Origin: a virus | IMG/VR virus record: IMGVR_UViG_3300012984_000033 | Location: 1 to 25,953 of that record | Reading direction: 5' to 3' (one strand) | Length of the DNA stretch: 25,953 bases | Part shown: in pieces, positions 1-25,953 of the stretch | How the letters are laid out: the number at the start of each line of letters is the position of its first letter | Numbering within the stretch: the first letter of the stretch is position 1 | Notes under the pieces: generated by a model | The model's database searches: none | Seen by the model: only the letters and a program-made list of their open reading frames with translations | Told to the model about the DNA's origin: nothing | Position numbers and translations under genes: made by a program

Positions 1-1
1 C

Positions 2-1132
2 AGCAAGAATCCGAAGTGGCTGAATATCGGCGCGTGGTTGGATGAATACCTGCTCGGGCCTGACTTGATTTCCACGATCCGCTTCCGGTTAGCCACGCGC
101 AACGCGAAGCTGCTTGTCACCTTCACCCCGATTGACGGATGGACGGAGGTAATCAGCGACTATCTGAAGGGCGCGAAGACGGTCGAATCCAAGCGCGCGG
201 AGCTTCTCAACAACGAGCTGGTTCCGTTCGTCCAGCATGCCGCCAAGCGCAACGCGGCGATCATCTATTTCCACTCGAAAGACAACCCGTTCGGAGGCTA
301 CGAGCGGATTGCAAACGACCTGAAGAATTCCAGCCGCGAGACGATCCTGATTCGCGCCTACGGGGTGCCGACCAAGAGCTACACCACCGTTTTCCCGAAG
401 TTCTCCAGCGATGTCAACGTGGTCGATCCGGCGATGATCCCGACTTCCGGGGTGACGCGGTATCAGATCATTGACCCGGCGGGGACGAAGAACTGGTTCA
501 TGGCGTGGATTGCTGTCGATGCCGCCGGGACGTTTTGGGTCTATCGCGAGTGGCCGGGCGTCAACATTGGCGACTGGGCAGAGCAGAGCGGCAACGGGAA
601 GTGGAAGCCGGGACCGGGCGCTAAGGGGCTGGGATTCGGGCTGCGCGACTACATCGAGGAGATTTTTGAGGATGAGGGGAAGCGGTTGCCAACCGAGACA
701 ACCCGCTGGGAGTCGTGCGACGAATGGAAGGGCGGCGAGGAGATTTTCGAGCGCATTGTGGACTCCCGTTATTCGGCATCGAAGTATCAAAAGGACGATG
801 GGGAATCGTGCATGCTGGATGACTTTCGGGATCTTGATTTCGACGTTGTCCCCGCCCCCGGCGATCACATCGAGGACGGGATTCAAAAGCTGGCCGATCT
901 GATGTCCTACGACAACACGAAGGAGATCGACGCTGCCAACCGCCCTCGATTCTACGTTTCCAGCGACTGCGGCAATATCATCTCGGCGATTGCCGAATAC
1001 ACCGGCACCGAGGGCAAGGATGAGGCTTGGAAAGACCCGATTGACTGCCTGCGGTATGCGGCAGCGGCGGAAATCGACCATGTTCCCGCCGGTAAAGCTG
1101 CATCCTCCTACGCCGGGGCAGGGGGTTATTGA
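2..1132 (+). CDS. terL: Terminase large subunit, 3' part (5' end outside window)
   Basis: C-terminal portion of the packaging motor ATPase/nuclease that feeds DNA into the procapsid and cuts it. The frame is open from the first bases of the window, so the N-terminal Walker motifs lie outside; a TTG at position 38 is inside the gene and is not its start. What is visible is the end of the ATPase domain (LVTFTPIDGW, a stretch conserved in terminases) followed by an RNase H-fold nuclease. The nuclease shows a first acidic motif in IIDPAG and a late acidic motif DPIDCLRYA near the C-terminus, the usual last metal ligand. The following genes (small protein, portal, scaffold, capsid) are in standard late order. 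The family assignment is firm from motif and context; the packaging type cannot be told from this part. Confidence 0.88.
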   Translation, partial: SKNPKWLNIGAWLDEYLLGPDLISTIRFRLATRNAKLLVTFTPIDGWTEVISDYLKGAKTVESKRAELLNNELVPFVQHAAKRNAAIIYFHSKDNPFGGYERIANDLKNSSRETILIRAYGVPTKSYTTVFPKFSSDVNVVDPAMIPTSGVTRYQIIDPAGTKNWFMAWIAVDAAGTFWVYREWPGVNIGDWAEQSGNGKWKPGPGAKGLGFGLRDYIEEIFEDEGKRLPTETTRWESCDEWKGGEEIFERIVDSRYSASKYQKDDGESCMLDDFRDLDFDVVPAPGDHIEDGIQKLADLMSYDNTKEIDAANRPRFYVSSDCGNIISAIAEYTGTEGKDEAWKDPIDCLRYAAAAEIDHVPAGKAASSYAGAGGY

Positions 1133-1139
1133 CTAAAGA

Positions 1140-1159
1140 TTAGCGATCTAGTAAGGATT
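1140..1159 (+). promoter_or_regulatory. Intergenic TTAGCGAT motif with Shine-Dalgarno, upstream of the 1164 gene
   Basis: The 31-base gap after the terminase stop carries TTAGCGATCTAGTAAGGATT. Its AAGGA lies 7 bases before the ATG at 1164 and acts as a ribosome site. The same TTAGCGAT..(6 bases)..TAAGGA arrangement occurs at 4036-4053, so the element is more than a ribosome site. Function (operator, RNA hairpin or promoter part) is not established. Confidence 0.4.
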
Positions 1160-1163
1160 TGCC

Positions 1164-1622
1164 ATGGCCACGACCGAGAAGCCGAAATCCCGCCTGCCGG
1201 ATGGGCGCGTGAATCCCGACTACACCGCTTGGCGGAAGGCGAAGAAGCTGGCGACCGGCAACCAAGAGCTTGACGAGGAGAAGTCGGATCGCGACACGCA
1301 AGACGCGCAAGAGGTCGCGGCAACCGCCGCCGAAGTGGCCGAGTCTTTCCAGAGCGCCGCCGAGCCGGAACAAACAAACAGTGACGACCCACGGGAGCCG
1401 GAAGTTGCGCCCGCTCTGGAAAATCCTTTGGCAGATGGCGACACCATCGAGATCACCGTGGATCGACTCGCCCGCAACAAGTCGTTCGTCTATGGCGACC
1501 TGAACGGCGAGCTGGTGCCGATCCGCGTCAAAAAGAAGCTTGGACCAAGGCTGCTCGGCAAGCCGATCCCCGTCCTTGTGACCGTTGAGGCGGGCCACAC
1601 CCTTTACACGCACGCCACATGA
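1164..1622 (+). CDS. Unknown small late protein between terminase and portal
   Basis: A 152-residue protein I do not recognise. The N-terminal third is basic and polar (KPKSRLPDGRVNPDY). The middle (about 35-90) is rich in Glu, Ala and Asp and probably disordered or coiled coil. The last 60 residues look like a compact beta domain (TIEITVDRLARNKSFVYGD and following). The ATG at 1164 has a good AAGGA site 7 bases upstream. The stop overlaps the portal start (ATGA), so the two are translationally coupled. The position between terminase and portal suggests a packaging or head accessory role, but this is inference only. Confidence 0.75.
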   Translation: MATTEKPKSRLPDGRVNPDYTAWRKAKKLATGNQELDEEKSDRDTQDAQEVAATAAEVAESFQSAAEPEQTNSDDPREPEVAPALENPLADGDTIEITVDRLARNKSFVYGDLNGELVPIRVKKKLGPRLLGKPIPVLVTVEAGHTLYTHAT

Positions 1623-3706
1623 CTGACGCCGATGAATCCATGGTTTACGCGAGCGATGAGCCGGACATCGGCCAGCTCGCGACCTCCTACCAGCGATGCA
1701 TCAACGACCTCGGCGAGTCGTATTTCGACCAGTGCCGCCGGAGCTACGAGGCACGGCGGAACATCTGGAAGGGGAAGTCGGATGACCACCGCAAAGGAGG
1801 CGAGAACGCCTTTCCGTGGAAGGGCGCGAGCGATCAAGAGACGCATGTTGTTTCAGAGCGGATCGACACCCACATTGCGCTGGCGAAACGGGCGCTTAAC
1901 CAGAGCCACACCAAGGCGCTCGCGGTCAAAATGGAGTCGATGCCGAGGGCGTCGGCGATGTCCGCATTCTATCGGTGGATGCGCTCCAATTACATCCGGG
2001 GATTCCAGACCGAACACGAGCTTGCCTGCAACTACGGCCACGAAAAGGGGCTGATGATTTCCTACGTCGGATGGGAAAAGAAAGAGCGGACATTCAAGCA
2101 AGACATGAGCTTGGAGCAGATCGCCGCGACCGTGCCGGAGATCGCGGAGCTGATCGTGAGCGGCGACTACGACGACGAGCTTGCGGCCATGCTGATCGAG
2201 CAATGGCCGAAGCTGAAGCCCGCCAAGGCCAAGAAGGCACTTCGTCAGCTTCGCGCGAAGGGCGAAGCTGAGCTTTACGTCTCCCGTTCGTCGCTGATGG
2301 ATTCACGGCCCTACGTGTGCGCTTGCGCTCCCGATTCGGAAGTGTTCTTCCCGTCCTACGTCACCGACCCGCAGCGCTCGCCCTACATCTTTTGGCGTCG
2401 CCCTTACACAGCACAGGAGATCGAAGCCGCCGTCGCCACGGAAGGCTGGGACCGCGATTGGGCGGATCACGTAATTGAGAAATGCAGGGGCCTTGGAGTC
2501 ACTGAGCTGGACACACGGGCGCATGCCGAATCCCTCACGTTTGGCGAGAGCGCCACCGGCAATGAAGAGCTTTACATCATCATCAAGGATTACCGGCGTT
2601 TGATTGACGAGGACGACGGCAGCGAAGGGATCTATTGCACCGTCTTTTCCCCTTGGATCACCAAGGAGACGGACGGGGTGCCGCAGCCCTACGCCAAGCA
2701 TGAGCTTCTGAATGGCTACGATGATTACCCGTTCGCCGTGACCCGGATGAGCGTGGACACGGCTCGGATGTATGATCTCCAGACGATGCCGGAGAAGCTT
2801 CGCGGCGCGCAGAACGGAATCAAAGTAGAGCGTGACAGCCGGGTTGACCGCGCATCGCTGGCGACCTGCCCGCCGCGCACGGGGCCAGTTGGCAAGCCTC
2901 CCTCGGAATGGCGGCCCGGTGGCTTTATCGGCGAGCGACGGAAGGGCGAATACGGCTTTGCGGAAGCGCCGCGCTTTGATCCCGGCTCCATCGAGGTCGA
3001 GCAAACCTTGCTCAAGATGGCGAACGGGATTGCGGGCCTCGATCCCGAAAACCCGCTGACACCGGTTCGTCAGCAGTTCTTTGTAGACAAGACTCTGGAG
3101 CACGCGGTGGCAGTCCTGAATCTGGCTTACAAGTGCTTCCAGCGATTCGGCCCGGATGAAATCTTCTTCAATGTGACCGGCGTCCCCGACCCGATCCAGC
3201 TTTCCAACATCCAAGACGACGAGTTCAACGTGACGATGACCTTCGACACACTCTCGAACGATCCCGAGACGATGGAGGCGCGGGCGAAGATGATGGCCAG
3301 CATCATGCAGATGGACCCAATGGGGCGCATCGACAAGGGCAAGTTCATCGAGTTCCTTGCCTACAGCATCGATCCGGCCTTCGCCGCTCACATCCTGCTG
3401 CCAGCCGAGGAGAATCAGCAGAAGGTGCAGCGCGCGATCACGGACGACCTCACGAAGATTTACAGCGGGGTTGAGGTTGGCGCGCAACCGAACGGCGCGC
3501 AATTCGCCCTCAATGTGGCGATTCCGCAATGGGCGCAGCAGCCCGATGTGGCGCAGGAGTTGCAAACCAACGAGGCGTTGCAACAGCGGCTTCAGAAATA
3601 CGTCGATCAATACCAGTTCCAGATCCAGCAGGCGCAAAACGCCGTGGTGGGGCGGATCGGCACAGCACCCGCAGAGTTCCAAGGTTCTAACATCGGCGCA
3701 GCATGA
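1619..3706 (+). CDS. Portal protein
   Basis: A 695-residue portal (head-tail connector) protein, which forms the dodecameric ring at the special capsid vertex through which terminase packages DNA. The length is close to that of P22-like portals (about 725). Near the N-terminus it has FPWKGASDQE (residues 65-74), a typical PWxGASD portal signature. The C-terminus is rich in Gln (QYQFQIQQAQN), typical of the helical barrel/crown end of long portals. The start overlaps the previous stop (ATGA) and the end overlaps the next start (ATGA). The place between terminase and scaffold/capsid fits. Portal identity is well supported; the exact morphotype is inferred. Confidence 0.88.
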   Translation: MTDADESMVYASDEPDIGQLATSYQRCINDLGESYFDQCRRSYEARRNIWKGKSDDHRKGGENAFPWKGASDQETHVVSERIDTHIALAKRALNQSHTKALAVKMESMPRASAMSAFYRWMRSNYIRGFQTEHELACNYGHEKGLMISYVGWEKKERTFKQDMSLEQIAATVPEIAELIVSGDYDDELAAMLIEQWPKLKPAKAKKALRQLRAKGEAELYVSRSSLMDSRPYVCACAPDSEVFFPSYVTDPQRSPYIFWRRPYTAQEIEAAVATEGWDRDWADHVIEKCRGLGVTELDTRAHAESLTFGESATGNEELYIIIKDYRRLIDEDDGSEGIYCTVFSPWITKETDGVPQPYAKHELLNGYDDYPFAVTRMSVDTARMYDLQTMPEKLRGAQNGIKVERDSRVDRASLATCPPRTGPVGKPPSEWRPGGFIGERRKGEYGFAEAPRFDPGSIEVEQTLLKMANGIAGLDPENPLTPVRQQFFVDKTLEHAVAVLNLAYKCFQRFGPDEIFFNVTGVPDPIQLSNIQDDEFNVTMTFDTLSNDPETMEARAKMMASIMQMDPMGRIDKGKFIEFLAYSIDPAFAAHILLPAEENQQKVQRAITDDLTKIYSGVEVGAQPNGAQFALNVAIPQWAQQPDVAQELQTNEALQQRLQKYVDQYQFQIQQAQNAVVGRIGTAPAEFQGSNIGAA

Positions 3707-3933
3707 GCGAGATCCCGCAGCCAACCATCGAGCAGGCCGTGAAAGCCCTGATCGGCAACCCTTACTTTGTCACTCTTTGCGGGGAGCTAATGAGGGAGCG
3801 TGAGCTGATGATTGGCGACTTAGCCGGGTGCGAAACCGTCACGCAGCTTCGCAAAACCGCTGCTGACATTACGGCAATCGGGAACCTCCTCAGTCGCTTC
3901 CAAATTCCTGTGGTGAATCCTCCGCTGACCTGA
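3703..3933 (+). CDS. Unknown small protein downstream of portal
   Basis: A 76-residue mostly helical protein overlapping the portal stop by an ATGA. The sequence reads as a helical bundle (IEQAVKALIGNPYFVTLCGEL, then LRKTAADITAIGNLL) with a Pro-rich end. Genes of this size commonly sit between portal and scaffold, but I recognise no family. It is the last gene before a terminator at 3963-3992, so it ends the first packaging transcript. Confidence 0.7.
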   Translation: MSEIPQPTIEQAVKALIGNPYFVTLCGELMRERELMIGDLAGCETVTQLRKTAADITAIGNLLSRFQIPVVNPPLT

Positions 3934-3962
3934 TTTCCGGGTGCATTCATGGTGTGTTTCGG

Positions 3963-3992
3963 CCCGCTCTCTGCAATGGGAGCGGGTCTTTT
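3963..3992 (+). terminator. Rho-independent terminator after the portal block
   Basis: Stem CCCGCTC (3963-3969) pairs perfectly with GAGCGGG (3980-3986), with a 10-base loop, followed by TCTTTT. It lies 30 bases after the stop of the 3703 gene and before the scaffold/capsid unit. This suggests the two blocks are transcribed or dosed separately. Confidence 0.75.
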
Positions 3993-4013
3993 CGTTGAAA
4001 CATTACCGAAAGA

Positions 4014-4053
4014 CTAAGGATAAGCTTGATTAACCTTAGCGATTTGCTAAGGA
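4014..4053 (+). promoter_or_regulatory. Inverted-repeat element CCTTAGC-gattt-GCTAAGG upstream of scaffold gene
   Basis: Between the terminator and the 4088 gene there is a perfect 7-bp dyad, CCTTAGC (4034-4040) and GCTAAGG (4046-4052), with a 5-base centre GATTT. A further CTAAGG lies at 4014-4019 and could pair with CCTTAG instead. The TTAGCGAT...TAAGGA core matches the gap element at 1140. The AAGGA here is 35 bases from the ATG, so it is not this gene's ribosome site. That favours a DNA operator/promoter or an RNA leader element. Confidence 0.5.
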
Positions 4054-4087
4054 ATCCGCATCGCCATCACCGGGCGTTAACGGCGGA

Positions 4088-5152
4088 ATGAACGATCCAA
4101 AAGCCAACGACGAGGGCTCCAATCTCGCGGACGACCAAAGCCTGTCACCAGACGCCTTTGCGGCCCTGCTGGCGGGAGGAGTTCAAGACCAGGAGGAATC
4201 ACCCGAGGACGCTGAAGAAACCGAACCGGAACCGGAGGAGACCGAGGAAGTCGAAGAGACCGACGAGGAACCCGAAGAGGAAGATGAGGAGCCGGAAGCC
4301 GCCGGAGGACTCACAGCCGATTCCATTCTCAAGCAACTTGAGGGGCTTGGCCCGGAGGAAATCAAAGCTCTCGGAAAGAAGCTCGGCAGCAAGGCAATTT
4401 CCCGTTTCGGGGAGCTGACTTACCGAGCAAAAACAGCCGAGGAGGAAGCACTCCGAATCAAATCCCAACAGCCACCGGCCCCGGAGGTCGAGCCCGTGAC
4501 ATCGCGATTCCTCGAAGGAATCGAAACCACGGATCAACTATCCGCCAAGGTCAAGGAGCTGAAGACGCTAGGGAAGGACATCGAGAAGATTCTGGACGAC
4601 CACGAGGACTACGGATCGGAAGATCTAATCCAAGTCGGCGAACAGACCTTCACCAAGAAGCGACTGAAAGCACTCCGCAAGGAAGTGACCGAGGCGCTGA
4701 CGGAGGCCGTGCCAAGCAAGCAGGCGCAATTCGCGAAGGAAGCCGAGTTATCGGCCCTAACCGAAAAGAGCGAGGCGAACGCAAGGGCACAAGTGCCAGA
4801 GCTGGAGGACGAGGATTCCGACATCGGGAAGAACTTCAAAGCGCTGACCGAGTCTCCTGTTTTCAAGAAGATCGCGCAGCTTGTTCCCGACGCCCGTCCG
4901 GTTCTGCCCATGTTGGCAGCGCACGCCGTCAGGAGCATCTACGGGATCAAGGCCAAAGCACCGGCAAGGCCCGTCACTAACGGAACCACGTTGAAGGCAA
5001 AACCGCCCGCGTCTCCGGCACCAGTGGCAGCAGCGCCAACCGCCAAGGCAGGAAGCGGGAAGAGGAGGGAAGCGGAGAAAGCAGCCGCTGATTTCGAGAA
5101 GAGCGGAAGCGTCGATAGCTTCGCCCGGTTTCTCGAAGCGCGAGGCGGCTGA
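4088..5152 (+). CDS. Scaffold-like acidic protein preceding the capsid gene
   Basis: A 354-residue protein with the make-up of a capsid scaffolding protein: a very acidic, disordered N-terminal region (about residues 35-75 nearly all Glu, Asp and Pro), long charged helices in the middle (coiled-coil type), an Ala/Pro/Lys linker near 295-320, and a basic helical C-terminus (GKRREAEKAAADFEK). It lies directly upstream of the major capsid gene with 22 bases between, the normal scaffold position. Scaffolds are rarely recognisable by sequence, so the call rests on position and composition. ATG at 4088 has GGCGGA just upstream. Confidence 0.68.
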   Translation: MNDPKANDEGSNLADDQSLSPDAFAALLAGGVQDQEESPEDAEETEPEPEETEEVEETDEEPEEEDEEPEAAGGLTADSILKQLEGLGPEEIKALGKKLGSKAISRFGELTYRAKTAEEEALRIKSQQPPAPEVEPVTSRFLEGIETTDQLSAKVKELKTLGKDIEKILDDHEDYGSEDLIQVGEQTFTKKRLKALRKEVTEALTEAVPSKQAQFAKEAELSALTEKSEANARAQVPELEDEDSDIGKNFKALTESPVFKKIAQLVPDARPVLPMLAAHAVRSIYGIKAKAPARPVTNGTTLKAKPPASPAPVAAAPTAKAGSGKRREAEKAAADFEKSGSVDSFARFLEARGG

Positions 5153-5174
5153 GTAGCCCTCGCCTTCCAAAACA

Positions 5175-6161
5175 ATGCCCATCTCCACTACCTTTGATCC
5201 GAGCGCACCAGCCGCTCGCACTGGAACGGGTTCCGCGATCAACAACCGCGAAGACCTTTCCGACGCACTCACCCTGCTTGCCCCGAAGGCAACGCCGATG
5301 CTGTCCATGATGCCGAAGCTCGGCAAAATGGAGTCCACCTTCTCCGAGTGGCCCATCGACAAGCTTTCCAGCCCGTCCGATACCGGCGTGGCGGAAGGCG
5401 CTGACGTGACCGCCTTCGCGGACAAGTTCGAGAACCAAGCCCGCCTTGGCAACTACCCGTCGATCCTGCGCCGCCCGTGGCTCGTGTCGAAGGTGCAGGA
5501 GGCCGTCAAAAAGGCAGGCAAAGCTGACAAGGCACAAGCCGTTGCCAAGTGCGTTCTCGAAATCAAGCGCGACATCGAGAAGCGCATCGGCTCCGACAAC
5601 GACCGCTCGGTTGAAAATGGATCGGATACCGTCTACGGATTCCGTGGTCTCGGCGACTGGATCGACTCTGCTGGCCCTTCGGATGTGCCCGCCGCCTATC
5701 GGACTCCTGCGGCATCGATTCTCACTGCCGCGCCGACCGAAAACACGCTCGGCGATGTCATCACGTCAATCTACACGGTCAACGGATCGGAAAACCGGCT
5801 GAACCTGTTTGCAGGCACCGCGCTTCGCCGCACCGTCTCGAAGTTCACCCGCACGTCTTCGGACCCGGATGACACCGTGTTGCGCGTCACCCACGAATCG
5901 AAGGAACGGACGCTGGTCTTCACCATCGACACGTTCCAGTCGGATCACGGCTTGGTGAACATCGTCAACGCCAACTCGGATTGCGTGGTGAACAGCAATC
6001 GCGGCTACCTGCTGAACATGGACTTCGTCGGCATCAAGGACTTGCTGCCGCTGAACTCCTTCGACCTGCCCGATCAAGGCGGCGGCCCGCGTGGCTACGT
6101 CGAATGGGCTGGCACGCTGGTCTGCAAGCATCCCGGCGCGCACGGCAAGATCGCTTACTAA
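5175..6161 (+). CDS. Major capsid protein, SU10/DUF5309-type HK97 fold
   Basis: A 328-residue major capsid protein. It resembles the SU10 major capsid family (DUF5309): an N-terminal segment ending in an EDLSDALTLLAPKATPML-like stretch, then EWPIDKLSSPSDTGVAEGAD (about 55-75; family members have an EW...D.L...N...EG pattern), a long charged helix (about 115-140), and a beta-rich C-terminal half. No separate maturation protease is seen, as expected for this family. There is no clear Shine-Dalgarno sequence (CCAAAACA before ATG), notable for what should be the most highly expressed late gene. The order scaffold, capsid, decoration supports the call. Confidence 0.85.
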   Translation: MPISTTFDPSAPAARTGTGSAINNREDLSDALTLLAPKATPMLSMMPKLGKMESTFSEWPIDKLSSPSDTGVAEGADVTAFADKFENQARLGNYPSILRRPWLVSKVQEAVKKAGKADKAQAVAKCVLEIKRDIEKRIGSDNDRSVENGSDTVYGFRGLGDWIDSAGPSDVPAAYRTPAASILTAAPTENTLGDVITSIYTVNGSENRLNLFAGTALRRTVSKFTRTSSDPDDTVLRVTHESKERTLVFTIDTFQSDHGLVNIVNANSDCVVNSNRGYLLNMDFVGIKDLLPLNSFDLPDQGGGPRGYVEWAGTLVCKHPGAHGKIAY

Positions 6162-6188
6162 TCCCCCAACGAAAGGAGAACCAATCAC

Positions 6189-6647
6189 ATGAGCCGACTT
6201 ACCAATCCCGAGCGCTCTCCCTACACCGATGTCATCAAGCTCAACTATGTTGACTTGCAGACCATTGGCACCGGCGGGACGCTGAAAATCGCCAACATTC
6301 CAACGGGTGGCGGCGTGAGCCTCTGCACCGTGGTCAACACCGTGGACATCGCGGGATCATCCTCGCTGGTGATCGACATTGGCACCACCCTTGCTGACCC
6401 GGACGAGTTCATCAACGCGCTCGACGTGGACGCGATGACCGTGAACCTGCCGACCTTCAACACCGGAGACCTGATGGTGCAGGCGGCAGGCAATTCGACC
6501 TACCTCGGTGGGTTGCTGCCGGTGAAGGCTGTTTCCGCCGACACGCCGGTTTACATCAAGGTCACGGACGCGGCAATTGCTTCGCTTACGGCGGGAGAGA
6601 TCGTCATCGGTCTCCAGATCGTGGACCTGCTGAAGTTCAACATCTAA
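6189..6647 (+). CDS. Probable head decoration or head-fibre protein
   Basis: A 152-residue beta-rich, Gly/Thr/Val-rich protein without membrane segments, directly after the capsid gene. It has a strong ribosome site (AAAGGAG, 11 bases before ATG) unlike its neighbours, which fits a protein needed in many copies. The sequence (GTGGTLKIANIPTGG, then TAGEIVIGLQIVDLL at the end) looks like a small jelly-roll or trimeric capsid-binding domain. Decoration is inferred from position, size and expression signals. An internal head or short-fibre protein is the alternative. A very strong terminator follows. Confidence 0.6.
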   Translation: MSRLTNPERSPYTDVIKLNYVDLQTIGTGGTLKIANIPTGGGVSLCTVVNTVDIAGSSSLVIDIGTTLADPDEFINALDVDAMTVNLPTFNTGDLMVQAAGNSTYLGGLLPVKAVSADTPVYIKVTDAAIASLTAGEIVIGLQIVDLLKFNI

Positions 6648-6654
6648 CCACCCG

Positions 6655-6685
6655 GCGGGGAGTCCTTCGGGGCTCCCCGCTTTGC
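6655..6685 (+). terminator. Strong hairpin terminator after the capsid block
   Basis: GCGGGGAG (6655-6662) pairs perfectly with CTCCCCGC (6673-6680). TCC/GGG extend the stem inward to a small C/TTCG-type loop, giving about 11 bp in all. TTTGCTT follows. It lies 8 bases after the decoration gene stop and 12 bases before the next ATG. It probably lets capsid and decoration mRNA outnumber the connector and tail mRNA. Confidence 0.75.
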
Positions 6686-6691
6686 TTGGAC

Positions 6692-6994
6692 ATGCTGGAC
6701 GAGATCCTAGCCGATGCTGAACTGACGGATGCGATTGTGAAGGAGCTTTGCTCCGGTCGCCAGTTGCTTCACGTCCGCGAGCAAGAGATGGAGAAGGAGG
6801 CGCGCCGTGTCGCCCGTCTCGACCGTGGCCACAAGACAATCCCCGGACTCGGCAAGAAGGTCTTCACGTGGCACGAGGACCAGTTCTTCGCGATGCTCCA
6901 AGATCCACGCTTCGGACTCGATGCGCTGCACGACAAGAGCTTCATGCGCGAGATGCAGAAGCGCGAGCCTGACATGGCCGGATTCAAGCTATGA
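6692..6994 (+). CDS. Unknown protein, head-tail region
   Basis: A 100-residue, strongly helical, charged protein (VREQEMEKEARRVARLDRG, then FTWHEDQFFAMLQDPRF). I do not recognise a family. I chose the ATG at 6692 over a TTG at 6686 because the TTG lies in the terminator tail. It overlaps the next gene (ATGA at 6991). Between capsid and connector genes it could be a head-completion or minor virion protein, which is inference. Confidence 0.72.
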   Translation: MLDEILADAELTDAIVKELCSGRQLLHVREQEMEKEARRVARLDRGHKTIPGLGKKVFTWHEDQFFAMLQDPRFGLDALHDKSFMREMQKREPDMAGFKL

Positions 6995-7974
6995 CGACGC
7001 GCCCCTACATCGACTGCCTAGCTCAAGCGTTGGCGCTCTGCGGTGTTCCTGACGCGAACACGGCGGAAGTGGCGCGGGTGAAGACGTTCATCAACCGGCG
7101 GGCTCGGCAGGCGTATGCGGAATCGGAGCTGTGGCCGCGCTGGCTGGTTGTTGGGGAAGAGCGCGTGGTTTCTTCGGATGGCCTCTTGCCTTATGAGGAA
7201 GACGGCTTGCGCGACATTGGGACGATCCAGCGGATTCACGAATCGCAGCCGTTTCTCAGCGACCCGGCGGCCGAATATGTCGATTGGACCTCTCAGAGCG
7301 ACGGGGTGCAGATCACCGGGTATCAGCCCGCAGAGCATTCAGGATTTGGCAACCTGCAAGTGACTGGCGATGCCACGTTCCGAATTTACGACTGGCACAC
7401 TGGCAACGTCGATATGCCGCTGCCGTCTTTATATCTTCCTGCCGAGGACTTCAACGGAAGCTCCGCCTACTCAAACACCGGAGGCGACATCGGGAGCGGA
7501 CCATCGGTAGAAGGTCTTTGGGTTGGAGTCTACAAGGACGCCGACATTAACCAATGGGTTTTCAACGCCATCCTATACGGCAATGGCGGAACGAACTACT
7601 GGATTGATGACGGGCAGCCCTACGACTCCCCGGAAGATGCCAGGTGGATCAGCAATGACCCGAACAACACCGGCAGCTTCACTGTCGATGTAGTGTCGGA
7701 CTATGCCGCATTCGTCACCTACAAGGCCGCATTCTCGACCACTTACGGCACGGGTGACGGCGAAGAAAGCGAAGTCCCCGAAGAGTGGTTCGAGTGGATG
7801 GCGACCGGAGCCGCCGCGTCCTTCCTTTTCAGCGACAAGGAGACCGAGGCCGCGCTGCTGCTGGAAGCGCAGGCCCGCGAAGACCTCGACGCCCAACTTG
7901 CAAAAGTCTCCCGCCAGAACGGCAACAAGGTGCAAACCCGCATCCTGACTCACTCCAACATGCAAGCGCGATGA
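6991..7974 (+). CDS. Probable head-tail connector / tail-tube-like structural protein
   Basis: A 327-residue structural protein. The helical N-terminus with FINRRARQAYAESELWPRW (about 32-50) resembles the adaptor/tail tubular A class of short-tailed phages, where the first helices dock under the portal. The following 200 residues are beta-rich with many Gly, Asn and Asp, like a baseplate or fibre-anchoring domain. The C-terminus is helical (KETEAALLLEAQAREDLDAQ). It overlaps both neighbours. The long beta insertion is larger than in simple adaptors, so a fused receptor-binding or nozzle role is possible. The call is by pattern and position. Confidence 0.55.
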   Translation: MTTRPYIDCLAQALALCGVPDANTAEVARVKTFINRRARQAYAESELWPRWLVVGEERVVSSDGLLPYEEDGLRDIGTIQRIHESQPFLSDPAAEYVDWTSQSDGVQITGYQPAEHSGFGNLQVTGDATFRIYDWHTGNVDMPLPSLYLPAEDFNGSSAYSNTGGDIGSGPSVEGLWVGVYKDADINQWVFNAILYGNGGTNYWIDDGQPYDSPEDARWISNDPNNTGSFTVDVVSDYAAFVTYKAAFSTTYGTGDGEESEVPEEWFEWMATGAAASFLFSDKETEAALLLEAQAREDLDAQLAKVSRQNGNKVQTRILTHSNMQAR

Positions 7975-8807
7975 TGCTGGGACTTGGAATCATGTTGGTC
8001 GCTGGTGGTGCCGCAACGATTGCCCGACTCGATGCGGACGCGCAATCGTATGTGAACGCGGTAAGAACGGCAGGCGGCACGGTCAGCGGCGCACAGGCGC
8101 AGGCTATCAGCGACTTCGTGACAGCGGAAAAGGCGGCGAACCGGTGGACAGGACTCAAGCGGCTCTATCTGCCGATTTGGGGGGCTGCCACGCCGAATGC
8201 CATCGACCTCGTGACACGCGGGTCAGGCACATGGGCTGGAACCGTCACACACGCGGCAGGTTACGCGCAAGGGAACGGCACGACCGGCTACTTCAACACG
8301 GGCGTCAGCTCGGCAACGCTCGGGCTAACCATCGCAGCAGGCGGATTCACCTTCCTTGCAACGGTGGCCGACAGCCGCTCGGACTTCCGCTGCCTGATGG
8401 GTGCTTCCGCGACCTCGCAGAAGGAAAGCTACTTCGCTTCCGAGTCCGCAACGCAACTGCGGTTCTCGTATTGCGACTTCAACGTCTCCCAGCTCGCCAC
8501 CTTGGCGCGAGCCAGCCAAGTCGGGATCATCTCGGCAGATCGACAAGGCGGCGGGCGGCGACTGCGCCAACGACTGACTAGTGGAGTCACCGCGACCACC
8601 ACTGCGACCGTCGCGGACTCCGGGACCATCTGCGACATCAGCAACATGGTGTGGGCGCTCAATGCCGCCGGAACCCCGCAGTATTTTGCGAATGCCCGGC
8701 TTGGCGCTTATGCATTCGACCTCGGGCTATCTGCGGCGGATCGCGATGCCTTCACGTTGAATTTGAAAACCCTTTGGGAAACACTGACCGGCTTAACGCT
8801 ACCTTGA
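7971..8807 (+). CDS. Virion structural / receptor-region protein
   Basis: A 278-residue protein. The N-terminal part, LDADAQSYVNAVRTAGG...AISDFV...W..LKRLYLPIWG, matches a common phage virion protein pattern (a DADAQ..I.A helix, then a jelly-roll-like domain) that I associate with tail-fibre and receptor-binding loci. The rest is rich in Gly, Thr, Ser and Ala and beta-like. The start is one of two adjacent ATGs (7971, 7974) overlapping the previous stop; no Shine-Dalgarno is evident. The next gene is an esterase-bearing fibre, so both probably form the host-contact apparatus. A concanavalin-like sugar-binding fold is plausible but unproven. Confidence 0.58.
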   Translation: MMLGLGIMLVAGGAATIARLDADAQSYVNAVRTAGGTVSGAQAQAISDFVTAEKAANRWTGLKRLYLPIWGAATPNAIDLVTRGSGTWAGTVTHAAGYAQGNGTTGYFNTGVSSATLGLTIAAGGFTFLATVADSRSDFRCLMGASATSQKESYFASESATQLRFSYCDFNVSQLATLARASQVGIISADRQGGGRRLRQRLTSGVTATTTATVADSGTICDISNMVWALNAAGTPQYFANARLGAYAFDLGLSAADRDAFTLNLKTLWETLTGLTLP

Positions 8808-8810
8808 ACC

Positions 8811-10559
8811 ATGGCAGAAGGAACGAGAATCCTTGATTTGGGAATGGTAACGGCGCTGTCCAATGACGGCGATCGGGTGCTGGTGCTGACTGAGAATGAA
8901 TCAAGCGATGCTGACGCTCAAGCAGCGCGCGACGCGCTTGGAGTCACAGGATCAGCCAACTTTGCTGCGGGAAATGGCCTGATGAACCTAAAGGTTGCGG
9001 CAAGCCACCCCAGCTTGACCGGAGTCCTATGCATTGGCGACTCTTTCAATCTCGAATACCTTGCAGGCCTTGAGGTTGGCGGCCACGTGCGCGGAGCTAT
9101 CCGCACCCTGCCGGTTACGGGCGCTGGCGACAGTGGAGTCACGGTTCATCAGGTATCCAGCAGCAATGCCGACTACACCAAATCACTCGACGGTCTCTAC
9201 TATGAAATCGCCAGCGGCGGGAACCTGACCTGCGGCCACCTTCAGCGCGCGCTGGGAGGCCCAGCGAACCAACTTCACTACACGCTCTTTCCCGGCACGG
9301 GAACGGCAACCTTCGAATATAGCTACGCAGGAGCCGCGTGGTCCTCGGTCGGCCTAACGGGCAACGTAATCGACACCACCACCATAACGGGGGTTCAGTG
9401 CGGAACAATCACGCTCCCGAATGGTTACGGGATCAACGTCCGGTGTCGTGTGGTCGCGAGCAGTGGCGTTGTTAACGGCTTCATCGGCCAGAGCTTGACC
9501 GGACCGGGCATATTGCTCGCGAGCTTCGCCTATACTGGCCAGAGCATGGCCCAAACGATGCGTGTCGGCGAAACCATCTGGAAGGCGATGCTGACGGCAT
9601 TTGGAACCAAGCTCGTCATCTCCTCGTGGGCTGATGGTCGTTTCGTGGACGCAATCTCGTCGGGGTCAGTGGACGCAGTCGGTAGTGACAACTTTACCGA
9701 TGGCGGGCCATTCGATCGTGCCTACGCTTGGAGCAAGGAGGTTGACTCGACAATCGACTGGCTGTTTGTCGGGCCGCATCAGGTTGATCCGACGCATGTC
9801 CACACCACTGGCAATCCAACAAGTGACGCAACACTAGCCGCGGCATACGATGCGGTGGGCGTTAGCAATCTCTGGGATGCTCGAACGGTCTACAGCATTC
9901 CCTTTCTGCGGGATTTCGCGCTGTCTCGTGGCGAGGGATTCGTTGACTGCCATAGCTTGTTCCGATCATGGGACGAGGCAAATGAGCTAGGGTTGTATGC
10001 CGATGAGGTGCACCTGACCTCCAAGGGAAAGGCTTACAAGCAAGAGTTCGTTTGGCAGATGTCAGGGCTGCACGCCGTCTTCGGGCGCTGCCATCATGCT
10101 GCGGGCCTTGTTCTTGGCAACAGCGCCGCCATTAACGGCACGGCGAATTTCGGCCAAGGCGCGGGTGTCGGGCTCTATCACAAGGATTCCGGCCTTCCGC
10201 TGCCCATCTTTGCCGCGGGTCTCTACGCGGTAGATCCCAACTACCCGGATCACGCTGGAGCATGCCTGCTCGGGACCGGAAGCGGAATGACGCTCAATAA
10301 TTTCCTCGCTGGATCATTGTTTCCACAAGTCACGATTACAAGCGGAGGAATGCGCCCGATCACAACCAATGTTGGGGATCTTGGCACTACCGCGCTCCGC
10401 TGGAACACGACTTGGACGAACAACCTCATCGTCACGACTGCCACTCCGGCTAGCGCATCAGCAACTGGCACCGCGGGCATGATCGCGTGGGACTCCTTTT
10501 ACATCTACGTCTGCACCGCAACCAACACGTGGAAACGCGTGGCAATCGCTACATGGTAA
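8811..10559 (+). CDS. Tail fibre/spike protein with SGNH (GDSL) esterase domain
   Basis: A 582-residue host-contact protein. An N-terminal segment of about 65 residues precedes a hydrolase domain with VLCIGDSFN (GDS at 76-78, Ser78 as likely nucleophile) and DEVHLTSKGKAY (Asp398 and His401, the D-x-x-H of block V). This is the SGNH/GDSL arrangement that de-acylates surface polysaccharides. The C-terminal 150 residues are repetitive and beta-like, ending in a fibre-tip type sequence (GTAGMIAWDSFYIYVCTATN). Domain order fits a tailspike that binds and deacetylates a surface glycan. The substrate is unknown. The domain is large because a beta insertion separates the GDS and DxxH blocks. Confidence 0.75.
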   Translation: MAEGTRILDLGMVTALSNDGDRVLVLTENESSDADAQAARDALGVTGSANFAAGNGLMNLKVAASHPSLTGVLCIGDSFNLEYLAGLEVGGHVRGAIRTLPVTGAGDSGVTVHQVSSSNADYTKSLDGLYYEIASGGNLTCGHLQRALGGPANQLHYTLFPGTGTATFEYSYAGAAWSSVGLTGNVIDTTTITGVQCGTITLPNGYGINVRCRVVASSGVVNGFIGQSLTGPGILLASFAYTGQSMAQTMRVGETIWKAMLTAFGTKLVISSWADGRFVDAISSGSVDAVGSDNFTDGGPFDRAYAWSKEVDSTIDWLFVGPHQVDPTHVHTTGNPTSDATLAAAYDAVGVSNLWDARTVYSIPFLRDFALSRGEGFVDCHSLFRSWDEANELGLYADEVHLTSKGKAYKQEFVWQMSGLHAVFGRCHHAAGLVLGNSAAINGTANFGQGAGVGLYHKDSGLPLPIFAAGLYAVDPNYPDHAGACLLGTGSGMTLNNFLAGSLFPQVTITSGGMRPITTNVGDLGTTALRWNTTWTNNLIVTTATPASASATGTAGMIAWDSFYIYVCTATNTWKRVAIATW

Positions 10560-10560
10560 C

Positions 10561-10758
10561 ATGAAAACCCGCCTCATCGCCCTCTTGGCAGCCTGCCTTT
10601 GTCCTTGCTGCGCCACCGTCGAGGAGACCGTCACGGCCCCTGATGGAACTGTCACGCACCGCAAGTCCTCCAACGTTGACGCCGCCGCCTTCACGGCAGG
10701 CGCAACCGCAGTCACCGCGATTGCCGCGCCTCGTGGCCGGATCGTCGCGGATAAGTGA
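10561..10758 (+). CDS. Small lipoprotein (possible outer spanin)
   Basis: A 65-residue protein with a very short lipoprotein signal: basic start MKTR, hydrophobic LIALLA, then a lipobox ending LAAC (Cys12). Three more cysteines follow at once (CLCPCC), so the exact acylated residue is uncertain. The mature part is short, polar and Thr/Val-rich. Its position between the fibre and lysis genes suits an outer-membrane lipoprotein of the lysis system (o-spanin type) or a superinfection-exclusion lipoprotein. There is no obvious inner-spanin partner. Confidence 0.6.
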   Translation: MKTRLIALLAACLCPCCATVEETVTAPDGTVTHRKSSNVDAAAFTAGATAVTAIAAPRGRIVADK

Positions 10759-10785
10759 GGAGGAGATCGCTAATAGATTCAAGCC
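10754..10785 (+). repeat. Direct repeat, left copy, flanking the Tad2-like gene
   Basis: AGTGAGGAG(GAG)ATCGCTAA followed by 12 bases ending AAGCC. The right copy is at 11086-11114. Apart from a 3-base indel the first 17 bases are identical, and the 24-base core (10762-10785 against 11091-11114) matches at 19 positions. The two copies bracket exactly one gene. Confidence 0.75.
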
Positions 10786-10799
10786 AACCAAATAACACC

Positions 10800-11090
10800 A
10801 TGACATTCGGAGAAGCAGTAGAAGCACTGAAGCAAGGAAAGCTCGTCGCCCGCGAAGGATGGAACGGCAAGGGCATGTTCGTTTTCCGGCAAGTCCCAGC
10901 GGACATCGGAGCCGACATCATCCCCAAGATGCAGAGCCTTCCAGATGCAGCCAAGGCCGAGTTCGCCAAGCGCGGCGGCAGCATCCACTACTCCAACCAG
11001 CTCGCACTTGTGAAGCCGGACAACAGCATCAACGGATGGGCACCAAGCACGGCGGATTCGCTCGCCGATGATTGGCAGCTTTTCGAGTGA
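10800..11090 (+). CDS. tad2: Tad2-like (DUF2829) Thoeris anti-defence protein
   Basis: A 96-residue protein with the DUF2829/Tad2 pattern: N-terminal TFGEAVEALKQGKLVAREGW, then NGKGMFVF (22-29), and a C-terminal signature NGWAPSTADSLADDW (78-92). Characterised Tad2 proteins sequester the signal nucleotide made by the Thoeris ThsB protein (glycocyclic ADP-ribose type), and some homologues also bind cyclic dinucleotides of CBASS. The ATG at 10800 is chosen over a GTG at 10755, because family members begin at this methionine and the longer form would add an unrelated Arg/Ser-rich end. The gene sits between direct repeats next to lysis genes, as an accessory (moron) cassette. Family call is firm; the ligand is inferred. 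Confidence 0.85.
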   Translation: MTFGEAVEALKQGKLVAREGWNGKGMFVFRQVPADIGADIIPKMQSLPDAAKAEFAKRGGSIHYSNQLALVKPDNSINGWAPSTADSLADDWQLFE

Positions 11091-11114
11091 GGAGATCGCT
11101 AACCGCTGGAAGCC
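11086..11114 (+). repeat. Direct repeat, right copy, flanking the Tad2-like gene
   Basis: Second copy of the repeat at 10754-10785. It begins at the Tad2 stop codon and ends at the GTG start (11115) of the next gene, so its GGAG serves as that gene's upstream ribosome-site candidate. Recombination between the copies would remove the Tad2-like gene cleanly and keep a leader in front of the 11115 gene. Confidence 0.72.
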
Positions 11115-11360
11115 GTGAACATCGAAGCCCGCTTCAACGAACTCGCGAGAAAGCATGCCCTTGGCGAATCCACGCCAGATGATGACGCAAAGCTCGATCG
11201 CTACCAGCAACTTCGGCGCAACCAGAATCCGCGTGGCGCCCAAGAGCGCAGGAATGACGAGAAGCTTCACCATGAGGTGAAGGGGGCAACCAAGCGGCTT
11301 CTCGCCATCCTTCATCGGGCTCGGCAGGTCCTGCCCTCCAACACCTTCACATGTAAATGA
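11115..11360 (+). CDS. Unknown small basic helical protein
   Basis: An 81-residue, charged, helical protein (IEARFNELARKHALGES, then KLHHEVKGATKRLLAILHRA). The GTG start is immediately after the repeat element. Its stop overlaps the endolysin start (ATGA), so it is coupled to lysis. No family recognised; no membrane segment or signal. Confidence 0.6.
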   Translation: MNIEARFNELARKHALGESTPDDDAKLDRYQQLRRNQNPRGAQERRNDEKLHHEVKGATKRLLAILHRARQVLPSNTFTCK

Positions 11361-12031
11361 ACCTCCTCGTGGAATTCACCAAGTGGGCCGCCGGTTGGAT
11401 CGGCGATCTGGTGATTCCTCGAATTTTCAGAGGGGACGACCAACCGCCAATAATGACCATCGACGTTATGAACGCTGACCGCATCAAATCCATCCAATCG
11501 AAGATCGGAGTCGCCGTTGATGGCTATTGGGGTCCGAAGTCGGAAGCAGCGTGCAGGGCTCACTTGCAGCGCATCATTGACGATTCCGGCAGCAACTGGC
11601 CAGAGACGGACCAGCGCAGCCTTACCCGCTTCTACGGTGACGCAGGCGATGAAAACCGCTTGGTGAATCTCAACGTGGCGGGCTACGGCATCCGATACGA
11701 CGGAAGCACCGTGAAGACGATCCGATGCCACGAGCGGGTGGCCGAATCACTGGCCCGCGTTCTCAAAGAGCTTTCGCGGACCCATCCGAAGATCGTGGAG
11801 GAATACGCCGGATGCTTCAACGACCGCTCCATGCGCGGAAGCTCTACACCGTCCCTTCACGCTCGCGGCGCTGCTATCGACTTCGCTCCCGACACCAACG
11901 GCAATCACGACCACTGGCCAAGCCGGGCGGACATGCCGCTTGAGGTGATGGAATCCTTTGCCCGCGAGGGATGGATTTCCGCCGGGGCGTTCTGGTCCCG
12001 CGATGCGATGCACTTTCAGGCCACCAAATAA
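11357..12031 (+). CDS. Endolysin: M15-type zinc D,D-/L-Ala-D-Glu peptidase with putative wall-binding part
   Basis: A 224-residue cell-wall hydrolase. Residues 40-72 (IQSKIGVAVDGYWGPKSEAA) resemble the start of a peptidoglycan-binding repeat (the DG..G..T-type motif, here DGYWGPKSEAA). The C-terminal half carries the M15 zinc site: SLHARGAAIDFA (His168 and Asp175) and MHF (His219). This is the pattern of VanY/L-alanyl-D-glutamate peptidase endolysins. The first 25 residues are amphipathic and could be a membrane-associated extension; an internal ATG at 11453 (MTIDVMNADR) is an alternative start. Two holin-like genes follow at once, making a lysis cassette. Confidence 0.82.
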   Translation: MNLLVEFTKWAAGWIGDLVIPRIFRGDDQPPIMTIDVMNADRIKSIQSKIGVAVDGYWGPKSEAACRAHLQRIIDDSGSNWPETDQRSLTRFYGDAGDENRLVNLNVAGYGIRYDGSTVKTIRCHERVAESLARVLKELSRTHPKIVEEYAGCFNDRSMRGSSTPSLHARGAAIDFAPDTNGNHDHWPSRADMPLEVMESFAREGWISAGAFWSRDAMHFQATK

Positions 12032-12040
12032 GATCCTCCT

Positions 12041-12247
12041 ATGACTCCCGTCCAATCCACCGTCCGCCTCGTGCTATACGTCGCCGCGTCGATGCTGTCC
12101 GCCGCCATGGCTGGATTCAGCACGATCGATTTCAGCAAGCGCGAGCAAGTCATACTTTTTTCAATGGGCGTTGCGCTGGCCGGGATCAACACGGCCCGGA
12201 GCTACATCGACAAGTCCCCCGCAGAGGTGAAAGGGGGCGAGCAGTGA
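12041..12247 (+). CDS. Holin-like membrane protein, first of two
   Basis: A 68-residue protein with two hydrophobic segments (about 8-26 and 37-55) separated by a short charged loop (FSKREQ), and a charged tail (SYIDKSPAEVKGGEQ). This is the size and layout of two-segment holins that permeabilise the inner membrane to release or activate the endolysin. It lies 9 bases after the endolysin and overlaps the next membrane protein (GTGA). It has a CCTCCT stretch rather than a normal Shine-Dalgarno before the ATG. Confidence 0.65.
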   Translation: MTPVQSTVRLVLYVAASMLSAAMAGFSTIDFSKREQVILFSMGVALAGINTARSYIDKSPAEVKGGEQ

Positions 12248-12462
12248 TCCGGGACTTGGTGCGGGTCGCGCACAACCAAGTGCCTGATCTCGTCAAGCTG
12301 GCCGGGGCATGGGCTTACACAATGGTAGCCGCTATCACTGGAGCACAGGAGAACATCGCATGGGCCGCGCAGGTCTTCATGTGGCTATCCGCTGGCATCC
12401 TTTCGCTCGTGTCCATCGTCAGCATCATCATTCGGACGATCCGGGGCAAGAGCGAGGATTAG
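12244..12462 (+). CDS. Holin-like/antiholin membrane protein, second of two
   Basis: A 72-residue protein starting at a GTG that overlaps the previous stop (GTGA). An amphipathic N-terminus (MIRDLVRVAHNQVPDLV) precedes hydrophobic stretches at about 18-33 and 38-62 and a basic end (RTIRGKSED). Two adjacent small membrane proteins after an endolysin usually form a holin/antiholin or holin/pinholin pair; which is which cannot be read from the sequence. Confidence 0.62.
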   Translation: MIRDLVRVAHNQVPDLVKLAGAWAYTMVAAITGAQENIAWAAQVFMWLSAGILSLVSIVSIIIRTIRGKSED

Positions 12463-12464
12463 CC

Positions 12465-12683
12465 ATGCACTACCACGGACTAACACTCAGCACGACCTAT
12501 TGCATCCACCCAACGAACGGCGAGCGATACGCCTTCGTTTCGGATCAGCATGGGACTCCGCTGGAAAGCGTGGGACGCGTGCGATGGGACAGACTCAACC
12601 GCATGAGGCAAGAGAAGGACGGATGGCTTGTCGTCGGAACATGGCCAGTCGCGAAACAGCCGAAGAACGTCTGGGAGAGGTGA
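12465..12683 (+). CDS. Unknown small protein at end of late operon
   Basis: A 72-residue soluble protein with no known family. It has a good GAGG ribosome site 8 bases upstream inside the previous gene's end. Sequence features: a C-terminal GWLVVGTWPVAKQPKNVWE and two aromatic-rich strands. It lies 2 bases after the second holin-like gene, so it is in the same operon. Confidence 0.6.
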   Translation: MHYHGLTLSTTYCIHPTNGERYAFVSDQHGTPLESVGRVRWDRLNRMRQEKDGWLVVGTWPVAKQPKNVWER

Positions 12684-12796
12684 AGGCCCTCCTACGCAAG
12701 GCCCGGCTGATCCGCGCTTTCCTGCCGAGATGCGCGGCGGTGCTGGTGAAGATGGCCTTTGAGGAAAGAAAGACCCGCCGGATTACGCATCGTTGA
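12641..12796 (+). CDS. Possible small basic protein overlapping the previous gene
   Basis: A 51-residue open frame, overlapping the preceding gene by 43 bases in another frame. It encodes a basic helical peptide (LLRKARLIRAFLPRCAAVL) ending in KTRRITHR. The overlap is larger than elsewhere in this phage. The last codons form part of the terminator stem, which argues it may be chance; a GTG around 12680 could shorten the overlap. Low confidence. Confidence 0.3.
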   Translation: MASRETAEERLGEVKALLRKARLIRAFLPRCAAVLVKMAFEERKTRRITHR

Positions 12797-12813
12797 GAGG
12801 CGCGGCGGGTTTG
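12774..12813. terminator. Bidirectional terminator between late genes (+) and tRNA cluster (-)
   Basis: CCCGCCG (12774-12780) pairs with CGGCGGG (12803-12809) around a 22-base loop. On the plus strand TTTGCT follows. On the minus strand the stem is followed by TCTTTCTTTCC. It therefore can end both the late transcript and the converging tRNA transcript. The long loop makes it weaker than the other terminators here. Confidence 0.55.
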
Positions 12814-12821
12814 CTGGAAAG

Positions 12822-12990
12822 TGGCAGCACAGCCGGGATTCAAACCCGGTGAGTCTTTCAGTTGCGGGCGCTCATGTTCCCGCTTGTCCTGTGCGGACGG
12901 TGATCGTTCCTCTTGCACGCTTGAGTGTAAGAAGCCCGCGTGATCAGGGCTGCCGGGATGCCCGCGTTTCTCACAACGCCGCTGTGCTGT
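12822..12990 (-). ncRNA. tRNA-like RNA with 9-bp closing stem and CCA end
   Basis: On the minus strand the 3' end is tRNA-like: a T-arm (CCGGG, loop TTTGAAT, CCCGG; 12833-12849) then CTGTGCTG and CCA. Near 12981-12989 the complement of that end occurs as a perfect 9-base inverted repeat (CAGCACAGC/GCTGTGCTG), closing a 167-base RNA. Inside are further hairpins: GCGTT/AACGC just after the 5' strand (D-arm-like position), a CTTCTT/AAGAGG stem with inner CAC/GTG, and GCGGG/CCCGC. A shorter 74-base form using 12889-12895 as 5' strand has only six acceptor pairs and no anticodon stem. The T-loop has T instead of C at position 56. It could be a degenerate tRNA, a tRNA with an insert, or a distinct tRNA-mimic RNA. 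Confidence 0.45.
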
Positions 12991-13025
12991 TGAAGGTTGC
13001 CCGGCTGGGATGGGGCGAAAGTAAG

Positions 13026-13097
13026 ATCCACGCCTCAGATTTGAACTGAGAACCCCCCGCTTACAAGGCGGGCGCTCTACCGTTGAGCTAGCGAGGA
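13026..13097 (-). tRNA. tRNA-Thr (anticodon TGT)
   Basis: Full cloverleaf on the minus strand: acceptor TCCTCGC/GCGTGGA with one T-T mismatch, D-arm GCTC..GAGC, anticodon stem CCCGC/GCGGG around CTTGTAA (anticodon TGT), and T-arm CTCAG-TTCAAAT-CTGAG. CCA is not encoded. It is the third tRNA in a minus-strand run with 3 bases to tRNA-Gly. Confidence 0.9.
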
Positions 13098-13100
13098 ATT

Positions 13101-13174
13101 TGGAGCCCCGAGAGAGAATCGAACTCTCGTCATCTGCTTGGAAGGCAGTCATTCTACCATTAAACTACCGAGGC
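13101..13174 (-). tRNA. tRNA-Gly (anticodon TCC)
   Basis: Cloverleaf with acceptor GCCTCGG/TCGGGGC (two G-T pairs), anticodon stem CTGC(C)/GCAG around the TCC anticodon (CTTCCAA loop), T-arm GAGAG-TTCGATT-CTCTC, discriminator T and encoded CCA. It sits one base from tRNA-Met. Confidence 0.92.
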
Positions 13175-13175
13175 T

Positions 13176-13250
13176 TGGTGGCAGGGGCGGGACTCGAACC
13201 CGCGATGCCGGGTTATGAGCCCGGAGTCTTAGCCGCTAGACGACCCTACA
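13176..13250 (-). tRNA. tRNA-Met (CAT) with initiator-like features
   Basis: Cloverleaf with anticodon CAT in loop CTCATAA, T-arm GCGGG-TTCGAGT-CCCGC and encoded CCA. Two initiator hallmarks are visible: the 1-72 position is mismatched (T against C), and the anticodon stem has three G-C pairs next to the loop (GGG/CCC). The D-arm is GTCT..AGAC. Either an initiator-like or an unusual elongator tRNA. Confidence 0.88.
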
Positions 13251-13321
13251 GTTGTCGCCGTCCACTCTACCACCGCCGGGCGCGGGGGCAAGGTTAGAAG
13301 TCCATGGCCCTCTTTGCGCAC

Positions 13322-13511
13322 GTTGCCAGTCCTGTTGTCAGTGGCTCGTAACTCACACAAAATCAAAGAGCGGAGGGGGTGGGATTCGAACCCACGGAAA
13401 GAGCGGAACACTTTTATTTGGATTGATGGCGCGAAAGCCCTAGCGGATTCGTTGATTTTTCAAGGTGTCGCACTCTGGCGGGCTTTGGCGCGTTGACAGT
13501 TTCGTTGTCAG
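13322..13511. other. Putative attP: tRNA-Ser 3'-end core with paired arm-type repeats
   Basis: The core, 13371-13396, reads on the minus strand as the 3' end of a tRNA-Ser: CGTGGGTTCGAATCCCAC followed by CCCCTCCG. This is a T-arm plus acceptor strand, with no 5' half nearby. Paired direct repeats flank it: GTTGCCAG (13322) and GTTGTCAG (13334) on the left, GTTGACAG (13492) and GTTGTCAG (13504) on the right, each pair exactly 12 bases apart. A 12-bp near-perfect inverted repeat (13429-13440 with 13480-13491, one mismatch) lies in the right arm. The integrase gene begins 15 bases after the last repeat. These are the parts of a tyrosine-integrase attP; integration into a host tRNA-Ser gene is inferred. 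Confidence 0.7.
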
Positions 13512-13526
13512 GCGGTAGCCCGAGGC

Positions 13527-14660
13527 ATGGCATCCGTCCGGCAGAAAGTGGGATCACAGTATTGGTGGGCTTGCGTGACCATGCCGAATGGCAAGCGCCG
13601 CCAGTTCTCCACCGGCTTGATTGACCGCGCCGAGGCGATGGAGGTTGCTGTCCGGGCAGAGCGCGAGACGCGGCGACAGAAGGCCGAGGGCAAACTGAGG
13701 GATGCATTTTCACGGCTTCTGAGTGACGTTGTGGGCGCGGCTCCGGTGCCGCCGAAAGAGTGGCTGCTGAAATGGTGGTCGCGCCGGTCTGCTGAAGTCA
13801 AGGCCGCCACCGCGGAGTCCTACCAGATCGCCATTACGGAGGCTGGCAACTTCTTTGAGCGGAGGGGGAGAGGATCGCTGTCAGATGTGACCATCCAAGA
13901 CATTGTCGATCTTCGCGGCGAGTGGGCCGCGGTGAATTCCACGACGACCGCCAACTACAAGATCAAGGTGCTTCGCGGAGCCTTCAAGGAGGCGTGGCAG
14001 GAGCGGGCGGTTACAGAGAACGTGGTCGCGATGGTGCGCCCCGTGAAGGGCAAGAAGGGCGCAAAATCGACCCGCCGGGACTTTCGCGAGGATGAGCTTC
14101 CGAAGATCTTTGCTGTCTGCGACAACCACTGGAGGTGCATGTGCATGCTGGGACTGTTCACCGGAGGACAGCGCTTCGGCGACTTGGCGACCCTTCGCGG
14201 GCGCGATGTGAACATGAAGAAAAGGGAGATCCACACGCAGGCACAGAAGACCGAGCGGCCAATCATTCTTCCCATCGTGCCAGCGCTGGAAGAGGCGCTA
14301 AAGGCCCTTCCGCTGCCAAAAGACCCGGATGCGTATTTGTTCCCCGAGCTGGCCGCATTGACCAAGGGCGGGCGATCCAAGCGCTTTAGCCGCCTGCTCT
14401 ACGAGGCTGGCTTAATCCCCAAGCGGGGGCCGCGGAAGAAGCGGGTGGAAAACCCCAATCCGGGTCGCCGGAAAACCTCCGAGCTTGGCTTCCACAGCTT
14501 CCGGCACACAGCGACCACCATGCTCAAGTCGGCAGGGGTCTCCGATTCGGTCGCCAAGGCCATCGTGGGGCACGACTCTGCCGCGGTCTCGAAGGTCTAC
14601 ACGCACATCCCCATGGACACGATGCGGGCGGCTCTGGAGAAACTGGACATCCCGAAGTAG
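13527..14660 (+). CDS. int: Tyrosine recombinase integrase
   Basis: A 377-residue phage integrase that joins attP to the bacterial attachment site. Layout: N-terminal arm-binding-like segment (1-60), core-binding SAM-like domain (about 75-170), and catalytic domain (about 183-377). Catalytic residues visible: Arg216 (TGGQRFGDLATLR), His323-x-x-Arg326 (HSFRH), His349 (VGHD) and the nucleophile Tyr358 (VYTHI). All are intact, so it should be active. It is next to the attP-like site and convergent with the repressor, with 9 bases between stop codons. Its leader includes one arm-repeat pair, so binding of integrase to its own arm sites could repress it (inference). Confidence 0.93.
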   Translation: MASVRQKVGSQYWWACVTMPNGKRRQFSTGLIDRAEAMEVAVRAERETRRQKAEGKLRDAFSRLLSDVVGAAPVPPKEWLLKWWSRRSAEVKAATAESYQIAITEAGNFFERRGRGSLSDVTIQDIVDLRGEWAAVNSTTTANYKIKVLRGAFKEAWQERAVTENVVAMVRPVKGKKGAKSTRRDFREDELPKIFAVCDNHWRCMCMLGLFTGGQRFGDLATLRGRDVNMKKREIHTQAQKTERPIILPIVPALEEALKALPLPKDPDAYLFPELAALTKGGRSKRFSRLLYEAGLIPKRGPRKKRVENPNPGRRKTSELGFHSFRHTATTMLKSAGVSDSVAKAIVGHDSAAVSKVYTHIPMDTMRAALEKLDIPK

Positions 14661-14669
14661 AGCGAACCT

Positions 14670-15152
14670 TCAGAATTCGCCCTTTTGATAGAACTCCCGC
14701 AGGAAGGACAGAACCTCGGCTCCGATTTTCGGAGTGTAATCACCTTTCGGCTGTTCCCATTCATGGACGATCCGGGAGACCTCTGCGCCGATGGCTTTCA
14801 GAGCCTCGGTGCTGACGGACGGAAGAAAGGCCTTTTTCGCATCCCCACCTTTTAGGGCGACCAGCGCTTCTAGGACGCTCGAAAACGCCGCATCTTCCTC
14901 GGCCATCTGAGTGAGCTGCAGGGCAGTGCTTGAGACGGCACCCTGCTTGAATTTCAGCGGCATTAGGCTGACTTCAAGGGCGTCACTAAGAGTGTGCGCC
15001 ATTCGATCAGGAATCGTAGCGAAGTCCCCCTTCAAGAGCTTGGAAACGTAGGAGCGGCTACGCCCAATCTTTTCAGCAAGAACAAGTTGGCTGAGCCCTC
15101 TCGCCTTCATCGCCTTCAGGATCTTTTCTACTACTTGCGCGGTTACTTGCAT
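14670..15152 (-). CDS. XRE-family HTH repressor (CI-like)
   Basis: A 160-residue protein read leftward. Residues 8-45 form a Cro/CI helix-turn-helix (LSQLVLAEKIGRSRSYVSKL). The C-terminal 100 residues are helical and do not show a LexA/S24 self-cleavage motif, so induction would not work by RecA-stimulated cleavage of this protein. It is divergent from the early operon across an AT-rich region with repeats, and convergent with integrase. This is the expected lysogeny repressor by fold and position. Confidence 0.82.
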   Translation of the reverse strand: MQVTAQVVEKILKAMKARGLSQLVLAEKIGRSRSYVSKLLKGDFATIPDRMAHTLSDALEVSLMPLKFKQGAVSSTALQLTQMAEEDAAFSSVLEALVALKGGDAKKAFLPSVSTEALKAIGAEVSRIVHEWEQPKGDYTPKIGAEVLSFLREFYQKGEF

Positions 15153-15199
15153 GGTGTGGAGGAGGCTGGATCTAACTCCTATTTCCTCGTAAACGCAAA

Positions 15200-15246
15200 C
15201 TTGGGAATTTTATTCAACAAATTCACTTGTGGAATTTTCCTCAACT
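15200..15246. promoter_or_regulatory. Divergent operator/promoter region between repressor and early genes
   Basis: An AT-rich stretch in otherwise GC-rich DNA. It has two direct repeats GGAATTTTNNTCAAC at 15204-15218 and 15231-15245 (27-base period), and a perfect dyad AAATTC (15219-15224)/GAATTT (15232-15237) between and within them. GAAT/ATTC forms a second small dyad in the first repeat. These are likely sites for the 14670 repressor, controlling its own leftward and the rightward early promoter. I do not assign -10 and -35 boxes. Confidence 0.62.
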
Positions 15247-15268
15247 GGTAGAGCTCCGCTCAACCGAA

Positions 15269-15457
15269 ATGAAGACACTGAAAGTTTACGACGAGGTTCA
15301 CCGCGAGGTGAAGAGCGAGGCCGCTAAGACTGGCCGTCCCGTTCCGAATATGGGCAGCGCACTCCTCCGCGCCGCCCTCGACTTGCTCCACGAGGGTAAG
15401 ATTGAGCTTCCTCCGCCTCCCACCCAGGAGCCCACCGCCGCATCCTCCGAAGACTGA
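15269..15457 (+). CDS. First early gene; small RHH-like or Cro-position protein
   Basis: A 62-residue protein and the first gene rightward of the operator region. N-terminal MKTLKVYDEVHREVKSEAAK followed by MGSALLRAALDLL resembles a ribbon-helix-helix DNA-binding fold (beta strand, helix, helix). The C-terminal 18 residues are Pro/Thr-rich and disordered. Position suggests an early regulator. ATG 15269 is preceded by CAACCGAA without a Shine-Dalgarno sequence. A GTG at 15227 would place the start inside the operator. Confidence 0.6.
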   Translation: MKTLKVYDEVHREVKSEAAKTGRPVPNMGSALLRAALDLLHEGKIELPPPPTQEPTAASSED

Positions 15458-15475
15458 TTCCGCATTCTCCTCGCC

Positions 15476-15766
15476 ATGGACTCCGCCGCCGCAGTTCTCG
15501 ACCGTCTCGACCGTGCGCTTGTCGAAGTTCACGCCGCCACTCAAGCCGCGCTGACTCTCGCCAAGGCGACCGTGAAAGCGACGGAGGCCCGGATTGCCGA
15601 CGATGACGACTGGACCCGGATGCCTCGCCGCGGCGAGCGATGCGCGGAGGGTTGGTCCCTCCGTAGCCTTCAACGGGAGATCACCAAGAAGACGGTCCGC
15701 AAGAAGCGGATCGGCGGCTTCGCCTACTACTCCGCCTCCGACGTTCGGAAACTGATAGCCGCCTAA
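15476..15766 (+). CDS. Small DNA-binding protein, excisionase/MerR-like winged helix
   Basis: A 96-residue protein. The first 40 residues are an Ala-rich helix. Residues 50-96 (MPRRGERC...GWSLRSLQREI...VRKKRIGGFAYYSASDVRKLI) resemble the winged-helix motif of excisionase/MerR-type proteins, where a YxxxDVxxLI-like end follows the wing. It may be an excisionase or early regulator. The leader is CGCCATG without Shine-Dalgarno. Confidence 0.55.
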   Translation: MDSAAAVLDRLDRALVEVHAATQAALTLAKATVKATEARIADDDDWTRMPRRGERCAEGWSLRSLQREITKKTVRKKRIGGFAYYSASDVRKLIAA

Positions 15767-15785
15767 CCGCCACCCGCCTAACCCC

Positions 15786-16001
15786 ATGCCCGCGCCCACT
15801 GCCCACGCCAAGCCGACGCAGTCCGCCGAGATCCTGATGTATCTGGAGATCCACGGCTCAATCACGCCGCTCGATGCGATGGAGTTCGGCTGCATGCGAT
15901 TGGCAGCGAGAATCCACGAACTCAAAGCGCAAGGCCACGCGATCACCTGCGACAAGTCGGACGGGTTCGCGAGATACTCTTTAGCCGCAGTTCCAGCCTA
16001 A
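15786..16001 (+). CDS. Small helix-turn-helix protein
   Basis: A 71-residue protein with a helix-turn-helix pattern typical of small phage HTH_39-like proteins: ILMYLEIHGSITPLDAMEFG, then AARIHELKAQGHAITCD. This is a winged-helix arrangement in which the recognition helix is followed by a short wing. Probably a DNA-binding early regulator. Preceded by AACCCC and ATG, no Shine-Dalgarno. Confidence 0.62.
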   Translation: MPAPTAHAKPTQSAEILMYLEIHGSITPLDAMEFGCMRLAARIHELKAQGHAITCDKSDGFARYSLAAVPA

Positions 16002-16018
16002 CAAACAACACCGATACC

Positions 16019-16207
16019 ATGCCAACACACTACTCGATCGATAGCTGCTGCCGCCAAACCGGACGCGCCCTCATCGCTGATCTCGTCGCTCGCTACCGCG
16101 CCAAGGCCGACCAACTAGAAGCCTTTTCCAGCATGCTCCCCGAGAAGCTGACGGATGAACAGGATAAGACGCTTTGGGACATCGCCCAAGAGATCAAGCG
16201 GCCATGA
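16019..16207 (+). CDS. Unknown small early protein
   Basis: A 62-residue helical protein with two cysteines near the start (DSCCRQTG) and a charged helical body (LVARYRAKADQLEAFSSML). The leader ACAACACCGATACC lacks a Shine-Dalgarno sequence. It overlaps the next small gene (ATGA at 16204). No family recognised. Confidence 0.55.
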   Translation: MPTHYSIDSCCRQTGRALIADLVARYRAKADQLEAFSSMLPEKLTDEQDKTLWDIAQEIKRP

Positions 16208-16302
16208 ACCCCGACGACCACGCCGTAGCCTGCCGTTGGGGGATCATTGCGCTGATCCTCGCTTCCGTCGGGCTGCTGGTGATCGAGAAGATTTTTACCT
16301 GA
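16204..16302 (+). CDS. 32-residue single-span membrane peptide
   Basis: Short gene overlapping the previous stop (ATGA). It encodes a polar start (MNPDDHAVACRW) and one hydrophobic helix (GIIALILASVGLLVIEKIF). Coupling and the clear membrane span support a real gene despite the size. Function unknown. Confidence 0.5.
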   Translation: MNPDDHAVACRWGIIALILASVGLLVIEKIFT

Positions 16303-16309
16303 TTCGAAC

Positions 16310-16534
16310 ATGAGACTCACCCTGCTTATCATCAACGCCGTATCGAACGCGCTTCTATTCGGGTTCGCCGCCTACTGCATCCAGCGGATCGCACAGGGCG
16401 AATCAGTGATCGTCAATGCCGCTCTGATCGGCATCTCCGCGACCTTCGCCGCCGACAACTTCCGCGACGTTTTTCAAGTCGGAGTAACCCAAACGTCCGG
16501 CCTCACCCTCGGGGGAGGGATGCACAGCGACTAA
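16310..16534 (+). CDS. Small membrane protein
   Basis: A 74-residue protein with a hydrophobic first segment (LTLLIINAVSNALLFGFAAY) and a second less hydrophobic one (VIVNAALIGISATFAA), then a Gly-rich end (GLTLGGGMHSD). It may form a membrane pair with the preceding 32-residue peptide. The last codons and stop lie inside a strong RNA hairpin (16495-16546). Confidence 0.58.
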   Translation: MRLTLLIINAVSNALLFGFAAYCIQRIAQGESVIVNAALIGISATFAADNFRDVFQVGVTQTSGLTLGGGMHSD

Positions 16535-16546
16535 CTGAGGCCGGAC
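16495..16546 (+). terminator. 11-bp inverted repeat over the 16310 gene stop (hairpin, possible terminator)
   Basis: GTCCGGCCTCA (16495-16505) and TGAGGCCGGAC (16536-16546) are perfectly complementary. The loop holds a second hairpin, CCCTC/GAGGG around GGGG. There is no T-tract afterwards, so this is more likely an mRNA-stability, processing or Rho-linked element than a classic terminator. Confidence 0.45.
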
Positions 16547-16576
16547 ACCTCTCTACAAAAGTCAGAATAACGCCCA

Positions 16577-16774
16577 ATGAGCACGCGATACTTCAAGAGC
16601 ACGGCCTTCCGAGGAACCGTATGGCGATTTCACGAAGACGGGCGCGGAGAAATTTGGACCGACGACACTGGCGAGTGGACGGACTCCATCTGCTCGATCT
16701 CAGACCTCCGGCTCGATGATTTTACCACCGAGACCGACGCTGACGGCAGCCCTATCCAGCCCGAAGAACAATGA
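16577..16774 (+). CDS. Unknown small acidic protein
   Basis: A 65-residue acidic, beta-like protein with several aromatic residues (FKSTAFRGTVWRFHEDG). The ATG follows AATAACGCCC without Shine-Dalgarno. It overlaps the next gene (ATGA). I do not recognise it; the acidic, compact make-up would suit a DNA mimic or inhibitor but nothing shows this. Confidence 0.58.
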   Translation: MSTRYFKSTAFRGTVWRFHEDGRGEIWTDDTGEWTDSICSISDLRLDDFTTETDADGSPIQPEEQ

Positions 16775-17178
16775 GCGCGAACGATAATCTTAAAGCATCC
16801 GCCGAACACGAGAAATCATTCCGCGCCAACTTCCGGTTGCGCGACGACTTAGCCGACGATCCCGAGGCGCAAATGGCCTTTGAATACGCCGCCACCCACA
16901 AGTTGAACCCTCGGGAAATGGCCTATATCGGCGCTGCCACTGTGCGCATCGAAGCCCTTCGCGCCGAGGTCGCTACTGAACCGCCAAGAGGCAAAGGAGC
17001 TTATCGCTTCATTGACCCTAAGTTTCTACAACAGATCCGCGAGCATACGCCATCGCTCAGTAGCGACGAAGCGGTCATCTCCTTCCTCAAGACCTCGGGC
17101 CAACACGAGATGGCGGAACACATCCGCAAGAGGCTCGCCGCAGCGCCCGGAGGCGAGGGGAAGGAGGGGCAGTCGTGA
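16771..17178 (+). CDS. Unknown early protein, helical
   Basis: A 135-residue protein with an acidic helical middle (DLADDPEAQMAFEYAATHK) and a C-terminal half ending in a Gly-rich tail (APGGEGKEGQS). It is joined to both neighbours by 4-base overlaps (ATGA at the start; GTGA at the end). No family recognised. Confidence 0.62.
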   Translation: MSANDNLKASAEHEKSFRANFRLRDDLADDPEAQMAFEYAATHKLNPREMAYIGAATVRIEALRAEVATEPPRGKGAYRFIDPKFLQQIREHTPSLSSDEAVISFLKTSGQHEMAEHIRKRLAAAPGGEGKEGQS

Positions 17179-17375
17179 AGACGCTCACCATCCACAAATG
17201 CCTCGAATGCCCGTCATGCGTGAGCGACGCAAATATCACGCGACTTCAATGCCAACGCATGGGAGGACGTTTCCTCGGCTGGGATGACGAAGAGATCAAA
17301 GAAATCCCCGAATGGTGTCCACTGCCCGATCACCAAGAGCCCGCCCCCAAGGAGAAAGGAGAGCAAGCGCCGTGA
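17175..17375 (+). CDS. Small Cys-containing protein (zinc-ribbon-like)
   Basis: A 66-residue protein with CLECPSC near the start and two more Cys (C26, C49), a possible zinc-binding set. The GTG start overlaps the previous stop. The C-terminus ends EKGEQAP, encoded in a 25-base repeat (17352-17376) that recurs at the end of the 17805 gene. Function unknown. Confidence 0.58.
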   Translation: MKTLTIHKCLECPSCVSDANITRLQCQRMGGRFLGWDDEEIKEIPEWCPLPDHQEPAPKEKGEQAP

Positions 17376-17376
17376 G
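17352..17376 (+). repeat. 25-bp direct repeat, copy 1 (coupling cassette)
   Basis: GAGAAAGGAGAGCAAGCGCC plus GTGAG, identical to 18504-18528. It contains a GGAG ribosome site, the C-terminal codons EKGEQAP of the upstream gene, and the overlapping GTGA stop/start. Confidence 0.85.
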
Positions 17377-17581
17377 CTACATCGACCGATTCACCGGCAA
17401 GCCAATCGACCGCATACGCCTGCCCAAACTTAACGGCGAGACCTGCGATGAGTGCGGCAGCGAATGCATCGACAACTGCATCATCTGCGGCGCGCCCCAA
17501 TGCTGCCCGGCTTGCTGCGCCGAAGCCTGCGAACCAACCCCGCCAACGCCTGATGCGCCTTCTCCTCCATCGCTGACATGA
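17372..17581 (+). CDS. Cysteine-rich small protein
   Basis: A 69-residue protein with ten cysteines clustered in residues 24-53 (CDECGSEC, CIICGAPQCC, CCAEAC), consistent with two zinc ribbons or a Cys-rich knot. It has a GTG start within the 25-base coupling repeat and a Pro-rich end (TPPTPDAPSPPSLT). The Pro-rich end is encoded in repeat A, shared in another frame with 20381-20418, so the C-terminus is probably recombination-made. Confidence 0.6.
   Translation: MSYIDRFTGKPIDRIRLPKLNGETCDECGSECIDNCIICGAPQCCPACCAEACEPTPPTPDAPSPPSLT
17538..17575 (+). repeat. Repeat A, copy 1 (38 bp)
   Basis: Matches 20381-20418 at 37 of 38 positions. In this copy it encodes the C-terminus of the Cys-rich gene. 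In the other copy it spans the stop of the 20094 gene and the start of the 20396 gene, in a different reading frame. Hence the duplication happened at DNA level. Confidence 0.85.
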
Positions 17582-17793
17582 CCCGCGAATACACAGACGC
17601 CGAGCGCATGGACTGGATCGAGGCCCACTGCTTCGAACTGGTCTGGGATGATACTCGCCCCGGAGTTGTTGAAGCCGGATTCGGTCACACGTTCCACGGC
17701 GACACCCGGCGCGAGGCCATCGATCGCGCGCTTGCTTGCCAGAACATGCCCGAAGCGGACCAGCCCGACGACGATGGAGGATCGCTACTCTAA
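17578..17793 (+). CDS. Unknown small protein with shared PDD(D/E)GGSLL end
   Basis: A 71-residue protein (MTREYTDAERMDWIEAHC..., then GDTRREAIDRAL), with the look of short phage proteins with a DA-R-DW-E helix and strand core. The last nine residues PDDDGGSLL are encoded by repeat B and recur as PDDEGGSLL in the unrelated 20396 gene, so this protein's end was exchanged by recombination. ATGA overlap with the previous stop. Confidence 0.58.
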   Translation: MTREYTDAERMDWIEAHCFELVWDDTRPGVVEAGFGHTFHGDTRREAIDRALACQNMPEADQPDDDGGSLL

Positions 17794-17841
17794 CCGAATA
17801 CACCATGAAGGTATCCGACACCAGCACCTACCTCGAAGCCG
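17767..17841 (+). repeat. Repeat B, copy 1 (75 bp)
   Basis: Matches 20501-20575 at 73 of 75 positions. It covers the end of one gene (GGSLL and stop), a leader TAACCGAATACACC, and the first twelve codons (MKVSDTSTYLEA) of the next gene. Together with repeat A the region 17538-17841 is a diverged duplicate of 20381-20575. Confidence 0.9.
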
Positions 17842-18527
17842 TCCGCGCCGAGCCCGCTACCATGGGCGAGGGCCACGTTTGCGAGCATGGCGTGCGTTGG
17901 CCTCACGAGTGCAAGCCCTGTGCCGATGCCGCATGGGAAGCATCGCAAGCCCCGCCGCCCGCCCCGGCTTCGGGGGAGACGCCCACGGAAGAAAGCATCC
18001 GCGCTTACTTCAACGCGGTTTGCCCTGATACGCCGCTCACCAATGAAGCCTACATCAAGGCGTGGAAGTGGAATGGATGCCAGCCACTGATGGCGGAAGG
18101 CTGGGACTTCTCGCGAGAACAAGAACGCCGCGCCGCCGCTGCGGAGTCTTCACGCGAGCATGCGGATTGCGATTGGTTGGAAATGCGCGCCCAGCTCACC
18201 GCTGCGGAGGCTGCAATCGAAGCTAACGACAGCGACAGCATCGTGGCCTCGTGCAACTGCTTCACCAAGACCCACCTCGCCGAACACCACAAGCGCGGGT
18301 GCAAGTATCGGCTGATCGTCGAGCGTGACGCCGCCAGAGCCGACAAGGAGCGGCTGGATTGGCTGGAGACATTGCCCACCAAAGCCGCGTTCGGCAAAGG
18401 CCCATCCGGCCTCTTCCAGTTCTTCGATGGCTACGGTGACTTGGCCAAGCCAGCCGATTCCATGCGCGCGGCCATCGACCAAGCAATGCGCGCAATGCCT
18501 ACCGAGAAAGGAGAGCAAGCGCCGTGA
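17805..18527 (+). CDS. Chimeric unknown protein with borrowed N-terminus
   Basis: A 240-residue protein. Residues 1-12 (MKVSDTSTYLEA) are the same as in the 20539 gene product, where they fit the rest of the family; here they join a different body. That body has a Cys/His cluster CEHGVRWPHECKPC (28-41), a Pro/Ala linker (52-60), a helical region with AAAAESSREHADCDW, a second cluster (CNCFTKTHLAEHHKRGC, about 154-170) and a DKERLDWLE helix. Two possible zinc sites suggest nucleic-acid or protein binding; the Cys/His clusters recall accessory early proteins of many phages. It ends in EKGEQAP, encoded by the 25-bp repeat. Thus both ends are recombination-derived. Confidence 0.62.
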   Translation: MKVSDTSTYLEAVRAEPATMGEGHVCEHGVRWPHECKPCADAAWEASQAPPPAPASGETPTEESIRAYFNAVCPDTPLTNEAYIKAWKWNGCQPLMAEGWDFSREQERRAAAAESSREHADCDWLEMRAQLTAAEAAIEANDSDSIVASCNCFTKTHLAEHHKRGCKYRLIVERDAARADKERLDWLETLPTKAAFGKGPSGLFQFFDGYGDLAKPADSMRAAIDQAMRAMPTEKGEQAP

Positions 18528-18528
18528 G
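18504..18528 (+). repeat. 25-bp direct repeat, copy 2 (coupling cassette)
   Basis: Identical to 17352-17376, again joining an upstream EKGEQAP end to a downstream GTG start. Confidence 0.85.
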
Positions 18529-18733
18529 TAACCGTCGATACCCTCGCCTCGCTTGGAGTCGCCCATACAAGGGCAACCCTAAGTGCTGGAAAGATGCCAA
18601 GTGCCAATGCGGCGCTCACGGTCTCTACAAGGTCGATATCCAGACCAGCCCTTTCCGGGGTGACGACGAGCACGAGTCACGCTGCGAGGCCCACAAGGAT
18701 CTTGCCCACGTTCCAACCCCGCCGAAGCCATGA
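18524..18733 (+). CDS. Small Cys/His protein
   Basis: A 69-residue basic protein with CWKDAKCQCGAHG (21-33) and a later CEAH, a possible zinc-binding set. GTG start inside the coupling repeat (GTGA). The next membrane peptide starts at an ATGA overlap. Unknown function. Confidence 0.58.
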   Translation: MSNRRYPRLAWSRPYKGNPKCWKDAKCQCGAHGLYKVDIQTSPFRGDDEHESRCEAHKDLAHVPTPPKP

Positions 18734-18822
18734 TCCTCCTCCTCAAGCTCTGGGCGCTCGCGTGCGTCCTCGCCCTGGCGCTCTGGAACGCACTCCTGAA
18801 CTACAACCGAAAGCACTACTGA
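18730..18822 (+). CDS. 30-residue membrane peptide
   Basis: Single hydrophobic helix (ILLLKLWALACVLALALWNA) with a basic tail (NYNRKHY). Coupled by ATGA to the gene before it and by TGATG to the gene after. The overlaps support a real gene despite its size. Confidence 0.5.
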   Translation: MILLLKLWALACVLALALWNALLNYNRKHY

Positions 18823-18998
18823 TGAACAAATGGACTTCATGCGCAACCCTACTTCCGCCCGATGGCCTAGTAGTGGAAACGAAGATCGATGACGCCAGCG
18901 GCTGCCGAAATGAGCAGCGGTTGAAGCGGCAGGGCAACCTCTGGTTCACGCCGGATGGTGGCATGTATGTCTATTACACCCCAACCCACTGGAGGTAA
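18822..18998 (+). CDS. Unknown small protein
   Basis: A 58-residue soluble protein with beta-like text (GLVVETKIDDASGCRNEQRL, then GGMYVYYTPTHW). It starts at TGATG on the previous stop and overlaps the next ATG (TAATG). No family recognised. Confidence 0.55.
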   Translation: MNKWTSCATLLPPDGLVVETKIDDASGCRNEQRLKRQGNLWFTPDGGMYVYYTPTHWR

Positions 18999-19171
18999 TG
19001 ACCCCCACCCCTCTCTCATCTATCATCCGCCACGGATGCGCCGCCGTGCTAGTCGCCTGCGTCTTCCTCCTGGTCTTCATGGCCGCGTTCAAGGTCGCCG
19101 TGGCACCTATCGGCCTACTCGTCGGAGTCGGCACCGTGGCCGCGATCATCGGAGCCCGCCAACCTGTCTAA
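18998..19171 (+). CDS. Small two-span membrane protein
   Basis: A 57-residue protein with two hydrophobic segments (CAAVLVACVFLLVFMAAF and VAPIGLLVGVGTVAAII) and the end GARQPV. It starts at TAATG. The last ten codons (AAIIGARQPV and stop) recur after the MazG gene at 19546-19578 with synonymous differences. Function unknown. Confidence 0.55.
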   Translation: MTPTPLSSIIRHGCAAVLVACVFLLVFMAAFKVAVAPIGLLVGVGTVAAIIGARQPV

Positions 19172-19183
19172 CCAAATCGAAAA

Positions 19184-19546
19184 ATGAGCCTAAACGAAAT
19201 CGGGCGCGAAGCCCATGAGATCAACGCCAGCAACGGCTGGGATGTTTTCAAGCCATCCGACTGGCCAGCAGAGATGCAGCCAGTGACGAATCCGGAGGCT
19301 GCTAATGACCGCGTAAAGGTCCGCTTCCTCTGCACCCATATGGCGCTATTCCATAGCGAAGTGAGCGAAGCCACGGAGGCAATCCGCCATCGTGATCGCG
19401 AGAACTTCGACGAGGAATTGGCGGACATCGTCATTCGGGTCGCATCGGTCGCGCACGGACTCGGAATCGACTTGGAGCACGTGATCTCCAAGAAGCTCGC
19501 GAAAAACCGCACGCGTGGACTTCACCACGGGGGAAAGGCGGTCTAG
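19184..19546 (+). CDS. MazG-type nucleotide pyrophosphohydrolase
   Basis: A 120-residue MazG-like protein. The four-helix fold's metal motif is visible as EVSEATEAIR (about 58-67) and EELADIVIRV (about 77-86), i.e. ExxE...ExxD. A helix DLEHVISKKLAKN and a conserved-type end (RTRGLHHGGKAV) follow. Phage MazG enzymes hydrolyse nucleoside triphosphates, with proposed roles in nucleotide pool or alarmone control. The leader AACCAAATCGAAAA has no Shine-Dalgarno. It lies between a membrane-protein gene and a copy of that gene's 3' end, consistent with insertion. Confidence 0.82.
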   Translation: MSLNEIGREAHEINASNGWDVFKPSDWPAEMQPVTNPEAANDRVKVRFLCTHMALFHSEVSEATEAIRHRDRENFDEELADIVIRVASVAHGLGIDLEHVISKKLAKNRTRGLHHGGKAV

Positions 19547-19578
19547 CCGCGATCATCGGCGCGAGGCAGCCGGTTTAA
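19546..19578 (+). pseudogene. Remnant: 3' end of a second copy of the 18998 membrane-protein gene
   Basis: GCCGCGATCATCGG followed by codons for GARQPV and TAA, giving AAIIGARQPV-stop, the same ten residues that end the 18998 product. The first 14 bases are identical to 19139-19152; the rest is synonymous but different. No start or upstream part remains. It was probably cut off when the MazG gene entered or when one copy was lost. Confidence 0.6.
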
Positions 19579-19594
19579 CCTAACGAATACCAAC

Positions 19595-19876
19595 ATGACC
19601 CGAGAACGAGCCAAAGAACTACTGCCGATCATCACCGCTTTTGCGGAGGGGAAAGACGTCCAATATCGGACCCACCGCAACGACGTATGGTCTCCCGCTA
19701 CCTCTCCAAACTTCGCCGAACATCTGGAGTGGCGAGTGAAGCCGGAGCCGAGAGAGTTCTGGGTCAACGTCTATAGTACTGGAGATTACTGCGCTCACGA
19801 TAGCGCGGAGTCAGCCACAAAGGCGCGAACCACTGGTGGCGAAACCATCCGCGTCCGCGAAGTCATCGACCAATGA
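19595..19876 (+). CDS. Conserved-type phage hypothetical protein
   Basis: A 93-residue protein: AKELLPIITAFAEGKDVQYR, then W..A...NF.EHLEWRVKPEPREFWVNV. This pattern is familiar from short phage proteins of unknown role. Soluble, beta-rich. The leader is TAACGAATACCAAC with no Shine-Dalgarno. Its stop overlaps the next start (ATGA). Confidence 0.65.
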   Translation: MTRERAKELLPIITAFAEGKDVQYRTHRNDVWSPATSPNFAEHLEWRVKPEPREFWVNVYSTGDYCAHDSAESATKARTTGGETIRVREVIDQ

Positions 19877-20097
19877 CCGACCACGAACGCGCACTGGCGA
19901 AGAAAGCCGCCGCCAAGCTCCTGCCCGCCAAGCTGGAGGACTTCAAGCCGGTGAAGCGACTCCCCGTCGGCGTTTACGACAAGGGCGGAGGCTACCTCGC
20001 AAGCCTCAAGCTGCCCGGAGGCGGATGGAAGCAGAAGTATTTCCAGACCGAAGAGCAGGCCGTGAAGGCCAGAGAAGATTCACTGAAACAACCATGA
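19873..20097 (+). CDS. Small AP2-like putative DNA-binding protein
   Basis: A 74-residue basic protein. Residues about 32-70 (GVYDKGGGYLASLKLPGGGW, then KYFQTEEQAVKAREDS) follow the AP2/integrase arm-domain pattern: three strands with aromatic ends and a helix with EEA-KA. This suggests DNA binding, but I offer it as a fold guess. Coupled by 4-base overlaps to both neighbours. Confidence 0.58.
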   Translation: MTDHERALAKKAAAKLLPAKLEDFKPVKRLPVGVYDKGGGYLASLKLPGGGWKQKYFQTEEQAVKAREDSLKQP

Positions 20098-20396
20098 AAA
20101 CTATCGACACCCCCGACTTTGACGACTGCGAGGACGCGCTCGACTTCCTCAAGTCGCAACTTCCAAACCAGAGCATTTCCGTTGCGCGAACCGTGTCAAC
20201 GTGGAGTGCCACAAGGTTCACTGTTACCGCTCTTGCTGAGCTTGGGTTGCCCAGCGCGTGCCAGTCGTCCGTGGATCTAAAAACAGCAGTCATCGCTGCG
20301 CTCAACGAGCATGAGACCTTGAAGGCTGATCCTCTCTCCGAGCTTCGCAAGGCGGCTGAGAAGCAAGGCATGAAGCTCGTCCCCGCCAACGCCTGA
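20094..20396 (+). CDS. Unknown early protein
   Basis: A 100-residue protein with an acidic N-terminus (DTPDFDDCEDALDFLKSQL), a Ser/Thr-rich middle and a helical C-terminus (ELRKAAEKQGMKLVPANA). Its end is encoded by repeat A. Coupled to both sides by ATGA overlap. No recognised family. Confidence 0.58.
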   Translation: MKTIDTPDFDDCEDALDFLKSQLPNQSISVARTVSTWSATRFTVTALAELGLPSACQSSVDLKTAVIAALNEHETLKADPLSELRKAAEKQGMKLVPANA

Positions 20397-20418
20397 TGCG
20401 CCTCCTCCTCCATCGCTG
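20381..20418 (+). repeat. Repeat A, copy 2 (38 bp)
   Basis: Second copy of 17538-17575 (one mismatch at 20404). It spans the stop of the 20094 gene and the first eight codons of the 20396 gene, so here it includes a working ATGA junction. Confidence 0.85.
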
Positions 20419-20527
20419 GGCGTGTAGCCGCTGCGGCAGCTTCTGGCCGAATAGCGCCTGTTGGTGCTGTCGGGAAGAGGAGCCCGAGCGCGACACGCCA
20501 GACGACGAGGGAGGATCGCTACTCTAA
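20396..20527 (+). CDS. 43-residue zinc-ribbon-like protein
   Basis: Short gene starting at the ATGA overlap. It encodes MRLLLHRWACSRCGSFWP, then CWCC and an acidic end PDDEGGSLL. The CSRC and CWCC pairs would make one zinc ribbon. The start is encoded in repeat A and the end in repeat B, so the gene is framed by both duplicated segments. A related start occurs at 24379 (MKLLCLIAHRW...CLRCG). Confidence 0.5.
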   Translation: MRLLLHRWACSRCGSFWPNSACWCCREEEPERDTPDDEGGSLL

Positions 20528-20575
20528 CCGAATACACCATGAAGGTATCCGACACCAGCACCTACCTTGAAGCCG
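20501..20575 (+). repeat. Repeat B, copy 2 (75 bp)
   Basis: Second copy of 17767-17841 (73/75). Probably the source copy, because the MKVSDTSTYLEA start reads smoothly into the rest of the 20539 protein. Confidence 0.85.
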
Positions 20576-20892
20576 CCGCTCTGGAAGGCGAGATCACGCT
20601 GACCATCGAAGCGGTGCGCCAACCCGGCGGAAAAGACATCGGCACCGATGGTCGCCCCCTCGGCGAGAAAGCCGTCATCATCGCTTACAAGGGGGCGAAG
20701 AAGCAGCACGTAGCCTGCCGCACGGTTCAGAAGCAGATCCGCGCGCTCTACGGCAACGACACGGACAACTGGATCGGCAAGAAGATCATCCTTTTCCCCA
20801 CCACCTGCAACGCGTTCGGCAACCCGAAGACACCTTGCATCCGAGTGAAGAACATTGACCCCGCAACCGGAAAGGCACCCGAAGCATGGTAA
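20539..20892 (+). CDS. Conserved phage protein upstream of exonuclease (possible ssDNA-binding role)
   Basis: A 117-residue protein: STYLEAAALEGEITLTIEAV, GKDIGTDGRP, KAVIIAYKGAKK, then IRALYGNDTDNWIGKKIILF and CIRVKNI. The pattern (YLxAxDLxG.xxTLTI, ALYGxDTDxWIGK.I.LYP) is one I know from many phages beside recombination genes. Its beta-strand make-up resembles an OB-type single-strand-binding fold, but that is inference. It overlaps the exonuclease gene by 7 bases, so the two are probably made together. ATG 20539 chosen because upstream codons belong to the previous gene's repeat. Confidence 0.68.
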   Translation: MKVSDTSTYLEAAALEGEITLTIEAVRQPGGKDIGTDGRPLGEKAVIIAYKGAKKQHVACRTVQKQIRALYGNDTDNWIGKKIILFPTTCNAFGNPKTPCIRVKNIDPATGKAPEAW

Positions 20893-21761
20893 CAACCCAA
20901 CTCTCGCCGGGTATTCATCCCGGCCTTGGCATGCGCGAATATCACGCATGGTCGCTGGATAAATCGAAGCTGATCGAAGGCCCGATTTCCGCATCAACGC
21001 TGTGCGACTTCATGCCCAACCCCTACGCATGGGCGAGGACGCAAAAAGTCGTTACCGCCGCCATGAACAAGGGCAGCTTGTTCGACCTGGCTCTCACGGA
21101 CGACGGATCGCTTGATGCGTCCGTAGCTATCAGTGAATTCGATAGCTTCCGCACCAATGCCGCCAAGGACTGGAAGGCGGAACAGGAATTGCTTGGAAAG
21201 CTGATCGTCACCGAGGAAGAGGTGGAGCACGCACGGAAGGCAGCGATTGCAGTCCGCGAGCACCATATCGCCGGGGGCATCGTCAAAGACTGCGACTTCC
21301 AAACTGCCGTGGTGGGCGACATCGGCGGGATTCCCGCCAAGTGCTTGCTCGATATTCTTCCGGCCAGCGGAACCGAGTGGGAGGAAACCATTTGGGACTA
21401 CAAGACCACCAGCAACGGATTGGACGATGACTCGATCCGCCGGACGATGGGGCAATACAAATACCACTGGCGCGCGGGCTTCTACCGGACGCTGTTCAAC
21501 AAGGTTTCGCGTGACCGTCTCTGCGAAGGATTCGGCTTCATCTTCCAAGATGTGACCACGCTTGAGGTTCGCGCCGTGAAGCTTGCTCCGGACGGTTTGT
21601 CGCTTGGAACCCGCATGATCGGAGAGGCCGTGAAAGAATTCACCCGCTGCGCTCATCGCGGGATTGGCAGCCGTTATGCCCGCTCGGTCGATGATCTGGA
21701 CCTCATGTCCTATACGGCCATCGCCGAGGATGAATGGCTTGAATCACTGCAAACAGCCTAA
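20886..21761 (+). CDS. PD-(D/E)XK exonuclease, RecE/exoVIII-like
   Basis: A 291-residue nuclease. Motifs: GSLFDLAL (63-70, the N-terminal helix motif), CLLDIL (153-158) with Asp156, and WDYKTT (170-175) with Asp171 and Lys173. Then GQYKYHWRAGFYR carries the Q-x-x-x-Y-type helix of this family (Cas4/RecE-like). Such enzymes resect double-stranded ends for annealing recombination. No RecT, Erf or Beta-type annealing protein is recognisable in the window. Neighbours: the possible SSB-like protein before it, HNH and RusA-like proteins after it. Confidence 0.8.
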   Translation: MVTTQLSPGIHPGLGMREYHAWSLDKSKLIEGPISASTLCDFMPNPYAWARTQKVVTAAMNKGSLFDLALTDDGSLDASVAISEFDSFRTNAAKDWKAEQELLGKLIVTEEEVEHARKAAIAVREHHIAGGIVKDCDFQTAVVGDIGGIPAKCLLDILPASGTEWEETIWDYKTTSNGLDDDSIRRTMGQYKYHWRAGFYRTLFNKVSRDRLCEGFGFIFQDVTTLEVRAVKLAPDGLSLGTRMIGEAVKEFTRCAHRGIGSRYARSVDDLDLMSYTAIAEDEWLESLQTA

Positions 21762-21778
21762 CCCCCGCCCAACCGAAA

Positions 21779-21985
21779 GTGAGTGCTGAACCAACACAAG
21801 AAGACATCCAAGGTCTCTGCCTCGCGATGAACGAGGTGCGCGACTTCAACGACAAGGACGGCATCTCCAACATGTGGGGCCACCTCAAGCGATTCCTTGT
21901 GAAGTATCCGCAATTCGCCAGCGGTGACATTGCGATGGCGACTCTGCCCGATCCTTTGGCCGATCACCCGCAGCTTAACCTCTAA
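21779..21985 (+). CDS. Unknown small protein
   Basis: A 68-residue acidic protein. GTG start at 21779 after CAACCGAAA, no Shine-Dalgarno. Sequence: QEDIQGLCLAMNEVRDFNDK, then WGHLKRFLVKYPQF. No recognised family. It sits in the recombination block between exonuclease and HNH genes. Confidence 0.55.
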   Translation: MSAEPTQEDIQGLCLAMNEVRDFNDKDGISNMWGHLKRFLVKYPQFASGDIAMATLPDPLADHPQLNL

Positions 21986-21989
21986 AGCC

Positions 21990-22325
21990 ATGCCCGTCGA
22001 TTGGTCACGATACCCGAGTAACTGGAAGCGCATCCGCCGCGGCATCATCCGCCGGTCTGGAGGCTTCTGCGAGTGGTGCCGTGCCGAGAACTACCAGCCT
22101 CACCCCATCACCGGCTCCAAGGTCGTGCTGACGATCGCGCATCTTGGTGAGCCCTTCGCCGCTGGATCGGACAAGCACGACAAGCGGGACATCCGCGCCG
22201 AGAACCTCGCCGCACTCTGCCAGCGCTGCCACCTCCGCCACGACATCGAAGAGCACGTTGAGAACGCCAGACGCACCCGGCGGGCCAAGCGCGAAGAGCG
22301 CGAACCTTCACTTTTCCCACACTAA
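21990..22325 (+). CDS. HNH nuclease-fold protein
   Basis: A 111-residue protein with a zinc-stabilised HNH fold: CEWC (Cys27, Cys30), IAHL (His51, in place of the DHI/V-type motif), then ENLAALCQRCHLRHD (Asn72, Cys77, Cys80, His84). A basic tail (RRTRRAKREERE) follows. Family members in phages are nicking or packaging-associated endonucleases or homing types; in a recombination block it may be a structural nuclease. The metal and catalytic residues look present. Confidence 0.75.
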   Translation: MPVDWSRYPSNWKRIRRGIIRRSGGFCEWCRAENYQPHPITGSKVVLTIAHLGEPFAAGSDKHDKRDIRAENLAALCQRCHLRHDIEEHVENARRTRRAKREEREPSLFPH

Positions 22326-22328
22326 GCC

Positions 22329-22490
22329 ATGACCCCCGCCCAAACAGCCCGCGCGCTGATAGAGAAGGTCGGCAGCATTCTCTCCGATAGCGAGCGCCTA
22401 TACCTCCGCCGCGTGCTTGCCGGTATCGAGAAGGCGGCAGGCGAGATGTGGGACGAGATCACGGGAACCTTTGCGCACTTTATTTCATGA
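22329..22490 (+). CDS. Unknown 53-residue protein
   Basis: Short helical protein (ARALIEKVGSILSDSERLYL, then RVLAGIEKAAGEMWDEI) between HNH and RusA-like genes, with the stop overlapping the next ATG (ATGA). Coupling makes it likely real. No family recognised. Confidence 0.52.
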   Translation: MTPAQTARALIEKVGSILSDSERLYLRRVLAGIEKAAGEMWDEITGTFAHFIS

Positions 22491-22927
22491 TCCAATTCCA
22501 CCTAGCCATCGTGCCGCCGAAGGCAACCAGCCAGACCGCAGGCAAGCGCATCGCGATCATTAACGGCAAGCCGATGTTCTTCAAGAACCAGAAGGCTCAG
22601 AGCGCTGAGAATGATCTGACATTGCTAGCCTCGCGGCATGTTCCAGAGAAGCCCCTTGAAGGGCCAATCCACCTTTCCGTTGCCTTCTCGTGGCCATGGA
22701 GAGCGAGCGAGCCGAAGAAGAACCGATTGCATGGAAAGATAGCCCACACCTCAAAGCCCGACTGCTCCAACGCGGTCAAGATGCTGGAAGACGTTCTGAC
22801 CAAGCTTCGATTCTGGAATGACGACAACCAAGTGGCCTCGCTGCAAGTGACGAAGGTCTGGAGCGACGAGCCCGGAATCACGGTGACCATGTGGCCACTT
22901 ACTCAACCCCGCCCTGACACACGATGA
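22487..22927 (+). CDS. rusA: RusA-like Holliday junction resolvase
   Basis: A 146-residue protein with the RusA active-site pattern: SKPDCSNAVKMLEDVLTKL (Asp92, Asn95, Lys98, Asp102) followed by FWNDDNQVASLQVTKVW (Asp112/Asp113), i.e. DxxNxxKxxxD...DDxQV. RusA dimers cut branched DNA; in phages this resolves recombination or replication branches before packaging. The length is a little above E. coli RusA (120) owing to a longer N-terminus. Start at ATGA on the previous stop. Confidence 0.88.
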   Translation: MIQFHLAIVPPKATSQTAGKRIAIINGKPMFFKNQKAQSAENDLTLLASRHVPEKPLEGPIHLSVAFSWPWRASEPKKNRLHGKIAHTSKPDCSNAVKMLEDVLTKLRFWNDDNQVASLQVTKVWSDEPGITVTMWPLTQPRPDTR

Positions 22928-23253
22928 AGACTGAACACACGCCCGGACCTTGGTCCTTCTACACCAGCCCTCAGCCCAATGGATGCCCAATCGTGGGTTC
23001 TGGCGGACTTATGGTGGCCATGCTCGCTCACAGCGTTAACCACCCTGACCAGCGAGAGACCGCCCTTGCTAATGCCAGCCTGATCGCCCAAGCGCCGACG
23101 CTCCTGCGGCTGCTCAAGAGGATCACGGACAACGCCTACGAGATCGAGTGGGACGCTTACGGACTAAACAACTACGAGGACTTCGACGTGGGCGAGACCA
23201 TCAAGGAGGCGAAAGAGGCAATCGCCCGCGCAACCGGAGAGGAGAAGCCATGA
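22924..23253 (+). CDS. Phage hypothetical protein of the HTPGPW type
   Basis: A 109-residue protein beginning KTEHTPGPWSF and carrying ALANASLIAQAPTLLRLLK in the middle. This combination is common in unknown phage proteins (HTPGPW... NAxLIAxAPELL). The C-terminus is acidic/helical. Starts at ATGA; overlaps the next gene by 4 bases. Role unknown. Confidence 0.7.
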   Translation: MKTEHTPGPWSFYTSPQPNGCPIVGSGGLMVAMLAHSVNHPDQRETALANASLIAQAPTLLRLLKRITDNAYEIEWDAYGLNNYEDFDVGETIKEAKEAIARATGEEKP

Positions 23254-23633
23254 TCCCCGCGCCGACGCCGATCAGCGATGCCAACGCTGGCTTCTACAAC
23301 ATCGGAGGCGAGTTCGTTCTGGCCTCACATGCCGATCCTAAGTTCCGGGACGCTTACTCGCAGGCCGTGAAGCTTGAATTCGCCCGCCAGCTAGAGCGCG
23401 AGCGCAACGAAGCCCTGCGACGAGCCGAGGCTGCTGAGTCAGATGCACGGAGCATCCGTGAACTCTGCCAAGCGCAAGGCGTCAAGGACGGCAACCGCAT
23501 CACCGAGCTTGAAGACCTGATCTCCGCCTTCCTTGGACGCTGCCGCATGGGCGAAGTCGGCAAGGGAATGTTCGTCCAACGTGAGGAGCTTGAAGAGTTC
23601 GCAGCCGCCCTCGCGCCAACCAACGAGCCCTAG
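23250..23633 (+). CDS. Unknown coiled-coil protein
   Basis: A 127-residue protein. Residues about 40-80 are a charged coiled coil (ARQLERERNEALRRAEAAES) and a second helix lies at 85-125. The N-terminus is PTPISDANAGFYN. Commonly seen in phage early regions as an unknown. ATGA coupling at the start; 2 bases before the next gene. Confidence 0.62.
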   Translation: MIPAPTPISDANAGFYNIGGEFVLASHADPKFRDAYSQAVKLEFARQLERERNEALRRAEAAESDARSIRELCQAQGVKDGNRITELEDLISAFLGRCRMGEVGKGMFVQREELEEFAAALAPTNEP

Positions 23634-23635
23634 CC

Positions 23636-24382
23636 GTGCGCTTCTTCGTGGGACTTCACCAACCTTCTGACGCCATGAACTTTGATTCCGCCTTCGTTTC
23701 AGTGAACCGCCTTCGTGGCAGGAAGTCTGACTTCATCGTAGGCGATTGGATCATGGACTCAGGAGCGTTCACGGAGATTGCCACGCATGGCCACTATCGG
23801 GAAAGCGTCGACGGCTACGTGGCCCAAATCGAGCGTTGGAAGAACTGCGGCAATATGCTGGCCGCCGTCTCTCAGGACTACATGTGCGAGCCGTGGATCT
23901 TGGAGAAAACCGGACTGACGATCGCGGACCACCAGCGGCTGACGATTGAGCGATACGACGCTATTCAGGCCAAGACTTCCGTTTTCATCATGCCGGTCCT
24001 ACAGGGCTTCGCTCCCGACGATTACGTGGCTCACATCAGCGCTTACGGTGCCCGACTCAAGTTCGGAATGTGGGTGGGTGTGGGATCTGTCTGCAAGCGC
24101 AATGGCGATCCGAGCGCCATCCTCGCTGTTCTTGGCGCGATCAAGAAAGCTCGCCCAGATCTTCGCCTTCATGGGTTCGGTTTGAAAACGAAAGCCCTCG
24201 CTGATGTTGAGATCCGCGAACTCCTTTACACCGCCGACTCGATGGCGTGGTCATTCGCAGCTCGGAAGCAGGGCCGCAACGCCAACGACTGGAAAGAGGC
24301 GAAGTCATTTGAGGAAAAGATCCTCGGTTTTTCGACAGGGAGAATCTCCCGCCAACTCGTGATGGAATCACTACTCGCATGA
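23636..24382 (+). CDS. dpdA: TGT-like/DpdA-type deazaguanine transglycosylase (probable DNA modification)
   Basis: A 248-residue protein with a tRNA-guanine transglycosylase-like barrel. Motifs in order: DSGAF (41-45; DSGGF in TGT), QDYMCEP (80-86), PVLQGF (120-125; cf. IVQGG), WVGVGSVCK (146-154; cf. GGLAVGE), LHGFGLK (178-184; cf. HYLMGVG) and DSMAWSF (201-207; cf. FDCVLP). Phage DpdA proteins of this class exchange guanine for 7-deazaguanines in DNA and protect it against restriction. No queuosine/preQ0 synthesis genes (FolE, QueC, QueD, QueE) are in the window, so the precursor would come from the host. GTG start. A C5-methyltransferase follows three genes on. Enzyme class is well supported, the DNA (not tRNA) substrate is inferred. 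Confidence 0.75.
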   Translation: MRFFVGLHQPSDAMNFDSAFVSVNRLRGRKSDFIVGDWIMDSGAFTEIATHGHYRESVDGYVAQIERWKNCGNMLAAVSQDYMCEPWILEKTGLTIADHQRLTIERYDAIQAKTSVFIMPVLQGFAPDDYVAHISAYGARLKFGMWVGVGSVCKRNGDPSAILAVLGAIKKARPDLRLHGFGLKTKALADVEIRELLYTADSMAWSFAARKQGRNANDWKEAKSFEEKILGFSTGRISRQLVMESLLA

Positions 24383-24555
24383 AACTTCTTTGCCTGATCG
24401 CCCATCGCTGGCGACACCTCAAGACCGAAGATCTCGTCCGCGCAACCTCCTATACGCAGCACTGCCTCCGCTGTGGCATGCATCGCGCCTATGTCGATAC
24501 GGGCGGTCGCGCGTGGGATATGTGGAGCGGACCTTTTACCCCACCCACGCCATGA
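24379..24555 (+). CDS. Small Cys-containing protein
   Basis: A 58-residue protein starting at ATGA on the previous stop. It has a hydrophobic/basic beginning (MKLLCLIAHRWRHLK), CLRCG (33-37) and an aromatic-rich end (WDMWSGPFTP). The start recalls the 20396 gene. Its stop overlaps the next ATG. A single CxxC suggests half a zinc ribbon. Unknown function. Confidence 0.52.
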   Translation: MKLLCLIAHRWRHLKTEDLVRATSYTQHCLRCGMHRAYVDTGGRAWDMWSGPFTPPTP

Positions 24556-24659
24556 CCCCTTACCTCTGGGCGCTGTTGCTGATCGTCCTGCCCGCACTGA
24601 TCTGCCGATGGCTGCACGTGGCCAAGCACCCCGCAACCTCCAACCGTTACAGACGATGA
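24552..24659 (+). CDS. 35-residue membrane peptide
   Basis: One hydrophobic helix (YLWALLLIVLPALICRWLHV) and a basic tail (NRYRR). Coupled by ATGA to the previous gene and one base before the methyltransferase start. Third of the tiny single-span genes in this operon (with 16204 and 18730). Confidence 0.5.
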   Translation: MTPYLWALLLIVLPALICRWLHVAKHPATSNRYRR

Positions 24660-24660
24660 C

Positions 24661-25344
24661 ATGCGAACACTACATCTATTTGCAGGAGCCGGAGGCGGAA
24701 TCCTCGCCGGAATGCTTCTCGGTCATAACTGCGTTTGCGCAGTCGAAGTCGAACCATACTGCCAAGAAATCTTACTTCAGCGCCAGCGAGATGGCATCCT
24801 TCCTCGCTTCCCGATATGGGGCGATATCCGAACCTTCAACGGACGCCCATGGCGAGGCATCGCCGACATCGTCGCAGGCGGCTACCCATGCCAGGGGTTC
24901 AGTAATGCCGCATCGGGCCGGAACCTTGAGGAAAAGGACATCTCGCACGAATTCGTTAGAGTCGTTTCGGAGGTTCTCCCAGCCCACGTTCTTGGCGAAA
25001 ATGTTTCAAGGGCGGCAGTTGTCCGCGTCTGTGAAGACCTCCGCGACCTTGGTTACGTTTGCCGGTTCGGCAAGGTCTCCGCGAGCATGCTTGGAGCCGA
25101 CCATGACCGCCCTCGATGGTGGCTTCGTGCATACTCCGACCTGCACAGCGAACTTCGCCGCGCCAAGCATGCAGAAGTGGCCGTGCTGCCGAAACTTCGT
25201 GACGGTGTTTGGGAGGCCTTCCCCGACGAACTTCGAATGGCTGATGGGTTGGCCAATCGGATGGACCGACTTAGCGCCGCTGGAAATGGCCAAGTTCCAA
25301 TCGTGGCTGCGACTGCATGGAATCTCCTGAAGCCGACCCAATGA
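24661..25344 (+). CDS. C5-cytosine DNA methyltransferase
   Basis: A 227-residue Dcm-family enzyme. Motif I LFAGAGGG (6-13) binds S-adenosylmethionine; motif IV GGYPCQGFS (73-81) carries catalytic Cys77; motif VI GENV (112-115); motif VIII DRPRWW (149-154); motif X GNGQVP (208-213). All catalytic motifs are intact. The target-recognition region (about 160-200) is short, giving a small enzyme against the usual 300-plus. No cognate restriction enzyme is adjacent, so it is an orphan phage methyltransferase, probably protecting DNA from host restriction. Specificity is not readable from sequence. Confidence 0.9.
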   Translation: MRTLHLFAGAGGGILAGMLLGHNCVCAVEVEPYCQEILLQRQRDGILPRFPIWGDIRTFNGRPWRGIADIVAGGYPCQGFSNAASGRNLEEKDISHEFVRVVSEVLPAHVLGENVSRAAVVRVCEDLRDLGYVCRFGKVSASMLGADHDRPRWWLRAYSDLHSELRRAKHAEVAVLPKLRDGVWEAFPDELRMADGLANRMDRLSAAGNGQVPIVAATAWNLLKPTQ

Positions 25345-25508
25345 ACCCTCTCCATGAAAGCCTCCGTTCCTACGTAAAATCCGCATATCTAGCGGCTGTC
25401 ACAAACACGGAAAAAAGTTGGTCACACACCATTGCTATATCTCGCCAAAAATCCGATATTCCCGGTGTTGCGAAAGCAGCCGGGCGTGAGACCCCGAAGG
25501 AGCCGTAA
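25341..25508 (+). CDS. 55-residue leader-like open frame
   Basis: Starts at ATGA on the methyltransferase stop. Sequence MNPLHESLRSYVKSAYLAAV, then a Lys/Ser-rich part and GRETPKEP. Its last seven codons cover the 5' arm (25487-25499) of an RNA that can pair with the downstream terminator. It may be a real small protein or a leader peptide whose translation sets that RNA's fold. DNA here is more AT-rich than the flanks. Confidence 0.45.
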   Translation: MNPLHESLRSYVKSAYLAAVTNTEKSWSHTIAISRQKSDIPGVAKAAGRETPKEP

Positions 25509-25613
25509 AAGGCCCCATTTACCGATGTTTACTGACCAAACAGCCTCCGAACTTGTTCCCAGCCGTGCCGGTAAAGCGCGGGTCTCAACTGGGGACAGCT
25601 TCGGGGGTTTTTT
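25487..25613 (+). ncRNA. Structured leader RNA with competing pairings (attenuator candidate)
   Basis: TGAGACCC (25487-25494) is perfectly complementary to GGGTCTCA (25580-25587), and CCCCGAAG (25492-25499) to CTTCGGGG (25599-25606). Both targets lie inside the 3' hairpin described separately, so forming either long-range pair would disrupt the terminator. Two small hairpins are also present: GTAAA/TTTAC (about 25505-25521) and TGTTT/AAACA (about 25526-25542). The arrangement is that of a terminator/antiterminator switch before the late genes. Confidence 0.5.
25544..25613 (+). terminator. Very long terminator hairpin before the HNH/terminase block
   Basis: CCTCCGAA (25544-25551) pairs with TTCGGGGG (25600-25607). 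After one C-C mismatch, TTGTTCCCAG (25553-25562) pairs with CTGGGGACAG (25589-25598), and an inner stem CCGTGC/GCGCGG (25563-25568 with 25576-25581) caps it. TTTTTT (25608-25613) follows at once. At about 18 bp plus the cap, it is far longer than the other terminators here. Confidence 0.78.
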
Positions 25614-25624
25614 GTGCCCGTCCC

Positions 25625-25953
25625 ATGGCTAAAACCCGAAAGCCGAAGTTGTCAGATTACCAGAAGAAGCTTCAAGACCCGAGATGGCAGAAGCGGAGGC
25701 TGGAGATATTGGAATCGGCAGAGTGGAAATGCCAGTGGTGCGGAAATACGCGGAGAACCCTCCACGTGCATCACGGCTACTATCGGCGGGCCGCAGATCC
25801 ATGGGATTACGCCGATGAATACTTCCACGTTCTTTGCGACCCTTGCCACGGTAAGGCCGAGTTTGAACGCGCCGACCTCTACCGAGTGATAGGCATGGTC
25901 CCGCCGTCATGCATGGCTGGACTGCACGAAATGACAGTGAGCTTCGCGGCGGG
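25625..25953 (+). CDS. HNH endonuclease next to terminase genes (3' end outside window)
   Basis: Open frame of 109 codons running off the window end. Sequence: PRWQKRRLEILESAEWKCQW (19-38), then CQWCG (Cys36, Cys39), LHVHHGYYRRAADPWDYADE (46-65, the HxHH/HVHH motif with DPWDY) and LCDPCHGKAE (70-79; Cys71, Cys74). This is a common HNH type (DPRW-x-KR.R.IL..., HVHH, DPWDY). In phages with cos-type packaging an HNH protein often lies just before terminase and nicks the ends; this matches the terminase at the window start if the map is circular. The ATG is 12 bases past the long terminator tail. Confidence 0.83.
   Translation, partial: MAKTRKPKLSDYQKKLQDPRWQKRRLEILESAEWKCQWCGNTRRTLHVHHGYYRRAADPWDYADEYFHVLCDPCHGKAEFERADLYRVIGMVPPSCMAGLHEMTVSFAA

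Follow-up and report, generated by a model that had tools for sequence, protein, structure and literature searches.

A conserved, covarying RNA before phage replication genes resembles an attenuator with a docked terminator

The RNA encoded directly upstream of an HNH endonuclease gene in an uncultured phage appears to be a built-in switch, so far undescribed, over whether the viral DNA is replicated. The source is the IMG/VR record IMGVR_UViG_3300012984_000033, and the window analysed here is this whole stretch of 25,953 bases (positions 1 to 25,953). The conserved RNA itself is well supported: its covarying architecture, its place before replication genes and a fixed promoter in one subgroup of relatives are established parts, and we infer the switching mechanism. 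We give a probability of roughly 0.55 to the reading that the element acts in cis, as the 5' leader of the phage replication operon, and works as a pyrL-like attenuator locked by kissing loops. The initial annotation had suggested a possible attenuator at this site, and the general idea of an attenuator-like RNA switch is strengthened by the conserved, covarying RNA and by the terminator lying directly before the downstream start codon. The features concerned are the following:

25432 to 25460, plus strand: weak promoter candidate TTGCTA-17-GATATT (8 of 12 consensus positions; P about 0.20 by shuffling)
25481 to 25496, plus strand: first stem-loop (SL1), stem CGGG/CCCG with an 8-nt loop CGTGAGAC carrying segment A (from the sequence)
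25487 to 25494, plus strand: segment A, TGAGACCC, perfect complement of A'
25518 to 25524, plus strand: segment B, TTTACCG, perfect complement of the whole apical loop, adjoining the ATG at 25525
25525 to 25632, plus strand: leader frame of 35 codons through the terminator, its stop TAA overlapping the HNH start region
25542 to 25609, plus strand: terminator hairpin (RNA folding, about -38.5 kcal/mol)
25542-25551/25600-25609 and 25553-25562/25589-25598, plus strand: basal stems of the hairpin (RNA folding)
25563-25568/25576-25581, plus strand: inner stem of the hairpin (RNA folding)
25569 to 25575, plus strand: apical loop B', CGGTAAA, exactly the unpaired loop of the predicted fold, pairing with B
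25580 to 25587, plus strand: A', GGGTCTCA, pairing with A, at a bulge position common to the relatives
25582 to 25588, plus strand: 7-nt 3' bulge of the predicted fold, holding most of A'
25608 to 25613, plus strand: U-tract (T6) of the intrinsic terminator (sequence; a site in the terminator scan)
25625 to 25951, plus strand: HNH endonuclease gene (PHROG HNH families), cut by the end of the record

The hairpin and its T6, which sits 11-12 nt upstream of the HNH ATG at 25625, lie where they had been annotated, but the hairpin is longer and more elaborate than the simple stem described there. Both pairs of complementary segments reported upstream were also recovered at their positions; TGAGACCC and GGGTCTCA occur once each in the window, and CCCCGAAG starts at 25492 and CTTCGGGG at 25599. 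Only the first pairing, TGAGACCC:GGGTCTCA, recurs in diverse phages with compensating changes, whereas CCCCGAAG:CTTCGGGG was absent from the relatives inspected. The two had been thought to form mutually exclusive structures. The exclusive pairing is CCCCGAAG:CTTCGGGG; a fold in which it is forced reaches -61.6 kcal/mol versus -65.4 kcal/mol for the terminator fold, and with this penalty of about 4 kcal/mol and no counterpart in relatives, it was rejected as an antiterminator. The pairing of A with A' is compatible with the terminator, because its target GGGTCTCA lies mainly in the 3' bulge. A second conserved pairing, B:B' (TTTACCG:CGGTAAA), had been missed in the initial annotation, and neither A:A' nor B:B' excludes the terminator since the basal stem stays intact. 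The chance of such matches had been called low, but in the window each is only moderately unusual (P about 0.03 when the upstream sequence is shuffled), and the strong evidence for the pairings comes from relatives and not from the window alone.

Viral and genome contigs were searched for relatives of the HNH protein, which gave 266 upstream regions, 151 of them non-redundant in a loose sense, as a few pairs (e.g. L178/L204 and L014/L046) have related members and are only partly independent. Of the 151, 61 have sufficient sequence upstream and a terminator hairpin whose end falls no more than about 45 nt from the HNH start. In 31 of these 61, the 90 nt upstream contain a perfect match of at least 7 nt to an unpaired part of the hairpin, against 4.0 expected and a maximum of 13 in 20,000 permutations, where each upstream region was paired with the hairpin of another locus. 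Matches of at least 7 nt to the 3' bulge (A-type) number 17 (1.6 expected, maximum 8) and those to the apical loop (B-type) 18 (1.24 expected, maximum 7), again over 20,000 permutations. Twelve loci, the window among them, have A before B with at least 6 nt each (0.44 expected, maximum 4). Across the loci, the position of the terminator likewise surpassed its permutation controls. The SL1 stems vary in sequence among relatives, for instance CCCG/CGGG in L014, ACCG/CGGT in L046 and GCCG/CGGC in L186. Three members (L211, L139 and L077) keep the loop pairing with a weak or missing U-tract, and two of these (L211 and L077) also have a coupled leader frame, hinting that translation control may matter apart from termination; T counts from a hairpin scan without a T-run requirement were excluded, as its stems ran too far into the U-tract. 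In Abp95 and Pan5, the cultured phages with the nearest HNH, the region directly before HNH has neither such a hairpin nor such a pairing. A blastn search of the window against phages gave no match, a DNA pattern of the window element gave five matches in viral contigs, all in unrelated sequence without the hairpin, and the covariance model R1 had no match in 397 genomes of one bacterial family.

Compensating changes were looked for in the relatives, as the initial annotation had advised, and two subgroups show them. We call these 'Bacteroidetes-type' and 'proteobacterial-type', labels that reflect promoter style and base composition and do not name hosts. In the Bacteroidetes-type, where the loop of SL1 forms a kissing helix with the apical loop, 98.5% of the cells over 26 pairs form standard pairs (13 RNAs, covariation having been counted on the first 8 and then on all 13), and 16 of the 26 pairs have changed on both sides. 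The 7-bp kissing helix alone is paired in 100% of cells with five of seven pairs compensated, while a slid control with the partners shifted by 1-3 columns drops to 33-47%. Among the five proteobacterial-type RNAs with both pairings, 90% of the cells over 42 pairs form standard pairs, and compensation is found in three of seven pairs of the A helix and six of seven of the B helix. In a MAFFT alignment of the window's mixed subgroup SL1 was misplaced, and it was left out of the counts.

The genes that follow this RNA are replication genes. The initial annotation had expected a terminase and late genes downstream, but in relatives HNH is followed by a gene for a replication initiator (PHROG replication initiation or O-like families, DUF1376, Lin1244_N, HTH_36), with DnaB behind it in many loci, and at times an HNH or GIY-YIG endonuclease comes first; the late-gene context was accordingly rejected. 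In the window the HNH frame runs for 109 residues until the record ends and matches only HNH PHROGs. No terminase is visible in its 25,953 bases because the record ends inside the HNH gene, and for the same reason we infer the replication genes behind it from relatives. When the Bacteroidetes-type RNA itself served as the search pattern, 54 contigs were recovered. HNH is the next gene in about 20 of them; elsewhere the first gene encodes a replication initiator, a GIY-YIG protein or an uncharacterised protein, and the first genes, or those behind the endonuclease, match replication initiators and DnaB. Whichever gene follows, the next start codon stands at a near-constant distance. The same RNA thus precedes non-HNH genes and has its own promoter in the Bacteroidetes-type, so that we read it as the leader of a replication operon, neither an HNH companion nor a late-gene element. 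A role as partner of HNH was dismissed, as were a HEARO or IscB omega RNA (the RNA also stands before non-HNH genes and has no HEARO Rfam match) and a phi29-type packaging RNA (its neighbours are replication genes, with no link to a packaging motor). The neighbouring HNH gene is better read as placed between the switch and the replication genes. A GIY-YIG-like gene takes its position right after the same RNA in L299 (1749-2102, minus strand) and also in L305, L306 and L314; the site before the replication genes therefore seems to collect endonuclease genes.

In the Bacteroidetes-type, all 25 distinct sequences have the promoter box TAnnTTTG at a distance of exactly 17 nt ahead of the fixed loop sequence (2.7% expected), and transcripts should therefore begin at SL1, leaving no upstream frame on them. 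Promoters of the sigma70 kind in the window's subgroup come out only slightly above shuffled sequence (7.9 versus 7.0), a scan of the window found none on the opposite strand, and the window's own promoter candidate is unconvincing. The 55-codon frame (25341-25505, stop at 25506-25508), to which a sensor function had been ascribed, has no detectable relatives, and Bacteroidetes-type transcripts appear to carry no upstream frame at all; we rejected it in this role for lack of relatives.

The likely translated element is instead the frame 25525-25632, which, as in pyrBI, crosses the terminator and ends where the next gene starts. In all 13 inspected loci with both pairings, an ATG overlaps segment B or lies at most 2 nt from it (2.1 expected by shuffling), and most of these frames cross the hairpin and end at the beginning of the next gene, often as ATGA or with the stop 2-4 nt before it. 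Moreover, 36 strong hairpins among the relatives have an upstream ATG, and a frame runs through 27 of these hairpins. Frame openness is the weaker evidence here (75% versus 53% of frames without an ATG), as open frames are common in GC-rich hairpins. No good Shine-Dalgarno sequence was found before the leader ATG of the window, nor in most loci inspected, and the leader peptides are not clearly conserved. Bacteroidetes-type RNAs are generally without a leader frame, and translation therefore cannot be the universal trigger.

The most economical reading of these data is an attenuator locked by docking. SL1, in the window's subgroup together with the second upstream segment, would dock onto the 3' bulge and the apical loop of the terminator hairpin and hold the terminator folded in an off state, and docking of B on B' would also hide the start site of the short leader frame. 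Ribosomes that translate this frame through the hairpin would keep the terminator from forming, so that transcription continues and they reach the start of the next gene (HNH, then the replication initiator). In the pyrL leader of E. coli, ribosomes are known to keep intrinsic termination from occurring (PMC5021804). Candidate triggers are translation capacity, a phage protein or an RNA in trans; the Bacteroidetes-type RNAs, having no leader frame, would have to use another trigger than translation. Tentatively, the elements may form an undescribed class of phage RNA switches, in which kissing loops lock a terminator, one lineage hides the start of a leader that must be translated, entry into replication is governed and the loops may act in trans. 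If the last point is true, it would account for loop sequences that diversify with their pairing kept, and loops acting between genome copies could give gene-dosage feedback or exclusion of related phages.

Several other readings account for part of these observations. It is doubtful that the RNA is a stand-alone phage small RNA of about 90-150 nt, self-terminated, with loops acting in trans and the next gene merely close by. The fixed promoter of the Bacteroidetes-type and the compact, independently folded and terminated unit followed by different genes would suit such an RNA, but its place is always immediately ahead of the gene that opens the replication block, at a near-constant distance from the start codon, and a leader ATG at B with a frame coupled to the next gene is not expected of an RNA acting in trans. 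More doubtful still is a leader like lambda pR'-tR' or tR1, whose terminator would be overcome by a Q- or N-type phage protein with the RNA as loading site or terminator part. In lambda the terminator tR1 lies upstream of cII-O-P, and the order promoter, leader, terminator and operon is likewise found in the Bacteroidetes-type; however, a protein site should conserve its sequence, while here the pairing is kept as the sequence changes, and no antitermination protein was recognised among the scanned proteins of the window, whose record is incomplete. We consider it very unlikely that terminated leader copies pair with nascent leaders of other genomes and force termination there, as in P4 immunity or plasmid copy control: complementary loops of one RNA can also pair between molecules, and the pairing sequences do diversify with complementarity kept, but pairing in cis explains the same covariation. 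An ordinary intrinsic terminator with chance complementarities, which the P values of about 0.03 in the window alone might allow, is hardly credible in view of the permutation and covariation results in relatives.

Some other features of the window deserve mention. Upstream of the switch, a DpdA-like or queuine tRNA-ribosyltransferase-like gene (23636-24382; Pfam DpdA, 8.8e-40) lies beside a cytosine methyltransferase gene (24661-25344), and the two are likely involved in DNA modification. A 94-nt direct repeat with 90% identity (17748-17841 and 20482-20575) spans the starts of two different genes, both of which begin MKVSDTSTYLEA, and a 38-nt repeat is found at 17538 and 20381; perhaps these repeats are a common start cassette for regulation or recombination. 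A row of three tRNA genes (13026-13250, minus strand) stands beside an Rfam abiF RNA motif (12773-12809, minus strand; 48.4 bits, above threshold) and an integrase gene (13527-14660), and no AbiF-like protein was found in the scanned frames neighbouring the motif. In C. difficile, AbiF RNA acts as an RNA antitoxin (PMC12373285), and the orphan phage copy could therefore be a counter-defence decoy.

The initial annotation recognised no known RNA family, and this agrees with our survey, as no family of Rfam 15 reaches its gathering score at this site. Among 20 relatives searched, only L020 has an Rfam match, int-alpA RNA (RF02996, 47.3 bits) at 1886-1954 over the terminator hairpin before HNH, and int-alpA may overlap in kind with such hairpins. 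A literature search with limited coverage of subscription journals found no description of the element. For tailed phages, the timing of replication genes has been worked out in few models and is mostly attributed to proteins; an RNA-only control element with a testable structure, common to very different uncultured phages, would add an Rfam class, would mark replication modules in metagenomic phages and would supply natural terminators gated by loop-loop pairing.

In its predicted action the element resembles known attenuators and plasmid pseudoknot leaders, and membership is established in none of the systems compared here. The c4 and c4-a1b1 RNAs of P1/P7/P4 immunity (RF01695, RF03163) also control a phage operon by RNA-RNA pairing, but their match in the window is sub-threshold and at chance level (15.7 bits versus 46.7 required). 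Lambda pR'-tR' and tR1/nutR share with the Bacteroidetes-type RNAs the promoter, short leader and terminator ahead of a phage operon, the window having a weak promoter candidate at this place, but depend on protein antitermination and have no conserved loop-loop docking. The pT181 and pIP501 attenuators place a transcription terminator in the leader of a replication gene, but use an antisense RNA and a competing antiterminator, whereas the conserved pairings here leave the terminator stem intact. In leaders of the IncI-alpha type, the loop of a stem-loop pairs downstream in the leader of a replication initiator with a coupled leader frame; a pseudoknot switch was reportedly described for the IncI-alpha, IncB and IncL-M repY-repZ leaders by Asano and Mizobuchi in 1998, a work cited in PMC10724649. 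The same loop-to-downstream pairing in a replication-operon leader is found here, but in those plasmids the pseudoknot activates translation and an antisense RNA competes with it, while here the target lies inside a transcription terminator. We know of no antisense RNA for the phage leader. The arrangement of pyrL-pyrBI, with a leader frame that spans the terminator and closes near the start of the next gene, is shared by the window, and to our knowledge pyrL has no upstream kissing or pseudoknot segments. In E. coli translation through the hairpin of the intrinsic terminator prevents termination (PMC5021804). The phage element differs in that the start codon stands at the segment complementary to the apical loop, and the operon that it would control is that of phage replication.
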